From: Polaribacter butkevichii
Lineage (GTDB): Bacteria; Bacteroidota; Bacteroidia; Flavobacteriales; Flavobacteriaceae
Length of the DNA: 64,000 nucleotides
Assembly: GCF_038024105.1 (NCBI RefSeq)
Contig: NZ_CP150661.1
Location: 744,001 to 808,000 of the forward strand
Direction: 5' to 3'
In this document: positions 1 to 64,000 of the stretch, one piece after another
Layout of the letters: every line of letters begins with the position of its first letter
Numbering within the stretch: the stretch's first letter is position 1
Notes under the pieces: model-generated
The model's database searches: none
What the model saw: the letters and a program-made list of their open reading frames with translations, nothing else
What the model was told of the DNA's origin: nothing
Program-made: the position numbers and the translations under genes

Positions 1-401
1 GTTGGGCCATAGTCTCCATAATTCACATTATTTTTAAAACTATGAATTTCTCCATCTAACGCTGCTAATACTTTTGTGTTTTCAGCACACCATAAATCTA
101 TACCTAAATGAATGTTTCTCTGTTTTTCTTTAGATTGATTCTTAAAATAAGTACTTCTGTCGTAGATATTTCTTTTTTCTAAATAACCACCAAATGCAAC
201 GTTGGCTTTATTTTTTTTTAGAAAAGAATCAATATATAGTTCCCATTCTGTGGATGAAGAAATATCAAAATGCAATAAATCTTTATTTTTTGATGAAATT
301 GCTATCGGAAAATAGTCTTCAAAAGAAATACTTGCATCAATAACGGATGTGGGCTCTTTTGATATTTGTCGTAAAAAATGATTAAATTTTTCGGTATTCA
401 T
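1..401 (-). CDS. M23-family peptidase, partial (C-terminus beyond window)
   Basis: The frame is open from an ATG at 399-401 to the left edge of the window, giving 133 residues without a stop. Around residues 105-130 it reads HLGIDLW, then VLAALDGEI, then NYGDYGP. This is the start of the M23 (LytM/lysostaphin-type) metallopeptidase fold, with the H-x3-D zinc-binding motif and the following A-x-x-DG-x-V/I strand. Such enzymes cut peptidoglycan cross-links in the periplasm. The second zinc motif (HxH) would lie beyond the window. No signal peptide is visible at the chosen start (MNTEKFNHFLRQ), so either this is a cytosolic variant or the peptide lies elsewhere. The family call is fairly safe. 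Whether it is an active peptidase cannot be judged from this part. Confidence 0.75.
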   Translation of the reverse strand, partial: MNTEKFNHFLRQISKEPTSVIDASISFEDYFPIAISSKNKDLLHFDISSSTEWELYIDSFLKKNKANVAFGGYLEKRNIYDRSTYFKNQSKEKQRNIHLGIDLWCAENTKVLAALDGEIHSFKNNVNYGDYGP

Positions 402-570
402 AAGTAAAAGGAAAAAAACGATCAAAATATATCAAAAGTTTTTTATTTATATAATTTTAACTAGGTATTTTCTGCAAGGTTATAATATTATTAAAAAAAC
501 ATTTCAGTAATTTTTAAATAATTTTAAGAATTGCTACTTTATCATTTGGTTTAAACAAAAAGTAACTATG

Positions 571-1131
571 TTATTTTAGCAACTCATCTATAGTTTCTCT
601 AACCTTTTTACTATTCCAGTTTGCAGCACCAGATTCATCTATAATAATTTTACCTTCTTTATCTATTAAAAAAGTTCTTGGAATACTTTTTACTTTAAAA
701 GTTGTTGGTGGCACTGTTAAGGGACTATAAGCTTTAAAATTATAATTTTTCTTTTTTAAAAAAGAAGCAATCACATCTTGTGATTCATTTGACACCAAAA
801 TAAATTCAATTTTACCTCCATAATCGTTATACAATGCTTGAAGTGACGGCATTTCTGCAATACAAGGCGGACACCAAGTAGCCCACATATTTACCAATAA
901 AACTTTACCTTTTGCTTCATTTAAACGATAGCTATTACCTTCTAAATCTTTTAAATTCCAATCATAACTACTAACTAATTTTACATCAGTTGCTTTGTTA
1001 ATACTTGGACTTAATTTTGCTATAACTGTCTGTAAACCTATTTGAATTTGCTGTCTTGTTGTTGGAATAATTAACAAGCCAATTATTATAACAAAAACTA
1101 TATTCTTAACTACGCCTTTCTTTTTGTACAT
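571..1131 (-). CDS. TlpA-like thioredoxin-fold protein, membrane-anchored
   Basis: This 186-residue protein has an N-terminal hydrophobic anchor at about residues 8-24, followed by a thioredoxin fold. The redox motif WATWCPPC has its cysteines at 87 and 90. The later SIPRTFLID strand carries the cis-proline loop typical of TlpA/ResA. Known relatives are periplasm-facing disulfide reductases that supply electrons, for example to cytochrome c maturation or to oxidised envelope proteins. The substrate cannot be told here. It lies 70 bp downstream of the aconitase gene on the same strand, but a hairpin terminator between them suggests separate transcription. Length and motifs are normal for the family. 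Confidence 0.85.
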   Translation of the reverse strand: MYKKKGVVKNIVFVIIIGLLIIPTTRQQIQIGLQTVIAKLSPSINKATDVKLVSSYDWNLKDLEGNSYRLNEAKGKVLLVNMWATWCPPCIAEMPSLQALYNDYGGKIEFILVSNESQDVIASFLKKKNYNFKAYSPLTVPPTTFKVKSIPRTFLIDKEGKIIIDESGAANWNSKKVRETIDELLK

Positions 1132-1149
1132 ACCTTTAATAATAAAAGT

Positions 1150-1182
1150 AAAAAGCGCTAATTTTTCAATTAACGCTTTTTT
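1150..1182 (-). terminator. Rho-independent terminator after aconitase
   Basis: On the minus strand a stem of AAAAAGCG plus TTAAT pairs, with one G-U, to ATTAGCGCTTTTT, with a short A/T loop and a T-run. It sits directly after the stop of the aconitase gene at 1202 and would separate it from the thioredoxin-like gene. Confidence 0.7.
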
Positions 1183-1201
1183 AAATTATAGTTTAAACGC
1201 T

Positions 1202-3472
1202 TTATTTTGCGTTCTCCTTTTTAATTAAATTTAAAGCAGAGCCTTCATTATACCAATCTATCTGACCTTGGTTATAGGTATGGTTTGCAATGATTGTATC
1301 TTTAGAACCGTCTGCATGCACCACATCTATAGTTAATGGTTTATTAGGAGCAAACTCATTTAAATCTACAAAGTTAAATGTATCATCTTCTTGAATTAAA
1401 TCGTAATCTGCTTCATTATTAAATGTTAAACCTAACATTCCTTGTTTTTTCAAGTTTGTTTCATGAATACGAGCAAAAGATTTTACTAAAACAGCAGCAA
1501 CACCTAAATGTCTAGGCTCCATTGCAGCGTGTTCTCTAGAAGAACCTTCACCATAATTATGATCACCAACAACAATAGATTTTACACCTGCAGCTTTATA
1601 AGCTCTTGCAGTATCTGGTACTCCACCAAATTCTCCCGTTAATTGATTTTTAACAAAATTGGTTTTCTTACCAAAAGCATTTACAGCTCCAATTAAACAG
1701 TTGTTAGATATATTATCTAAATGACCTCTGTAGCGTAACCATGGTCCTGCCATAGAAATATGGTCTGTAGTACATTTACCAAAAGCTTTTATTAATAATT
1801 TTACGCCTGTTAAATTGTTTCCTAAAGGTGTAAAAGGTTCTAATAATTGTAATCTTTCAGAATCTTCTTTTACAGCAATTTGTACATGACTTCCATCTTC
1901 TTCTGGTGCTAAATAACCATCATCTTTTACTTCAAAACCTTTTGGAGGTAATTCCCATCCTGTTGGTTCATCAAACATTACTTCCTCTCCGTTTTCGTTG
2001 ATTAATTTATCTGTAATCGGATTAAAATCTAAACGACCTGCAATTGCAATAGCTGCTGTTAATTCTGGTGAAGCAACAAAAGCATGTGTATTTGGGTTAC
2101 CATCTGCACGCTTTGCAAAGTTTCTATTAAAAGAGTGAACAATACTGTTTTTTGGTGCATTTTTTGGATCATCATAACGCGCCCATTGCCCAATACATGG
2201 TCCACAAGCGTTTGTAAAGATCTTTGCATCTAACTTTTCGAAGATGCCAATAATACCATCTCTATCTGCTGTATATCTTACTTTCTCCGAACCAGGATTA
2301 ATTCCTAATTCCGATTTCATTTTTAATCCTTTGTCAATTGCTTGTTGCGCAATTGAAGAAGCTCTCGATAAATCTTCGTAAGAAGAGTTTGTACAAGAAC
2401 CTATTAATCCCCATTCTACTTTTAATGGCCAATCGTTAGCGTTTGCAGCTTTAGTCATATCTGCACCTGCTTCTGTAGATAAATCTGGTGTAAAAGGTCC
2501 GTTTAATAAAGGGCCTAATTTAGATAAATCAATTTCTATAACTTGGTCAAAATATTGCTCTGGGTTAGCGTAAACTTCAGCATCGCCTGTTAAATAGTCT
2601 TTTACTTGATTTGCAGCATCTGCAACATCACTTCTATCTGTAGCACGTAAATAACGTTCCATAGATTCATCATACCCAAAAGTAGAAGTAGTTGCTCCTA
2701 TTTCTGCTCCCATGTTACAAATTGTACCTTTACCTGTACAAGACATAGAAGTTGCTCCTTCTCCAAAATATTCTACAATTGCACCTGTACCTCCTTTTGC
2801 AGAAACAATACCAGCTACTTTTAAAATAACATCTTTTGGCGCTGTCCAACCAGAAAGTTTTCCGGTTAACTTTACCCCTATTAATTTAGGAAACTTTAAT
2901 TCCCAAGCCATACCCGCCATAACGTCTACAGCATCTGCACCACCAACACCAATGGCAACCATACCTAAACCACCAGCATTTACTGTGTGAGAATCTGTAC
3001 CAATCATCATTCCTCCTGGAAATGCATAATTTTCTAATACTACTTGGTGAATAATTCCTGCTCCTGGTTTCCAAAAACCTAATCCGTATTTGTTAGAAAC
3101 GGATTCTAAAAAGTTAAAAACTTCATTACTTGTATTTAGAGCAGATTGTAAATCCATACTTGCTCCGTTTTTAGCTTGAATTAAATGATCGCAGTGCGTA
3201 GTTGTAGGAACAGCTACTTTACTTTTACCTGCTTGCATAAATTGTAGTAATGCCATTTGCGCAGTGGCATCTTGCAATGCAATTCTATCTGGAGCAAAAT
3301 CTACATAGTCTTTACCTCTTACAAATGCTTTATTGGATGTTTTATCCCATAAATGCGAGTACAGAATTTTTTCTGCTAAGGTTAAAGGTTTACCGGTTAG
3401 TTTACGAGCAGCATCAACACGTTCTACAACGTTTGAATATACTTTTTTGATCATATCAATATCAAAAGCCAT
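1202..3472 (-). CDS. acnA: Aconitate hydratase (mitochondrial/AcnA-type)
   Basis: This 756-residue aconitase interconverts citrate and isocitrate in the TCA cycle through a [4Fe-4S] cluster. The cluster ligands are visible: SCTNSSYED with Cys at about 358 and [10 protein letters not shown] with Cys at about 421 and 424. [13 protein letters not shown] lies near residue 160. The C-terminal swivel domain carries the [10 protein letters not shown] signature. Domain order (aconitase core, then swivel) and length match the mitochondrial-type/AcnA superfamily rather than AcnB. It follows the acnB gene on the same strand, so the organism carries two unrelated-architecture aconitases in tandem. A terminator at 3760-3791 implies that each has its own transcript. 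The start ATG at 3472 gives the usual N-terminus. Confidence 0.95.
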
Positions 3473-3505
3473 AAGTTTTTATATTTTTTTTGTTATTATA
3501 ATTTG

Positions 3506-3521
3506 TGTATCACAAGATACA
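3506..3521. promoter_or_regulatory. Inverted repeat upstream of aconitase
   Basis: TGTATC-ACAA-GATACA is a perfect 6-bp inverted repeat with a 4-bp spacer, 34 bp upstream of the aconitase start. It could be a regulator operator. No regulator is identified and chance occurrence is possible. Confidence 0.3.
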
Positions 3522-3614
3522 AAATATTTTATTGTTTTAATATCGATTTACCGCTTAGAGAAGTTTTAATGCTGATAGTGAAATAGAAAATTTTGATTGT
3601 AAATAGTTGTTTTG

Positions 3615-3715
3615 GGTTAGGGATTGAAATGGAAATCCTTTTTGTGAAGTATGAACAAAAAGATTGTAATAAAAAGCCCGACCACGTCTTTTTTTGACGT
3701 GGTAACCCCCTAAAA
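3615..3715 (+). repeat. Flavobacterial structured repeat element, uninterrupted copy
   Basis: The sequence starts with a GTTAGGGATTGAAATGG block. After a short hairpin it continues with AAGATTGTAA and AAAGCCCGACC, and then an IR of ACCACGTC/GACGTGGT (3681-3688 with 3696-3703). The same blocks in the same order occur on the opposite strand at 32215-32386. It fills most of the 340-bp gap between the two aconitase genes. No ORF is present. It belongs to a class of hairpin-forming intergenic elements common in flavobacterial genomes; its function is unknown to me. Confidence 0.65.
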
Positions 3716-3759
3716 GAAAAATATGTGGAAATGGGTTACCAAAATAAAATATGGAGCAT

Positions 3760-3791
3760 AAAAAAAGCCTGAATCATTGATTCAGGCTTTT
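3760..3791 (-). terminator. Rho-independent terminator of acnB
   Basis: A near-perfect 13-14 bp stem (AAAAGCCTGAATC paired with GATTCAGGCTTTT) with a 3-nt loop is followed by a T-run on the minus strand. It begins about 20 bp after the acnB stop. Confidence 0.85.
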
Positions 3792-3812
3792 AAATTATAA
3801 TATACTAATTAT

Positions 3813-6593
3813 TTATGCTCTCACTAATAATTTATGAGGAGGCGTAAATTGTGTAAGGTTAATTCCTTTTACTGCAGCTTTGTATTCTGCTAAATTAGGT
3901 GTTCTACCTAAAATTGTAGATAATACGACTACTGGTGTTGATGAAAGTAAAGATTCTCCTTTTTTCTCTCCAGAATCTTTTACAACTCTTCCTTGAAATA
4001 AACGTGTAGAAGTTGCCATTACAGTGTCTCCTGGTTCTGCTTTTTCTTGGTTCCCCATACAAAGGTTACAACCAGGGCGCTCTAAATATAACATGTTTTC
4101 GTATCCTGTACGTGCAACTGCTTTAGGTGCGCTATCATCGAATTCGAAACCTGAGTATTTTACTAAAACATCCCAATCTCCTTCTGCTTTTAATTCATCT
4201 ACAATATTGTAAGTAGGTGGCGCAACTACTAAAGGTGCTTTAAATTCTACTTTACCATATTGAGCTTCTACATTTTTAAGCATCTGAGCTAATATTTTCA
4301 TATCGCCTTTGTGTACCATACAAGATCCAACAAATCCTAAATCTACTTGTTTTGTTCCTCCGTAATAAGACAATTGTCTAATAATATCATGTGTATATCT
4401 TTTAGAAACATCTGCATTGTTTACATCTGGATCTGCAATCATTGGCTCTTCGATTAAATCTAAATCGATAACAACTTCTGCTGCATATTTTGCATTTGCA
4501 TCTGGTGTTAAAGCTGGTTTTTCACCAGATTTAATTTCTGCAATTCTTTTATTAGCGATATCGATTAATCCTTGAAGAACGTTTAAGTGATTGTCCATTC
4601 CTTTATCAATCATTATCTGAATTCTACCTTTTGCAATTTCTAAAGATTCTATTAAAGTAGCGTCTTCAGAAATACAGATAGAAGCTTTTGCTTTCATCTC
4701 TGCAGTCCAATCTGTAAATGTAAATGCTTGATCTGCTGTTAAGGTTCCAATATGCACCTCAATGATTCTTCCTTGAAAAACATTATCTCCACCAAACTGC
4801 GTAAGCATTTGTTGTTGCGTTGCATGCACAACATCACGGAAATCCATATATTCTGCCATGTTACCTTTAAAAGTAACTTTTACAGACTCTGGAATTGGCA
4901 TTGAAGCTTCTCCTGTTGCAAGTGCTAATGCTACAGTACCAGAATCGGCACCAAAAGCAACACCTTTAGACATTCTTGTATGAGAATCTCCACCGATAAT
5001 AATTGCCCAATCATCAATTGTAATATCATTTAAAACTTTATGAATTACATCTGTCATTGGCTTGTATTTGTTTTCTGGATCTCTTGCGGTAATTAATCCG
5101 AAGTCATTCATAAATTTCATCAATCTAGGAATGTTTGCTTTTGATTTATTATCCCAAACAGAAGCTGTATGACAACCAGATTGGTAAGCACCATCTACAA
5201 TTGGAGAAATAATGGTTGCAGCCATCATTTCTAATTCTTGAGAAGTCATTAAACCTGTAGTGTCTTGAGAACCTACAATGTTAACTTCTACACGAACATC
5301 TGAACCTGCATGTAATGTTTTTCCTGGCGTAGTACCAACGGCATTTTTATTAAATATTTTTTCTACAGCAGTTAACCCTTGCCCTTCAATAGAAATTTCT
5401 TTTGATGGTGCATAAACAGGCACTACATCTATACCTAATACTTTAGATGCAAATGTTTGTAATTTTTTACCAAATACAACAGCGTAAGAACCACCTGCTT
5501 TCATAAACTCCATTTTTTGTGGTGTAAATGCTGCAGAAATATCTTTTAATTCTGTATCTCCGTTATATAGTTTTTTCTCTTTTGTATTAATTGTAAGGAC
5601 TGTACCTGTTGCTACAGAATACTCTTCTTTTAATACTGGATCTCCATTTTCATCACGAATAGTGTTGCCTTCAGCATCTTTTTGTTGTACCCAGTTTTTA
5701 AGGTCTAAACCAATACCACCTGTTACACCAACCGTAGTTAAGAAAATTGGTGAAATTCCGTTTGTACCAGCAATTACCGGAGCAATATTTATAAATGGTA
5801 CATATGGGCTAGCTTTAATACCTGTCCATAACGCTACGTTATTTACACCAGACATTCTAGAAGACCCAACACCCATTGTTCCTTTTTCTGCAATTAACAT
5901 CACACGTTTATCAGGATGTTGTGCTTGTAAAGCTTTTAATTCTGCTTGTTGTTCTTTATTATGTTCGAATAAACATTGACCATGTAATTCTCTATCTGAA
6001 CGAGAGTGTGCATCACCACCTGGAGATAATAAATCTGTAGAAATATCACCTACTCCTGCGATAAATGTAACAACATCTATTTTTTCTTCTATTTCTGGTA
6101 ATTTTGTAAAAAACTCTGCATTTGCGTAACTTTCTAACAACTCTTTGGCAATAGCACTACCAGCTTTATAAGCAGCTTCTAAACGAGCCATATCTGCCTC
6201 ATAAAGGAAAACTTGCGTTTTTAAAACTTCTGCAGCATCTTTTGCAATAGCAATATCATTACCTAAAGCTAAGTCTAATAGTACTTCTATAGAAGGTCCA
6301 CCTTTCATATGTGCTAATTGTTCAAAAGCAAAAGAAGGTGTAATTTCTTTAACGATTGATTGACCTAAAATAATCTCCTTTAAAAATTTAGCCTTTACAC
6401 CAGCAGCACTGGTTGTTCCAGGTAAAACATTATAGATGAAAAAATTTAGAGAATCTTCTCTATATTCATTATCTAAATCTTTAATTTGTTCAATGATTTT
6501 GCTTAATAATTCTGCACCATCAATTGGCTGCGGATGAAGTCCTTGTTCTTTTCGTTCTTCTATCTGCTTAAGGTAATCTTTATAAATACTCAT
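3813..6593 (-). CDS. acnB: Bifunctional aconitate hydratase 2 / 2-methylisocitrate dehydratase
   Basis: This 926-residue AcnB has the family's own domain order: an N-terminal helical HEAT-like domain (about 1-160), the swivel domain (GTMGVGSSRMSGVNN near 240-255), then the catalytic core. Core motifs are GGDSHTRMS near 535, GSCMVHKGD with Cys near 758, and PGCNLCMGNQ with Cys at about 843 and 846. These cysteines hold the [4Fe-4S] cluster. AcnB is usually the main TCA-cycle aconitase and can also dehydrate 2-methylisocitrate in propionate breakdown. No prp genes lie nearby. It is directly upstream of acnA on the same strand. Length is slightly above the enterobacterial protein. Confidence 0.95.
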   Translation of the reverse strand: MSIYKDYLKQIEERKEQGLHPQPIDGAELLSKIIEQIKDLDNEYREDSLNFFIYNVLPGTTSAAGVKAKFLKEIILGQSIVKEITPSFAFEQLAHMKGGPSIEVLLDLALGNDIAIAKDAAEVLKTQVFLYEADMARLEAAYKAGSAIAKELLESYANAEFFTKLPEIEEKIDVVTFIAGVGDISTDLLSPGGDAHSRSDRELHGQCLFEHNKEQQAELKALQAQHPDKRVMLIAEKGTMGVGSSRMSGVNNVALWTGIKASPYVPFINIAPVIAGTNGISPIFLTTVGVTGGIGLDLKNWVQQKDAEGNTIRDENGDPVLKEEYSVATGTVLTINTKEKKLYNGDTELKDISAAFTPQKMEFMKAGGSYAVVFGKKLQTFASKVLGIDVVPVYAPSKEISIEGQGLTAVEKIFNKNAVGTTPGKTLHAGSDVRVEVNIVGSQDTTGLMTSQELEMMAATIISPIVDGAYQSGCHTASVWDNKSKANIPRLMKFMNDFGLITARDPENKYKPMTDVIHKVLNDITIDDWAIIIGGDSHTRMSKGVAFGADSGTVALALATGEASMPIPESVKVTFKGNMAEYMDFRDVVHATQQQMLTQFGGDNVFQGRIIEVHIGTLTADQAFTFTDWTAEMKAKASICISEDATLIESLEIAKGRIQIMIDKGMDNHLNVLQGLIDIANKRIAEIKSGEKPALTPDANAKYAAEVVIDLDLIEEPMIADPDVNNADVSKRYTHDIIRQLSYYGGTKQVDLGFVGSCMVHKGDMKILAQMLKNVEAQYGKVEFKAPLVVAPPTYNIVDELKAEGDWDVLVKYSGFEFDDSAPKAVARTGYENMLYLERPGCNLCMGNQEKAEPGDTVMATSTRLFQGRVVKDSGEKKGESLLSSTPVVVLSTILGRTPNLAEYKAAVKGINLTQFTPPHKLLVRA

Positions 6594-6680
6594 GAAAGAA
6601 ATCTTTAGTTACTGTACACATTTTAACCATCTTCATATTAAAAGGAATACTGTAAAAGTTGTTTGTAAATTTTAGTGTGA

Positions 6681-6688
6681 CAAACTTA
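6681..6688 (-). promoter_or_regulatory. -7 element of a Bacteroidota-type promoter for acnB
   Basis: On the minus strand TAAGTTTG fits the TAnnTTTG -7 consensus of the Bacteroidota primary sigma factor, 88 bp upstream of the acnB ATG. A matching TTG -33 element at normal spacing is not evident, so the call is tentative. Confidence 0.4.
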
Positions 6689-6834
6689 CATTTTTTAAAT
6701 TAAAATTAAAAGATAAATAATAGATTGCGCTAATTAATGAATAAAAAAAAATTATTAGCCAAAACACTGATTTTTAATCAATAAAAAGAAGATTTTATTG
6801 ATTAATTATGAAGATTTTATAAATATATAGAAAA

Positions 6835-7129
6835 TGCAGACTAATAAGCCGAATCCTGTACCTTAAAAAGGCTCTTATCATTTATCTAGTTCTAAAATTG
6901 CTCTTAGAATCAATCTGCCTACCCTTTAGAATCGAGCGAGTAGCTCTCAAGCTCTAATATACATGGCATTGCACCTCATAGAGTTTACCTGGTTTCACTA
7001 CAGCCTAACTGTACATTCTTTCTGTTGCACTGGTCCTCAGCTCTCGCTGGACGGATGTTATCCGCTATGATACTCTTTGGTGTCCGGACTTTCCTACTTG
7101 TAAACACAAGTCGATAAGATAAGTCTGCA
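6835..7129 (-). ncRNA. rnpB: RNase P RNA (M1 RNA)
   Basis: This is the catalytic RNA of ribonuclease P, which matures tRNA 5' ends. On the minus strand it contains the hallmarks GGAAAGTCCGGAC (near 7085), ACATCCGTCCAGCGAGAG, AGTGAAACC, and the 3' signature ACAGGATTCGGCTTAT (about 6845-6860). The ends pair as helix P1: GCAGACT at 7122-7128 with AGTCTGC at 6836-6842, which sets the boundaries. It is about 295 nt, a compact type A molecule. It lies alone between acnB and dnaJ, behind two terminators that insulate it from the dnaJ transcript. No protein gene covers it. Confidence 0.95.
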
Positions 7130-7164
7130 ATTTCTATATTATTTTATAAACTTTTCTATAATCA

Positions 7165-7192
7165 TAAAAAAACCCACTCATAAATGAGTGGG
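7165..7192 (-). terminator. Second terminator hairpin between dnaJ and rnpB
   Basis: CCCACTCAT-AA-ATGAGTGGG is a perfect 9-bp stem. The minus strand continues into seven T residues. With the hairpin at 7206-7241 it forms a tandem terminator ahead of rnpB. Confidence 0.8.
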
Positions 7193-7205
7193 AAAAATTG
7201 CTATG

Positions 7206-7241
7206 AAAAAGAAAAAGTGTTGCTGATAAAATCAACAACAC
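7206..7241 (-). terminator. Terminator of grpE-dnaJ
   Basis: An 11-bp stem (GTGTTGTTGAT with ATCAGCAACAC, one G-U) with loop TTT is followed on the minus strand by TTTTTCTTTTT, about 80 bp after the dnaJ stop. Confidence 0.7.
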
Positions 7242-7320
7242 TGCAAATATATATTAAATAATAATACCAAAAACTATTTTAATAAAAAATAGTTATTTTT
7301 TATTAAAAATTAACATTATT

Positions 7321-8463
7321 TTATGAAAACATGTCTTTTACTTTCTCAAAAAACGACTTGTCTGATTTGTTAGGACTTGGTCTAAAGTTCTCGTTTTCAG
7401 ACATTTTATCAAAAAACTGTTTTTGTTCTTTGTTTAATTCTTGTGGCGTCCAAACATTAATATGAATTAAGAAATCTCCCGTACCATAACGTTCTATACT
7501 TGGTAAACCTTTTCCTTTTAATCTTAAAATTTTACCAGATTGTGTACCAGCATCAATTTTAATTTTCACTTTACCTGTAACAGTTTCAACCTCTTTACTT
7601 GTTCCTAAAACAGCTTCAGAAAAATTAATATACAAGTCATAATGTATATTAGTACCTTCTCTTTTTAACGTTTCGTGTGGTATTTCTTCTATTAAAACTA
7701 ATAAATCTCCTGCAATAGAATTTTTACCAGGAGCTTCATTACCCTTTCCTCCTACTTTTAATTGAACACCTTCTGTAACTCCTTCTGGAATATTGATAGA
7801 AACCGTTTCTTCTTTTACGATTAAACCCTGTGCATCTGCACCTGCTGGTTTACTATTCATAATTTCTCCTGCACCACCACAAGTACTACAAGTAGTAGCG
7901 GTTTGCATTCTTCCTAAAATAGTATTGGTAACTCGCATTTGCTGACCAGAACCATTACAAGTAGTACACGTTTTATAGGTAACACCTGCTGCCTGAACTT
8001 TACGTCTAACTTTTACTTTCTTCTCAACACCTTTGGCTATTTCTTCTAAAGTAAGTTTTACACGAATTCGCATATTACTACCTTTAACTCTAGCTTGTCT
8101 TTGGCCACCTCCATTAAAGCCTCCAAAACCACCACCAAAGCCGCCGCCTCCGCCGCCAAAAATATCACCGAACTGACTGAATATGTCATCCATATTCATA
8201 CCGCCACCGCCGAAACCACCGCCTCCACCTTGAGGACCGTCAAAAGCGGCATGACCATATTGATCATAACGTGCTTTTTTGTTTTCGTCGCTTAAAACTT
8301 CATAAGCTTCTGCAGCTTTTTTAAAGTTTTCTTCAGCAGTTTTATCATCAGGGTTTTTATCTGGATGATATTTAATTGCCATTTTTCTGTACCCTTTCTT
8401 AATTTCTGCTTGGGTTGCAGATTTAGAAAGACCTAATATTTCGTAAAAATCTTGTTTTGCCAT
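7321..8463 (-). CDS. dnaJ: Chaperone DnaJ (Hsp40)
   Basis: This is a 380-residue co-chaperone that delivers substrates to DnaK and stimulates its ATPase. The J domain spans 1-70 with HPD at 33-35, followed by a Gly/Phe-rich linker (about 75-120). The zinc-binding region and the two C-terminal substrate-binding beta domains come next. Only two CxxCxGxG repeats are visible (CTTCNGSG and CSTCGGAG) instead of the canonical four, so only one zinc centre is likely; I believe this shortened form is usual for flavobacterial DnaJ. An ATG six codons upstream (8481) is possible, but MAKQDFYEIL is the family N-terminus. It follows grpE with a 66-bp gap, a normal heat-shock pair. No CIRCE operator is seen. 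Confidence 0.95.
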   Translation of the reverse strand: MAKQDFYEILGLSKSATQAEIKKGYRKMAIKYHPDKNPDDKTAEENFKKAAEAYEVLSDENKKARYDQYGHAAFDGPQGGGGGFGGGGMNMDDIFSQFGDIFGGGGGGFGGGFGGFNGGGQRQARVKGSNMRIRVKLTLEEIAKGVEKKVKVRRKVQAAGVTYKTCTTCNGSGQQMRVTNTILGRMQTATTCSTCGGAGEIMNSKPAGADAQGLIVKEETVSINIPEGVTEGVQLKVGGKGNEAPGKNSIAGDLLVLIEEIPHETLKREGTNIHYDLYINFSEAVLGTSKEVETVTGKVKIKIDAGTQSGKILRLKGKGLPSIERYGTGDFLIHINVWTPQELNKEQKQFFDKMSENENFRPSPNKSDKSFFEKVKDMFS

Positions 8464-8529
8464 TTTTATTTCAATTATCAATTAACAGTAATCAATGATC
8501 AATGGTAATTGTACATTGTTAATTGTAAT

Positions 8530-9078
8530 TTATTGTCCGATTACCACTTTTGGATAACGAATAATTTTATCTCCTAATTTGTATCCTTTTTCTACACAAT
8601 CAATTACTTTACCTTTTAAATCTTCTGATGGAGCAGGAATTTGTGTAATAGCTTCATGAATTTCTGCATCGAAAGTATCACCAGCTTTTGTTTCTACTTT
8701 AGAAAGTCCTTTTAACTCTAAAGTATTATAGAATTTCTGATAAATTAACAACACTCCTTTTCTTAATTCTTCTGCTTCTTTATCTTCTTCGATATGTGTC
8801 AGTGCACGCTCAAAATCGTCAATAATTGGCAGTAAAGATGTCATTAATTCTTGTCCAGCAGTTTTAAACAATTCTATTCTTTCCCTAGATGTTCTTTTTT
8901 TATAGTTTTCGAACTCTGCAAATAGACGTAAAAACTTGTCTTTTTCAGTCTGAATTAATTCTTCTGCTGTAGGCTCTTCTTTTACAACTTCCGCCTCAAC
9001 TTCTTGATTTTCTTCAACTTGAGCAGTTTCTTGCTCATTTATTAGTTCTTCTTCTTTAATGTTATCTTTCTTACTCAT
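8530..9078 (-). CDS. grpE: Nucleotide exchange factor GrpE
   Basis: This 182-residue protein releases ADP from DnaK. The N-terminal 50 residues are highly acidic and Glu-rich, followed by the long dimerisation helix (TEKDKFLRLFAEFENYKKR) and the C-terminal beta domain with the GxxxxxKIIRYPKVVIGQ ending, which fits the GrpE signature. The frame is open up to 9249, but the N-terminal extension is unlike GrpE and runs through a terminator hairpin. The ATG at 9078 (MSKKDNIKEE) is therefore the real start. It heads the grpE-dnaJ pair. Confidence 0.95.
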   Translation of the reverse strand: MSKKDNIKEEELINEQETAQVEENQEVEAEVVKEEPTAEELIQTEKDKFLRLFAEFENYKKRTSRERIELFKTAGQELMTSLLPIIDDFERALTHIEEDKEAEELRKGVLLIYQKFYNTLELKGLSKVETKAGDTFDAEIHEAITQIPAPSEDLKGKVIDCVEKGYKLGDKIIRYPKVVIGQ

Positions 9079-9132
9079 TATCTTTGTAGTCGTTAAAATG
9101 TCTTTAAATAAAAAGCAAAAACGTTGCCAACA

Positions 9133-9163
9133 AAAAAATAGTGTCAAACTGACACTATTTTTT
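9133..9163. terminator. Hairpin terminator after the HNH-protein gene
   Basis: A 14-bp perfect stem (AAAAAATAGTGTCA at 9133-9146 and its complement at 9150-9163) has a 3-nt loop. T-runs on both strands would terminate the murA-side transcript just after the stop at 9170 and isolate grpE. Confidence 0.85.
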
Positions 9164-9169
9164 ATTTCT

Positions 9170-9718
9170 TTAAATTTTAACATGACCCCAATTTTCACCT
9201 GTTTTAATTCTGTGAATTTGCATATCCGAAACTCCAAACCGTTTAGCAATCATAGTAATTCTAGTTCTTTTATTTTTTAATTGCTTTTTTATAATTCTTA
9301 CTTTTCCTTCGGTAAGTTTATAATTGGTTTTTTTGTTTTTTTTAGATTCTATAAATACAGGGTTTTTAAATTGATGTAATTCTTTTTCTCTTTTTGTTGC
9401 CCATTTTAAGTTTCCTACAGTATTATCTGTTTTATCATAATTTAGATGCAAAACAAAAACTTGCTCCTCACTTTCTTTTTCTAAAAAATGTTGGGCAACT
9501 AGTTTATGTACATACCTACTTGTATGCTTATTATTTACAACTTGTTTTACAGAAATGGTTTCATAACCATTAATAAAACTCTTTTTTCTTAAAAATTCTT
9601 TATCGTCTTTAATATAAAGAACTCTTCCGTGATTGGAAATCTTAAATTTTTTTACATCAGAAATTTTTTCATCAAATTTAACATCCTTCCACTCTTCTTT
9701 CCACAAACTTCTTATCAT
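9170..9718 (-). CDS. NUMOD4/HNH-like protein with C-terminal helix-turn-helix
   Basis: This 182-residue protein starts with a NUMOD4-like segment: W near residue 6, then FKISNHGRVLYI. An HNH-like core follows (VLHLNYDKTDNTVGNLKWAT, about 89-108), where homing-type HNH proteins have NHxxxxKxNNxxxNLxW. The first Asn of the usual N-H pair is replaced by Leu. The C-terminus (KLTEGKVRIIKKQL to GVSDMQIHRIKTGENW) looks like a DNA-binding helix-turn-helix. Related proteins are homing-type or phage endonucleases. Here it stands alone, 38 bp after murA on the same strand, with no target or intron visible. It may be a domesticated DNA-binding protein; nuclease activity is uncertain. Confidence 0.7.
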   Translation of the reverse strand: MIRSLWKEEWKDVKFDEKISDVKKFKISNHGRVLYIKDDKEFLRKKSFINGYETISVKQVVNNKHTSRYVHKLVAQHFLEKESEEQVFVLHLNYDKTDNTVGNLKWATKREKELHQFKNPVFIESKKNKKTNYKLTEGKVRIIKKQLKNKRTRITMIAKRFGVSDMQIHRIKTGENWGHVKI

Positions 9719-9756
9719 AATATAAAAGTATTTTTAAATGAATAAAATACTTTTTC

Positions 9757-11067
9757 TTAATCAGCAATTCTTTCAATTTTTGCGCCAATAGATTTTAAAC
9801 GAGCTTCTATGTTTTCGTACCCTCTATCTATTTGTTCTATGTTATTTATTATACTCGTTCCTTTAGCAGATAATGCTGCTATTAATAAAGAAATTCCCGC
9901 TCTAATATCTGGCGATGTCATTTTGGTTGCTTTTAATGAGCTTTCAAAATTCATACCAATTACGGTTGCTCTATGAGGATCGCATAAAATTACTTTTGCC
10001 CCCATATCAATCAATTTATCAACAAAAAACAAACGGCTTTCAAACATCTTTTGATGAATTAAAACAGTTCCTTTTGCTTGTGTTGCAATTACTAAAACAA
10101 TGCTTAGCAAATCTGGAGTAAATCCAGGCCATGGTGCATCTGCAACGGTTAAAACTGAACCATCTATAAAGTTATGAATTTCATATGATTCTTGAGCAGG
10201 AATATAAATATCATCTCCTTTTCTTTCTAATTGTATTCCTAATTTTCTAAATACATTAGGTATTTGTCCTAAGTTGTCCCAACTAACATCTTTTATGGTT
10301 AATTCAGATCTTGTCATGACTGCAACACCAATCCAAGAACCAATTTCAATCATATCTGGTAAAACTCTGTGCTCACAACCACCAAGTGCATCTACTCCTT
10401 CTATAATTAGTAAGTTAGAACCTACTCCAGAGATTTTTGCTCCCATAGAGTTCAACATTTTACATAATTGTTGAATATAAGGTTCGCAGGCAGCATTGTA
10501 TATTTTTGTGGTTCCTGTTGCTAAAACAGACGCCATTAAAATATTAGCGGTTCCGGTAACAGAAGCTTCATCTAACAACATTTCTACACCAAATAATTCT
10601 TCTGCTTCTACTCCGTAAAAATGTTCTTCTTTATTATAACGGAATTTTGCTCCTAATCTTATAAAACCTTCAAAATGTGTATCTAAACGTCTACGACCAA
10701 TTTTATCTCCTCCGGGTCTTGGTATATATCCTCTACCAAAACGAGCCAAAAGTGGGCCAACAATCATAATAGACCCTCGTAAAGAACTTCCGTCTCTTTT
10801 AAAGTCTGCAGATTCTAAATACTTTAAGTTTATTTCATCCGCTTGAAAAGCGTAAGAATTGCTACTTAATTTCTCAACCTTTACGCCTAATTCTCCAAGA
10901 ATAAAAATTAATTTATTGACATCAATAATATCCGGAACATTATTTACTACAACTCTTTCTGGCGTTAATAAAACAGCACAAAGTATTTGTAGCACTTCGT
11001 TTTTTGCTCCTTGTGGAGTAATGGTTCCACTTAATTTATGACCGCCTTCAATTTTAAATGATGCCAT
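9757..11067 (-). CDS. murA: UDP-N-acetylglucosamine 1-carboxyvinyltransferase
   Basis: This 436-residue enzyme transfers enolpyruvate from PEP to UDP-GlcNAc, the first committed step of peptidoglycan synthesis, in the cytosol. The two EPSP-synthase-like domains are complete, and KNEVLQILCAVLL near residues 22-34 matches the MurA N-terminus. The active-site loop reads RPGGDKIG. The residue equivalent to E. coli Cys115 is Asp (about position 121). Known MurA enzymes with Asp here (for example mycobacterial and chlamydial) are active and resist fosfomycin, so intrinsic resistance is inferred. It starts 4 bp after the DUF4290 gene, probably one transcript. Confidence 0.95.
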   Translation of the reverse strand: MASFKIEGGHKLSGTITPQGAKNEVLQILCAVLLTPERVVVNNVPDIIDVNKLIFILGELGVKVEKLSSNSYAFQADEINLKYLESADFKRDGSSLRGSIMIVGPLLARFGRGYIPRPGGDKIGRRRLDTHFEGFIRLGAKFRYNKEEHFYGVEAEELFGVEMLLDEASVTGTANILMASVLATGTTKIYNAACEPYIQQLCKMLNSMGAKISGVGSNLLIIEGVDALGGCEHRVLPDMIEIGSWIGVAVMTRSELTIKDVSWDNLGQIPNVFRKLGIQLERKGDDIYIPAQESYEIHNFIDGSVLTVADAPWPGFTPDLLSIVLVIATQAKGTVLIHQKMFESRLFFVDKLIDMGAKVILCDPHRATVIGMNFESSLKATKMTSPDIRAGISLLIAALSAKGTSIINNIEQIDRGYENIEARLKSIGAKIERIAD

Positions 11068-11070
11068 ATA

Positions 11071-11733
11071 CTAATATCTTTTTCTGTTTTTATTCTGATT
11101 ATTATGCTGTGGCTTCTTGTAAGCTGTTTTAGAATTGTTCTGACCTTGCCCTTGTGTACGTGGTTTTCTTAGTAAGTTTTTACTTTCAGAAAGTGCTTCT
11201 TCGCTATTTCTTAAATCTAATTTACCATCAGATAAATCATATAGATGCTTAAAAATTACAGCATCATCTACGGTATCTTTATTCCAGTTTAGGTAACACT
11301 TTTTCATGTGATTTGCAATGGTAAACACCAATGCTTCTTTTTTCTCTCCTTCTTCCCAACTTAAAGCAATATCAATCATTGTTTGAATATTGTTACCGTA
11401 ATAACGATATCTAGATGCTGATTTTGGATAAGGCAACCCTTCTGGTTTTTCTTGTAATTCTTCTTTTGATGGTTGTGGATATGGAGATTCTACATCTAAT
11501 TTAAAATCTGCCATAATATATAACTGATCCCAAAGTTTGTGTTTAAAATCTGGAACATCACGTAAATGTGGTTGTAAATTACCCATAACATCTACAATAG
11601 CTCTTGCCATTTTATCGCGTTCCTCTTTAGTTTCTAATGCTAAGCAATGGTCTACTAATTTTTGTATATGTCTGCCGTATTCTGGTATTATCATTAACGG
11701 TCTTTCTGAATTGTACTCTAAATCGAATGTCAT
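11071..11733 (-). CDS. DUF4290 domain-containing protein
   Basis: This 220-residue protein begins MTFDLEYNSERP and contains LIIPEYGRH-like sequence, the DUF4290 hallmark, through about residue 185. A basic, Asn/Gln-rich and probably disordered tail follows. It has no signal peptide or membrane segment, so it is cytosolic. Its function is unknown. It is coupled to murA with a 3-bp gap, an arrangement I recognise as frequent in Bacteroidota, which suggests but does not prove a link to cell-wall synthesis. Confidence 0.85.
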   Translation of the reverse strand: MTFDLEYNSERPLMIIPEYGRHIQKLVDHCLALETKEERDKMARAIVDVMGNLQPHLRDVPDFKHKLWDQLYIMADFKLDVESPYPQPSKEELQEKPEGLPYPKSASRYRYYGNNIQTMIDIALSWEEGEKKEALVFTIANHMKKCYLNWNKDTVDDAVIFKHLYDLSDGKLDLRNSEEALSESKNLLRKPRTQGQGQNNSKTAYKKPQHNNQNKNRKRY

Positions 11734-11751
11734 TTATTTATTTTTGAGAAG

Positions 11752-11811
11752 TGTTCTCGATACATTTTCCTTTTTCATTTTAATCAAAAGAAAACACTAG
11801 AACTGACAAAA
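11752..11811 (-). repeat. TTCTCGATAC/ACTCGAACTGAC-type intergenic repeat, degraded copy
   Basis: GTTCTCGATACATTTT at the left and CACTAGAACTGACAAAA at the right match the ends of related copies at 23908-23955, 37555-37687 and, inverted, 46196-46243. It lies just upstream of the DUF4290 gene. Confidence 0.6.
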
Positions 11812-11873
11812 TTATAGTTTGTAGTTATTTAATGTTGCAAAATAACAATTTATTTTTAGTTTTAGGAATGTTT

Positions 11874-14195
11874 TTAACCAATCACTTTTAATTTAGCAAA
11901 TTGTAATAATAATTTCTTCTTACCAACAGTACCAAATTTAATTTCTGCTTTCTTATTTGGTCCATTTCCTTCTAAAGCAATTACTTCCCCTCTACCAAAT
12001 CTATTGTGTTCTACAAAATTACCAACGGCTATATTGCCATCAAATAAATTTGCTTTTGCAGTTGTTTGAGATACTTTTTTTAAGTTTTTAGGAATAATAA
12101 TTTCTTTCTTTTTAACCAAATCACGCTCCATTTTTTTACGCTGAATTGGTTTTTGAAAACGAATTCCTTTTGGTGCATCATCAAAAATACTCTTATCAAC
12201 AAAATTATTTATTGCTGGATTGGTACTTTTTGGTGTGATGTAATTTAGATATTGATCATCTATTTCTTCTAAAAATCTACTGGGTTCTGCATCTACCAAT
12301 TTACCCCATCTATAACGAGTTTGCGCATAACTTAAATAGGCTACTTTTTCGGCTCTTGTTATTGCTACATAAAACAACCTACGCTCCTCTTCTAACTCAC
12401 TTCGTGTATTCATACTCATGGCAGAAGGAAATAAATTTTCTTCTAAGCCTACAATATATACGTATAAATATTCTAATCCTTTAGATTGGTGAATGGTCAT
12501 TAAAGAAACCGATGGTTTGTCATCGTCTTTTTTAGCATCAAAATCTGTAGCCAAGGCCACATCTTCTAAAAAAGTAGTTAAAGAAGTGTCTCCACCTTCT
12601 TCAATTTTATCTGTAATAAAATCTTTAATTCCGTTTAAAAGTTCTTGAACATTTTCTACTTTACTAACTGCTTCTGGTGTGCCGTCTTTTTCTAAATCTT
12701 TAATTAACTGTGTCTTTTTAACAACTGTTTCTGCAATTTCAAATGCATTTTTTGTTTGCGATTCTATTTGCAAACTTTGCATCATATCCATAAAATTACG
12801 AAGCTTATTTTTAGTTCCGGCATTTATTTTTAAATCGATTTTATCAATATATTTTATAATATCAAAAATTGATTTTTTATAATGATTTGCAGCGATAGTT
12901 AGTCTATCTATAGTGGTTGCTCCAATTCCACGAGCAGGATAATTAATAATCCTCTTTAACGCTTCTTCATCATTTGGGTTGATTAAAATACGTAAATAAG
13001 ATAAAATATCTTTGATTTCTTTTCTTTGATAAAAAGAAATTCCACCATAAATTTTATAGTCAATTCCTTTTTTACGTAACGCATCTTCAATGGCTCTAGA
13101 TTGTGAATTTGTTCTATATAAAACACAAAAATCATCGGGTGTTAATTGATGATTCATTTGGTTTTCCCAAATAGATTGCGCCACAAAACGTCCTTCTTCA
13201 CCATCAGAAATTGTGCGCATTACATTTATGGCATCTCCAGGATCATTAGAGGTCCAAACTTCTTTATCTAATTTTGTTTTATTTTTTTCGATTACAGAGT
13301 TCGCAGCGTTTACAATATTACTTGTAGAACGGTAATTTTGTTCTAATTTAAAGGTTTTTACATCCGGATAATCTTTCTGAAAGTTTAAGATATTCTGAAT
13401 ATTTGCGCCCCTAAAACTATAGATACTTTGAGAATCGTCTCCAACAACACAAATATTACCAAATTTATCTGCCAAAGCTCTAACAATGATATATTGAGAG
13501 TGATTTGTATCTTGATACTCATCTACCATAATATATCTAAAACGATCTTGATATTTTGCCAACGTTTCTGGAAAACGCGCCAATAATTCATTGGTTCTTA
13601 ACAATAAATCATCAAAATCCATTGCACCTGCTTTAAAACACCTATCTACGTATGCTCTATAAATATTACCAACCTCTGGCCTACTTGCATGTAAATCTGC
13701 CTCTTGTAAATCGGCATTATTAAAATAGGCTTTAACAGTAATTAAACTATTTTTAAAAGAAGAAATTCTTCCTAAAATTTGCTTTGGTTTGTATTGTTCT
13801 TTATTTAAATTCTTCTCTTTAATAATTGCTGATATTAAACGAACAGAATCTTGCGAATCGTAAATTGTAAAATTGGTTGGAAAACCTAACTTATCTGCTT
13901 CGGTACGTAAAATTCTTGCAAAAACGGAGTGAAATGTTCCCATCCACAAGTTTTTTGCTTCACTACTACCAACAACTCCAGCAATTCTTGCCTTCATTTC
14001 TTTGGCCGCTTTATTGGTAAATGTAAGTGATAAAATATTAAAAGAATCTACACCTTGCTGCATTAAATGCGCTATTCTGTAGGTTAATACACGTGTTTTA
14101 CCAGAACCTGCACCCGCAATAATAATCATGGGACCATCTTTTTGAATGACAGCTTGTTTTTGTGCTTCGTTTAAAGAATCTAAATATGTGCTCAA
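11874..14195 (-). CDS. ATP-dependent DNA helicase UvrD/PcrA family
   Basis: This 773-residue superfamily 1A 3'-5' helicase acts in excision and mismatch repair or on recombination intermediates. Motifs in order: IIAGAGSGKTRVL (Walker A, about 24-36), DEYQDTNHSQY (Walker B), VVGDDSQSIYSFRGA (motif III), LEQNYRS (motif IV), MTIHQSKGLEY (motif V) and VAITRAE (motif VI). The C-terminal Tudor-like region, with the VEHNRFGRGEVIALEG segment, is the PcrA/UvrD RNA-polymerase-contact type. It is transcribed divergently from the SatD operon; the intergenic operators at 14304-14379 might affect both. Confidence 0.93.
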   Translation of the reverse strand: MSTYLDSLNEAQKQAVIQKDGPMIIIAGAGSGKTRVLTYRIAHLMQQGVDSFNILSLTFTNKAAKEMKARIAGVVGSSEAKNLWMGTFHSVFARILRTEADKLGFPTNFTIYDSQDSVRLISAIIKEKNLNKEQYKPKQILGRISSFKNSLITVKAYFNNADLQEADLHASRPEVGNIYRAYVDRCFKAGAMDFDDLLLRTNELLARFPETLAKYQDRFRYIMVDEYQDTNHSQYIIVRALADKFGNICVVGDDSQSIYSFRGANIQNILNFQKDYPDVKTFKLEQNYRSTSNIVNAANSVIEKNKTKLDKEVWTSNDPGDAINVMRTISDGEEGRFVAQSIWENQMNHQLTPDDFCVLYRTNSQSRAIEDALRKKGIDYKIYGGISFYQRKEIKDILSYLRILINPNDEEALKRIINYPARGIGATTIDRLTIAANHYKKSIFDIIKYIDKIDLKINAGTKNKLRNFMDMMQSLQIESQTKNAFEIAETVVKKTQLIKDLEKDGTPEAVSKVENVQELLNGIKDFITDKIEEGGDTSLTTFLEDVALATDFDAKKDDDKPSVSLMTIHQSKGLEYLYVYIVGLEENLFPSAMSMNTRSELEEERRLFYVAITRAEKVAYLSYAQTRYRWGKLVDAEPSRFLEEIDDQYLNYITPKSTNPAINNFVDKSIFDDAPKGIRFQKPIQRKKMERDLVKKKEIIIPKNLKKVSQTTAKANLFDGNIAVGNFVEHNRFGRGEVIALEGNGPNKKAEIKFGTVGKKKLLLQFAKLKVIG

Positions 14196-14303
14196 TAGTT
14201 TGTTTTGAAAGAATTTAAAAACGTGAAATTAACCAAACTATTCGTTTCTAAAAAAGAAGAAGCGTCCTTTTTATCAACAAATTATTTATTAGAATCATCA
14301 TTA

Positions 14304-14379
14304 TATCTGCTTAAAGGCAGATAAATAGAAATATCTGCTTATAGACAGATAATTTAAAATATCTGCTCATAGACAGATA
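14304..14379. promoter_or_regulatory. Three phased inverted-repeat operator sites (satD promoter)
   Basis: Three copies of a TATCTGC-N6-(g/a)CAGATA site start at 14304, 14332 and 14360, exactly 28 bp apart. The first has perfect 7-bp arms and the other two 6-bp arms. They end 3 bp before the TTG (-33) of a promoter for the satD gene. This is the layout of a cooperative operator. The adjacent gene encodes a protein with a C-terminal helix-turn-helix, so autoregulation is the simplest inference. Confidence 0.75.
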
Positions 14380-14382
14380 ATT

Positions 14383-14413
14383 TTGCTGTTTAGGATAATA
14401 AATGATATCTTAG
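14383..14413 (+). promoter_or_regulatory. Bacteroidota-type promoter of the satD operon
   Basis: TTG at 14383-14385, a 20-bp spacer and TATCTTAG (one mismatch to TAnnTTTG) lie 20 bp before the ATG at 14433. The three operators lie immediately upstream. Confidence 0.55.
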
Positions 14414-14432
14414 CTAAAAATTTAGAATAATA

Positions 14433-15047
14433 ATGACAAGTATTTTAACAGGTGATATTATCGATTCTAGAAAACAAGACGATCATTTTTGGTTAAAAAC
14501 CTTAAAAGAAACGCTGGCTACTTTTGGCGAATCACCTAAATATTGGCAAGTTTATAGAGGCGATAGCTTTCAGGTAGAAATAAAGAATTGCGAAGACGCA
14601 TTTTATGCTGCTTTAAAGCTGAAAGCTCACTTAAAATCTACAGAAGATATTGATGTAAGAATTGGTATTGGTATTGGTAAAAAAGAATTTAATATGGCAG
14701 AAATTACCGCCTCTAATGGCGAAGCTTTTATAAATTCTGGCTATGCATTTGATACGTATTTAAAAAAGCAAACAATTGCTATAAAAACACCTTGGCAAGA
14801 AATTGATGAAGAATTAAATATTGCTTTTGATTTGGCTTTATTAACAATGGATTCTTGGACAAAAAATTCTGCAGAAGTTTTTAAGCTGTCTTTAGAGTCT
14901 GAAAATATTACTCAAAAAGAAATAGCCTCTATCTTAGGAATCACTCAAGGACGAGTCAGCGAAAGACAAAAACGTTCTGGTTTTGATGCCATTATGAAAC
15001 TAGAAAAACGCTTTAGAAAATTAATTCATCAGAAAACACAACTGTAA
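14433..15047 (+). CDS. SatD-family protein with C-terminal helix-turn-helix
   Basis: This 204-residue protein begins TSILTGDIIDSRK, the SatD-type N-terminus. The core (about 1-130) resembles a nucleotide-cyclase-like alpha/beta fold (YRGDSFQVEI, VRIGIGIGKKEF). The C-terminus (about 150-200) is a helix-turn-helix: QKEIASILGITQGRVSERQKR. SatD was named from a Streptococcus locus linked to SRP/acid tolerance, but its biochemistry is unsettled. It precedes a DUF3307 membrane protein by 1 bp, the partnership usually seen for this family. The operator array upstream suggests that it regulates its own operon. Confidence 0.75.
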   Translation: MTSILTGDIIDSRKQDDHFWLKTLKETLATFGESPKYWQVYRGDSFQVEIKNCEDAFYAALKLKAHLKSTEDIDVRIGIGIGKKEFNMAEITASNGEAFINSGYAFDTYLKKQTIAIKTPWQEIDEELNIAFDLALLTMDSWTKNSAEVFKLSLESENITQKEIASILGITQGRVSERQKRSGFDAIMKLEKRFRKLIHQKTQL

Positions 15048-15048
15048 A

Positions 15049-15768
15049 ATGCTTTTATTTTTAAAATTTTTATTGGCACATATTTTAGGAGATTTTGTTT
15101 TTCAATCAGAAAAATGGGTAAAAAACAAAGAAGAAAAGAAAATAAAATCTATAAAACTATACTTTCATATTGGTATTCATGCCTTATTACTATTACTTGT
15201 TCTTCAATTTAACTTACAAGAATATTGGCTAGCATTTCTGTTCATAATAGGTACACATTGTTTAATAGATCTATTAAAACTGTATCTTCAAACAAAAAAC
15301 ACCCAACGAATTTGGTTTTTTATAGATCAAGTATTACATCTAATTACATTAGGTTTTGCTACGTCTTTTTATGTTGATTTTTCTTTACCAATAGAAAATT
15401 TTATCACAGATAAAATCTTATTATTAATTATATTTTTACTGTTAGTTGTTTTTGTTTCGGCAATAGTTATTAAAATTATAATTACCCAATGGAATCCTGA
15501 AAGTGAAAAAGAAAATGATGAATCTTTAGCAAAAGCAGGCCGTTATATTGGTATGCTAGAACGTTTGTTTGTATTTACGTTTGTAATTAGTAACCACTGG
15601 GAAGCTATTGGTTTTTTATTAGCTGCAAAATCTGTTTTTAGATTTGGAGATTTAACTTCATCAAAAGACAGAAAACTTACAGAATACATTTTAATTGGTA
15701 CTTTATTAAGTTTTGGCTTTGCTATCTTTTTAGGAGTTCTATATTTGTATCTATTAAATTTACTTTAA
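15049..15768 (+). CDS. DUF3307 integral membrane protein
   Basis: This 239-residue protein has about six hydrophobic segments. The N-terminus LLAHILGDFVFQSEKWVKNK is the DUF3307 signature (a buried His and Asp near the first membrane helix), with HIGIHALLLL and GTHCLIDLLK following. It is an inner-membrane protein of unknown function, possibly partnered with the SatD-like protein encoded 1 bp upstream. The next gene starts 3 bp later, so translation is likely coupled. Confidence 0.8.
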   Translation: MLLFLKFLLAHILGDFVFQSEKWVKNKEEKKIKSIKLYFHIGIHALLLLLVLQFNLQEYWLAFLFIIGTHCLIDLLKLYLQTKNTQRIWFFIDQVLHLITLGFATSFYVDFSLPIENFITDKILLLIIFLLLVVFVSAIVIKIIITQWNPESEKENDESLAKAGRYIGMLERLFVFTFVISNHWEAIGFLLAAKSVFRFGDLTSSKDRKLTEYILIGTLLSFGFAIFLGVLYLYLLNLL

Positions 15769-15771
15769 TTT

Positions 15772-16284
15772 ATGGAAGAAAAATTAATAGCAAGTATTGT
15801 GTATATTTTACCTGCTGCAGTAACAGGTTTGGTTAGCTATTATATGTTTAACAAGCTTATATCTAAACAAAATCCTAAAAGTAGAATGGAAATTCTAGCT
15901 CAAAAAAGCAAAGATACTTTACCTATAAAATTACAGGCTTATGAGCGTATGTTGTTATTTTGCGAGCGTATTAATCCTGTTAAAATTTTAGTTAGAGTAA
16001 AACCAATTTCAGAAAACACACAAGATTATTTACAGTTATTAATTGCCAATGTAGAACAAGAGTTTGAACACAACCTAGTGCAACAAATTTATATTTCTGA
16101 TGATACTTGGACCGCCATATTAGCTGCTAAAAATACTGTTATTAACAAATTAAGGCAAGTAGCAGAAACCTCAAAATCTGCAAATGAATTAAGAGAAAAT
16201 GTTATTGTTTACTATTCTAAAACACTACCTCCAACAGATACAGCTGTTAGCTTTATTAAGAATGAAGTTAAAAAACTGTTATAA
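15772..16284 (+). CDS. DUF7935-like membrane-anchored protein
   Basis: This 170-residue protein has one N-terminal transmembrane helix (about 8-28) and a cytosolic alpha-helical body containing QAYERMLLFCERINP near 62-76. I recognise it as a flavobacterial conserved protein (probably DUF7935) of unknown function. It is the last gene of the three-gene satD operon and is followed by a strong terminator. Confidence 0.65.
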   Translation: MEEKLIASIVYILPAAVTGLVSYYMFNKLISKQNPKSRMEILAQKSKDTLPIKLQAYERMLLFCERINPVKILVRVKPISENTQDYLQLLIANVEQEFEHNLVQQIYISDDTWTAILAAKNTVINKLRQVAETSKSANELRENVIVYYSKTLPPTDTAVSFIKNEVKKLL

Positions 16285-16286
16285 AT

Positions 16287-16323
16287 AAAAAACTCCTCTT
16301 AGAATTTTCTAAGAGGAGTTTTT
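16287..16323. terminator. Bidirectional terminator
   Basis: A 15-16 bp stem (AAAAACTCCTCTTAGA and complement) with a short loop has T-runs on both strands. It serves the convergent satD operon (+) and the btuB-btuG operon (-). Confidence 0.9.
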
Positions 16324-16353
16324 AACTAAATTTCCTTTTTCAAAAGATCTTTA

Positions 16354-17442
16354 TTAATTAAAATATATTTTAGAAGCTCCTAAACCTACAGGCGAGCTAT
16401 ATACTACTTCTTTTGTAGATAAATCTGTCACTATTAATTTACTTAGCGCAGTAAAACTATAACTAGTAGTAAATAACTTATTATCTTTAACTGACATACC
16501 ATAAATATTACCTGTAGCAATACCATCTGTAGCAAGTGTTGTATCGTTTTCATTAATAGTAAATACTTTTTGCTCTGATCCCATGTAATAGTAAATTTCT
16601 CCATTTACATAAGACATTTGTGATGCTCTTTCATTATCACTAAATTCAATCTCCTTTGTTATTGTATTATTACTAAGGTTGATAAATGAAATTGAAGAAG
16701 TTGTATTTGTTAACACTGCATAATCTGGCGCACCTCCATAAGTTAAAGGTTTCCCTTCAGATAATACAATTAAATTCCCTGAAACATCAAAAATTAATTC
16801 ATCTGGGTTATCTTTTACAATAATTTTCTCAACAGTATTATTAGCTGCTAAATCTACAATTGAAATAATATTATTAGAAGACCATGCACCTTTATGAGAA
16901 ACATATAATTTATTGTCTTTTGCAAGAATTCTTTCTACACCATTGTCTAAAGAAATCGTTGTACTTTCTATTGTATTTGTCGCTAAATCTATTACTCCTA
17001 AATAGTCATCAGTGGTATCAGAAGGATTTCCCCAGTTAGTTATATATCCTTTACCATTAGCAGTTGCCATGTATCTAGGATTATTTAAACCTGTATTAAT
17101 TTCTGTTATTTTTTCAAAAGTATATCTATCTGCAACAACAATTGTATTCACATCATTTAAAATAATATAAGCTTCTGTATCTGTAAAAGATATAGACTGA
17201 ATTAAACCACCCAATTGTGCATTATTAACACCCGTATAGATAAAATTAGTTGCTAATCTATTTAAATTTTCATTTACATAAGAAATAGAACCATCTTTAT
17301 TACCAAATCCTCCTTCTGCACTTACAATAATTCCGTCTTTATAATTACCTGTAATTTCTGGAAATTCTTCGTCATTATTAGAACATGATGTAAAAACTAA
17401 ACTAATTATGAATAGTTTAAAAATTGATTTTGTAATCTTCAT
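16354..17442 (-). CDS. BtuG-like surface beta-propeller lipoprotein (DUF5074/YncE-like)
   Basis: This 362-residue lipoprotein has a signal peptide ending LVFTSCSNN; Cys20 is the lipidated residue. The following Asn/Asp/Glu stretch is of the kind that sends Bacteroidota lipoproteins to the cell surface. The body shows repeated strands like YITNWGNPSDTTDDYLGVIDLATN, typical of YncE-like seven-bladed propellers. It lies 5 bp downstream of a BtuB-like receptor under a cobalamin riboswitch. That context matches BtuG of Bacteroides thetaiotaomicron, a surface protein that binds B12 extremely tightly and caps BtuB. The function is inferred from family and context, not from conserved ligand residues. 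Confidence 0.8.
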   Translation of the reverse strand: MKITKSIFKLFIISLVFTSCSNNDEEFPEITGNYKDGIIVSAEGGFGNKDGSISYVNENLNRLATNFIYTGVNNAQLGGLIQSISFTDTEAYIILNDVNTIVVADRYTFEKITEINTGLNNPRYMATANGKGYITNWGNPSDTTDDYLGVIDLATNTIESTTISLDNGVERILAKDNKLYVSHKGAWSSNNIISIVDLAANNTVEKIIVKDNPDELIFDVSGNLIVLSEGKPLTYGGAPDYAVLTNTTSSISFINLSNNTITKEIEFSDNERASQMSYVNGEIYYYMGSEQKVFTINENDTTLATDGIATGNIYGMSVKDNKLFTTSYSFTALSKLIVTDLSTKEVVYSSPVGLGASKIYFN

Positions 17443-17447
17443 TTGTA

Positions 17448-19328
17448 TTAAAATTTATAGTTTATATTAATATTGTAATTTCTACCAGGCATAGGACGTA
17501 AGTTTGAAAAATAATACACATTATTAAATATATTATTTACTTTAAAACCTATTTTTATTTTATTCTTTTTATTTTCAAACACCTTAAAATCGCCACCAAA
17601 ATTGGTAACATTTAAAGATTCTAAGGAGTAAAAATCTAAATTAATTTCATTTGTATACACTTTACTTTGATATAAATGCTGCATAAAAAAAGAGATTTTC
17701 TTATACTCATAATCTAAATTAAAGTTTAATAAATGCTTAGGTGCATAAGGTAAAAACGTATCTGTTTCCTTATTTTTTGCTAACGTAAACGTATAATTCG
17801 TAGAAAAATTAAAAGAATGTTCATTAATTTTTTTAGATAATTTAACAGCTGTTTCCGCTCCGCTATGCGTAACATCACCTACATTTCTTGGTCTCCATAA
17901 ATTAGATGCTGCAGTAGGTAACCATAAAATTTTATGCTTTAAATGAATATAAAAAAGTGATGTAGTAATTGCTATATTTTTTTTCTTAAAAGAAGCACCA
18001 ATTTCTCCTTGTACAGATTCTTCTGGTATTAAATCTAAATTACCAACAACTGGCCAATACAACTCATTAAAAGTTGGTATCCTGTAATTTGTAGATACAT
18101 TTGCCTTTAAGGCTAAGTTATCTGTAATTTCCTGCTCTGCAGCAACGGATACTAATAATGGAACTTCAAAATCTGAATTAGACTCTTTTCTAAAGTTAAT
18201 TGCCGTTGTTAATTTCTCTGTTGGCTTAAAAGTAACTTTAGCTATACCTGCAAACAATGTTCTTTTTTTTGAAAAAACCTCATTAGTAGTACCTCTGTTT
18301 TCATCATAAATTAACGATGTTTCCATTTTAAAATAATTAGAAAAACGATATTTTAAATTATAATTGATGTTATAATTTTTTGATTTTCCAAAAACATAAT
18401 CTGTAGCATTTTTATCATCATAATATCGATACTCTTGTGTTAAGTAAGCCACGTTTAAGGTTTGTGTAAAATTAGAAAAAGAGTATTTCCATTTTAATAA
18501 ATTCCTTTGATTAAAATCCTCATTTCTTTCGCTGCCTGCAGCAGGATTTGGTAATCCATCAGAAAATAAACGATCTCCATAATAACCTGTTGTATAAAAA
18601 TACAGTTTGTTTTTACTAGAGAACTGATATCCTAAACTAAAGTTTACGCCATAATTTTTATAAACTCCATTTTCGTTTTTCAACAAACTACCGTCACTAT
18701 TTTTATATCGAGTATCAATAAATGTATAATCATTATCAGAATAATTTAATGTTGCAGCAAATTTTACAGCCCATTTTCCTGTTCCAACATTGGCTTTAAA
18801 AAAATTAGAAGTCGTATTAAAACTTCCGTAAGAAGAAAACAAATAAAAATCTTTATGTTTTTTAAATGATAAATTATCATTTAAATGCACAGTACCACCA
18901 ATAGCACCAGAACCATAATCGATACTTCCTCCACCACTATTAACTATAATTTCATCAGAAATACTTGCAGACAAAGAGTTAAAATCTGTTTGACCACTTC
19001 CTACTGCGTTGATAGAAATTCCATTCCATAATACTGCTGTGTTCGATGCAGAAGTACCTCTAAAACGAGCAGTACTTACACCTCCATTACCATAATCTCT
19101 TAAAGAAATAGGGCTATTGTATCTTAATAAATTAGTAAGGTTTATTGGGTTTTTAATAATTTGACTAGTAACTATTTTTAGTTTTTTTAGTCCAAGAATT
19201 TTATGTTTTTGCTCTTTTTTTGCTATAACAACAATTTCTTTTAACTTATTTATAATCGTATCCTTTTGAGCAAACGCAGTGTTAGCACAACAAAGTAAAA
19301 ACAAAAAAGATAAAATATAATTCTTCAT
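17448..19328 (-). CDS. btuB: TonB-dependent cobalamin receptor, BtuB-like
   Basis: This 626-residue outer-membrane receptor has a signal peptide ending ANTAFAQ. The plug domain (about 30-150) carries LRYNSPISLRDYGNGG, FRGTSASNTAVLWNGI and GSGAIGGTV. A 22-strand barrel ends in an aromatic-terminated strand (NINYKF). There is no carboxypeptidase-like N-terminal domain, which fits the BtuB class rather than SusC. The cobalamin riboswitch in its leader assigns the substrate to corrinoids. The riboswitch, receptor and beta-propeller lipoprotein together form one B12-repressed uptake operon. Confidence 0.88.
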   Translation of the reverse strand: MKNYILSFLFLLCCANTAFAQKDTIINKLKEIVVIAKKEQKHKILGLKKLKIVTSQIIKNPINLTNLLRYNSPISLRDYGNGGVSTARFRGTSASNTAVLWNGISINAVGSGQTDFNSLSASISDEIIVNSGGGSIDYGSGAIGGTVHLNDNLSFKKHKDFYLFSSYGSFNTTSNFFKANVGTGKWAVKFAATLNYSDNDYTFIDTRYKNSDGSLLKNENGVYKNYGVNFSLGYQFSSKNKLYFYTTGYYGDRLFSDGLPNPAAGSERNEDFNQRNLLKWKYSFSNFTQTLNVAYLTQEYRYYDDKNATDYVFGKSKNYNINYNLKYRFSNYFKMETSLIYDENRGTTNEVFSKKRTLFAGIAKVTFKPTEKLTTAINFRKESNSDFEVPLLVSVAAEQEITDNLALKANVSTNYRIPTFNELYWPVVGNLDLIPEESVQGEIGASFKKKNIAITTSLFYIHLKHKILWLPTAASNLWRPRNVGDVTHSGAETAVKLSKKINEHSFNFSTNYTFTLAKNKETDTFLPYAPKHLLNFNLDYEYKKISFFMQHLYQSKVYTNEINLDFYSLESLNVTNFGGDFKVFENKKNKIKIGFKVNNIFNNVYYFSNLRPMPGRNYNININYKF

Positions 19329-19373
19329 AACAACCTGACCTTTATCCCGAAAGCTTGTATTTATTTTTATAAA

Positions 19374-19565
19374 TTAGGCAGGTCTCCTGGCTTGTTACCT
19401 GTTATAGACCTTCCCAACAAAAATGTCAGTGGTAAAGAATTAATAACAGCTCTAAAAAAGAGGTTTCGAAAAAATGTTTCGAAACAAACATACAGTTGCG
19501 GGAACAGCTTCGGTTTTTCACCGAATTCCCTTTTAATTTGTTCTCAGAAAGAACAAAACCTTAAT
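19374..19565 (-). ncRNA. Cobalamin (AdoCbl-type) riboswitch
   Basis: On the minus strand the leader reads GGGAATTCGGTGAAAAACCGAAGCTGTTCCCGCAACTGT, then ACCACTGACA with GGGAAGG, and ends with the B12 box AAGCCAGGAGACCTGCC (about 19377-19393). These are the conserved parts of a cobalamin riboswitch. It sits 45 bp upstream of btuB and should repress btuB-btuG when corrinoid is bound, by sequestering translation initiation or by termination. The cob genes on the other strand show no such element. Confidence 0.93.
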
Positions 19566-19571
19566 TTTTAG

Positions 19572-19600
19572 CAAATGTAAATTATTTTTAAGTATTGCAA
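19572..19600 (-). promoter_or_regulatory. Promoter of the riboswitch-btuB transcript
   Basis: The minus strand has TTG (19598-19600), an 18-bp spacer and TACATTTG (19572-19579), a perfect TAnnTTTG. It predicts a transcript start at about 19565, the same point at which the riboswitch begins. The -33 lies in an 18-bp perfect palindrome (19589-19606). Confidence 0.75.
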
Positions 19601-19606
19601 TACTTA
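19589..19606. promoter_or_regulatory. 18-bp perfect palindrome over the btuB -33 element
   Basis: TAAGTATTGCAATACTTA is its own reverse complement and covers the TTG of the btuB promoter. Its position suggests a repressor operator. No regulator is known, and such an AT-rich palindrome can also occur by chance. Confidence 0.4.
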
Positions 19607-19814
19607 TACTTTATAAACTTTTTTGTTTAATGCATTAGATATTTTAAAATCTATAAAAGGTAATTTTTTAGACAACTATTTTATTCCATTTACCAAAGCA
19701 GGTATCAAACAAAATACAATCATTCTTAAAAAAAAAGAAACTTGAATACTATTAAAGATATTCTTTCCTTTATTAAAAAATGTTTCTAACCTTTGTGTTT
19801 ATATTTTTTAAATT

Positions 19815-20318
19815 ATGATTCATTATATCTCAGGAGGAGAAAGATCTGGTAAAAGTAGTTATGCTCAAAAAATAGCGGAAGACATTTCTAAAAACCCTTT
19901 TTATTTGGCAACTTCTAGAATTTGGGATAAAGATTTTAAAGCAAGGGTAGACAAACATATTTCTGATAGAGATGAACGTTGGACAACCATTGAAGAGGAA
20001 AAAAATATTAGTGCCGTTATCCCTGATAAATCTACAGTTGTTATTGACTGTGTTACTTTATGGTTGACAAATTTTTATGTTGACACAAAATACGACGTAA
20101 AAGAATCTTTAAAATTAGCCAAACAACAAATAGAAAAACTGGTAGAAATTGATGCTCACATTATCATTATTTCTAACGAGATTGGTATGGGATTACATGC
20201 TACCACAGAATCTGGAAGAAAATTTACAGAACTACAAGGATGGGTAAATCAATTTATTGCTAAAAAAGCTGACAAGGCTACTTTTATGGTTTCTGGACTG
20301 CCTTTAAAACTAAAATAA
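19815..20318 (+). CDS. cobU: Adenosylcobinamide kinase / adenosylcobinamide-phosphate guanylyltransferase
   Basis: This 167-residue bifunctional enzyme phosphorylates adenosylcobinamide and then activates it as the GDP derivative. The P-loop GGERSGKSS is at residues 7-15, and VVIDCVTLWLTNF near 75-87 is the CobU Walker-B-like segment. Length is normal. It opens the cobU-cobT-cobS-cobC cluster, 6 bp from cobT. The cluster performs nucleotide-loop assembly, so with no corrin-ring genes in view this is a salvage pathway. Confidence 0.95.
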   Translation: MIHYISGGERSGKSSYAQKIAEDISKNPFYLATSRIWDKDFKARVDKHISDRDERWTTIEEEKNISAVIPDKSTVVIDCVTLWLTNFYVDTKYDVKESLKLAKQQIEKLVEIDAHIIIISNEIGMGLHATTESGRKFTELQGWVNQFIAKKADKATFMVSGLPLKLK

Positions 20319-20324
20319 AACAAA

Positions 20325-21359
20325 ATGTCAAAAATAACTGCACTTTCTAAAGAGATTGAAACAGCACTTCAAAGAAAAATCGACTTTAAAACAAAACCTA
20401 TAGGTTCTTTAGGTATGTTAGAAAATATTGCCATTAAAATAGGTCGTATTCAAAACACGTTAACACCAAAAATTACAGCACCAAGTATTGTTGTTTTTGC
20501 TGGTGATCATGGAATAACAAAATCAAAAAAAGTAAGTCCATATCCACAAGAAGTAACACAACAAATGGTGTTTAATTTCTTAAACGGAGGCGCAGCAATT
20601 AATGTTTTTTGCAAACAAAATAAAATCAACCTAAAAATTGTTGATGCTGGTGTAAATGCCAATTTCGATGAAAATAAAGAATTAATTTCTGCTAAAATTG
20701 CAAAAGGAACCAAAGATTTTTCTTTAGAAAAAGCCATGACAACATTACAATGTAAAGCTGCTTTAGAAAAAGGAAAAGAAATTGTAAACAATTTATTTCA
20801 AAATAAATGCAACACCATTGGTTTTGGAGAAATGGGCATTGGTAACACTTCTTCTGCTGCACTTTTAATGAGTTATTTTACAAAAATTGGTATTGAAAAC
20901 TGTGTTGGTAAAGGAACTGGTTTAGACAATGAAGGATTGCAACAAAAAAAGAATGTTTTAACAGAAGTATACCAAAAGCATATTAAAAATATAGACTCGC
21001 CAACAGAGGCACTCGCTACTTTTGGTGGTTTCGAAATTGTAATGATGGCAGGTGCTATTTTAGAAGCTGCCGCTTTAAAAATGACAATTTTAATTGATGG
21101 TTTTATTGTAACATCAGCATTATTAGCCGCAAATGCTATCGATAAAAATGTTTTAGACTACTGTATTTTTACACATTCGTCTGGAGAACAAGGTCATCAA
21201 AAAATATTAGATTTTTTAAAGGTAAAACCTATTTTAAATTTAGGTTTACGCTTAGGAGAAGGTACTGGAGCTGCTGTTGCACTGCCAATTATACAATCTG
21301 CAACACTGTTTTTAAACGAAATGGCAACTTTTGAAAGTGCCAATGTAAGCGAAGCTTAA
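20325..21359 (+). CDS. cobT: Nicotinate-nucleotide--dimethylbenzimidazole phosphoribosyltransferase
   Basis: This 344-residue enzyme makes alpha-ribazole phosphate from a lower-ligand base and nicotinate mononucleotide. Visible features are KPIGSLGMLE at the N-terminus, FAGDHGI near 50, GFGEMGIGNTSSA near 165, and the C-terminal RLGEGTGAAVALP with the catalytic Glu (about 317). Length matches the family. It lies between cobU and cobS with gaps of 6 and 4 bp. Confidence 0.95.
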   Translation: MSKITALSKEIETALQRKIDFKTKPIGSLGMLENIAIKIGRIQNTLTPKITAPSIVVFAGDHGITKSKKVSPYPQEVTQQMVFNFLNGGAAINVFCKQNKINLKIVDAGVNANFDENKELISAKIAKGTKDFSLEKAMTTLQCKAALEKGKEIVNNLFQNKCNTIGFGEMGIGNTSSAALLMSYFTKIGIENCVGKGTGLDNEGLQQKKNVLTEVYQKHIKNIDSPTEALATFGGFEIVMMAGAILEAAALKMTILIDGFIVTSALLAANAIDKNVLDYCIFTHSSGEQGHQKILDFLKVKPILNLGLRLGEGTGAAVALPIIQSATLFLNEMATFESANVSEA

Positions 21360-21363
21360 ACCT

Positions 21364-22131
21364 ATGAAAAAAGAATTTCATTATTTTTTAACTGCCATTT
21401 TATTTTTTACAAGAATACCATGCCCTAAATGGGTGGGCCATTCGTCTGAAATGCTGAATAAAAGTAACCGTTACTTTTCTTTAGTGGGTATTTTAGTAGG
21501 CGCTATTGCGGCCCTTATTTACTACTTAGCTACTTTTATTTTTACCCCAGAAATTGCCATTATTTTAAGTATGATTGCTTCTATTTGGACTACAGGAGCT
21601 TTTCATGAAGATGGTTTTGCAGATAGTTGCGATGGTTTTGGTGGTGGTTGGACTAAAGAAAAAATATTACTAATCATGAAAGATTCTAGATTAGGAACTT
21701 TTGGTGTTATAGGATTGTTTTCTATTCTTATTTTAAAGTTTTCTGCAATACAAACACTCAGTGTAGCACACATAAATATTCCTTTACTTATTATTTCTGG
21801 TCATGCTATTAGTCGTTTTACAGCTACTATCCTACTCTACACGCATCCGTATGTTAGAGATATTGATAGCTCAAAAATAAAGCCAACAACCACACAAATG
21901 AGTACAAAATCTTTAGTGATTTCTTTTATTTTTGGAGTTTTACCTCTTTTCTTTTTTAAAAATTATTGGGTATTCCTAAGCCTTATTCCACTATTAATAA
22001 CCTATTGGTATTTAGCTCGTTTTTTTAAAAAATGGATTGGAGGTCAAACAGGAGATTGCGCGGGTGCTTTGCAACAAGTGGCAGAAGTTGTTTTTTATCT
22101 TTTTATACTTGTTTTATGGAAATTATATTAA
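21364..22131 (+). CDS. cobS: Adenosylcobinamide-GDP ribazoletransferase
   Basis: This 255-residue inner-membrane enzyme joins alpha-ribazole (phosphate) to adenosylcobinamide-GDP, finishing the cobamide. It shows FTRIPCPKW at the N-terminus, and the metal/substrate motif FHEDGFADSCDGFGGG near 80-95. Several membrane helices and GGQTGDCAGALQQ near the C-terminus complete it. Its end overlaps the cobC start by 16 bp. Confidence 0.95.
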   Translation: MKKEFHYFLTAILFFTRIPCPKWVGHSSEMLNKSNRYFSLVGILVGAIAALIYYLATFIFTPEIAIILSMIASIWTTGAFHEDGFADSCDGFGGGWTKEKILLIMKDSRLGTFGVIGLFSILILKFSAIQTLSVAHINIPLLIISGHAISRFTATILLYTHPYVRDIDSSKIKPTTTQMSTKSLVISFIFGVLPLFFFKNYWVFLSLIPLLITYWYLARFFKKWIGGQTGDCAGALQQVAEVVFYLFILVLWKLY

Positions 22132-22643
22132 TTAGACACACCACGCCCAAAATAGCCAAAGGAATTTGCTACGGGCAATCAGATATTGATGTTACCGATA
22201 CTTTTTTAGAAGAAATAAAACCTATTTTAACAGATGTTTCTATAAAAGATGCAGAAACTGTATATTATAGTAGTCCGCTAAAAAGATGTCAAAAATTGGC
22301 AGAAAAGTTATCAAATACTATTCTTTTTGATGATCGCTTAAAAGAATTAGATTTTGGAGATTGGGAATTACAAAACTGGAACGACATCAACCAAGAAGCC
22401 TTAGATATCTGGATGAATGACTTTGTAAAGGTTGCTGTTACAAATGGTGAATCGTATTTAGATTTACATGCCAGAACTACCAATTTCTTATTAGAAATAG
22501 CAAAAAAAGAATTTAAAAAAGTTGTTATTGTAACCCATGCAGGAGTTATGAGAAGCTTGTATTCTTTTATTCATAAAACACCTTTAGAAAAGTCTTTTGA
22601 TTTAAAATTACAATATGCACAAGTTTTAAAACTAAACTATTAA
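22116..22643 (+). CDS. cobC: Alpha-ribazole phosphatase, CobC-like histidine phosphatase
   Basis: This 175-residue phosphoglycerate-mutase-type phosphatase removes the phosphate from alpha-ribazole-5'-phosphate or cobalamin-5'-phosphate. The catalytic start is EIILIRHTTP with His8. YYSSPLKRCQKLAE and KELDFGDWE follow, and VVIVTHAGVMRS holds the second His. The frame is open from 22032, but the ATG at 22116 places the RH motif at the N-terminus as usual. It overlaps the cobS end, indicating translational coupling. Confidence 0.9.
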   Translation: MEIILIRHTTPKIAKGICYGQSDIDVTDTFLEEIKPILTDVSIKDAETVYYSSPLKRCQKLAEKLSNTILFDDRLKELDFGDWELQNWNDINQEALDIWMNDFVKVAVTNGESYLDLHARTTNFLLEIAKKEFKKVVIVTHAGVMRSLYSFIHKTPLEKSFDLKLQYAQVLKLNY

Positions 22644-22644
22644 A

Positions 22645-23757
22645 ATGAAACACCTTTTACCTCTCTTAATAATTAGTGTTTTTTTTATTTCTTGTCAGAA
22701 AAATAAACCCATTAAACCTGTTAAAACCCCAGTAAAAACCAACATTAAATACGCCAAAGGATTCGACATTATTACAACAGGCAATCAAAAGAAATTAATT
22801 ATAAAGCAACCCTATCAAAACGCAAAAACACAGTTTACATATATTTTAGGTAACAAAACCAACCTTAGTACAAACGAGTTAAAAGTACCTGTTAAAAATA
22901 TTGTGGTAACAAGTACTACACACATACCAATGTTAGAAGAAATTGGTGCCGAAAATTTTTTAATTGGGTTTCCTCAAACAAAATTTATTTCATCCATAAA
23001 AACAAGAAAACGTATTGATGCTGGTCATGTAATAGAATTAGGAAGTGAGCAAACCATGAATACAGAACGACTTATAGAACTGGCTCCTGAGCTGGTAATT
23101 GGTTTTGGTTTAAATGGCAATAACAAAACATATAAAACAATTCAAAGAAACGGCATACCTGTTATTTATAATGGAGATTGGCTAGAAGAAACTCCTTTAG
23201 GACGTGCTGAGTGGATAAAGTTTTTTGGTGTACTATTTAATAAAGAAAAAGAAGCCGATAGTATTTTTAACGTTATTGAAACAAATTATTTATCTGTTAA
23301 AAAAATTGCTTTAAAAGCAAATAAAATTCCAACAATTATATCTGGTAGCTTATTTAAGGACCTTTGGTATATGCCTGCAGGAGACAGTTTTATTGCCACC
23401 TATTTTAAAGATGCCAACACCAACTTTTTATGGCAAAACACCAAAGGAACAGGTAGCTTAGCGTTAAGTATAGAAAGTGTTTTAGACAAGGGGCTAGCTG
23501 CCGATTTTTGGATAGGTTGTGGTTTATTTGAAAACAGAGCAGATATGTTAACTTCTAACCAAAAATACAACTCTTTTTCTGCTTTTAAAAAGGGAAATAT
23601 TTACACATACGCAAATAATAAAGGAGCAACTGGCGGACTTATTTACTTTGAAAAAGCACCTACAAGGCCAGATTTAGTTTTAAAAGATATAATTAAAATT
23701 ACAAATTCAGACTTGTTACCAAACTATAGTTTAACTTTCTTTCAAAAAATGGAATAA
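22645..23757 (+). CDS. BtuF-like corrinoid-binding lipoprotein (first copy)
   Basis: This 370-residue periplasmic-binding-protein-fold lipoprotein has a signal peptide ending FFISCQK (Cys17). The type III SBP body includes [18 protein letters not shown] near 85 and PELVIGFG near 150. Context suggests that it binds corrinoids and feeds an inner-membrane BtuCD transporter, though no permease or ATPase gene is here. It starts 1 bp after cobC. A paralogue with the same layout lies at 25145, beyond guaC. Haem or siderophore binding is a less likely alternative. Confidence 0.8.
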   Translation: MKHLLPLLIISVFFISCQKNKPIKPVKTPVKTNIKYAKGFDIITTGNQKKLIIKQPYQNAKTQFTYILGNKTNLSTNELKVPVKNIVVTSTTHIPMLEEIGAENFLIGFPQTKFISSIKTRKRIDAGHVIELGSEQTMNTERLIELAPELVIGFGLNGNNKTYKTIQRNGIPVIYNGDWLEETPLGRAEWIKFFGVLFNKEKEADSIFNVIETNYLSVKKIALKANKIPTIISGSLFKDLWYMPAGDSFIATYFKDANTNFLWQNTKGTGSLALSIESVLDKGLAADFWIGCGLFENRADMLTSNQKYNSFSAFKKGNIYTYANNKGATGGLIYFEKAPTRPDLVLKDIIKITNSDLLPNYSLTFFQKME

Positions 23758-23907
23758 AAAAATAAACGTCATTAATTAAGGTTTCTTAATTCTTTTAAGT
23801 TCATAAAAATTGTTGTGCATTTTGATAAAAATCTGTCAATTCTAGCAAATTTAACGATTACAATGCATAGAATTTGTACCAAGAATACCTATTTTAAGTT
23901 ATTAAAT

Positions 23908-23955
23908 TGTTCTCGATACAATTTTTAGCAGCTTAAAATCACTCGAACTGACATT
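23908..23955 (+). repeat. TTCTCGATAC/ACTCGAACTGAC-type repeat in a 350-bp gap
   Basis: TTGTTCTCGATACAATTTTT and AAAATCACTCGAACTGACA are the ends of this repeat, the clearest single copy in the window. The rest of the 350-bp gap before guaC (23758-24107) shows no ORF, riboswitch or terminator that I can support. Confidence 0.7.
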
Positions 23956-24107
23956 TTAGAGTTAAAAAAGCTTAAAATACACAACAAGTTCATAGAAATA
24001 TTCTTTTAATTTGATGTTCAATAAATTTTACACATTCTTTCTTATAAAGAATCTAATAAATTCACTTTCAAATTTAATACCTTTATCACTTAATAATTTT
24101 GATAGAG

Positions 24108-25148
24108 ATGAGAATAGAAAATGAATTAAAATTAGGTTTTAAAGATGTAATGATTCGTCCTAAACGATCTACCTTAAAATCGCGTTCGCAAGTAAGCTTA
24201 GAAAGAGAATTTACTTTTTTACATAGTGATGTTGTTTGGAAAGGAATACCAATTATGGCCGCTAATATGGATACTGTTGGTACTTTTGAAATGGCAAAAG
24301 CACTCTCTAAACACGGACTTTTTACAGCAATTCATAAACATTATTCATTAGAAGAATGGACTGATTTTGCTACCAACGCAGATGCTAAACTATTAAAAAA
24401 CATAGCTGTTAGTACTGGTACAGGAAAAGAAGATTCTGAAAAAGTAAAACAGATTTTAACTAAATTTCCACAAATAAACTTTATTTGTGTAGATGTTGCC
24501 AACGGATACTCTGAACACTTTGTAAACTTTGTACAAAAAATGCGCAAAAATCATCCTAATAAAGTAATTATTGCAGGTAATGTTGTTACAGGTGAAATGG
24601 TAGAAGAATTACTTTTAGCTGGCGCAGATATTATAAAAGTAGGTATTGGTCCGGGTTCGGTTTGCACAACTCGTGTAAAAACAGGTGTTGGTTATCCTCA
24701 ATTATCTGCAATTATAGAATGTGCAGATGCTGCTCATGGTATGGGTGGGCAAATTATTTCTGATGGAGGTTGTAAAATTCCTGGAGACCTTTCTAAAGCT
24801 TTTGGTGGTAGTGCAGATTTTGTAATGTTAGGAGGTATGCTTGCAGGTCATGAGGAAAGTGGTGGTGAATTAATTGAAAAAAATGGAGAAAAATTTAAAG
24901 CTTTTTACGGAATGAGCTCAACCACAGCCATGAATAAACATGTTGGTGGTGTTGCAAATTATAGAGCTTCTGAAGGTAAAACTGTTGAAGTTCCTTATAG
25001 AGGAAATGTAGCAGCAACCATTATAGATATTTTAGGAGGAATAAGATCTACATGTACCTATGTTGGTGCTAGCAGATTAAAAGAATTAACCAAAAGAACC
25101 ACTTTTATCCGTGTTCAAGAACAAGAAAACCAAGTGTATTCTTCATGA
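24108..25148 (+). CDS. guaC: GMP reductase
   Basis: This 346-residue NADPH-dependent enzyme converts GMP to IMP, returning guanine nucleotides to the purine pool. The sequence is strikingly close to the E. coli GuaC type. It has [20 protein letters not shown] at the N-terminus, [15 protein letters not shown] sequence near 115, and the catalytic loop [15 protein letters not shown] with its Cys. RVQEQENQ lies at the end. A TTG three codons upstream is possible; the ATG at 24108 fits the family. It sits between two BtuF paralogues and overlaps the second by 4 bp (ATGA), an unexpected place for a purine enzyme. Confidence 0.95.
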
Positions 25149-26275
25149 AAAAATTAAAATTAATTTCGGCCATATGTTTCTTGTTCATTGCTATTTCTTG
25201 TAAAAAAGAAGTTGTAAAAGTTGATGAAAAAACAACAGCTGAAAGTCCTGTTAAATATGCCAAAGGGTTTGATATTGTAGAGGATAATGGTATTAAAAAG
25301 CTCATTATAAAGTCTGCATACCAAAACTCTAAAGAAGTTACTGAATATCGTATAATAAAAAAAAGTGACCCAAAAGTAAGCTCTAAAAATGCCATCTACA
25401 CTCCTATTCAAAAAATTGTGGTGACTTCAACAACTCATATACCTATGGTAGAGTTGTTAAATAAAGAAACGAGCATTGTAGGTTTTCCGTATGCAAAATT
25501 TATTTCATCACAAAAAACAAGAAAATTAATTGATGCTGGCAAAATAGCTGAAATAGGGAAAGAAACCTCTTTAAACACAGAAATTTTATTAGATCTACAA
25601 CCAGAATTAGTGGTGGGTTATAGTGTTTCTTCGGCAGACAAAAGTTTAACAACCATTAAAAAGGCAGGCATAAATGTAATTTATAATGGAGATTGGCTAG
25701 AAGAATCTCCTTTAGGAAGAGCTGAATGGATTAAATTTTTTGGCGTTCTATTTGACAAAGAAAAACAAGCAGACAGTATTTTTAAAGTTATAGAAAGCAA
25801 TTATTTAGATGCAAAAAAAATTGCTTTAAAATCTAATAAAAAACCAACTATTCTTTCTGGTGCTATTATGAGTAAAGATATTTGGAACTTACCTGCAGGA
25901 GAAAGCTTTGTTGCTACTTTTTTTAAAGATGCTAATTTAGATTATCTCTGGAAAAACACTAAAGGAAAAGGAAGTTTATCTTTAAGTTTTGAGAGTGTTT
26001 TTGAGAAAGGACTAAATGCTGAATTTTGGATTGCTCCTGCTCATTTTACCTCTAAAGAACAAATGATAAAAAGTAATTCTTTGTATACAGAATTCGATGC
26101 TTTTAAAAATGATAAAATCTACACTCCAACAAGTTTAAAAGGTAAAACAGGTGGTATTATTTATTATGAATTGGCACCTACTAGACCAGATTTAGTATTA
26201 AAAGATTTAATTAAAATAGTACATCCAGAAGTACTTAAAGAGTATCAATTTACTTTTTATAGAAAATTAAAATAA
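25145..26275 (+). CDS. BtuF-like corrinoid-binding lipoprotein (second copy)
   Basis: This 376-residue lipoprotein has a signal peptide ending IAISCKK (Cys19). It aligns along its whole length with the protein at 22645: both have [28 protein letters not shown](S/T)[15 protein letters not shown] and [11 protein letters not shown]. It is therefore a paralogue from duplication. The start codon overlaps the guaC stop, so the two genes are translationally coupled. The two copies may prefer different corrinoids (for example cobinamide and cobalamin); this is inference. Confidence 0.8.
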
Positions 26276-26284
26276 TATTTTTTC

Positions 26285-26845
26285 ATGAAAAAACTGCGAC
26301 CAAAATCTAACATTGATGAACTTTGTTACCCTTTTATGTACGAAGAATCATCACTTTGTGATTACGAAATAGAAACAGACCAACTTACGCGTATGGTTGC
26401 TTGGGCTATTGATGAACTTTCTAAATTAAAATTAGAGTATTCCAATAACAAAGAGTTAGAAAACTTAGCACAGGAACTTAATTGGTTATTACCACTTTGC
26501 TATCATCTTAATGGTTCTATAAGAGGTAAATTGGCCATCACAGAAAACAATCATCAGCAATTGTTAGCATATTACAGAAATATGAAAATAATTGTGAAAG
26601 ATGACATTTCTGGTTTTGTTTTACCAGGAGGAACATCTCCCGTAGGGATTTTAAATCAATGTTCTTCCCTTTCAAAAAGAGCAATTAGATTAATGGTAAT
26701 TATTCATAATAAAGAAAAAATAGAAGTTGCAGATATTTTACCCAAATTTGCGAATTTACTTTGCAACTATTTTTTTACAGCCACAATTCTAATCAATAAA
26801 ATAACAGGGTTTAAAGAAACTCCTTTTATTAGTAAAAGCTATTAA
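26285..26845 (+). CDS. Divergent PduO-type cobalamin adenosyltransferase-like protein
   Basis: This 186-residue helical protein has a C-terminal half resembling PduO-type ATP:cob(I)alamin adenosyltransferase: FVLPGGTSPVGILNQCSSLSKRAIR, where PduO has FILPGG...RxxxRRAE. The N-terminal ATP-binding segment of PduO (TxxGDxGxT) is absent, and the RRAE motif has become KRAI. It lies 9 bp after the second BtuF gene at the end of the B12 cluster, so a role with corrinoids is likely. It may be a catalytically altered enzyme or a binding or chaperone protein. Confidence 0.6.
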   Translation: MKKLRPKSNIDELCYPFMYEESSLCDYEIETDQLTRMVAWAIDELSKLKLEYSNNKELENLAQELNWLLPLCYHLNGSIRGKLAITENNHQQLLAYYRNMKIIVKDDISGFVLPGGTSPVGILNQCSSLSKRAIRLMVIIHNKEKIEVADILPKFANLLCNYFFTATILINKITGFKETPFISKSY

Positions 26846-26878
26846 TAATTTAATTAACTTTTTAATAAAAACGGAAAT

Positions 26879-26907
26879 AAAAAAACCTTCTATATTTCTA
26901 TAGAAGG
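26879..26907 (-). terminator. Terminator of the LuxR-regulator transcript
   Basis: CCTTCTATA-TTTC-TATAGAAGG forms a 9-bp stem followed by seven T residues on the minus strand. It lies in the convergent gap after the PduO-like gene. Confidence 0.7.
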
Positions 26908-26986
26908 CCTTATATACATTTATTTTGGGGGATAATAAATTCTGTTCAAAAATACTACAATTAGCAATAATTTTAAACAATTTAAT

Positions 26987-27016
26987 GGGTAGTATTTGGG
27001 TAGTTTATAGGGTAGT
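26987..27016. repeat. Three GGGTAGT direct repeats at ~one-turn spacing
   Basis: GGGTAGT starts at 26987, 26998 and 27010 (11- and 12-bp steps), just past the stop of the LuxR-type gene. This spacing places the repeats on one face of the helix, like a protein-binding array. Position downstream of two convergent genes is unusual for an operator. Confidence 0.5.
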
Positions 27017-27030
27017 ACTAGCTGTAAGCA

Positions 27031-28359
27031 CTATTTTTTAATAGTGTTTTCTATAGTTAGAGCTTCTTTTCTACTTTTTATCTCTAATTTTCCATATATA
27101 TTTTTTACATGAAATTTAACCGTATTTACAGAGACATGAATTTCACTAGCTATTACTTTATTGGATTTACCAGATACAATTAAATCAAAAATTTCTCGCT
27201 CTCTAATACTTAAGTTTTCTAAGTTTTCTTTTAAAGGATTTTCTTCTTCTTCTTGTGTGGTAAGTTGCTTTATTTTTTTAGAGTATTTTATAATCTCATT
27301 CTTCATGTAAAAATTATATTTCCTTAAATCTTTTTCTCTATACAATACAGCATATGATAATACTATAATTTGTAAAAAACCTCCAATTTTTAAATTAGAT
27401 GGATTGCTTTCAAAAAATGAAATTCCAAAGTTTTTTAATACAAAAAAGTCTAAACCACTAAATAATAAGAATACATATGAAAACACAAAAAGTTTAGTGT
27501 GTTTATTTTTTCTAAAAAGTAAGACCCCCAAAAACCAATAAAAAAATAAAAATATTAGTGTAGTAATACTTACTATAGTATAAAGTAGGTTTATTTTAGA
27601 AAAATAAAATAACACTACAAACAAAACAATATTTAAAAATAAAATAAGCGTATATTTTTTAGCCTTCGGAAAATATTTATCTAACATCAAAAAACTATTT
27701 CCAAACTTTAACGAACTAAAACTTAGTAAAATATAATCTAATAAAACTAAAAACTCAATATCTTTTTCATCAACATTAAATAAATGCAAAGAACCATCAA
27801 ATATTACAAAACTAAAAGAAATACAGGTTAGTAAAAAAGCATGATACAGAAATGCAATGTCTTTAAAAAAATAAAAATAACTCAAACTAAAAAGTATCAC
27901 TAAAAAAGCAGCACCATAATAAAAACCATTTAATAATAGTACTAACTTTTCTTTAAATAAAGAAGCATCCTCTGTTTTTAGCTCTACAGGAAAATAAGAA
28001 CTAAAATTAGAATTTACTTTTATATAGGTAGGATACTTTCTTGAAAACTTAAAGGAAACATACCGTTGATTATTTAATTTATTAATTTCTTTTAAATTTT
28101 GATATGCATGCACATTATTTGTTCTTATACTATTTATTCTAAAAACATAATTTACATCTGTTTCATTTGCCGGTATTTTAAACCAAAAAGTAGCATTTGA
28201 TTTTTCTTCTAAAATTTCTTTATTTAAAAGTTTAAATTTTTCCTTACCAATATCCTTATAGGTTAAAGTGCTGTTTAAATCTTTAAAATAGTAAATATCT
28301 GATTGAGAAAATGTAGTGCCAACAAAAAATAAGAAAATAATAAGTAATCTAAACTTCAT
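27031..28359 (-). CDS. 7TM sensor-type LuxR-family transcriptional regulator
   Basis: This 442-residue protein has a signal peptide ending TTFSQ and a periplasmic sensor region (about 20-130). Seven hydrophobic helices (about 135-340) of 7TMR-DISM type come next, then a short coiled coil and a LuxR helix-turn-helix (LSIREREIFDLIVSGKSNKVIASEIHVS and the following VNTVKFHVKNIYGKL, about 380-435). It would read an envelope or extracellular signal and bind DNA while membrane-bound. It follows the racemase gene by 8 bp. The signal and targets are unknown. Confidence 0.85.
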   Translation of the reverse strand: MKFRLLIIFLFFVGTTFSQSDIYYFKDLNSTLTYKDIGKEKFKLLNKEILEEKSNATFWFKIPANETDVNYVFRINSIRTNNVHAYQNLKEINKLNNQRYVSFKFSRKYPTYIKVNSNFSSYFPVELKTEDASLFKEKLVLLLNGFYYGAAFLVILFSLSYFYFFKDIAFLYHAFLLTCISFSFVIFDGSLHLFNVDEKDIEFLVLLDYILLSFSSLKFGNSFLMLDKYFPKAKKYTLILFLNIVLFVVLFYFSKINLLYTIVSITTLIFLFFYWFLGVLLFRKNKHTKLFVFSYVFLLFSGLDFFVLKNFGISFFESNPSNLKIGGFLQIIVLSYAVLYREKDLRKYNFYMKNEIIKYSKKIKQLTTQEEEENPLKENLENLSIREREIFDLIVSGKSNKVIASEIHVSVNTVKFHVKNIYGKLEIKSRKEALTIENTIKK

Positions 28360-28367
28360 ACAAAATG

Positions 28368-29095
<728 letters not shown>

Positions 29096-29099
<4 letters not shown>

Positions 29100-29425
29100 A
29101 CAACAGGTTTTAATTTATCCAATCTATTTTCTCGCATATATAAAAATAATGGTAACGTAAATGCTATTGCTATTAAAAAAGTGAGTGGAATTAAAACATA
29201 CCAATATTTTATATTTAGTCTCTTAGATTCAGAAATCATAAAAACAAAAAAAGTAAATACTACCACCGTTAAATCTGCTCCAAAAGATTTGCCCGCAAAA
29301 TTACTTTGTGCATCTTTAAAAAAATTTATTAAAGAAGGGGTATCTGCTGTTTGAAAATATTGAATATTATAATACCACGTATAACAAATACCGAAAACAG
29401 CTAATAGCAAATAAATTTTTTTCAT
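29096..29425 (-). CDS. DUF2834 small membrane protein
   Basis: This 109-residue protein has three predicted membrane helices (about 4-18, 45-62, 72-92) and the ADLTVVVFTFFVFMISE segment typical of DUF2834. Its function is unknown. It sits 3 bp after parC and overlaps the racemase start, so it is co-transcribed with both. Confidence 0.8.
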
Positions 29426-29428
29426 TTT

Positions 29429-32161
29429 TTAGAATAGTTTCGTTTGATTTTCATCATCTATTTTCTTCTGTTCGGCTTTTTTTCTTGCTATCGATTTTTG
29501 CAAAGCAATTTTTGCTTTTTCTTCTGCAGAAAGTTCTTCTAATACAGGTTTTTTAGTTTCTGTTTCTGGCACCTCAATTGGCAATTCATCTTCTATAACT
29601 TCTTCATCTACCACCTCTATTTCTTCAGATGTTTTTTCTTCTGGCTCTTCAAAAGGTAAAGGTTCTAATAAATTAACTTGTTTTATTTTTTCTGTTGTTA
29701 ATTGATTTCCTTGTGCTTTTATCCCTTTAACCGCTATAAATTCTTCAAAATTAACTTCTTCATTCTCTAAACTTCGTTTAGAATAAACTACTTCTGCTAT
29801 AGGTCTATAATCTGTGGCAACAATTTCTAACTGACTTTTAGCATGATCAGAAATAAATTCTTCTTCTTTTTCTGGTGTTTCTATTAAAAAGCGTTTTACA
29901 TAATAACGTTCTTTTTCTCCATCAAAATATATAGCAGAAATGGGTTTGTTAGGTTTCCATTTTTCTAACACAATCATATCATCTTCAAAATGCATCGCTA
30001 AATTTGGTTTTACCGCTTTTGCTTTTCCACTTTGTGTAATAATCAATAATTTATCTTCTGCTCTAAATTCTCCTAACAACTCGCCTCTTTCATCAACATT
30101 TAAACGTTGCACAGCATCATCAAACCAAATTTTACGTGGCTTTAACGTAGAAACTCCTTCAGATTTAAAATCGACACTTTTAATTGCATATTTTGTAATT
30201 CTATTTCCTCTAACCGCTCTTCCTTTTACAGCTAAATCGGCAAAATCGATATCCCATTTTAGTTTTTTTACACTCCCCACAGAGCGCAAATTAATAGTAA
30301 CAACTTCTGCTTCTCCGTTTAAATTTGCACTAAAATAATGAACAATAGAACCTTTATTTCCGTTTGTTAAATCGTATTCTTTATCTCTTGTAACAGCAGT
30401 AACATTAAAACGTTTCATGTAAGATGGTCCTCTAGCACCATCTCTATACATGTAATTATACACTGTTCTTTTATCTTTCTTTTTAAAGATTGCAACGTGT
30501 ATAATATCTTTACCAACAAAGGTCTTTGCATCTACTTTAGACACCATCATTCCTCCGTCTTTTCTAAAGATAATAACATCATCAATGTCCGAACAATCGG
30601 TTACAAATTCATCTCTTTTTAAAGAAGTTCCAATAAAACCTTCTTCTCTATTTACATAAAGTTTTGCATTGTTCATGGCCACTTTTGATGCTACAATATC
30701 ATCAAAAATTCTTATTTCTGTTTTACGTTCTTTTCCTTTTCCGTAAGTATCTTTTAATCGTTTAAAATAATCTATTGCAAAGTCTATTAAGTTGGCTAAA
30801 TGGTCTTTAACCACTGCAATTTTATCTTCTAAACTTTCTATAAATTGTTTGGCTTTGTCAATATCAAATTTAGATATTTTTTTAATTCTTATTTCTGTTA
30901 AACGCGTAATATCATCTACAGTAATTGCACGTTTTAAATGTTTTATGTGTGGTTGTAAACCTTTATCAATAGCTTCTATTACACCTTCCCAAGTTTCTTC
31001 TTCTTCAATATCACGATAAATTCTATTTTCAATAAAAATACGTTCTAAAGAAGAAAAATGCCACTGTTCTTCTAATTCGTTTAACTGAATTTCTAGTTCT
31101 TTCTTTAACAACTCTACCGTTAAATCTGTAGAATGTTTTAGCATTTCAGAAACTCCAACAAAAACCGGTTTATTGTCTTCTATTGTACATGCTAAAGGAG
31201 AAATAGAAGTTTCACAATTGGTAAACGCATACAATGCATCAATAGACTTATCTGGAGAAACATTTGGTGGTAAATGCACTAAAATTTCTACTTCTGCTGC
31301 CGTATTATCTTCTATCTTTTTTATCTTAATTTTACCTTTATCATTGGCTTTTAAGATACTATCTATTAAAGTTGTGGTGGTGGTAGAAAACGGAATTTCG
31401 TTAATCACCAACGTTTTTTTATCTAACTGAGAAATTTTAGCACGTACACGAACTTTACCCCCTCTTTTACCATCATTATAATGGGTAAAATCTGCAATAC
31501 CACCTGTTAAAAAATCTGGTACAATCTTAAAACTTCTCCCTTTTAAATATTTAATAGAAGCATCAATTAGTTCTATAAAATTGTGTGGCAATATTTTAGT
31601 AGACAAACCTACCGCAATTCCTTCTGCACCTTGCGCTAACAATAACGGAAACTTTACCGGTAAATCTATCGGCTCTTTTCTACGTCCATCATAAGACATT
31701 TTCCACTCGGTTGTTTTCGGGTTAAAAACAACATCCAACGCAAATTTAGATAATCGAGCCTCTATATAACGAGAAGCCGCAGCCCTATCTCCTGTTAAAA
31801 TATTACCCCAGTTACCCTGCATATCAATCAGCAATTCTTTCTGACCAATTTGCACCATGGCATCTGCAATAGAAGCATCACCATGTGGGTGATATTGCAT
31901 TGTATGACCAACAATATTCGCTACCTTATTATAACGTCCATCATCTAAATCTTTCATAGAATGCATAATTCTACGCTGCACAGGTTTTAATCCGTCTTCT
32001 AACGACGGAACCGCTCTTTCTAAAATTACATACGAAGCATAATCTAAAAACCACTCCTTGTACATTCCTGTAACCTTGGTAATGGTTTCTTCTTGGGGCG
32101 AATCTAATTCTTCATGCTGATTCGTTAATTCTTCTTCGTGTTCGTTTATATCTTCACTCAT
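29429..32161 (-). CDS. parC: DNA topoisomerase IV subunit A (GyrA/ParC family)
   Basis: This 910-residue type IIA topoisomerase subunit carries the breakage-reunion core. The active-site Tyr is in RAAASRYIEARL (about residue 131), and the QGNWGN loop precedes it. A beta-pinwheel C-terminal region follows (IIFRKDGGMMVSKV, LIITQSGKAKAVK). A long acidic/Lys-rich tail covers about residues 820-910. It decatenates chromosomes with ParE, encoded 0.8 kb upstream on the same strand. The tail lacks a clear GyrA box, consistent with topoisomerase IV rather than gyrase. Confidence 0.9.
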   Translation of the reverse strand: MSEDINEHEEELTNQHEELDSPQEETITKVTGMYKEWFLDYASYVILERAVPSLEDGLKPVQRRIMHSMKDLDDGRYNKVANIVGHTMQYHPHGDASIADAMVQIGQKELLIDMQGNWGNILTGDRAAASRYIEARLSKFALDVVFNPKTTEWKMSYDGRRKEPIDLPVKFPLLLAQGAEGIAVGLSTKILPHNFIELIDASIKYLKGRSFKIVPDFLTGGIADFTHYNDGKRGGKVRVRAKISQLDKKTLVINEIPFSTTTTTLIDSILKANDKGKIKIKKIEDNTAAEVEILVHLPPNVSPDKSIDALYAFTNCETSISPLACTIEDNKPVFVGVSEMLKHSTDLTVELLKKELEIQLNELEEQWHFSSLERIFIENRIYRDIEEEETWEGVIEAIDKGLQPHIKHLKRAITVDDITRLTEIRIKKISKFDIDKAKQFIESLEDKIAVVKDHLANLIDFAIDYFKRLKDTYGKGKERKTEIRIFDDIVASKVAMNNAKLYVNREEGFIGTSLKRDEFVTDCSDIDDVIIFRKDGGMMVSKVDAKTFVGKDIIHVAIFKKKDKRTVYNYMYRDGARGPSYMKRFNVTAVTRDKEYDLTNGNKGSIVHYFSANLNGEAEVVTINLRSVGSVKKLKWDIDFADLAVKGRAVRGNRITKYAIKSVDFKSEGVSTLKPRKIWFDDAVQRLNVDERGELLGEFRAEDKLLIITQSGKAKAVKPNLAMHFEDDMIVLEKWKPNKPISAIYFDGEKERYYVKRFLIETPEKEEEFISDHAKSQLEIVATDYRPIAEVVYSKRSLENEEVNFEEFIAVKGIKAQGNQLTTEKIKQVNLLEPLPFEEPEEKTSEEIEVVDEEVIEDELPIEVPETETKKPVLEELSAEEKAKIALQKSIARKKAEQKKIDDENQTKLF

Positions 32162-32214
32162 TCTTTTTAAACGTTTAATTGTTTAATCGTTTAACTGTGT
32201 ATTTCTATATTTTG

Positions 32215-32386
32215 GGCGTTCCCTAAAAAGGTCGGGCTTTACGCTACAATCTTTTTTTTGTATCAGTCATTGTTAAGATTTTTTTTTTACTACCTATGGC
32301 AATCTCAATTTAATAAAAAGATTGCTTCGTTCCTCGCAATGATACTTTAAACAAAAAAAAGGATTTTCACTTCAATCCCTAACGCA
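32215..32386 (-). repeat. Structured repeat element interrupted by a second repeat
   Basis: Read on the minus strand it starts GCGTTAGGGATTGAAGTG and ends with AAGATTGTAGCGTAAAGCCCGACC and TTTTTAGGG, the same order as at 3615-3715. In its middle (32296-32344) lies a copy of the GCAATCT/CGAAGC palindromic family (ATTGCTTCGTTCCTCGCAAT). The element is therefore about 70 bp longer than the uninterrupted copy. Confidence 0.65.
32296..32344 (-). repeat. CGAAGCAATCT palindromic repeat, nested copy
   Basis: AGATTGCTTCGTTCCTCGCAATGA at the right and GGCAATCTCAA at the left match the ends of the palindromic family also found at 32481-32535, 43518-43591, 53937-54000 and 54389-54461. Here it lies inside another repeat. 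Confidence 0.65.
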
Positions 32387-32480
32387 GGCATACTTGCAAA
32401 CTATTTGCTTTTACCTTTATCTATTTGATACCCAATTTTTGTTCTTTCTGTTTTTTCATTTTGAGAAAAGTTTTTCACTT

Positions 32481-32535
32481 TCTGTGACCATCTCAATTTT
32501 ATTAAAGAAATTGTTTCGTTCCTCGTAATGACATT
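32481..32535 (-). repeat. CGAAGCAATCT palindromic repeat, degraded copy
   Basis: AAATTGTTTCGTTCCTCGTAATGACA at the right with GTGACCATCTCAATTTT at the left is a mutated copy of the same palindromic family, 140 bp from the nested copy. Confidence 0.55.
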
Positions 32536-32542
32536 TAATAAG

Positions 32543-32803
32543 AAAAAACTAATTCTATATATTCTCTTTTATTGTTGGTTACTTTCTTTTTAATCTTCTC
32601 AATTTCCAATCGTAAACTTAAATTATTACTTAATAATTCTCGCTTTTTGGTAAAATCCAGATCATTTTAATATTTACAGCAATCGCTCTATCACTATTTA
32701 AAACACTCCATAACATTGCAACTCCTTGTTCTGTAAAGATTACATATAAATATATATTTCCTCCACAACTTGAGGTGCCAAATTGGTTCCTCTTGTTTTC
32801 ATG
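32543..32803 (-). pseudogene. ORF6N-domain protein remnant (N-truncated, frameshifted)
   Basis: Reading the minus strand in one frame gives NQFGTSSCGGN followed by FTEQGVAMLWSVLNSDRAIA and VNIKM, then a stop. A shifted frame continues DFTKKRELLSNNLSLRLEIE and KIKKKV. These match the consecutive pieces of chromosomal or prophage ORF6N proteins (LRSQFGTSS, FTEQGVAML, LNS-RAI-VNI, NLSLKLEIEEIKKK). The N-terminal half is missing. No intact ORF remains, so this is a dead gene, probably a relic of a mobile element. It lies between parE and parC. Confidence 0.75.
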
Positions 32804-32804
32804 C

Positions 32805-32996
32805 TTACTCCTTGGGTTCTTTATCTTTAATTTGCATAGAAATTATAAACAATGCACCCGATAAAACGCCAAAGAATGCTCCTGAATTAGATTTGCTAGA
32901 CATATTATTCCAATCTATTTGAAACAACCAAAACAATAAAAGCAACGCAAAAATTCCGGTAAAAATGTTCTTAATTTGTTTTTTACTAAATTTCAT
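32805..32996 (-). CDS. Small two-helix membrane protein
   Basis: This 63-residue protein has two hydrophobic segments (about 9-25 and 38-54) around a short polar loop and ends in a charged tail. Its start overlaps the end of parE by 11 bp, which supports real, coupled translation. No family is recognised and the function is unknown. Confidence 0.6.
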
Positions 32997-34848
32997 CTTC
33001 CTCTACATAATCCAATTCAACCTTTAAATTATCTATAATAAACTTTTGTCTGTCTGGAGTATTTTTACCCATATAAAACTCTAACATTTGCTCAATAGAC
33101 ATTTCTTTATCTAACATAACCGGATCTAATCGAATGTCATTTCCAATAAAATGCACAAATTCGTTGGGAGAAATCTCTCCCAAACCTTTAAATCGTGTTA
33201 TCTCTGGTTTTCCTCTTAATTTATCAATTGCTTCTCGTTTTTCATCATCAGAATAACAATAAAACGTTTGTTTTTTATTACGAACCCTAAATAACGGGGT
33301 TTCTAAAATATATAAATGCCCTTCTTTTATCAACTCAGGAAAAAATTGTAGAAAAAATGTAATTAACAATAAACGGATGTGCATACCATCTACATCGGCA
33401 TCGGTTGCAATTACAATATTGTTATAACGCAAATCTTCTAAACCATCTTCTATATTTAAAGCTGCTTGCAATAAGTTAAACTCTTCATTTTCATACACAA
33501 TTTTCTTACTTAATCCGTAAGAATTTAAAGGCTTTCCTTTTAAACTAAAAACGGCTTGTGTATTAACATTTCTAGATTTTGTGATAGAACCAGAAGCAGA
33601 GTCTCCCTCTGTAATAAATAAAGTAGATTCTAAATATGCTTCTTTTTTTGTATCGCCTAAATGAATTCTACAATCGCGTAATTTTTTATTGTGTAAACTA
33701 GATTTTTTTGCTCTGTCTTTTGCTAATTTTCGAATACCAGAAAGTTCTTTTCGTTCTTTCTCTGCCTGAACAATTTTTCTATGAAGTGCATCTGCAACAT
33801 CGGTATTTCTATGCAGGTAATTATCTAGCTTTGTTTTTAAGAAATCATTAATATAAGTTCTTACCGTTGGTAAGTCTCCTCCCATATCTGTAGAACCTAA
33901 TTTTGTTTTTGTTTGACTCTCAAAAACAGGTTCCATCACCTTAATTGCAACGGCAGAAATAATAGATTTACGAATGTCTGAAGCTTCAAAAGCTTTACCG
34001 TAAAACTCTCTAATTGTTTTTACAATTGCTTCTCTAAAGGCAGATTGATGCGTACCTCCTTGTGTGGTATGTTGCCCATTTACAAAAGAATGATATTCTT
34101 CTGAATATTGCGTTTTACTATGTGTTATGGCAACTTCTATATCATCGCCTTTTAGGTGAATTATTGGATACAACATATCGTCTATATTGTTATTATCTTC
34201 CAATAAATCTTTTAATCCGTTTTTAGAAAAAAACTTTTCTCCGTTAAAAATGATGGTTAAACCTGGGTTTAAATAGACATAATTCTTTAACATTTTTGCT
34301 ACATATTCATTTCTGAATTTGTATTTCTTAAAAATTTCTTCATCCGGAATAAATGAAACTTTTGTTCCTTTACGTCTAGATGATTCTTCTAAGAACTCTT
34401 GATTTTCTAAGTTTCCTTTGCTAAATTCTGCAGAAGCAGACTTCCCTTCACGTGAAGATTCTACTCTAAAAAAAGAAGAAAGTGCATTTACTGCTTTTGT
34501 ACCCACACCATTTAACCCAACCGATTTTTTAAACGCTTTAGAGTCGTATTTACCACCCGTATTCATTTTAGAAACCACGTCTACAACTTTCCCTAAAGGG
34601 ATTCCACGTCCGTAATCTCTTACGGTTACTTTACTTCCGTGAATAGCAATTTCAATGGTTTTACCAGCGCCCATTACATATTCATCGATAGAATTGTCTA
34701 AAACTTCTTTTACAAGAATATAGATTCCATCATCTGCAGAAGAACCATCTCCCAATTTACCAATGTACATTCCTGGACGCATTCTTATATGCTCTTTCCA
34801 GTCTAAAGACCTGATATTATCTTCGGTATATTTTGTTTCTTGACTCAT
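32986..34848 (-). CDS. parE: DNA topoisomerase IV subunit B
   Basis: This 620-residue ATPase subunit of topoisomerase IV shows GHKL ATPase motifs: [12 protein letters not shown] near 50, DYGRGIPLG near 78 and [14 protein letters not shown] near 110. The Toprim motifs are TEGDSASG near 412 and [10 protein letters not shown] near 485. It works with ParC in chromosome decatenation. Length (short C-terminal part, no GyrB insert) fits Bacteroidota ParE. Upstream, CTCGCTAAAATA occurs twice (34879 and 34899), a 20-bp-spaced direct repeat in the leader. Confidence 0.93.
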
Positions 34849-35007
34849 GAAATGTCTTACTGTTGTTAGGTTTGAAGCCTCGCTAAAATAACATTAAACT
34901 CGCTAAAATAAAATACCTAAGTTAATTAGTTATCAACAGGATTTCAACGAGCTTTTTAATGTAAAAATCACAGAAAAAAACAATATGTTATATTTTTAAA
35001 CAAGTAA

Positions 35008-35036
35008 TTGTTTACCCAACAATTTTAGTACTTTTG
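35008..35036 (+). promoter_or_regulatory. Bacteroidota-type promoter of lysA
   Basis: TTG (35008-35010), an 18-bp spacer and TACTTTTG (35029-35036), a perfect TAnnTTTG, lie 24 bp before the GTG start. This is one of the clearest promoters in the window. Confidence 0.75.
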
Positions 35037-35060
35037 AAGCCTCATATAAAATGAAACAAA

Positions 35061-36317
35061 GTGGAAAATACTCAATTGATAGCGTTAGCAAATAAATACG
35101 GAAGTCCTTTATATGTTTACGATACAGACAAAATAGAATCGCAATACAACCGATTAACCAATGCTTTTAGTAGCGTTAAAAATTTAAAGTTAAATTATGC
35201 TGTAAAAGCACTTTCTAACATTAATATTTTAAAGTTCTTTAAAAATTTAGGTTCTGGTTTAGATACGGTTTCTTTTCAAGAAGTTCAATTGTGCTTAACA
35301 ACTGGTATAGAACCACATGATATTATTTATACACCTAATGGAGTTTCTTTATCGGAAATAGAAGCGGTAGCAAAATTAGGCGTTCAAATTAATATTGACA
35401 ACCTTAATATTTTAGAACAATTCGGACAAAAACACCCTAACATTCCTGTTTGTGTGCGTATCAATCCGCATATTATGGCGGGTGGAAATTCTAAAATTTC
35501 TGTAGGTCATATCGATTCTAAATTTGGTATTTCAATTCACCAAGTACCACACATTAAACGTGTAGTAGAAAATACAGGAATGAACATTAACGGAATACAC
35601 ATGCACACAGGTTCTGATATTTTAGATATCGATACTTTTTTACGTGCCTCTGACATTTTGTTTGATGTGGCTAAACAATTCGAAAATATCGATTTTATCG
35701 ATTTTGGAAGTGGATTTAAAGTACCTTATAAAGAAGGTGATATTTCTACAGATATTGAGCAATTAGGCGTACAACTTTCTGAACGTTTTAATGGTTTTTG
35801 TAAAGAATACGGTAAAGACATTACACTAATGTTTGAACCTGGTAAGTTTCTAGTTTCTGAAGCGGGTGTGTTTTTAGCTAAAGTAAACGTTGTAAAACAA
35901 ACAACTTCTACGGTATTTGCGCATGTAGATTCTGGTTTTAATCATTTGGTAAGACCAATGATGTACGATTCTTATCACCATATTACCAATATTTCTAATC
36001 CAACAGGAAGAGATCGTTATTACTCTGTGGTAGGTTATATTTGCGAAACAGATACTTTTGCTTCTAACCGAAGAATTTCAGAAATTTCAGAAGAAGATAT
36101 TTTATGTTTTCACAATGCTGGTGCATACTGTTTTTCTATGGCATCTAACTACAACTCGCGCTATTTACCTGCAGAAGTTATGGTGCATAAAGGAAAAGAT
36201 TATTTAATTAGAAAAAGACAAACAATACAAGATATCTTACACAACCAAGAAATTATAGATTTTTCTAAAGAAAAAAGCGCTAAAAAAACAACTAAAGATC
36301 AAAAAGTAGACGCTTAA
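35061..36317 (+). CDS. lysA: Diaminopimelate decarboxylase
   Basis: This 418-residue PLP enzyme converts meso-diaminopimelate to lysine. NYAVKALSN holds the PLP-binding Lys (about 49). GIHMHTGSDI, DFGSGF and the C-terminal CHNAGAYCFSMASNYNSR complete the alanine-racemase-fold enzyme. The start is GTG at 35061. An ATG at 35051 is out of frame, and no in-frame ATG precedes the conserved YGSPLYVYD. A Lys-rich tail ends the protein. It is single-gene, with its own promoter and terminator. Confidence 0.93.
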   Translation: MENTQLIALANKYGSPLYVYDTDKIESQYNRLTNAFSSVKNLKLNYAVKALSNINILKFFKNLGSGLDTVSFQEVQLCLTTGIEPHDIIYTPNGVSLSEIEAVAKLGVQINIDNLNILEQFGQKHPNIPVCVRINPHIMAGGNSKISVGHIDSKFGISIHQVPHIKRVVENTGMNINGIHMHTGSDILDIDTFLRASDILFDVAKQFENIDFIDFGSGFKVPYKEGDISTDIEQLGVQLSERFNGFCKEYGKDITLMFEPGKFLVSEAGVFLAKVNVVKQTTSTVFAHVDSGFNHLVRPMMYDSYHHITNISNPTGRDRYYSVVGYICETDTFASNRRISEISEEDILCFHNAGAYCFSMASNYNSRYLPAEVMVHKGKDYLIRKRQTIQDILHNQEIIDFSKEKSAKKTTKDQKVDA

Positions 36318-36340
36318 AAAACGTATTTTTATAACTGATA

Positions 36341-36379
36341 AATCCACCAGAAAATATATTTTTTGGTGGATTTTTTTTT
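36341..36379 (+). terminator. Terminator of lysA
   Basis: AATCCACCA (36341-36349) pairs with TGGTGGATT (36364-36372) and is followed by a run of T on the plus strand, 24 bp after the lysA stop. Confidence 0.85.
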
Positions 36380-36413
36380 ATATTTACTTACACGAATAAA
36401 AACAAAATTAAAC

Positions 36414-37025
36414 ATGAAAATTCTAGGAATAGGAAGTAACTACGTTACTGATTTAAAAGATATTGAAGAAAAAAAGAAAGGGAAAAAATTTATATTTTCG
36501 AAACCAGAATCTAGTTTAGCTGTTAATTGTGACGTTGCCTACCCAAGCAGCATTACCAATGAATTAATTTACGAGGTTGAATTGGTGATTAAAATAGGAA
36601 AAGAAGGAAAAAATATTGCAAAAGAAGATGCCAATTCTTTTATTTCTGAAATTGCTGTAGGAATCGACTATACAGCAACAGATATTTTAAAAGATGCAAG
36701 AGAAAGTAAATATCCTTGGGAGTTTGCCAAAGGTTTTGATGGTGCTGCACCAATTTCTAGCTTTAAACCGGTTTCTGATTATAATTTAGGGGATATAGAT
36801 TTCGATTTAAAAATAAATGGTGTAGAAAAACAAAAAAGTAATACCGCATATATGATTAACGATTTTGCTGATATTATTGTTTTTATATCAAAATATATGA
36901 CCTTACAACCTGGAGATTTAATTTTTACAGGAACACCAGCACTAGGTAAAGGAGAAATTTTTAAAGGAGATCAATTACAGTGTTCTGTTAATGGAGAATT
37001 ACTATTAGATTTTAAAATGATATAG
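36414..37025 (+). CDS. Fumarylacetoacetate hydrolase (FAH) family protein
   Basis: This 203-residue protein has the FAH fold: IGSNYVTDL at the N-terminus, the metal-binding YEVELVIKIGKEG (two Glu) near 57, and LIFTGTPALGKG near 168. Family members hydrolyse or decarboxylate acylpyruvates and oxaloacetate-like acids. The exact substrate is unknown. The ATG at 36414 is chosen because the upstream frame runs into the lysA terminator. It is followed after 10 bp by a GNAT gene. Confidence 0.88.
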   Translation: MKILGIGSNYVTDLKDIEEKKKGKKFIFSKPESSLAVNCDVAYPSSITNELIYEVELVIKIGKEGKNIAKEDANSFISEIAVGIDYTATDILKDARESKYPWEFAKGFDGAAPISSFKPVSDYNLGDIDFDLKINGVEKQKSNTAYMINDFADIIVFISKYMTLQPGDLIFTGTPALGKGEIFKGDQLQCSVNGELLLDFKMI

Positions 37026-37035
37026 TTTTATATTG

Positions 37036-37548
37036 ATGAAAATTAGACTTTCTAAAATTGATGACGTTTCAGAAATTATGACCATTATTAATGATGCAAA
37101 AGAACTTTTAGCATCCTTACATATTGATCAATGGCAAAACGGATATCCAAATGCAGCTCAAGTAGAACAAGACATTATAAACAAAGAAAGTTATGTAGTT
37201 GTTAATGATGAAAACCAAGTGATAGCAACCGCTATGTTTACCACAAACCCAGAATCCACTTATAAAATTATTGATGGAAATTGGATTGTTGATGAAACGG
37301 AAGCCTACGGAGTTATACATAGAATGGCAATTAAAAAAGAATTTAGAAAGTTTGGGTTGGCTACATTTATGTTTCATGAATTTCATTTACAACTACTAGA
37401 ACAAAACGTAAAAAGTTTAAAGATTGATACACATGAAGAAAACATCGGAATGCAATCTTTAATCAAAAAATTAGGTTATCAATATTGTGGAATAATTTAC
37501 ACCAATTACAACGCAAAAAGATTGGCTTTTGAGAAAGTGATTTTTTAA
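37036..37548 (+). CDS. GNAT-family N-acetyltransferase
   Basis: This 170-residue acetyltransferase shows IRLSKIDDVSEIMTIINDAK at the start, and VIHRMAIKKEFRKFGLATFM near 94-113. That is the acetyl-CoA-binding loop, although the canonical R/Q-x-x-G-x-G/A reads RKFGLA. DTHEENIGMQSLIKKLGY lies near the end. Its substrate is unknown. The ATG at 37036 is preferred over the TTG one codon earlier. Confidence 0.85.
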   Translation: MKIRLSKIDDVSEIMTIINDAKELLASLHIDQWQNGYPNAAQVEQDIINKESYVVVNDENQVIATAMFTTNPESTYKIIDGNWIVDETEAYGVIHRMAIKKEFRKFGLATFMFHEFHLQLLEQNVKSLKIDTHEENIGMQSLIKKLGYQYCGIIYTNYNAKRLAFEKVIF

Positions 37549-37554
37549 AAAAGA

Positions 37555-37687
37555 CTTCTCGATACAAAATTCTTAAAAAAAGAATTTCACTCAAAGTGAC
37601 AGTTTGTTTATTCTCAAACTTAAAACATTATCACGCAATGTCACTTCGAGTGATTTTCTGACAAAGGAAGAAAATTGTATCGAGAAG
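37555..37687. repeat. Large imperfect palindrome from two inverted repeat copies
   Basis: CTTCTCGATACAAAATTCTT with TCACTCAAAGTGACAG at the left is mirrored by TGTCACTTCGAGTGATTTT with ATTGTATCGAGAAG at the right. The pair forms a 133-bp inverted repeat between the GNAT gene and tex. An apparent 74-codon frame through it (37604-37828) is not a gene. Confidence 0.8.
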
Positions 37688-37781
37688 TTTTTCATCTCAA
37701 AACACAAAATAAAACTATATTTACAACCTCATAAATTCATTTTTATGAGGTTTCTTTTTTCTGATAAAATTCAACTAAAAA

Positions 37782-39905
37782 ATGCAATTACTTCAATATT
37801 TAATTCAGCAAACACAACTTTCTTCTAAATCTATAGAAAACACTATTTCATTGTTAAATGAAGATGCTACAATTCCTTTTATATCTAGATATAGAAAAGA
37901 AATGACAGGTAATTTAGACGAAGTAGAAATAGGAGAAATTGTTAGGTTTAAAGAAATCTTTGAGGCTTTAGAGAAACGAAAAAAAGCCATTTTAAAAGCT
38001 TTAGAAGAACAAAATGTTTTAACATCAGAATTAGAGCAAAAAGTAACTACTTCTAGAAACTTAATTGCTTTAGAAGATTTGTATTTACCTTTTAAGAAAA
38101 AGCGTAAAACAAAAGCAGAAACAGCGCGTATACAAGGTTTAGAACCGTTGGCAAAAATGATTATGAGTCAGCGTGTTAATAATTTAGAACATACTGCTTC
38201 TAAATACACATCCAACGAAGTTGATACTATTGAGGATGCTTTAGAAGGAGCGCGTTTTATCATTGCAGAATGGATAAATGAACGTACAGATATTAGAAAT
38301 AATATTAGAAGAGAATTAGAGCGTCACTCTACCATTTCATCTAAAATTATTAAAGCTAAAGCTGATGATGAAAAAGCGCAAAAATTTAAAGATTATTTTG
38401 ATTGGAGCGAATCTTTAATGCGAATCCCATCACACAGATTACTCGCTATTTTAAGAGCAGAAAACGAAGGTTTTATTCGAGTTAAAATAGAAATTGACAA
38501 AGAAAGAATGCTTCAAAAAATGGAAGAGAAAATTATTCGTTCTCAAAACGAATGTTCAACACAACTCCAATTGGCAATTGCTGATGCTTATAAACGTTTG
38601 TTATTTCCATCTTTAGCTAACGAAGCACTATCTATTGCCAAAGAAAAGGCCGATGAAGCTGCAATTACCGTTTTTGCAAAAAACTTAAAACAATTATTAT
38701 TAGGCGCTCCTTTGGGGGAAAAACGAATTTTAGCAATCGATCCTGGTTTTAGATCGGGTTGTAAAGTGGTTTGCTTAAATGGGCAAGGAGATTTAGTGCA
38801 TAATGAAAATATTTATCCGCATGCACCACAAAATAAATCTATAGAAGCTATTCATAAAATTAGTTCTTTAGCCGATGCTTATAAAATTGAAGCCATTGCA
38901 ATTGGAAACGGAACTGCATCAAGAGAAACCGAACAATTGGTTAAGAACATTCAGTTTAAAAACGACATTGAAATTTTTGTAGTGAGTGAAGCCGGCGCAT
39001 CTATTTATTCGGCTTCTAAAATTGCACGAGATGAGTTCCCTAATTATGATGTTACTGTGCGTGGTGCTGTTTCTATTGGAAGAAGATTGGCAGATCCTTT
39101 GGCAGAATTGGTAAAGATTGACGCAAAATCGATTGGAGTTGGGCAATATCAGCATGATGTAGATCAAACAAAACTTAAAAAATCTTTAGACACGATTGTA
39201 GAAAGTTGTGTAAATACGGTTGGTGTAAATATCAATACGGCAAGTGAGTCTTTATTGAGTTACGTATCTGGAATTGGACCAAAAATTGCAGAAAACATTG
39301 TGAATTATAGAAACGAAAACGGTTCTTTTACGTCTAGAACTTCCATTAAAAAAGTGCCTCGTTTAGGCGGAAAAGCATTTGAGCAAGCTGCAGGTTTTTT
39401 ACGGATTAAAAATGCTAAGAATCCGTTAGATGATTCTGGCGTGCATCCAGAAAGTTATGCGTTGGTTGATAAAATGGCGAAAGAACACAAAAAGAAAGTA
39501 AGTGATTTTATTGGTAATAAAGAATTTCTTAAACAGATTTCTTTAAAAAATTATATTTCTGAAACCATTGGTTTACCTACGTTAGAAGATATTATTAAGG
39601 AATTAGAAAAACCTGGAGTTGATCCGCGAGAAAAAGCAAAAATGTTTTCTTTTGATCAAAATATTAAAACAATTACAGATTTAATAAGCGGACAAACGTT
39701 ACCCGGAATTGTAAATAACATCACCAATTTTGGTTGTTTTGTAGATATCGGAATTAAAGAAAGTGGTTTAATTCACGTTTCTAATTTATCAGATACTTTT
39801 GTAAAAGACGTCAATGCCATTGTTTCTTTAAATCAGCAAATACTTGTAAAAGTATTAGAAGTTGACGTTGTTAGAAAAAGAATTCAATTGGCTTTGGTGA
39901 AGTAA
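37782..39905 (+). CDS. tex: Tex-family RNA-binding transcription accessory protein
   Basis: This 707-residue cytosolic protein has the N-terminal Tex helical domain (IPFISRYRKEMTGNLDE, about 27-43). A YqgF/RuvX-like nuclease-fold domain follows (ILAIDPGFRSGCKVV, about 318-332), then helix-hairpin-helix repeats (YVSGIGPKIAENIV, about 495). The C-terminal S1 RNA-binding domain contains GIVNNITNFGCFVDIG, about 644-659. Tex proteins affect transcription and RNA handling. Length is slightly below the Gram-negative norm. It precedes the AbiH unit by 18 bp. Confidence 0.93.
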   Translation: MQLLQYLIQQTQLSSKSIENTISLLNEDATIPFISRYRKEMTGNLDEVEIGEIVRFKEIFEALEKRKKAILKALEEQNVLTSELEQKVTTSRNLIALEDLYLPFKKKRKTKAETARIQGLEPLAKMIMSQRVNNLEHTASKYTSNEVDTIEDALEGARFIIAEWINERTDIRNNIRRELERHSTISSKIIKAKADDEKAQKFKDYFDWSESLMRIPSHRLLAILRAENEGFIRVKIEIDKERMLQKMEEKIIRSQNECSTQLQLAIADAYKRLLFPSLANEALSIAKEKADEAAITVFAKNLKQLLLGAPLGEKRILAIDPGFRSGCKVVCLNGQGDLVHNENIYPHAPQNKSIEAIHKISSLADAYKIEAIAIGNGTASRETEQLVKNIQFKNDIEIFVVSEAGASIYSASKIARDEFPNYDVTVRGAVSIGRRLADPLAELVKIDAKSIGVGQYQHDVDQTKLKKSLDTIVESCVNTVGVNINTASESLLSYVSGIGPKIAENIVNYRNENGSFTSRTSIKKVPRLGGKAFEQAAGFLRIKNAKNPLDDSGVHPESYALVDKMAKEHKKKVSDFIGNKEFLKQISLKNYISETIGLPTLEDIIKELEKPGVDPREKAKMFSFDQNIKTITDLISGQTLPGIVNNITNFGCFVDIGIKESGLIHVSNLSDTFVKDVNAIVSLNQQILVKVLEVDVVRKRIQLALVK

Positions 39906-39923
39906 AATTCTTATCTTTATAAA

Positions 39924-40067
39924 ATGACTAAGAAAACAGAAAAAATTGATTTTTGGGATGAATTGAATCAACATCAAAGAGCTGAAATTAAACAAGGTAT
40001 TAAGGAGCTAGATGAAGGAAAAAGGTTTTCATATGAATCTGTTTTAGAACAATTAATTCATGAATAG
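39924..40067 (+). CDS. Small antitoxin-like protein overlapping AbiH
   Basis: This 47-residue protein reads MTKKTEKIDFWDELNQHQRA, then EIKQGIKELDEGKRFSYESV, then LEQLIHE. The pattern W-D-E-L-x-x-x-Q-x-x-x-I-x-x-G-I-x-E-L-D-x-G-x-x-x-x-x-E-x-V-x-x-x-L is that of the small RelB/ParD-associated antitoxins that normally precede RelE/ParE toxins. Here no such toxin follows. Instead its last 8 bp overlap the start of an AbiH-family gene, so the two are translationally coupled. It is too short for usual ORF cut-offs. The antitoxin role is inferred. Confidence 0.65.
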   Translation: MTKKTEKIDFWDELNQHQRAEIKQGIKELDEGKRFSYESVLEQLIHE

Positions 40068-41337
40068 AATAATTTTAATTGGTAATGGCTTCGATTTAGC
40101 ACACGGCTTAAAAACAAGTTATAATAACTTCATAGATGATTATTGGTTAAATACTATTGAAGAAATAAAAAAAACAGGTGGTGGTCGCGTTTTTGAAAAT
40201 AAAGAAATAATTATAGAAAATTGTCCTTCTGATAATTTTATTAAAGAAAAAACTTTAAATGATTTAGAAAAAGGACTTAATACTTTTGGTTCAGAAATTA
40301 GGTTTAAAAACTCATTTTTAAAACAAATTACAAATAAGTCATCTTTAAACAATTGGGTTGATATAGAAAACGAATACTATATTTTGTTAAAAAAATCTTA
40401 TCAAGACGAGAGTTCAAATTCTAATAAATTAAATATTACAAAATTAAATTTTGATTTTAATCAAATTAAAAAATTGTTGAAAGATTATTTAATTAAAATT
40501 GAACACAATTTTTTTAAAGAGAAAGATGATAGAGAGCTTTTAAGAACACAAGAAGATATTTCTAATAAAATATATTCTACTTTTAATTATAGAGATTTCT
40601 CAGAAGATTCTTTAAATAATAGAGCTAAAATAGAGTATGATTCTTTGAAAAAAAGTATTATATCTGTACAAGGATATTATGACCATATAAAAAACCTTGA
40701 TGAATATGAAAAAAGGATAATTCAAATTATTGACAAAAAGAATCCACAACAAGAAATAAAAGAACTTTTGTTATCTAATTATTCTTCTGACTACTTTGAT
40801 TTAAGACCAAACGAGGTTATGTTTTTAAACTTTAACTACACTTCTATAGATTCTATTTATTCATCAGGAAAGAGAGTTTCTTTTCAAAGTGACGTAAAGC
40901 ATATTCCTACTGATACAATACATATTCATGGAAATTTAGATGATACCGAAATAAGTTCTTTCATCTTTGGATTTGGAGATGAAATTGATAAAGACTATAA
41001 ATCAATTGAAGAGTTAAATAATAATGAATATCTAGAAAATATTAAATCAATACAATATCTTGAATCTGATAATTATAAAAGACTTTTAGAGTTCATTAAT
41101 AGTGAAGAATATCAAATATTTATTTTTGGGCATTCCTGTGGGATTTCTGATAGAACTCTGTTAAATACTCTTTTTGAAAATGACAATTGTTCTTCTATTA
41201 AACTATTTTATCACGATAAGAAAGATGGAACTGACAATTTTAGTGATATCATTAGAAATATTTCCAGAAACTTTAATAGTAAAGTTATGATGAGAGATAA
41301 AGTAGTTAATAAAACTTACTGTTATGGTTTAACTTAA
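40060..41337 (+). CDS. AbiH-family abortive-infection protein
   Basis: This 425-residue protein begins NRIILIGNGFDLAHGLKTSY (with NNFI next), the AbiH signature of a glycine-rich N-terminal nucleotide-binding-like loop. The C-terminal conserved pieces are NFNYTSIDSIY, IHIHGNLDD, FGFGDEID and FIFGHSCGISDRTLL. AbiH was found in lactococci as a phage-exclusion gene that kills or arrests the infected cell; the mechanism is unknown. The middle is very Lys/Asn-rich and AT-rich compared with neighbours, in keeping with horizontal transfer. It overlaps the small antitoxin-like gene and lies between tex and topB. Confidence 0.85.
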   Translation: MNRIILIGNGFDLAHGLKTSYNNFIDDYWLNTIEEIKKTGGGRVFENKEIIIENCPSDNFIKEKTLNDLEKGLNTFGSEIRFKNSFLKQITNKSSLNNWVDIENEYYILLKKSYQDESSNSNKLNITKLNFDFNQIKKLLKDYLIKIEHNFFKEKDDRELLRTQEDISNKIYSTFNYRDFSEDSLNNRAKIEYDSLKKSIISVQGYYDHIKNLDEYEKRIIQIIDKKNPQQEIKELLLSNYSSDYFDLRPNEVMFLNFNYTSIDSIYSSGKRVSFQSDVKHIPTDTIHIHGNLDDTEISSFIFGFGDEIDKDYKSIEELNNNEYLENIKSIQYLESDNYKRLLEFINSEEYQIFIFGHSCGISDRTLLNTLFENDNCSSIKLFYHDKKDGTDNFSDIIRNISRNFNSKVMMRDKVVNKTYCYGLT

Positions 41338-41394
41338 AATTTTAATTAAAACTTACCATATATTTTCTTAATTTCGAACTCCCAAAAAATAGAT

Positions 41395-43770
41395 ATGAAA
41401 GTCTGTATTGCCGAGAAACCAAGTGTAGCAAGAGAAATTGCTAATATTCTAGGAGCCAACACAAAACGTGATGGCTACTACGAAGGAAATGGTTATGCGG
41501 TAACTTATACATTCGGACATTTATGTACTCTTTTAGAGCCTAAAGATTACAAACCGCATTGGAAAAGTTGGGATTTGAACAATTTACCAATGCTTCCAGA
41601 GCGTTTTGATACCAAAGTGACAGGCGACGCAGGAATTAGAAAACAATTTAATATTGTAAAATCCTTATTTGATAAAGCAGATGTTGTTATCAATTGTGGG
41701 GATGCTGGAACAGAAGGAGAACTCATACAACGTTGGGTAATTAACCAATGTGGCTATAAGGGAGAAGTACAACGCTTATGGATTTCATCCTTAACAGAAG
41801 AAGCCATTAAAGAAGGTTTTAATAATTTAAAACCTGCAGAAAAATATGATAACTTGTATTATGCAGGATATTCTAGAGCTATTGGTGATTGGTTATTAGG
41901 TTTAAACGCAACCCGTTTATACACCGTAAAATTTGGCGGATTTAAACAAGTTTTATCAGTTGGTAGAGTCCAAACTCCTACTCTAGCCATGTTGGTCAAT
42001 CGTTTTGTTGAAATTCAGAATTTTAAGCCACAACCTTATTGGGAATTACAAACCACATATAGAAATACGCTTTTTAATTATGAGGATGGTCGTTTTTTAA
42101 AACAAGAAGACGGACAAGTTTTAGCTAATAAAGTAAAAGAATCAGATTTCGAAATTGTTTCTGTTACCAAAAAGAAAGGAAAAGAATACGCTCCTAAATT
42201 GTTTGATTTAACAGGTTTACAGGTATATTGTAATAATAAATTCGGATTTTCTGCTGATGAAACACTAAAAATGGTTCAGAAGTTATATGAGATGAAAGTA
42301 GTTACATATCCAAGGGTTGATACTACTTTTCTACCCAATGATGTGTATCCAAAAATTGGAGGAATTTTATCGAAATTAACTAATTATAGTGCATTAACTC
42401 AGCCTCTTTTAGGAAGTAAAATAAAGAAATCGAAACGTGTTTTTGATGATAAAAAAGTAACCGATCACCACGCTATTATACCTACCGGAATTCAAGGAAA
42501 TTTACAATACAACCAACAACAAGTCTATGATATTATTACCCGAAGATTTATTGGGGTTTTTTATCCCGATTCTGATGTTTCTAATACTTCAGTAATTGGT
42601 AAAGCTGCAGATGTTCCTTTTAAAACTAGCGGAAAAGAAATTTTAACCAAAGGTTGGCGTGTTGCTTTTGAAACGAAAGAAAGCAAAATTAAAAAGGAAT
42701 TAAACGAGCAAATGACCTTACCTTCTTTTGTGAAAGGAGAAAAAGGTACGCACGAACCTTCGTTTTTAGAAAAGGAAACCAAACCACCAAGAAATTTTAC
42801 AGAAGCTAGTTTATTACGTGCCATGGAAACCGCAGGTAAACAAGTAGATGATGATGAAATGCGTGAGTTGATGAAAGAAAACGGAATTGGAAGACCATCT
42901 ACAAGGGCAAGTATTATAGAAACTTTATTCCGAAGAAAATATATTGAGCGTAAAAAGAAATTAGTTTTACCAACCCAAACCGGAATTGATTTAATTAATA
43001 TTATTGACAATGAATTATTAAAGTCTGCGGAGTTAACTGGTCGTTGGGAAAAACGTTTAAAAGAAATTGAACGAGGAGAATTTAATGCCGGGACCTTTAT
43101 AAATAATATGAAGAAAATGGTAGATGAATTGGTGTATGAAGTACGTTCTAACACTTCTAAAAAAAGAATTTCTTCGAACTCAACTGTCGCTGCTAATGGA
43201 ACCAAGCAATCTGCTATTCCAAAACCTAAAAAAGCAATAACAAAAAAACAAGTTGCCGGAAAAACATGTCCTAAATGTAAAAAAGGAACTATTTTAAAAG
43301 GTTCTTCTGCATTTGGGTGTTCTGAATATAAAAATAATTGCGATTTAAAAATTCCTTTTGAAATCTACGGAAAGAAAGTTTCTGAAAATCAATTGATACG
43401 ATTGATAGATAAGGGCTGTACAACCAATTTAAAAGGTTTTACAACAGGTGCAGGTACAATTGAAGGTTTGATACGTTTTGATGATAATTTTACTTTAAAA
43501 TTAGAGCCAAAACAAACTGTCATTGCGAGTGAAACGAAGCAATCTGTTAATAATAATGAGATTACTTCGTCGAAAACTCCTCGTAATGAAAGTGATAAAA
43601 TTATTTGCCCAAAATGTAAAAAAGGTAGTATTTTAAAAGGAAAAACTGCTTATGGTTGTTCTAATTACAAGAATGGTTGCGATTTTGTTTTTACGTTTGA
43701 AAACATCAAAAAAATAGCCAACGGTAAACCATTGACTAAAGAATTGGTTATAAAAATTATCAGTAGCTAG
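41395..43770 (+). CDS. topB: DNA topoisomerase III (type IA) with an embedded repeat peptide
   Basis: This 791-residue type IA topoisomerase relaxes and decatenates DNA. The Toprim domain has CIAEKPSVAREIANILG at the N-terminus and NCGDAGTEGELIQ near 100-112. The active-site Tyr is in VTYPRVDTTFLP (about 305), and ENGIGRPSTRASIIE follows near 500. Two C-terminal zinc-finger-like units (CPKCKKGTILKGSSAFGC and CPKCKKGSILKGKTAYGC) end the protein. Between them lies a foreign stretch of about 25 residues encoded by a palindromic DNA repeat (43518-43591): VIASETKQSV, then EITSSKTPRNE. The insertion falls in a linker and keeps the frame, so the enzyme is probably active. Confidence 0.92.
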   Translation: MKVCIAEKPSVAREIANILGANTKRDGYYEGNGYAVTYTFGHLCTLLEPKDYKPHWKSWDLNNLPMLPERFDTKVTGDAGIRKQFNIVKSLFDKADVVINCGDAGTEGELIQRWVINQCGYKGEVQRLWISSLTEEAIKEGFNNLKPAEKYDNLYYAGYSRAIGDWLLGLNATRLYTVKFGGFKQVLSVGRVQTPTLAMLVNRFVEIQNFKPQPYWELQTTYRNTLFNYEDGRFLKQEDGQVLANKVKESDFEIVSVTKKKGKEYAPKLFDLTGLQVYCNNKFGFSADETLKMVQKLYEMKVVTYPRVDTTFLPNDVYPKIGGILSKLTNYSALTQPLLGSKIKKSKRVFDDKKVTDHHAIIPTGIQGNLQYNQQQVYDIITRRFIGVFYPDSDVSNTSVIGKAADVPFKTSGKEILTKGWRVAFETKESKIKKELNEQMTLPSFVKGEKGTHEPSFLEKETKPPRNFTEASLLRAMETAGKQVDDDEMRELMKENGIGRPSTRASIIETLFRRKYIERKKKLVLPTQTGIDLINIIDNELLKSAELTGRWEKRLKEIERGEFNAGTFINNMKKMVDELVYEVRSNTSKKRISSNSTVAANGTKQSAIPKPKKAITKKQVAGKTCPKCKKGTILKGSSAFGCSEYKNNCDLKIPFEIYGKKVSENQLIRLIDKGCTTNLKGFTTGAGTIEGLIRFDDNFTLKLEPKQTVIASETKQSVNNNEITSSKTPRNESDKIICPKCKKGSILKGKTAYGCSNYKNGCDFVFTFENIKKIANGKPLTKELVIKIISS
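43518..43591 (+). repeat. CGAAGCAATCT palindromic repeat inserted in frame in topB
   Basis: TGTCATTGCGAG with GAAACGAAGCAATCT at the left and AGATTACTTCGTCG with CTCCTCGTAATGA at the right are imperfect complements, forming a ~74-bp palindrome. It matches non-coding copies at 32296-32344 and 53937-54000 and a coding copy at 54389-54461. Confidence 0.85.
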
Positions 43771-43784
43771 AGTTTTCTAACTAC

Positions 43785-44116
43785 TGTCATTTCGAAATGA
43801 GCGTTTTAGCGATTGAAAAATCAAACTAAAATTTTCACATAATGAGATTCCTCAATTCTTCGGAATGACAAAACGTTCTTTCATATAATTACCATAATAA
43901 ATCCAATACTGTCATTTCGAAATAAGCGTTTTAGCTATTGAGAAATCAAACTAAAATTTTACACAATGAGATTCCTCAATTCTTCGGAATGACAAAATTT
44001 GTTTTCACTTAACCACTACAATAAACATTCAACTGTCATTTCGAAATGAGTTTTTTTACGATTGAGAAATCTTTTCAATACATCACAATTAGATTCCATA
44101 ATTCTTCGGAATGACA
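43785..44116. repeat. Three tandem TGTCATTTCGAA...GGAATGACA palindromes
   Basis: Copies lie at 43785-43870, 43910-43994 and 44034-44116, starting 125 and 124 bp apart. Each begins TGTCATTTCGAAAT and ends TTCTTCGGAATGACA, which pair with one G-U, with ATTGA(A/G)AAATC inside. The ~40-bp spacers differ partly. They fill the 356-bp convergent gap between topB and the acyl-CoA synthetase gene. They could act as terminators or mRNA-stabilising hairpins. Confidence 0.85.
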
Positions 44117-44126
44117 AAATGTATAT

Positions 44127-45926
44127 TTATTCAGCATACATTTTATCAATAAGTTCTTTGTATTTTTTTTGAATTACTTTTCGTTTTAGTTTTAAGGTAG
44201 CTGTAATTTCTCCTGCTTCAATACTAAATTCTTTTGGTAATAAGGTAAATTTCTTAATTTTTTCAAACTTAGAAAATTCTTTTTGTAACTCTTCAAAACG
44301 TTTTTCGAACATCGTTTTAATTTGATTATTATTAATCAAATCTTCTATATCTTTAAAACTAATTTTATGCTCTTCTGCATATTTTTTAATATTCTCAAAA
44401 CTTGGCACTGCTAAAGCCGTTACATATTTTTGTTGATCTCCAATAACCGCAATTTGCTCAATAAAAGAATCGCTAATTAAAGCTGTTTCTAATTTTTGAG
44501 GAGCAATGTATTTTCCTCCAGAAGTTTTCATTAAATCTTTAATTCTATCGGTTATCACTAAATTACCATATGAATCAATTTTACCAGCATCTCCTGTTTT
44601 AAACCAACCATCTTCATCAAATACTTCTGCGGTTGCTTCTGGTTTTTTATAATACCCTTTCATAACCCCTGGTCCTTTTACCAAAACTTCGTTATTATTA
44701 CCAATTTTAATCTCTGAGCCAATAATTGGTTTTCCCGCAGAATTAAATTGGAAATAATGGTCTCCAAACAACGTAACTGTTGCCGTGGTTTCTGTTAAAC
44801 CATAACCACATTTTATGTTTAATGCAAATGAATGAAAAAACGAAACTAAATCTGGACCTAAAGGTGCACCACCACAAGGCATAAATTTTATATTACCACC
44901 AAATACATCACGTAATTTACTTAACACTAATTTATCGGCAATTTTATATTTTAGCTTTACCAGTAAAGGTACTTTTTTATTAAAACGACGGTATTTGTTA
45001 TGATATTTATTACCAATCCCTAAAGCCCAACTTGCTAATTTCATTTTAGTAGGAGAAGCTTCTTTTCTTTTTTCTTGAATGGCTGTAAAAATTTTCTCAA
45101 AAATTCTTGGAACCGTACACATTAAAGTGGGCTTTACCTCTTTTAAAGTATCGGCTATTTTTTTAGGATCTTGGTTAAAATAAACTTGTATTCCTTGTTG
45201 TAAGCAAAAAAACACCCAACTACGTTCGTAAATATGACTTAAAGGTAAAAAACTTAAAGAAACATCATTTTCATCTACATCTAACTCGGCTTCATGTACT
45301 TTTAAAGAAGCTGCAAAGTTGTTGTGATCTAACATTACTCCTTTAGGCTCTCCCGTAGTTCCAGAAGTATAAATAATACTAGCTAAATCTGTTAATTCAG
45401 ATTCAAAATAACGTTTTTCTAATGCTGTATCTATACTTTTTGGGAATTCGGCATTTATAAAATCGCTAAAATAAACGGCATTTTTATGATTTCTTAGATC
45501 AACAGTTGGGGTTAAAGCAACTATTAATTTTAAGTATTTATTTTCTTCTGTAATTTGTTCTACTTTATCAAACTCTTCTTGATCACCAACAAAAATTACA
45601 CTAATTTCTGCATCGTTTACAACGTATTCTACTTCTTTTTGAGAGTTGGTTGCGTAAATTGGAATTGTAACAGCTCTTACTCCCATAATTCCAAGATCTG
45701 CAATTATCCATTCTGTCATATTTTGGGCAAAAACACCAATATTATCTTGCTCTTTTATTCCAAAATTAAGTAAAGCCTTTGATACCTGTTGAATTTGGTG
45801 GTAAAAAGAATTCCAAGAAATTCCTTTCCAAGCACTAGAAGCTTCATCTTTGTAAAAAATAGCTTCTTTTGTTGTAAATTTCTTTGTGTTATCTTTTATT
45901 ACTTCTAATAAATGTTTATAATTCAT
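44127..45926 (-). CDS. Long-chain acyl-CoA synthetase (AMP-forming)
   Basis: This 599-residue adenylate-forming enzyme has the AMP-binding P-loop IIYTSGTTGEPKGVM near 170, GYGLTETTATVT near 380, and the hinge GWFKTGDAGKIDSYGNLVITDRIKD near 450. It activates fatty acids as CoA thioesters at the inner face of the membrane. The size and the C-terminal TLKLKRKVIQKKYKELI match the FadD15-like family. The frame is open to 45959, but MNYKHLLEVI at 45926 is the family N-terminus. Confidence 0.9.
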   Translation of the reverse strand: MNYKHLLEVIKDNTKKFTTKEAIFYKDEASSAWKGISWNSFYHQIQQVSKALLNFGIKEQDNIGVFAQNMTEWIIADLGIMGVRAVTIPIYATNSQKEVEYVVNDAEISVIFVGDQEEFDKVEQITEENKYLKLIVALTPTVDLRNHKNAVYFSDFINAEFPKSIDTALEKRYFESELTDLASIIYTSGTTGEPKGVMLDHNNFAASLKVHEAELDVDENDVSLSFLPLSHIYERSWVFFCLQQGIQVYFNQDPKKIADTLKEVKPTLMCTVPRIFEKIFTAIQEKRKEASPTKMKLASWALGIGNKYHNKYRRFNKKVPLLVKLKYKIADKLVLSKLRDVFGGNIKFMPCGGAPLGPDLVSFFHSFALNIKCGYGLTETTATVTLFGDHYFQFNSAGKPIIGSEIKIGNNNEVLVKGPGVMKGYYKKPEATAEVFDEDGWFKTGDAGKIDSYGNLVITDRIKDLMKTSGGKYIAPQKLETALISDSFIEQIAVIGDQQKYVTALAVPSFENIKKYAEEHKISFKDIEDLINNNQIKTMFEKRFEELQKEFSKFEKIKKFTLLPKEFSIEAGEITATLKLKRKVIQKKYKELIDKMYAE

Positions 45927-46158
45927 CTTTCGATTCTTTTTAAAATGTGTATTACACACTCCAAATTTACGAATATTTAAACGGCTTAAACAGAAATACT
46001 CTTTTAGATTTTTAGGTGAAGGTTGTTGTAAAAAAACAAAAACGGATTGTAGCTCTTGTTTCTTTAAAATAATGGTGATGTTGTTTTATAGTTTCTATAA
46101 GAATTGCCAAAGTTGCTCTTTGCTTGCTTTTCTTTACAACTTTAACGGCAAACAAGTC

Positions 46159-46284
46159 TAGCCCTGATTGAACGGTTTGTTTGAGCTCTTTTTTACTGTC
46201 AGTTCGAGTGAATTTTGAAGAATGAAAAATTTGTATCGAGAACAGAAGTAAAAAAAGCGAGTAGTGAAAGCAGGAAATAGCTTC
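46159..46284 (+). ncRNA. Flavobacterial structured element (possible Flavo-1-like RNA), with nested repeat
   Basis: AGCCCTGATTGAACGG at the left and GAGTAGTGAAAGCAGG with AAATAGCT at the right form an outer stem. Inside, CTTTTTTACT (46189-46198) pairs with AGTAAAAAAG (46247-46256). Similar sequences are abundant between genes in flavobacteria. I cannot confirm that this is the described Flavo-1 motif. The apical loop is replaced by a copy of the ACTCGAACTGAC/TCTCGATAC repeat. The remainder of the 366-bp gap (45927-46158) holds nothing I recognise. Confidence 0.5.
46196..46243 (-). repeat. TTCTCGATAC/ACTCGAACTGAC-type repeat nested in a structured element
   Basis: In reverse orientation it reads GTTCTCGATACAAATTTTTC at one end and TTCACTCGAACTGACAG at the other, like the copy at 23908-23955. 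Confidence 0.7.
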
Positions 46285-46292
46285 TAAAAAAA

Positions 46293-46760
46293 TTAAGAAA
46301 CAAGTTGATTAAAATACTCAAAAATTTCTCCTTTAGAAATTGAGCTTCCTTTTTCTATTAAATCGAAAATTTCTGGATTTCTTTCTGAATTATAGGGCTT
46401 GGTACCTTTAAAAATTTCTACAGAATTATCCATAGGATTTTGCATTAACCACTCAAATCCTTTTTGTTCTAATAAATTAATATCCCAAGTTACTTTAATG
46501 GCAATTCTATGCATTTCTTCTGCTTCGCATTTAAATAAATTTACAGACGTTTTAGAAAAATGCTCTACATAGTTTGTTTTTGTTAAAACATCATCCCAAA
46601 CAACATCCGAAAAGATATTCATTTCTTCTTCTGCTATTTTTGGTGTTTCTTTTTTAATTTGATTCCATTCTTTAGCATCGATACTTTGTGTTGCTAAAAA
46701 ACGTGCAAAATCTTCGTGTAAGCTTTCAAATTGCTCTTTGGTAAGTTGTCTGTATTTCAT
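46293..46760 (-). CDS. DUF6495 family protein
   Basis: This 155-residue soluble acidic protein begins MKYRQLTKEQFESLHEDFARFLATQSID, which I recognise as the conserved flavobacterial DUF6495 family. No signal peptide, membrane helix or catalytic motif stands out; the function is unknown. It stands alone between an acyl-CoA synthetase and a TonB receptor, upstream of its own structured element. Confidence 0.7.
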   Translation of the reverse strand: MKYRQLTKEQFESLHEDFARFLATQSIDAKEWNQIKKETPKIAEEEMNIFSDVVWDDVLTKTNYVEHFSKTSVNLFKCEAEEMHRIAIKVTWDINLLEQKGFEWLMQNPMDNSVEIFKGTKPYNSERNPEIFDLIEKGSSISKGEIFEYFNQLVS

Positions 46761-46770
46761 AATATCTAGT

Positions 46771-46798
46771 AAAAAAAACCGCCCAATTATGGGCGGTT
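46771..46798 (-). terminator. Terminator of the Oar-like receptor gene
   Basis: AACCGCCCA-ATTA-TGGGCGGTT forms a GC-rich 9-bp stem followed by eight T residues on the minus strand, 25 bp after the receptor stop. Confidence 0.9.
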
Positions 46799-46822
46799 CA
46801 AATATCTGAATTCTTTATTGAT

Positions 46823-49800
46823 TTAGAAAGAATATCTTAAACCAACTTGCGCTTGCCATCTAGATAATAATGTAGAATTATACACAAATGTTTCTTTTAA
46901 ATCTGAATTAAAACTATAGGTTGGTAAACCTGCATTGTCTACAGTTACCCCTAATAATTGTACGGCATCTGGTTGTTGTACTAAGCCCCAATTAGAGTTT
47001 AATAAGTTACCAAAGTTTAAAATATCTATGGTAAATTCTAATGAATTATTATTTGCTAATTTTAAATTCTGAATAAATTTTACATCCATTTTTCCTCTCC
47101 AAGGAGATAATGCTCCGTAACGCTCTGCATACTGCCCTTTTCTTCCGTTTAAATAATCGTCTTGATTTATATAATTTTTTAATCCTGATTTTTGATCTGC
47201 AATAGATAAATCTCCCGGATTAACAGGTGCTTTAAATGTCATTGCATCAATTTGACTGTCTGTTGGGATGTAAATTAAATCATTTAAGTTAGAGCCATCA
47301 TTATTAATGTCTCCTGCATAGGTATAGTTAAAACGACCTCCTTTTGCCAATTCGTAAAAAGAAGAAATGGTTGTTGTCCATTTATCATTAGTACCATATG
47401 ACCAAGATTTAGAAGCAACACCAATAAAACGATGTGTATCTCCGTATTTAGAGTGCGCTAAAGTAGCGTCATTTGAATTAGATAAAACCGGATTAAAATC
47501 AAAAGCATCTCCTGTAATTTCTGCTTCAATAGAATTTACATCCTTAGAGTTTAAGAAATTATAAGCCGCCATTAAATACAAACCGTTATCAAAATTTTTC
47601 TGAGCTTTTAAAGAAGCGTTTAAAGTTCTTCCTTTGTTAGAGTTTGTAAATACGTACGCATTTGATTTATCGTTTGGCCCGCCCCAATTAGGACTTCTGT
47701 CTGTATCTGTGTAGACTAACCTGTTGTCTATACCTCCGGCTAAAGTTCCGGTTGGTGTTTTTAAACCCCAATTTTGTACATGGGCACCATTAATGTCTTT
47801 TGTATAAGAAAGATCTGTAGTTAAAATAGTACCATCCTTTAATTTTACATCGGCACCTAAACTTGTTCTCCATACTTGTGGAAATTTAAAATCGGGATCT
47901 ACTACTTGATAGAAATACACATTAGGATTTGCTATTTGGTTCCCTAACCAAACAAAAGGGAAACGTCCTGTAAATAACCCAGAACCACCACGTAATTGTA
48001 AAGAGCTATCTCCATTAACATCCCAATTAAAACCAATTCTTGGAGAAATTAAGAAGTTGTTGTTTGGCATTTTTGTAGAATCAAACAATACAGTTTCTCC
48101 TGTAGAAGGATCTGTATATGGATTGTTAGGTAAGTAAAAGCTTTTGTCGATAACATCTTGTGCTTTATCTGCAGAATCGAAAAATAAAGGCTTATCAAAA
48201 CGAACACCATAAGACAATTTAAAATTATCGTTGATATTCCAATCATCTTGTACATAAAAAGCAAACTGACCTACATTTGTTTCTGCCAATGCCCAAGAAT
48301 CATTGTCATTATTATTTTTAAAAGTGTTTTGAGCTGCAGTCATTGCGTCTGCTAAAAGACCATTTGTAACGCCTGTTCTAAAAGCATCCATACTTGCAAA
48401 ATCTCCTCCAAATGCACCAACATAACCTCTTGCATCTCCAAAACCATACGCTCCTAAATTAAACGAGTTGTCAAATTCAAATTTTTCATAAGAAAAACCA
48501 ACGGTATAATTATGGTCTCCTTGACTTATATTTAAATTATTGGTTATTTGAAATACCTTTTGATCTAAGGTATTGTTAATTGAAAAAGGCTCATGCCCTG
48601 CAATTATGTAGTTACCACCATTACCATCTTGAATTCTAAATGCTGGCATAGGTGCCGATTTAGCTTTTCTAAAATCATCAAAATGTGTGTATCCTGATTG
48701 AAATTTATTGGTAATGTTATCTGTAATTGTAGAATTTATTTCCAATAAAAAAGAATTCAAATTATTATTAATTTGATACCCTGTATTTTCAAACTGTAAC
48801 ATTTGAGAACTTGGACCTCTAAAACCTAATGCCGTTGGGTGCGCTGGTAAATCTCTAGAAGCATTTAAAAAGTTGTACACAAATGAAATACGATTGTCTT
48901 TAGTAACATTCCAATCTAATTTAAACAACCCTTTTGTACTATTAGAATCGTGTGTAAAACCTTCATAGGCACCTGTTTTGTAACCAATACCTGCTAATGC
49001 ACTTTGTACTTCGTCTAAATCTGCTTTTAAAACTCTAGATTCATTAATAGCTCCAGACCCTGTATTTGGCAACCAAGACTGACCTAAATCTGATCTATTG
49101 TCTTTTTCGAAGTTTATAAAAACAAACAATTTGTCTTTTATAATAGGTGCTCCAATACTTGCCCCTATTTGAGACTGTGTTAATTTTGGTACAAAAATAC
49201 TTTCTCCTTTTATTTTACCACCTGTAAAATCTTGATTTCTATAATATCCGTAAGCGGTTCCGGTTACTGTATTTGTTCCACTTTTTGTTACTGCGTTTAC
49301 AGACGCACCTGTAAAACCAGATAAAGTAACATCATAAGGTGCTGTAGAAACAGAAATTTGTTCTATGGCATCTAAAGATACCGGTTGAGAAGCTGTTTGC
49401 CCACCGGGAGTTGCTGCATCTAAACCAAACGGATTGTTAAAAATAGAACCATCTAAGGTAAAGTTATTAAATTGGTCATTTCTACCACCAAAAGAACCAC
49501 CCGATGCAGAAGGGTCTAAACGTGTAAAATCTGACGCTGACCTAGATATTGTTGGTAATGTTTTTAAATCTTTTGTTCTAATACTTGTCTGTGCTCCTGT
49601 TCTATCATTATTAAAAACACTGTTTTTACCAGAGCTAATTACAACTTCATCTAAAGTATTGCTATCTTCAGATAAAACAGCATTAATATTGGTTGTTTTA
49701 CCCAATGTTAAAAATACATTTGTTACTTTTTTAGATATAAAACCTAAATAACTAATGGTAATCGTATAAGGCCCTCCAATTCTTAAATTAGATAAACTAT

Positions 49801-49996
49801 ACCTACCATTATCTTGAGCTGTTGTACCAGAGACTGTACCTGTAGGTGTATGGGTAGCAACAATGGTTGCACCATACAAAGGCTCTCCGCTAATTTCCGT
49901 AATTGTTCCTTTTATTTTTGATGTAGTTGTTTGTGCATGAGCACTTAAACTAAACATTAAAATGAATGAACATAAAAAAAGTAATTTTTGCTTCAT
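46823..49996 (-). CDS. Oar-like TonB-dependent receptor with carboxypeptidase-regulatory domain
   Basis: This 1057-residue outer-membrane protein has a signal peptide ending LSAHAQ. The N-terminal carboxypeptidase-D-regulatory-like domain (about 27-115) includes KGTITEISGEPLYGATIVAT. The plug domain (about 125-240) and a large barrel ending in a Phe-terminated strand (GLRYSF) follow. The plug has an Oar-type GGRNDQFNNFTLDG segment. Substrate is unknown; Oar proteins have been linked to protein/protease export and uptake. No SusD partner is next to it, so it is not a standard polysaccharide-uptake pair. Confidence 0.88.
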   Translation of the reverse strand: MKQKLLFLCSFILMFSLSAHAQTTTSKIKGTITEISGEPLYGATIVATHTPTGTVSGTTAQDNGRYSLSNLRIGGPYTITISYLGFISKKVTNVFLTLGKTTNINAVLSEDSNTLDEVVISSGKNSVFNNDRTGAQTSIRTKDLKTLPTISRSASDFTRLDPSASGGSFGGRNDQFNNFTLDGSIFNNPFGLDAATPGGQTASQPVSLDAIEQISVSTAPYDVTLSGFTGASVNAVTKSGTNTVTGTAYGYYRNQDFTGGKIKGESIFVPKLTQSQIGASIGAPIIKDKLFVFINFEKDNRSDLGQSWLPNTGSGAINESRVLKADLDEVQSALAGIGYKTGAYEGFTHDSNSTKGLFKLDWNVTKDNRISFVYNFLNASRDLPAHPTALGFRGPSSQMLQFENTGYQINNNLNSFLLEINSTITDNITNKFQSGYTHFDDFRKAKSAPMPAFRIQDGNGGNYIIAGHEPFSINNTLDQKVFQITNNLNISQGDHNYTVGFSYEKFEFDNSFNLGAYGFGDARGYVGAFGGDFASMDAFRTGVTNGLLADAMTAAQNTFKNNNDNDSWALAETNVGQFAFYVQDDWNINDNFKLSYGVRFDKPLFFDSADKAQDVIDKSFYLPNNPYTDPSTGETVLFDSTKMPNNNFLISPRIGFNWDVNGDSSLQLRGGSGLFTGRFPFVWLGNQIANPNVYFYQVVDPDFKFPQVWRTSLGADVKLKDGTILTTDLSYTKDINGAHVQNWGLKTPTGTLAGGIDNRLVYTDTDRSPNWGGPNDKSNAYVFTNSNKGRTLNASLKAQKNFDNGLYLMAAYNFLNSKDVNSIEAEITGDAFDFNPVLSNSNDATLAHSKYGDTHRFIGVASKSWSYGTNDKWTTTISSFYELAKGGRFNYTYAGDINNDGSNLNDLIYIPTDSQIDAMTFKAPVNPGDLSIADQKSGLKNYINQDDYLNGRKGQYAERYGALSPWRGKMDVKFIQNLKLANNNSLEFTIDILNFGNLLNSNWGLVQQPDAVQLLGVTVDNAGLPTYSFNSDLKETFVYNSTLLSRWQAQVGLRYSF

Positions 49997-50031
49997 ATTA
50001 TTTTTGAATTTGATTTCAACAAAAATAAAGC

Positions 50032-50064
50032 AAAAAAAAAGTCTACTCGTTAAAGTAGACTTTT
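50032..50064 (-). terminator. Terminator of rpsF-rpsR-rplI
   Basis: AAAAGTCTACT and AGTAGACTTTT form a strong stem with a 6-nt loop and a T-run on the minus strand, about 30 bp past the rplI stop. Confidence 0.88.
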
Positions 50065-50094
50065 ATTTCTTAACAATTATTTAATAATTATTAC

Positions 50095-50541
50095 TTATTC
50101 AGCAACAACTTCAAAAATAATATCAGCAACTACTGCTCTGTGTAATCTTACAGTAGCTTCGTATTTACCTAATCTTTTTACAGAACCACCAACAACTTTA
50201 ATAAATTTCTTGTCTAATTCTGTTCCTGCTTTAGCTAAAGCTGCAGCTAAATCTATGTTGTTTACAGAACCAAATAATTTGTCTCCTGAACCAACTTTAG
50301 ATGTAATTTTAATTTCATATCCTTTAACTGTTTCAGCAATTACGTTAGCGTCTTCAATTAATTTAGCTTCTTTGTAAGCACGTTGTTTTAAATTCTCTGC
50401 TAAAACTTTCTTTGCAGATGAAGTAGCTAAAACTGCTTGTCTTGTAGGGATTAAAAAGTTTCTACCATATCCGTTTTTCACTTCTACGATATCGTCTTTA
50501 AATCCTAAATTCTCTACGTCTTGTCTTAATATCAATTCCAT
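50095..50541 (-). CDS. rplI: 50S ribosomal protein L9
   Basis: This 148-residue protein starts MELILRQDVENLGFKDDIVEVKNGYGRNFLIP, the L9 signature. A long connecting helix and a C-terminal rRNA-binding domain follow. It is the last gene of the rpsF-rpsR-rplI operon, 14 bp after rpsR. Length is normal. Confidence 0.96.
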   Translation of the reverse strand: MELILRQDVENLGFKDDIVEVKNGYGRNFLIPTRQAVLATSSAKKVLAENLKQRAYKEAKLIEDANVIAETVKGYEIKITSKVGSGDKLFGSVNNIDLAAALAKAGTELDKKFIKVVGGSVKRLGKYEATVRLHRAVVADIIFEVVAE

Positions 50542-50555
50542 GTTCTACCTCTTTA

Positions 50556-50852
50556 TTATTTTAACATATCTCCAACGTAAGGCATTAACGCTAAATGACG
50601 CGCTCTTTTAATTGCTTGCGCAACTTTACGTTGATATTTTAATGATGTTCCTGTTAAACGTCTTGGTAAAATTTTACCTTGCTCGTTTACTAAATACATT
50701 AAGAAGTCTGCATCTTTAAAGTCGATATACTTGATATCTTTCTTTTTAAATCTACAGTATTTAGCTTCTTTTTTAGTGTCTATATCTAATGGCGTTAAAT
50801 ATCTAACGTCAGCAGATTTACCGCCTTTTGCTTGTTGTTCTATTGATGCCAT
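50556..50852 (-). CDS. rpsR: 30S ribosomal protein S18
   Basis: This 98-residue protein contains [17 protein letters not shown] and [20 protein letters not shown], both S18 motifs. About 25 extra N-terminal residues relative to E. coli are normal in this phylum. It follows rpsF by 3 bp. In many Bacteroidota, and here, ssb is absent from the operon. Confidence 0.96.
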
Positions 50853-50855
50853 TTC

Positions 50856-51197
50856 TTATTTTTTTGTAGATTTAACACGTTCAGTTCTAATTTTTGCCCA
50901 AGCAGCTGCATGTTTGTCTAATTTAACAGTTAGGTAACGCATAACGCTATCATCTCTTCTAAATTCTAACTCATAAGCAGAGATTTCTTCTCCAGCAATT
51001 TTAAACTCAAATAAGTGATAAAAACCACTTTTTTTCTTTTGGATTGGGTACGCTAATTTCTTTAAGCCCCAATTCTCTTTTGAGATCATTTCAGCTCCTT
51101 TGGAAACTAAATAATCTTCGAATTTTTGTACTGTCTCCTTTATCTGAGTATCAGATAAAACGGGATTCAAAATGAAAACAGTTTCGTAATGATTCAT
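50856..51197 (-). CDS. rpsF: 30S ribosomal protein S6
   Basis: This 113-residue protein starts MNHYETVFILNPVLSDTQIKE and contains ENWGLKKLAYPIQKKKSGFY, both diagnostic for S6, the partner of S18 in the 30S platform. It is first in the operon. A TATATTTG promoter element lies 34 bp upstream. Confidence 0.96.
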   Translation of the reverse strand: MNHYETVFILNPVLSDTQIKETVQKFEDYLVSKGAEMISKENWGLKKLAYPIQKKKSGFYHLFEFKIAGEEISAYELEFRRDDSVMRYLTVKLDKHAAAWAKIRTERVKSTKK

Positions 51198-51230
51198 AAA
51201 TTAAATATTTATTGTTTATTTTTAAGGCTG

Positions 51231-51238
51231 CAAATATA
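51231..51238 (-). promoter_or_regulatory. -7 promoter element of the rpsF operon
   Basis: TATATTTG on the minus strand is a perfect TAnnTTTG. No clear TTG is found at standard -33 spacing. The rest of the 293-bp gap to ald shows only a weak CTCCAG/CTGGAG inverted repeat (about 51430-51462). Confidence 0.5.
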
Positions 51239-51490
51239 ATAACTTTTTTATAATTAGAGTTATATATAGCAGTTATTCTTACTTTATAAAATAAAAAGGA
51301 ATCTATTTTATAGTAAAAGATACAAATACTTCTATTTTTTTCTACTTACCACTGTATTGGCCGTAATACATCAACCTTAATAGCTATGGTTAAAAATAGC
51401 ATCTGTAATTTAAGTGAAATAATTAAATCTCCAGGTTGCAACACAAAAACAACACTGGAGACTTATCAAAAATATTTTAAAAAAAATAAA

Positions 51491-52591
51491 TTAAACTTCA
51501 AAAGCTTCTAATTGAAAAGCTTCGCTAATTTCTTTATACACAATTTTTCCTTTTATAATATTTAGTCCTTTTTCTAAAGACGCATCAGTAGCACAAGCTT
51601 CTTCCCAACCTTTGTTGGCTAAATTTATAATATAAGGTAATGTTACATTTGTTAAAGCAATGGTAGATGTGTAAGGTACAGCTCCTGGCATATTTGCCAC
51701 ACAATAATGTACTACATCATCTATAATAAATGTAGGATCCTCGTGTGTAGTTGCTTTTGTTGTTTCAAAACAACCTCCTTGGTCTACTGCTACATCTACA
51801 ATAACAGTTCCTGGACGCATGTCTTTAAGCATGTCTTTGGTTATTAATTTTGGAGCCTTTCCTCCTTTTACTAAAACCCCTCCAATAATTAAATCGTGTG
51901 TTTTAATTAACTGTCTAATGCTATACTCACTAGAAAAAGCTGTTGTAACATGATTTGGTAATACATCATTTACATAACGTAAACGTTTCATATTAATATC
52001 CATAATAGTTACATGAGCGCCTAAACCTGCTGCCATTTTAGCTGCTTGTACTCCAACAACTCCTGCTCCTAAAATTAATACCTTACCTGGGGCAACACCG
52101 GGTACACCTCCTAATAAAATACCACGTCCTTTAATTGGCTTTTCTAAATATTTAGCTCCTTGCTGAATTGCCATTCTACCTGCAACTTCAGACATAGGTG
52201 TTAATAATGGTAAAGTTCCGTCGCTATCTTCTACCGTTTCGTAAGCAATACAAATAGATTTACTTTCTATCATTGCCTTTGTTAAAGGCTCGCAAGATGC
52301 AAAATGAAAATACGTAAAAATAATTTGATTTTCCTTTATTAAAGGGTATTCTAAAGCAATAGGTTCTTTTACTTTTACAATCATTTCACTCTGACTGTAA
52401 ACCTCTTCTATGGTAGGTAAAATAGTAGCTCCTACCTTAATATAATCTGCGTCAAAAAAACCACTTCCTTCACCTGCTGTAGATTGTACAAAAACAGTAT
52501 GATTTTTTTTCGTCAACTCAAAAACACCTGCAGGTGTCATACCAACTCTACTTTCGTTGTTCTTAATTTCTTTAGGAATTCCAACTTTCAT
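51491..52591 (-). CDS. ald: Alanine dehydrogenase
   Basis: This 366-residue NAD-dependent enzyme interconverts L-alanine with pyruvate and ammonia. It starts MKVGIPKEIKNNESRVGMTP. Catalytic Lys75 (VKVKEP) and His96 (FTYFHFAS) fall at the exact family positions. The Rossmann motif GAGVVGVQAAKMAAGLGA lies near 175, followed by MPGAVPYTSTIALTN. It is a monocistronic gene; the 206 bp upstream (52592-52797) hold no other feature. Confidence 0.94.
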   Translation of the reverse strand: MKVGIPKEIKNNESRVGMTPAGVFELTKKNHTVFVQSTAGEGSGFFDADYIKVGATILPTIEEVYSQSEMIVKVKEPIALEYPLIKENQIIFTYFHFASCEPLTKAMIESKSICIAYETVEDSDGTLPLLTPMSEVAGRMAIQQGAKYLEKPIKGRGILLGGVPGVAPGKVLILGAGVVGVQAAKMAAGLGAHVTIMDINMKRLRYVNDVLPNHVTTAFSSEYSIRQLIKTHDLIIGGVLVKGGKAPKLITKDMLKDMRPGTVIVDVAVDQGGCFETTKATTHEDPTFIIDDVVHYCVANMPGAVPYTSTIALTNVTLPYIINLANKGWEEACATDASLEKGLNIIKGKIVYKEISEAFQLEAFEV

Positions 52592-52797
52592 TATTGCTTA
52601 ATTTAGATATTTTAAGCAAGTAAATTTACAGTCTTTTTGTTTATAATTTAACAAAATATTCGAAATTTGTTATTTTTACTAATGCCCTATTTTTTTTTGA
52701 TTTAAAATGATTTTATACAAATTTCTATTTACTTTAATTGTCATATATTCAATAAAACTCACAAAAAACCAATTCTAATAATACATTCTTTAACGTT

Positions 52798-53898
52798 TTA
52801 GTTTAAATCTAAACGAATTCCCATAGAAATGTTTCTTGTTTCGGTGTTTTTAAACAACGGATTCAAATCGTATTTTACATAAAGGCTGGTAGATTTATAC
52901 CCTACATAAGCACTTAACCCATAATTAATGGTATTCATATTAAAATTATCTTTTTGAACCAATTTTTGATCCACCCCGCTTGCATCCTTATATTCTAAAT
53001 ACTGTCTTGTACCTAATTTAAACCCAACAAAACCACCAACTCCTAATCGAACAGAATTATGTGTTCTATCTCTTTTAACTCCGTCTTTATAAATTTTATT
53101 TTTAGAAAGATCCCACTCAACATGCATCGGAAAATTCATTTGTACATGACGTAATCTACTTTCAGATAATTTATCATCAAAAACTTGTATTTCCGTTAAA
53201 TCTCCATTTTTTACATGTACACTATTATTATCTAAACGTAAGTTATTCCAAAGGAAAGAAACACCATATTTAAAGTACAATTGAGAAGGTTCTTTAGAAA
53301 AACGGGTTTTCCAGGTCCATCCTAATTCATAAAAATGAGATTGCCAAAACTTGTATTCAGTATCATTTAAAGAAGAAAACTCATGATCTTTCAATACATT
53401 ATTTACCCCCATTGCAAAAACAAACTGAGATGTTGTTCTTCTTTGTAATCTTCTATTTCTTTTCTCTTTGCTTTCATCATCATCGTCATCATCGTCATCG
53501 CTTTTATTTATATTTAATCGAAAAGTACTATTGCCAACAGTAAATGTATTTTCATCATCATTATCATGTAATTCGTTAGAGCTTGCTATTTTTCCATTTG
53601 TTTTATCTTGCACCAACAATTGTAACAGACGCTCTTGCTCTCCCACCAATTTTTCAATTCTTCTGGCATGATACGAAGCAACTTCGCTTTTTAAAGTATT
53701 TGCAGTTAATTTTGTAATTTCTCCATTTTCTAATCTTTTATCTATAGCAATCACTTTTACCTTTAAAGAATCTTTCTGATTTTCTGTAATTCGTTCTATT
53801 CTTTTAGAAATTTTATTCACTTCCTTTTCAAATGTTTTTACTTGAGATACGGCAATAGTTGTGCTAAACAACACTAATATTAGTAGTATTCTTTTCAT
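52798..53898 (-). CDS. Outer-membrane beta-barrel protein with coiled-coil and poly-Asp linker
   Basis: This 366-residue exported protein has a signal peptide (ending about IAVSQ). A helical, charged region (about 20-110) of coiled-coil character follows, then a linker with eight consecutive Asp (about 136-143). The C-terminal half has alternating beta strands (LRLGVGGFVGFK-like) and ends in MGIRLDLN, a typical small outer-membrane barrel. It is third after an ECF sigma factor and an anti-sigma-like gene, so it is a probable target or effector of that envelope-stress circuit. No named family is recognised. Confidence 0.7.
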   Translation of the reverse strand: MKRILLILVLFSTTIAVSQVKTFEKEVNKISKRIERITENQKDSLKVKVIAIDKRLENGEITKLTANTLKSEVASYHARRIEKLVGEQERLLQLLVQDKTNGKIASSNELHDNDDENTFTVGNSTFRLNINKSDDDDDDDDESKEKRNRRLQRRTTSQFVFAMGVNNVLKDHEFSSLNDTEYKFWQSHFYELGWTWKTRFSKEPSQLYFKYGVSFLWNNLRLDNNSVHVKNGDLTEIQVFDDKLSESRLRHVQMNFPMHVEWDLSKNKIYKDGVKRDRTHNSVRLGVGGFVGFKLGTRQYLEYKDASGVDQKLVQKDNFNMNTINYGLSAYVGYKSTSLYVKYDLNPLFKNTETRNISMGIRLDLN

Positions 53899-53936
53899 CT
53901 TATATGTTTTTAAAATTTATTATTTTCTTCTTTACA

Positions 53937-54000
53937 AGGAATTTTCGACGAAGCAATCTGTTTATTAATTAAGAGATTGCTTCGTTCCTCGCAATGACAT
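53937..54000 (-). repeat. CGAAGCAATCT palindromic repeat in an operon gap
   Basis: TTTTCGACGAAGCAATCTG and AGATTGCTTCGTTCCTCGC followed by AATGACA form a palindrome in the 122-bp gap between the anti-sigma-like and barrel-protein genes. It is the best-preserved non-coding copy of this family here. Confidence 0.8.
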
Positions 54001-54020
54001 TTTTGTAGTAATAACGTTTA

Positions 54021-54824
54021 CTAATCATTTCTACTTGCAATAGCAGTTGCAATATCTGTTACTCTTTTCTTTAAAGATTTTAAGAAGTTATTCTGAAAAT
54101 CTTCTTCTCCGATTGAGCGTTCTACTTCGGCCAAAATAGCATTCGGATTCACTTTAAGGTTCCCTTTTTTAAGTTCTCCTTTAATGGTTCTTAAAACATC
54201 TTCCCTCGTAATATCATACTTTGCGTAGTATTCTTTTACCTCTGCAGACGAATGTGTTACCGCGAATAACAAATCATCACTATTAATTTTTATGCTACTA
54301 TTTGGGTCTTGTTTTAAGAATTCTTTTTTAATTGTTTTCTCCTTCGTCGGATGATTTTCTGATTTCTCCTCTACTTTAGCTATTACAATGTCATTACGAG
54401 GAGTTTTCGACGAAGTAATCTTATCAATAGAAACAGATTGCTTCACTTTGCTTGCAATAACTCTGCTATTAGACTTTACAATTTGCTTCTCTTCAATTTC
54501 ATCCACTTTAACAATTGCTTTTTCAGTAGGAATCTCATTGATAAATTGATCTATTTTAGTATCAATAGAAATCGTATCAATTGGGTTTTCAACAATAATT
54601 TCTGATGGTTTTACAACTTCATTTTTATTTAAAAACAGAAAACCGACACTAATTAGCAATAAAATACTTGCTGCTACACCTATATAAAAAAACCAACCTT
54701 TTTTCTTTTGTTTTGGTTGTTCATCTAATTGTGATGACAAACGCTCCCAAGCCGAAGCAGATGGATTGATCGTTCTGTGCTGTAACTTATCTTTTATACT
54801 ATTATCTAACTTATTTGTTTTCAT
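54021..54824 (-). CDS. Anti-sigma-factor-like membrane protein with an embedded repeat peptide
   Basis: This 267-residue protein has a cytosolic N-terminus (SAWERLSSQLDEQ), one transmembrane helix at about 44-64, and an extracytoplasmic, disordered-looking linker. It ends with a helical domain (about 190-267). The position, overlapping the ECF sigma gene by 14 bp, and the topology fit an anti-sigma factor, though no zinc-type HxxxCxxC motif is present. Between about residues 122 and 145 it carries VIASKVKQSV then KITSSKTPRND, encoded by the palindromic repeat at 54389-54461. Nearly the same peptide occurs in TopB. Confidence 0.7.
   Translation of the reverse strand: MKTNKLDNSIKDKLQHRTINPSASAWERLSSQLDEQPKQKKKGWFFYIGVAASILLLISVGFLFLNKNEVVKPSEIIVENPIDTISIDTKIDQFINEIPTEKAIVKVDEIEEKQIVKSNSRVIASKVKQSVSIDKITSSKTPRNDIVIAKVEEKSENHPTKEKTIKKEFLKQDPNSSIKINSDDLLFAVTHSSAEVKEYYAKYDITREDVLRTIKGELKKGNLKVNPNAILAEVERSIGEEDFQNNFLKSLKKRVTDIATAIASRND
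54389..54461 (-). repeat. CGAAGCAATCT palindromic repeat inserted in frame in the anti-sigma-like gene
   Basis: On the plus strand it reads TGTCATTACGAGGAG, CGACGAAGTAATCTT, then ACAGATTGCTTC and TTGCAATAAC, an imperfect palindrome. In the gene's frame it yields the same peptide as the topB copy, so both were inserted with the same orientation and phase relative to translation. Confidence 0.85.
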
Positions 54825-55371
54825 GAACTCTTTTATTCATTTTGTAATAATTTTCTTGCAATAATTTACGTGCTTTAAATAATTGCGATTTAGATGTACT
54901 TTCAGAAACGCCTAATTTCTCTGCAATTTCTGAATGTTTATACCCTTCTATGGCGAATAAATTAAACACCATTTTGTAACCTTCTGGCAATTGATCTATC
55001 AATTTCTGAATATCTTCTACCGATGTGTTTTCTAAACTTTCTGTAGCTGCGTCGTTAAAAACAAATTCTTCGTCAGATAGATCGATTAAATTCTTTTTAC
55101 GGAGGTAAGAAATACAAGTGTTTACCATAATTCTGCGAATCCAACCTTCAAAACTACCTTCGTGTTTAAATTTATCTAAGTTGGTAAAAACTTTTAGAAA
55201 CCCTTGTAACATTAAATCTTCTGCGTGATGCAAATCTTTTACATATTGCCTACAAACACCCAACATTTTAGGCGAAAATTGCTCGAACAATTGTTGTTGC
55301 GCTTCTCTATTGTTGTCAATCGCTTTTTTAATTAACGATTTTTCTTTGTTATGTAATGATATAATTTTCAA
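54811..55371 (-). CDS. ECF-type RNA polymerase sigma factor
   Basis: This 186-residue sigma-70 family protein has region 2 (QQQLFEQFSPKMLGVCRQYV then HHAEDLMLQGFLKVF, and FEGWIRRIMVNTCISYLRK) and region 4 (LPEGYKMVFNLFAIEGYKHS and EIAEKLGVSESTSKSQLFKA). It directs polymerase to a regulon probably including its own operon. The overlapping downstream anti-sigma-like gene and the barrel-protein gene support an envelope-signal circuit. A TATATTTG promoter element lies 30 bp upstream. Confidence 0.9.
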   Translation of the reverse strand: MKIISLHNKEKSLIKKAIDNNREAQQQLFEQFSPKMLGVCRQYVKDLHHAEDLMLQGFLKVFTNLDKFKHEGSFEGWIRRIMVNTCISYLRKKNLIDLSDEEFVFNDAATESLENTSVEDIQKLIDQLPEGYKMVFNLFAIEGYKHSEIAEKLGVSESTSKSQLFKARKLLQENYYKMNKRVHENK

Positions 55372-55400
55372 GCCTCTCGTTTCGTTTTTTAACTGCCTTA

Positions 55401-55408
55401 CAAATATA
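55401..55408 (-). promoter_or_regulatory. -7 promoter element of the ECF sigma operon
   Basis: TATATTTG on the minus strand matches TAnnTTTG, 30 bp before the sigma-factor start. No convincing -33 TTG is seen. Confidence 0.45.
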
Positions 55409-55517
55409 TAGACTACAGATGTTTTAAAAAGGTTGCCTTGGATAAAAAAGTTTTTTGTTTTTTTTCTGAATTCTTATAAGCGACTGGTTTTTAGCTTTAT
55501 CTTTATTGAAAAAAAGC

Positions 55518-55850
55518 ATGATAGTTAACCTTTCTAATGTGATTGAATCTATTGATTTAACTAAAATTGAAAATGGTGTTTTCCCTAACTTATATAAAGT
55601 TGATGAGAAAATAGTAAGTGATTTTACAAAATTGTTTCGTCAACAAGGTTGGATGATTGGGTTTAATTGGAGTTCTTGGGATGAAGGAAGAAGCATCCTA
55701 AGAAATAAAGAATTTGATTATTCTACAATAGATCTTGAAACAAAACGCAAGCTTTTAACAGCTATTTTTAGAAATGATAGATTTTGCAATGGAGCTTTAG
55801 AAAGTTCTTTGAATTCTGGAGTAATTATTAATATATTAAAGAGTATCTAA
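55518..55850 (+). CDS. DUF6508-like protein
   Basis: This is a 110-residue soluble protein. The segment WMIGFNWSSWDEGRSIL and, near the end, LLTAIFRNDRFCNGALESSLNSG match the DUF6508 pattern (FDW.W ... LLTAIxRxDRFxEGxL ... G). The function is unknown. A TTG four codons upstream (55506) could also serve as start. It is monocistronic, between the divergent sigma operon and a shared terminator. Confidence 0.7.
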   Translation: MIVNLSNVIESIDLTKIENGVFPNLYKVDEKIVSDFTKLFRQQGWMIGFNWSSWDEGRSILRNKEFDYSTIDLETKRKLLTAIFRNDRFCNGALESSLNSGVIINILKSI

Positions 55851-55911
55851 TGTTGCTTAGAACGCAATAAACTTAAAGCAATCTTACTACTTAAACATTT
55901 GTTTTTAAGCA

Positions 55912-55948
55912 CAAAAAAAAGGAACTCAAATTGAGTTCCTTTTTTTTA
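55912..55948. terminator. Bidirectional terminator
   Basis: GGAACTCAA and TTGAGTTCC (one-base centre) are flanked by A8 and T9, a perfect 17-bp stem counting the A-T pairs. It serves the convergent DUF6508 and MacA-like genes. Confidence 0.92.
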
Positions 55949-55964
55949 ATACTATTAATAATTT

Positions 55965-57071
55965 TTAATTATTGTCTTTTTCTTCATCCTCTTTAGAGGT
56001 TTTATTCCAAATTTTAATTTCATCATCTTTGGTAACTCCTTCTAAAATCTCCACATTTACACCGTCTGAAGTACCTAATTTAACATCTTTCTTATCAAAT
56101 TTTCCTTCGGCATTTTTAATTTCTACAAATGGTAATTCTGTTTTTCTATCAAATTGCAATAAAGATTCTTTAATAGATAAAACACTGTCTTTTCTTTCTA
56201 AAACAATTTCTGCATTTGCGCTATACCCCGCTCTAATAAAATGCTCATCATCTAAAGAAACATCTGCTTTTATTTTAAATTGAACTGCTCCTGCTTCTTC
56301 TGTTCCTTTTGGTGCAATAAAGTTTAAAACTGCTGGGAATTTCTTGTTTTCTATAGCACCTAAAGAGATTTCTATTTCTGTACCTTTTACTAATTTACCA
56401 ACTTCAGACTCATCAACTTTACCTTCAAAAATCATTTTAGTCATATCTGCAATGGTAGCAATTGTTGTACCTGCACTAAAACCATTTGTTTCTACAACTT
56501 GATACCCTTTTTTAACAGGGATTTCTACTACCATACCAGAAGTTGTTGCTCTAATATTTGTATTTGCCCCAGAAGAACCTGCAGATCCTTTTTTAATTAT
56601 TTGATAATCATTTTGTGCATTACGCAAATCGTTTTTTGCTTGATTGTACGAAAGCTCTAGTGTTTCAAATTCTTGACGAGAAATGACTCCTTTCTCAAAT
56701 AATTTCTTATTTCTGTCGTATTGTATTTTTGTGTTATTTAATTGAATTTGAACAGAATTAATACGTCCTTTTGCACTTGTTAAAGATTGCTCGTTTGGCA
56801 CAACTCTTACTGTTGCTAGTAAATCTCCTGCCTTAACAATTGCACCTTCTTCAACTACAATTTTATCTATAATACCTGCTATTTGTGGTTTTATTTCTAC
56901 TTCTTCTAACGGAGTAACTTTACCTGTAGCCACACTTTTTTTAACAATAGTTGCTTTAAAAGGCTTTTCTGTTTTGTACTCTATTGGTGATGCACTGTTC
57001 TTTTTACCAAACCAAATTAATACCGCTATTAGTGCGACAGCTATTCCTCCAAAAATGATTACTTTTTTCAT
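55965..57071 (-). CDS. MacA-like periplasmic adaptor (HlyD/RND family)
   Basis: This 368-residue membrane-fusion protein has an N-terminal membrane anchor (about 5-20) and a lipoyl/barrel-sandwich half (VEIKPQIAGIIDKIVVEEGAI). A coiled-coil hairpin (about 95-165) follows, then beta-barrel domains. It links an inner-membrane ABC exporter to an outer-membrane TolC-like channel. It is encoded last in the ATPase-permease-permease-adaptor operon. Substrates may be peptides, macrolides or lipids; none can be chosen from sequence. Confidence 0.88.
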   Translation of the reverse strand: MKKVIIFGGIAVALIAVLIWFGKKNSASPIEYKTEKPFKATIVKKSVATGKVTPLEEVEIKPQIAGIIDKIVVEEGAIVKAGDLLATVRVVPNEQSLTSAKGRINSVQIQLNNTKIQYDRNKKLFEKGVISRQEFETLELSYNQAKNDLRNAQNDYQIIKKGSAGSSGANTNIRATTSGMVVEIPVKKGYQVVETNGFSAGTTIATIADMTKMIFEGKVDESEVGKLVKGTEIEISLGAIENKKFPAVLNFIAPKGTEEAGAVQFKIKADVSLDDEHFIRAGYSANAEIVLERKDSVLSIKESLLQFDRKTELPFVEIKNAEGKFDKKDVKLGTSDGVNVEILEGVTKDDEIKIWNKTSKEDEEKDNN

Positions 57072-57103
57072 TTATATTCTATTTATTCTTGTTAGTTGAT
57101 TTT

Positions 57104-58321
57104 TTATTCTTCTCTTAATGCGTCTATTGGTTTTACTACAGTTGCCATATAAGCAGGTATAAAGCCAATTAACGTTCCTAAAACTACTAAAACTCCATAC
57201 GCAATTAAAACAATAGGTATGTTAACGGTTGGGTTTACTAATAACTCAAAATAATCTATAACCATTAAAATGAGTCCTCCAGCAATGATTCCTAAAGAAC
57301 CTGCTAATAATGTTAAAAACAATGATTCTAATATAATTTGTTGTCTTACTTTATTAGGTGTTGCTCCTAACGCTCTTCTTATTCCTATTTCTTTTGTACG
57401 TTCTTTTACTGTAATCAATAAAATATTACCAATAGCAAAAACCCCTGCTATTAAAGTTGCAATACCCACAAACCAAGTTAAAAACTGCATTCCTGTTAAA
57501 AATCCGGTTACTTTAGAGATTTCTTTTCCTAAATTAAAACCTCTAAAAGCTCTGTTGTCTTCTGGATGAATTTTATGTAAATTCTTTAATAATAGTTTTA
57601 CATCTGCCTCTACCTGAACAATGTCGAATTCTTTTTTACCAGTAACCACCATCCATTCGAATTTGTCTCCTTTATTATACACTATTTTAAAAGTACTAAA
57701 AGGAATATGAACGTTATTTTTACCTTCAAATCTACCAGCAGTATACACACCAACTACTTTATAATTGATGCCACTTACTTTTAAATAAGTATCTATAGCT
57801 TCTTCATTTTTATCATACAACTCCTTATAAACACCTTCACTTATTACACATATTTTTTTGTTCTCATCAATATCACTTTGGTTGATGAACCTGCCTTCTA
57901 TTAAGTTCTTTTTTTGAACTCTGTCTATTAGAGGAAAATCTCCAAAAACGGTAAAATTACCAGTTTTTAATCCATGTATTACTTGTCCGCCAGTTGCATT
58001 TCTTGGCACTACAAACTGAATACCATCTACTTCTGTTCTAATTTTATCTACATCTCCCAATGTTAAATTAATTTGTCTTCCTTCTTGAAAACCTTTAAAA
58101 GGCATAGAAGTTCTACTTCCAGACATAAAAACACTGTTGGTAGCAAAATCGCCAAACATGCTATTAAAACTATTTTCAATTCCTTTAGCTGCACCCAATA
58201 AACCTACCAATAAAAGGATTCCCCAAAATGCACCAAAAATGGTAATTGCAGTTCTGGTTTTATTCTTACGAATACTACCATAAATTTCTTGCCAAGTATC
58301 TTTTTCGAATAAAAATATCAT
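57104..58321 (-). CDS. MacB-type ABC transporter permease (second)
   Basis: This 405-residue permease has one N-terminal helix (about 22-42), the MacB periplasmic core domain (about 45-245) and three C-terminal FtsX-domain helices. The TVKERTKEIGIRRALGATP loop near 305 couples to the ATPase. It has no ATPase domain of its own, unlike E. coli MacB, so the ATPase encoded at 59556 must serve both permeases. It lies 2 bp after the first permease gene. Confidence 0.88.
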   Translation of the reverse strand: MIFLFEKDTWQEIYGSIRKNKTRTAITIFGAFWGILLLVGLLGAAKGIENSFNSMFGDFATNSVFMSGSRTSMPFKGFQEGRQINLTLGDVDKIRTEVDGIQFVVPRNATGGQVIHGLKTGNFTVFGDFPLIDRVQKKNLIEGRFINQSDIDENKKICVISEGVYKELYDKNEEAIDTYLKVSGINYKVVGVYTAGRFEGKNNVHIPFSTFKIVYNKGDKFEWMVVTGKKEFDIVQVEADVKLLLKNLHKIHPEDNRAFRGFNLGKEISKVTGFLTGMQFLTWFVGIATLIAGVFAIGNILLITVKERTKEIGIRRALGATPNKVRQQIILESLFLTLLAGSLGIIAGGLILMVIDYFELLVNPTVNIPIVLIAYGVLVVLGTLIGFIPAYMATVVKPIDALREE

Positions 58322-58323
58322 AG

Positions 58324-59553
58324 TTAATCTGCGTTTAATGCTTCAACGGGTTTAATTCTTGCTGCTTTTTTGGCAGGTAAATATCCTGCAATTAAACCGG
58401 CACAAACAAGTGTTAAGGTTGCTCCTATAACTACGGGCTGAGAAACACTAGGGTTTAAAATAAAATACTTTTCTAAACTAGGACCTGCAAGTTTTAAAAT
58501 TCCAACTCCAATTAACAATCCAACATAACCAGAAATTGCAGTTATAAATACAGCTTCTTGCATAATCATACCAACAATCATTTTTGGTGTAGCACCAACT
58601 GCTTTTCTTATTCCTAATTCTTTTGTTCTTTCTTTTACAATGTACACCATAATGTTGCTAATACCAACAACACCAGCTATTAAAGTACCAAAACCAATTA
58701 CAAGAATTAAAATACTTAAACCAAACATCATCCCAGAAACTTCTTTGTTATTTGTAGCATAATTGTCTAACCCAATTCCTCTTTGATCATTAGGAGAAAC
58801 ATTGTGTTTTTTCTTTAATTCTCTATGCATTTCACTACTAAAAGCAATTGCTTCATCGATACTTAAATTTGGATTATACGTAATACCAAAATCATCTATA
58901 TGGTCATTATTACCATATAATTTTTGCATGGTTGTAAAAGGTGTGTAAATATATCTTTCATCACTATCTCCTCCTGGATCAGAGAAAACACCAATTACCT
59001 GATACATAATGCCTCCAATATTTAGTTGTTTACCATACGCACTTATTTGACCAAATAAATCCTTTTCAACCATTCTACCAATTACTACAACTTTTGCTTT
59101 TTCATGAATATCTCTATAGTTTAAAAATCGTCCTTCGGTAACTTCTGCAGATTCTAAAACATAATATTCTGGATATACTCCTCTTACCGAGTAATTGTCT
59201 TTTTCATCCTTATAAACAACATTTTCAGATCTCTGAATTCTCGGACTTATGGTTTGAATTTTATCTCCAAAAGTTTCTTTAATGTAGGTAAAATCTTCAT
59301 TTTTAAATTGAACCTTTCTTCCTATTTGATTTCCTTTATATGCTTTTGTAGTATTGTTTGTCCAGATATAAATTGAGTTCATGGCGTCTTTAGCAAACTC
59401 ATTTTTAAAAGTATTTTGCAATCCATTACCAATACCAAAAAGTAGTGTAAAAAGTAAAATAGCAAACGCAACCGTAAAACCAGATAACGCAGAACGCAAC
59501 TTATTTTTACTGATACTTTGAAATATTTCTCTCCAACGATCTAAATCAAACAT
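58324..59553 (-). CDS. MacB-type ABC transporter permease (first)
   Basis: This 409-residue permease has the same layout as its neighbour: an N-terminal helix, a MacB periplasmic domain and a three-helix FtsX domain with IVKERTKELGIRKAVGATP near 305. The two are diverged paralogues and likely form a heterodimer. It is 2 bp downstream of the ATPase gene. Confidence 0.88.
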   Translation of the reverse strand: MFDLDRWREIFQSISKNKLRSALSGFTVAFAILLFTLLFGIGNGLQNTFKNEFAKDAMNSIYIWTNNTTKAYKGNQIGRKVQFKNEDFTYIKETFGDKIQTISPRIQRSENVVYKDEKDNYSVRGVYPEYYVLESAEVTEGRFLNYRDIHEKAKVVVIGRMVEKDLFGQISAYGKQLNIGGIMYQVIGVFSDPGGDSDERYIYTPFTTMQKLYGNNDHIDDFGITYNPNLSIDEAIAFSSEMHRELKKKHNVSPNDQRGIGLDNYATNNKEVSGMMFGLSILILVIGFGTLIAGVVGISNIMVYIVKERTKELGIRKAVGATPKMIVGMIMQEAVFITAISGYVGLLIGVGILKLAGPSLEKYFILNPSVSQPVVIGATLTLVCAGLIAGYLPAKKAARIKPVEALNAD

Positions 59554-59555
59554 AA

Positions 59556-60248
59556 TTAAACAGCTTTTGTATTATTAGTATATTCATCACTAATAATTAG
59601 ACCATCTTTTAAACGCACAATTCTTTTTGTTTGTTCTGCAACTTCTTCTTCATGGGTAATTACAAAAACCGTCATTCCTTCATTATTAATATCTTTTAAT
59701 AAATCCATAACAGAATCTGTTGTTGTAGAATCTAATGCCCCTGTTGGCTCATCTGCCAAAACAACTTTTGGTTTTGTAACCAAAGCTCTTGCAATAGCCA
59801 CACGTTGTTTCTGTCCTCCAGAAAGCTCATTTGGTAAATGATTTGCCCAATCTTTTAACCCTACTTTATCTAAGTAATCTAAAGCTAACTTTAATCTATC
59901 TTTTCTATTGATACCTTTATAATACAAAGGCAGCGCCACATTTTCTAAAGCCGTTTTGTAGGAAATAAGATTGAATGATTGAAAAATAAATCCTAAAAAT
60001 TTATTTCTTAGAATGGCCGCTTTTTTTTCATTTAAGTTCTTTATTAATTGACCATTTAAATAATAATCACCTTCATCATGCTCGTCTAATAAACCAACAA
60101 TATTTAATAATGTAGATTTACCAGAACCAGAAGACCCCATAATAGAAACAAATTCGCCTTCTTTTATATGTAAATCTATACCTTTTAAAACGTGTAGAGA
60201 ATCTTTACCAATTGGGTAAGATTTGTGTAGTTTTTCTATTCTAATCAT
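59556..60248 (-). CDS. MacB/LolD-type ABC transporter ATPase
   Basis: This 230-residue ATPase has Walker A GSSGSGKSTLLNI (about 38-50), the signature LSGGQKQRVAIARAL (about 142-156), Walker B VVLADEPTGALD and the switch His in VFVITHEEEVAEQ. It matches the MacB/LolD/FtsE subfamily that drives mechanotransmission-type exporters. It is the first gene of the operon. The 284-bp upstream gap contains only a possible TATGTTTG element (60338-60345). Confidence 0.92.
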   Translation of the reverse strand: MIRIEKLHKSYPIGKDSLHVLKGIDLHIKEGEFVSIMGSSGSGKSTLLNIVGLLDEHDEGDYYLNGQLIKNLNEKKAAILRNKFLGFIFQSFNLISYKTALENVALPLYYKGINRKDRLKLALDYLDKVGLKDWANHLPNELSGGQKQRVAIARALVTKPKVVLADEPTGALDSTTTDSVMDLLKDINNEGMTVFVITHEEEVAEQTKRIVRLKDGLIISDEYTNNTKAV

Positions 60249-60532
60249 TGGTTGGTTAATTTTAAACTAAAGTATCGAAAGCTATTGATTGCCTTTATTA
60301 ATTTTTTGTTAAAACAAAGACCCAATTTATTTGATTACAAACATAAGACGAGCAATTAAATTAATTGTTACAATAAAATATATTTTTTTTTAAAGCTACT
60401 TTATTTTTAAAAAAAATAAGCCTATTAAAATTTAAAGTTCTTAAAAAATTCTGTATAAACCATCGTAAAATTCTTTTTAATTAGAGAGAAAGTTAAAGTA
60501 TCTTTGTTTTACTTAAATTTAGAAGTACCTAA

Positions 60533-60949
60533 ATGATTGATTTACCAAAAAACAAAAAAATTATTTTATTTGACGGAGTTTGTAACCTTTGCAACGATGC
60601 TGTTTTAAAAGTGATAAAATACGATACAAAAAACGTCTTTTTATTTACAGCTTTACAGTCTGAAAATGGAAAAAAAATAATTAAACAATTAGGTATTGAT
60701 ATTTCTAAAATAGATTCTATAATTTTATACGAACCTGGTGTTTCTTATGATATAAAATCTACGGCTGCTTTAAAAATTATGAATGCTTTTGGCGGAATTT
60801 GGACTTTAAGTCAGATTTTTATAGTGTTACCAGAAGGTTTTAGAAACTACGTCTATGATTATATTGCCAAAAACAGATACAAATGGTTTGGCAAAAAAGA
60901 AAGTTGCATGATACCAACACCTGAATTAAAAGCGAAATTTTTAGATTAA
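60533..60949 (+). CDS. DCC-family thiol-disulfide oxidoreductase-like protein
   Basis: This 138-residue protein has the DCC motif LFDGVCNLCN with Cys17 and Cys20, the ALQSENGKKIIKQLG segment and a C-terminal YKWFGKKESCMIPTPELKAKFLD. It belongs to the YuxK/DUF393 family with a thioredoxin-like CxxC. The physiological role is unknown. It precedes a HAD gene by 44 bp. Confidence 0.88.
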   Translation: MIDLPKNKKIILFDGVCNLCNDAVLKVIKYDTKNVFLFTALQSENGKKIIKQLGIDISKIDSIILYEPGVSYDIKSTAALKIMNAFGGIWTLSQIFIVLPEGFRNYVYDYIAKNRYKWFGKKESCMIPTPELKAKFLD

Positions 60950-60993
60950 AATACATCTATTACTCAAATTAAAAATCAAACTAAAAACATATA

Positions 60994-61659
60994 ATGATAA
61001 AAAGGGATTTACCAAAAGAAATAAAATGTGTTATTTTTGACATGGATGGTGTAATTATAGATTCTGAAGAAATCCATAAAAAAGCCTATTACGAAACCTT
61101 TACTTCTATTGGTGTTTCTGTTTCTGATGATTTATACAAAACCTTAACTGGTTCTTCTACCATTAATGCATTTCAGAGATTGGTGGCACATTTTAACTTA
61201 GACTTAGATCCAGAAGAATTGGTTTTAGATAAAAGAAAACGATATGTAAACTTCTTTGAAAATGACCCAACTTTACATTTGGTAAAAGGTGTAGAAGAAT
61301 TGATAAAACATTGCTACAACAAAGGTTTAACCTTAGTTTTAGCTTCTTCATCTGCCATGGTTAATATCGACAGAGTTTTTAATCGATTTAATTTAAATCA
61401 ATATTTTACAGCTAAAATTAGTGGTGCAGATTTAACAGAATCTAAACCTCATCCAGAAATTTTTGAAAAAGCAGCTGTTTTAGGTGCTACCCCAAAAGAA
61501 AACTGTGTAGTAATTGAAGATTCTGATAACGGAGTAAAAGCTGCCAATGATGCTGGTATTTTTGTTTTTGGTTTTAAAAACCCAATGGCAGAAGATCAGA
61601 CTTTAAAAAATGCTAATTTTATTGTCAATAATTTTAAACGATTGCATAAAATTATTTAA
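60994..61659 (+). CDS. HAD-superfamily hydrolase, beta-phosphoglucomutase-like
   Basis: This 221-residue protein has motif I CVIFDMDGVIIDSE with Asp16 and Asp18, motif II LVLASSSA, and motif III/IV around KPHPEIFEKAA and CVVIEDSDNGVKAA. The helical cap after motif I fits the beta-phosphoglucomutase/sugar-phosphatase subgroup. The substrate is not known. Confidence 0.88.
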   Translation: MIKRDLPKEIKCVIFDMDGVIIDSEEIHKKAYYETFTSIGVSVSDDLYKTLTGSSTINAFQRLVAHFNLDLDPEELVLDKRKRYVNFFENDPTLHLVKGVEELIKHCYNKGLTLVLASSSAMVNIDRVFNRFNLNQYFTAKISGADLTESKPHPEIFEKAAVLGATPKENCVVIEDSDNGVKAANDAGIFVFGFKNPMAEDQTLKNANFIVNNFKRLHKII

Positions 61660-61680
61660 TGTACTTTAAATTTTTAATTC

Positions 61681-61716
61681 AAAAAAAAAGTTCAGTTAAA
61701 CTGAACTTTTTTTTGT
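61681..61716. terminator. Bidirectional terminator
   Basis: GTTCAGTT-A-AACTGAAC is flanked by A9 and T-runs, forming a long perfect stem shared by the convergent HAD and tyrosine-kinase genes. Confidence 0.9.
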
Positions 61717-61770
61717 TAAACAACAATACATTAAAATTTTACTACTCTAGTCTTTGGTTAAGCAATTATT

Positions 61771-64000
61771 TCATCGTTTTTTCCACCAAGGTTTTTTAAC
61801 CTCAACTTCTCCGTAACCATAACCATAGCCATAGCCCCTTTCTACATCAACATCATTTAATAAAACAGCAAGATTAGGAAATCGTTTTTCCTTGTATAAT
61901 TTTGCCGGAATTTCTAACAATCTTTTGTCTGAATAATTTGCTCTAATGGTATAAATAAATAAATCTGCATTTTTACCCAATAACATTGTATCTGTTACTA
62001 ATTTTACAGGAGCAGTATCTACAATTACAAAATCGTAATGTTCTTTTCCGTATGCTAAAACATCTTCAAAACGTCCGTTACTTAATAATTCTGATGGATT
62101 TGGAGGTATAACTCCAGAGTGTAAAACATCAATATTAAGAGCTTCTACATGCTCAATAACATCAGAAACCTTTAAAGAGCTGTCTGTTAAATAATGCGTA
62201 AGACCTTTACCTAATTTTATATTTAAATATTCTTCAAAACGAGGTTTTCTAATATCTGCACCTATTAACAATACTTTTTTATTTGAAAGGACTAATACAG
62301 ATGCTAAATTTAAAGCAATAAATGTTTTTCCTTCATTCGTAACGGTAGAAGACACAAAAATGGTTTTTCCGCGTCCTCTTACGCCTGCTAACATAAAATC
62401 TAAATTTGTACGAATCATTCTAAAAGATTCGGCAATACCACTTCTGTCATCTTTATGTACTACAACTTTTTCTGTATCTTTAGTATTAGGTATTTCACCT
62501 AAAAGAGGAGCTTTAACAATAGCTTCTACCTCTTTACTATTATGTACTTTATTATCAAATAAAAACATCAAATAAATTACTGCAATTGGTATAGCGAGTC
62601 CTAATGCCAGTGCCATCATATAAATAACTTTACGTTTAGGACTTATAGGAACATCACTACCTCTTGCGGTATCAATAACTTTAGCATTAGGAACTGTAAC
62701 AGCTAATGAAATGGCATTTTCTTCTCTTTTTTGTAATAAATACAAATACAAACTTTCTATAATTTGTTGTTGTCTCTGAATATCTCTAAACTCTCTTTCT
62801 TGTTTTGGCACAGACACCATTCTAGAGTTTACCTTACTTTCTGCCTCTTTAGCATCATTTAACGAAATTGTTAAAGATGATTTTAAATTTACAAGTCCTT
62901 GTGAAATACTTGCTCTTAATTGTGCTATTTGAGAATTTAAGTTTACAATTATTGGGTTAATATCACTAGAACCTTTTAATATTCTATTTCGCTCTAAAAT
63001 TAACGCATTATATTGTACCGTATTAGCATCTACACTACCATCATTTAAACCTAAATTAGGAGGAATTAAATTGTCTTTATTTTCGGTTATATATGCCATT
63101 ACATAATCCGTTAATCTTATTTGTGTATTTAGCCCTATAATTTTTTTTCTTAACTCTTCATTACTTTTTAAAACCAACATAGACTCTGTAGGAATACCTG
63201 TTAATCTATTGTTAGATTTAAAATCTTCTACCCCTTTATCTACGGCAGATAAATCTTTTTCAATAACTGCTAAACGTTCATTAATAAAAGTACTTGTATT
63301 ATTACCAATTAAGTTTTTATCGGCAACGGCGTCTCTATTATATTGCTGTACTAATTCATTTAAAATAGCTGTTGCTTTTTCTTTATTTTGAGTAATTAAA
63401 CTAAGTTCTAATAAACTAGATTTTTCAAATATTAAACCTACTTGAAGAGCACCTCTTAAACCATCTACAACATTTTTTAGTGGTGAAATTACAACCCTTA
63501 CTACTTCATTTATATGAATATTTTTGGTGTTAGTAGGCGTTACTGTTATGTCTCCAAATTTTGTACTTACATTTTCTCCAAACACATGTTTTTGTGCACT
63601 TCCATCATCTAAAACAATTTCAAACTGTGAAGCAGAAAGTGAACGAATGGTAAAGGAAGTATTTAAAGAATACATTTTTTCTTTAGAAAAAAAAGCTATT
63701 TTAAAAGGTACTTCGGTATTGTAAATTTCTGTATTACGAACTCTATCTTCTTTATAAAAATTAATATGTACTCCTAGTTCTTTTACAACACGCTCCATTA
63801 GCGTATACGATTTTAAAATACCTATTTCATTTTCTATTGATTTTTTACCGCCACCTATTAAACCTAAATCTTTAAAAGCAGAAAGCTCACTAGATAAACC
63901 GCCAATACTTTCATCACCAATTAAAATAGAAGTAGCTACTCTATATTTATTAGGTATGTAATAAGAATATGCATACGCCATTGCGAGTGCAAGTACTATA
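61771..64000 (-). CDS. Wzc-like polysaccharide tyrosine autokinase, partial (5' end beyond window)
   Basis: The reading frame stays open past the ATG at 63981 to the window edge (IVLALAMAYAYSYY, a first membrane helix), so the gene starts outside. Then come a Wzz-type periplasmic domain with coiled coils, a second membrane helix (VIYMMALALGLAIPIAVIYL, about 110 residues before the kinase) and a bacterial tyrosine kinase domain. The kinase shows Walker A SSTVTNEGKTFIALNLA, A' VLLIGADIRKPRF and B FVIVDTAPV. The C-terminal tail RGYGYGYGYGEV provides four clustered Tyr for autophosphorylation. It controls chain length and export of capsule or exopolysaccharide. Confidence 0.92.
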   Translation of the reverse strand, partial: IVLALAMAYAYSYYIPNKYRVATSILIGDESIGGLSSELSAFKDLGLIGGGKKSIENEIGILKSYTLMERVVKELGVHINFYKEDRVRNTEIYNTEVPFKIAFFSKEKMYSLNTSFTIRSLSASQFEIVLDDGSAQKHVFGENVSTKFGDITVTPTNTKNIHINEVVRVVISPLKNVVDGLRGALQVGLIFEKSSLLELSLITQNKEKATAILNELVQQYNRDAVADKNLIGNNTSTFINERLAVIEKDLSAVDKGVEDFKSNNRLTGIPTESMLVLKSNEELRKKIIGLNTQIRLTDYVMAYITENKDNLIPPNLGLNDGSVDANTVQYNALILERNRILKGSSDINPIIVNLNSQIAQLRASISQGLVNLKSSLTISLNDAKEAESKVNSRMVSVPKQEREFRDIQRQQQIIESLYLYLLQKREENAISLAVTVPNAKVIDTARGSDVPISPKRKVIYMMALALGLAIPIAVIYLMFLFDNKVHNSKEVEAIVKAPLLGEIPNTKDTEKVVVHKDDRSGIAESFRMIRTNLDFMLAGVRGRGKTIFVSSTVTNEGKTFIALNLASVLVLSNKKVLLIGADIRKPRFEEYLNIKLGKGLTHYLTDSSLKVSDVIEHVEALNIDVLHSGVIPPNPSELLSNGRFEDVLAYGKEHYDFVIVDTAPVKLVTDTMLLGKNADLFIYTIRANYSDKRLLEIPAKLYKEKRFPNLAVLLNDVDVERGYGYGYGYGEVEVKKPWWKKR

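Follow-up and report, generated by a model that had tools for sequence, protein, structure and literature searches.

How does one palindromic DNA element come to be read in frame, and in the same phase, within unrelated proteins? The question is raised by the window analyzed here, a 64,000-nt stretch (positions 744001–808000) of the single 4.08-Mb contig of Polaribacter butkevichii (NZ_CP150661.1), in which copies of one repeat lie inside the genes for DNA topoisomerase III (TopB) and for an anti-sigma-like membrane protein (Table 1). The translation of the anti-sigma-like ORF includes RVIASKVKQSVSIDKITSSKTPRND, and that of the topB ORF includes TVIASETKQSVNNNEITSSKTPRNES. According to the original prediction, made from the letters of the window, the two peptides are almost identical and come from the same palindrome in the same orientation relative to translation. 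Its boundaries for the repeat (54389..54461) lie within one base of the core that we set by codon positions, and the two DNA copies are 83% complementary across strands over 76 nt, i.e., they do share their orientation relative to translation. The palindrome is also the same, but by our own count 17 of the 24 core residues are shared, for which "almost identical" is slightly strong. The observation itself is real, goes further than first claimed, and is part of a family-wide phenomenon.

Table 1. Copies of the palindromic element in the window, with their host and neighboring genes (window coordinates).
Feature	Position	Strand	Remarks
Palindromic element in anti-sigma-like gene	54390..54461	−	72 nt = 24 codons, residues 122–145, VIASKVKQSVSIDKITSSKTPRND
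Anti-sigma-like membrane protein, host gene, 267 aa	54021..54824	−	Named from ECF sigma neighbor and layout
ECF sigma factor gene	54811..55371	−	Sigma70_r2, Sigma70_r4_2; directly upstream of anti-sigma-like gene
Palindromic element in topB	43519..43590	+	Residues 709–732, VIASETKQSVNNNEITSSKTPRNE; orientation and phase as in anti-sigma copy
topB, DNA topoisomerase III, host gene, 791 aa	41395..43770	+	Named by NCBIfam/Pfam
Eroded half element in topB, left arm only	43186..43212	+	Within TVAANGTKQSA; phase same as in full copy
Intergenic copy, different arm class	53924..54001	−	25-nt left arm; proposed donor ("53937")
Intergenic single arm, same repeat family	32310..32348	−	
Second intergenic single arm, same repeat family	32499..32537	−	

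Copies and Anatomy of the Element in the Window Genome

A BLAST search of the 4.08-Mb genome with the 80-nt element found 46 places at E ≤ 1 (best non-self match, 5.1e-17). A covariance model built from 11 copies, applied to 150 of 7632 first-look candidates, gave 123 matches at E ≤ 1; these merged to ∼69 distinct places, an approximate figure in which the weakest may be chance matches. Given the numbers of BLAST places and covariance-model matches, the repeat is not a product of chance. Fifteen of the 69 places belong to one dense palindrome array (G000:C1:650386-653340, L126). When the 69 places and nine weaker BLAST places (78 in all) were checked for ORFs of at least 100 aa, 71 had no such ORF, two only touched the start of an opposite-strand ORF, and two were chance-like matches of 20 and 21 nt. 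The remaining three copies lay wholly inside long ORFs, namely TopB, the anti-sigma-like protein, and an ORF of 562 aa that contains TPP-enzyme domains and by eye resembles the MenD of a relative (G044). Orientation and phase were identical in all three, in a survey free of the query bias of the frame-specific searches described below (n = 3). Many intergenic copies accompanied by some intragenic ones (here 69 places, three of them in long ORFs) are also what is found for RPE-type palindromes.

The element consists of two inverted arms of unequal length, each starting with GTCATT and ending with AATCT, with a short variable loop between them. The left end reads (C/T)GTCATT in 53 of 69 copies and the right end AATGAC(A/G) in 53 of 69, and 46 of 69 copies are head-to-head dimers with GTCATT on the left and AATGAC on the right. 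Left arms measured 25 nt in 29 of the 69 copies, 26 nt in 11, 27 nt in nine, and other lengths in nine, with 11 not measurable. The 27-nt left arm characterized three of three genic vs. six of 66 non-genic copies (Fisher p 0.0016, for a class picked after looking); conversely, three of the nine copies with this arm are genic vs. none of the other 60. Arms of exactly 27 + 32 nt occur in four copies of this genome, the three genic ones and an intergenic one whose loop introduces a stop and shifts the frame. Among the non-genic copies, zero to two of the six frames are open in 65 of 66 (maximum three), and the reading used in the genes is open in ∼8 of 66, an indicative figure.

Five copies folded as hairpins gave −14 to −33 kcal/mol (LeuRS −32.9, TopB −23.2). 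For the anti-sigma copy (−15.6 kcal/mol) 12 of 200 shuffled sequences folded as well, and for the PurL copy (−14.0 kcal/mol) 21 of 200. Of four single arms folded, those of 25 and 27 nt paired over 5 bp (ATTGC/GCAAT), enclosing loops of 10 and 12 nt, respectively; the 32-nt arm formed only 3 bp, at another place, and the 40-nt arm a longer interrupted stem. An Rfam search over the repeats returned no match at E ≤ 0.1. Elsewhere in the window, three tandem ∼124-nt units of another GTCATTTCG palindrome lie directly 3′ of the topB stop codon (43782–44127), and positions 46156–46281 have a sub-threshold Rfam match to Flavo-1 RNA (28.4 bits vs. a cut-off of 42).

No transposase tied to the element was found in the window genome. 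The idea of a RAYT as mobilizer found no support: the genome has two Y1_Tnp genes (loci L315 and L314), each surrounded by palindromes of its own that are not this element. A cognate RAYT with this repeat on its flanks, the feature by which REPINs are recognized, was not found, and the absence of a repeat-flanked RAYT is what is described for CGTC-REPs. Locus L315 adjoins near-identical 300-nt units 352 nt apart. The TopB copy had no match among plasmids and one 26-nt match among phages, which gives no support to its carriage by either.

Reading Phase and Host Genes in Relatives

Four of the six possible frames of the TopB copy are stop-free: frame A, which is the VIA...PRND reading, frame B, and the antisense frames C and D. 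One set of 97 genus genomes served for the searches with all four. With frame A, 31 matches were obtained in 20 genomes, 31 of 31 lying in stop-free frames of at least 271 aa. Frame B yielded 29 matches in open frames of up to 71 aa, frame C 44 (up to 116 aa), and frame D 42, four of which had open frames of at least 150 aa (152, 188, 190, and 205 aa); all four coincide with frame-A matches and so run antisense to the host gene. Many of the frame-B, -C, and -D matches are in fact frame-A places read in another frame, and at the other places no open frame exceeds 135 aa; across the 97 genomes, not one match in these three frames is in the frame of a host gene. When the search was widened to 249 genomes of the family, frame A matched 14 times, in 11 genomes; three of these matches had been counted before, and 14 of 14 lie in frames of at least 271 aa. 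The genus and family searches together thus contain 42 distinct frame-A matches, all in frames of at least 271 aa. Independent in-frame acquisitions in one phase, as originally claimed for two genes, are therefore borne out in the relatives as well as in the three internal copies of the window genome, and the phases are not random among the frames searched.

These 42 matches represent far fewer independent events, because copies that several species have at one site are in part shared by descent. The frame-A queries, being derived from the TopB copy, overlook diverged copies, such as the MenD-like copy of the window genome, so genic copies with other arm lengths could have been missed in the relatives. 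If four phases were equally acceptable, the chance of 13 gene sites agreeing would be ∼6e-8 (4^-12, with sites counted by eye). The one-phase rule is demonstrated for this element only, since a different palindrome in the PurL of G051 and G005 uses another phase.

The original prediction also described the chosen reading as stop-free and hydrophilic. This agrees with our calculation: the frame-A peptide is neutral and hydrophilic (GRAVY −1.22, charge 0), whereas the three other open readings are basic or hydrophobic (GRAVY/charge +0.47/+9, −0.14/+5, and +1.33/−2).

We read 41 of the 42 copies: all 11 that were new in the family search and, since one genus match had no locus, 30 of the 31 from the genus. 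By our own count they fall in 13 gene sites, three in TopB and ten in other genes: LeuRS, PurL, PrmC, HemW, GltX, MenD, Mfd, a Type ISP protein, a mannosyltransferase-like membrane protein, and the anti-sigma-like protein. One of the TopB sites, matched by eye, is that of the eroded half element in the window, which corresponds to full copies in G093, G015, G085, and G006. Ten representative hosts were named with NCBIfam and Pfam (PrmC, PurL or FGAM synthase, LeuRS, GltX, MenD, HemW, Mfd, TopB, a Type ISP specificity-domain protein, and the membrane protein); the Mfd representative is a partial ORF scoring 694.8 bits, below the cut-off of 800, and the resemblance of the membrane protein to mannosyltransferases likewise scores below cut-off. 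Protein database searches with the peptide region, in which shared five-residue words were required, returned one of 112 and 16 of 17 candidates; by their Pfam sets, the latter 16 were 15 topoisomerases and one FGAM-synthase-like protein. In 40 of the 41 genic copies the arms fit a pattern that requires a nine-codon left arm, and by eye the remaining copy has nine codons too. The loops of the 40 copies analyzed are stop-free and measure 6, 9, or 12 nt. As with RPE-type elements, these are stop-free, in-frame insertions in unrelated conserved genes. The element sits in unrelated, often essential genes that it leaves unbroken, and its peptide is in all likelihood translated and presumably harmless.

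Insertion Sites in Orthologous Proteins

The placement of both window copies in linkers, also part of the original prediction, is consistent with what we found. In a structure model of the anti-sigma-like protein, poor as a whole (mean pLDDT 51), the insert lies within low-confidence coil (residues 101–169), and the TopB copy lies by eye between CPKCKKG motifs. The LeuRS site resembles a turn and the PurL site a variable linker, both judged from alignment only. The 267-aa anti-sigma-like protein gave no match in a Pfam search. Of the 17 loci in named genomes found with it, 14 were from Polaribacter; its insert occupies a hypervariable linker that differs in most of the orthologues aligned, and most of these are without the peptide. 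We accordingly discarded the reading of the peptide as part of a conserved domain, as no Pfam domain was found and the linker is hypervariable. The C-terminal IASRND of the protein was also dismissed as a repeat remnant, similar ends being present in nearly all relatives aligned.

In a tree built from the flanking protein sequence, the window gene fell into one group (support 0.88) with two genes that bear the insert, those of G044 and L073, and two that have no intact insert, L061 and L062. As the insert is common to related species in this tree, the insertion probably predates the window genome. The L073 locus is at the end of a draft contig, which breaks off within the repeat of its anti-sigma gene. 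The nearby intergenic copy, put forward as a possible donor, is not supported in that role: it belongs to another arm class and is 76% identical over its match vs. 86, 85, and 81% for three other copies, and the insertion looks older than the window genome. An intergenic copy just downstream of the anti-sigma gene is also present in G044 and seemingly in L068 and L066 (three of 15 loci scanned), and the anti-sigma copy may have had a local origin.

For PurL we aligned the best 30 of 93 genomes with a match and told the palindrome families apart by eye. The full element was present in G040 and G015, its left arm only in G043, and an eroded remnant in G098. G080, G096, and G075 carry an arm of another palindrome in the matching phase (GTCATTTCGAGCGCAGTCGAGAAATCT in G096), G082 carries a third palindrome, and G051 and G005 carry a fourth in another phase, while the remaining 20 of the best 30 have different linkers. 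These three further palindrome types are all in frame (loci L256, L279, L283, L258, L268, and L269 for the six genomes).

Among ten LeuRS loci read, the corresponding turn is occupied by the element in G015 and by peptides resembling other palindromes in G011 and G043; it is short in five loci, and in G005 and G004 it carries a long DUF559-like insert, which six further loci also have. PF04480 was confirmed in the LeuRS insert of G000, G005, G093, and G044, and not in G015. This DUF559-like domain of ∼100 aa (e.g., G000:C1:2990864-2991151) sits at the turn that holds palindromes in other species; by eye, inverted repeats flank it in G005, and its nuclease-like residues look eroded in other species. 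A second DUF559-like copy in G044 lies in an 858-aa ORF that by eye resembles RecG. The LeuRS insert suggested a DUF559 nuclease as mobilizer, an idea that is unsupported because G015 has six frame-A matches and no DUF559 match.

Unrelated inserts thus recur at permissive linkers, as in PurL and LeuRS. Insert-free orthologues were seen for the anti-sigma-like protein, PurL, and LeuRS. Comparison with those of PurL and LeuRS resolved neither a target-site duplication nor a clean empty site, and clean boundaries are lacking there because the linkers themselves differ.

Explanations and Known Systems

We consider it highly likely that the element is a selfish palindrome of the REP-dimer type, an analogue of Rickettsia RPE-4/6, that is tolerated in linkers in a single neutral, hydrophilic reading. 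Copies would land in genes and between genes alike; insertion would be blind to phase, and selection would do the filtering. To survive in a gene, a copy would have to keep the frame, bring no stop, fall in a flexible linker, and be read in one phase, giving VIAxxxKQSxxxxEITSSxTPRND. The coding-compatible form would combine a 27-nt left arm (nine codons) with a 32-nt right arm and a loop that makes the total divisible by three. An overlapping explanation, which differs in where the filtering happens, is that the genic copies form a coding-adapted subfamily (27 + 32-nt arms, loop of 3n) spreading from gene to gene, the phase being inherited and not filtered anew. The nine-codon left arm of all 40 genic copies analyzed and the genic position of three of the four exact 27 + 32 copies in the window genome would suit such a lineage. 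We nevertheless rate it as rather unlikely, since the arm-length pattern and the frame-A query themselves demand a nine-codon arm, the form exists outside genes too, as the intergenic copy with its stop and frame-shifting loop demonstrates, and filtering alone would lead to the same outcome.

Usefulness to the host, through the encoded peptide or an mRNA hairpin (e.g., as a regulatory or protease-sensitive linker), might also account for one phase across ∼13 gene sites and for the repeated occupation of the same sites in PurL and LeuRS. Such domestication is decidedly improbable: the peptide is absent from most orthologues aligned, the same linkers hold other palindromes and inserts, and copies erode to half elements. 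Moreover, single changes to codons in the 40 gene copies were synonymous in 51 cases and not in 106, a fraction of 0.325 against an expected 0.268; this excess is slight, which points to weak constraint on the peptide and hence to a repeat driven at the level of DNA. Frame would be irrelevant if ribosomes skipped the hairpin or if it were excised from the RNA, and strong coding-strand hairpins in three of the five copies folded, together with the bypassed palindromes that PMC6649704 describes for yeast mitochondria, would be in keeping with this. A skipped element, however, needs no freedom from stops, no length in multiples of three, and no single phase, and all copies found show these properties, so we regard bypass or removal as very improbable indeed. 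As up to three frames are open in non-genic copies, repeats of this kind can also sit in spurious ORFs, but the hosts here are conserved proteins with homology on both flanks of the insert, and we give chance or annotation error across intergenic repeats next to no weight. Beyond the selfish palindrome favored above, we can propose only tentatively, as a generalization that we think is probably too broad, that GTCAT-tagged inverted REP dimers constitute a widespread gene-invading class (Rickettsia and Flavobacteriaceae) with a coding-adapted gene-to-gene lineage (nine-codon arms, frame-closing right arm, exactly one phase), supplying proteins with new disordered linkers at a handful of permissive sites that are reused by unrelated palindromes.

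Protein-coding palindromes were described as unique to Rickettsia in the title of a 2002 paper by Ogata et al. and afterward turned up in Wolbachia. Rickettsia and Wolbachia are obligate intracellular bacteria, in which genome decay could excuse palindromes in coding sequence; here they occupy housekeeping genes of free-living marine bacteria, for which many genomes and insert-free relatives are on hand for comparison. The single phase amounts to a natural experiment on which peptides protein linkers tolerate.

As described in PMC3767692, the RPEs are palindromes inserted in frame, at exposed sites, in unrelated Rickettsia housekeeping genes, including those for aminoacyl-tRNA synthetases and DNA metabolism; RPE-4/6/7 have ATGAC ends, and different palindrome groups occupy shared sites in orthologues. 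Our element resembles them, by description and not by sequence, in its ATGAC end, its in-frame position in unrelated housekeeping genes, and the presence of different palindromes at the same site in orthologues. It is unlike them in its free-living flavobacterial hosts, in the one phase and orientation of all copies found, and in the 27 + 32-nt arms of all genic copies of the window genome. The unrelated inserts in the PurL and LeuRS linkers also bear on the question, raised for Rickettsia in PMC3767692, of hot spots vs. one common origin.

CGTC-tagged REP dimers, according to PMC3733652, occur in five phyla including the Bacteroidetes, form inserts of 20–30 aa in ORFs (among them DNA repair and tRNA synthetase genes), and have no dedicated transposase. 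Shared with them are the (C/T)GTC outer tag, the AT that comes first in the stem, and the head-to-head inverted dimers; the stem of 5 bp with a loop of 10–12 nt in the 25- and 27-nt arms differs from their 8–9 bp and 4–5 nt, and the tail is CT here vs. CCA (PMC3733652). We do not file the element as a CGTC REP, because the tag and dimer structure agree and the stem and loop lengths do not.

Palindromic elements of Wolbachia, as described in PMC4224334, are in frame and mostly stop-free in the conserved genes addA, addB, and priA; they are alike, by description and not by sequence, as in-frame palindromes in conserved genes of another host. The WPEs of the B. malayi endosymbiont are called unrelated to the Wolbachia CGTC repeats in PMC3733652. 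Bacterial MITEs with ORFs (ERIC and the 107-bp Correia/NEMIS; PMC2229807 and PMC10969869) are likewise small, non-autonomous, and fused in frame through open readings; they differ in being ∼100–200 bp long with terminal inverted repeats, several with target-site duplication and TA ends. Together with PMC2996958, PMC4316617, and PMC2635572, the papers cited here cover in-frame palindromes in Rickettsia and Wolbachia as well as the CGTC-tagged dimers, and the present element works in a like manner. Among the matches listed by our literature search, which took in few subscription papers, there was no report of coding palindromes in Flavobacteriaceae or of a strict phase. The kind of element is already known. 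New compared with these systems are its group of hosts, the restriction to one phase together with the arm class that goes with it, and the fact that unrelated palindromes occupy the same linkers.
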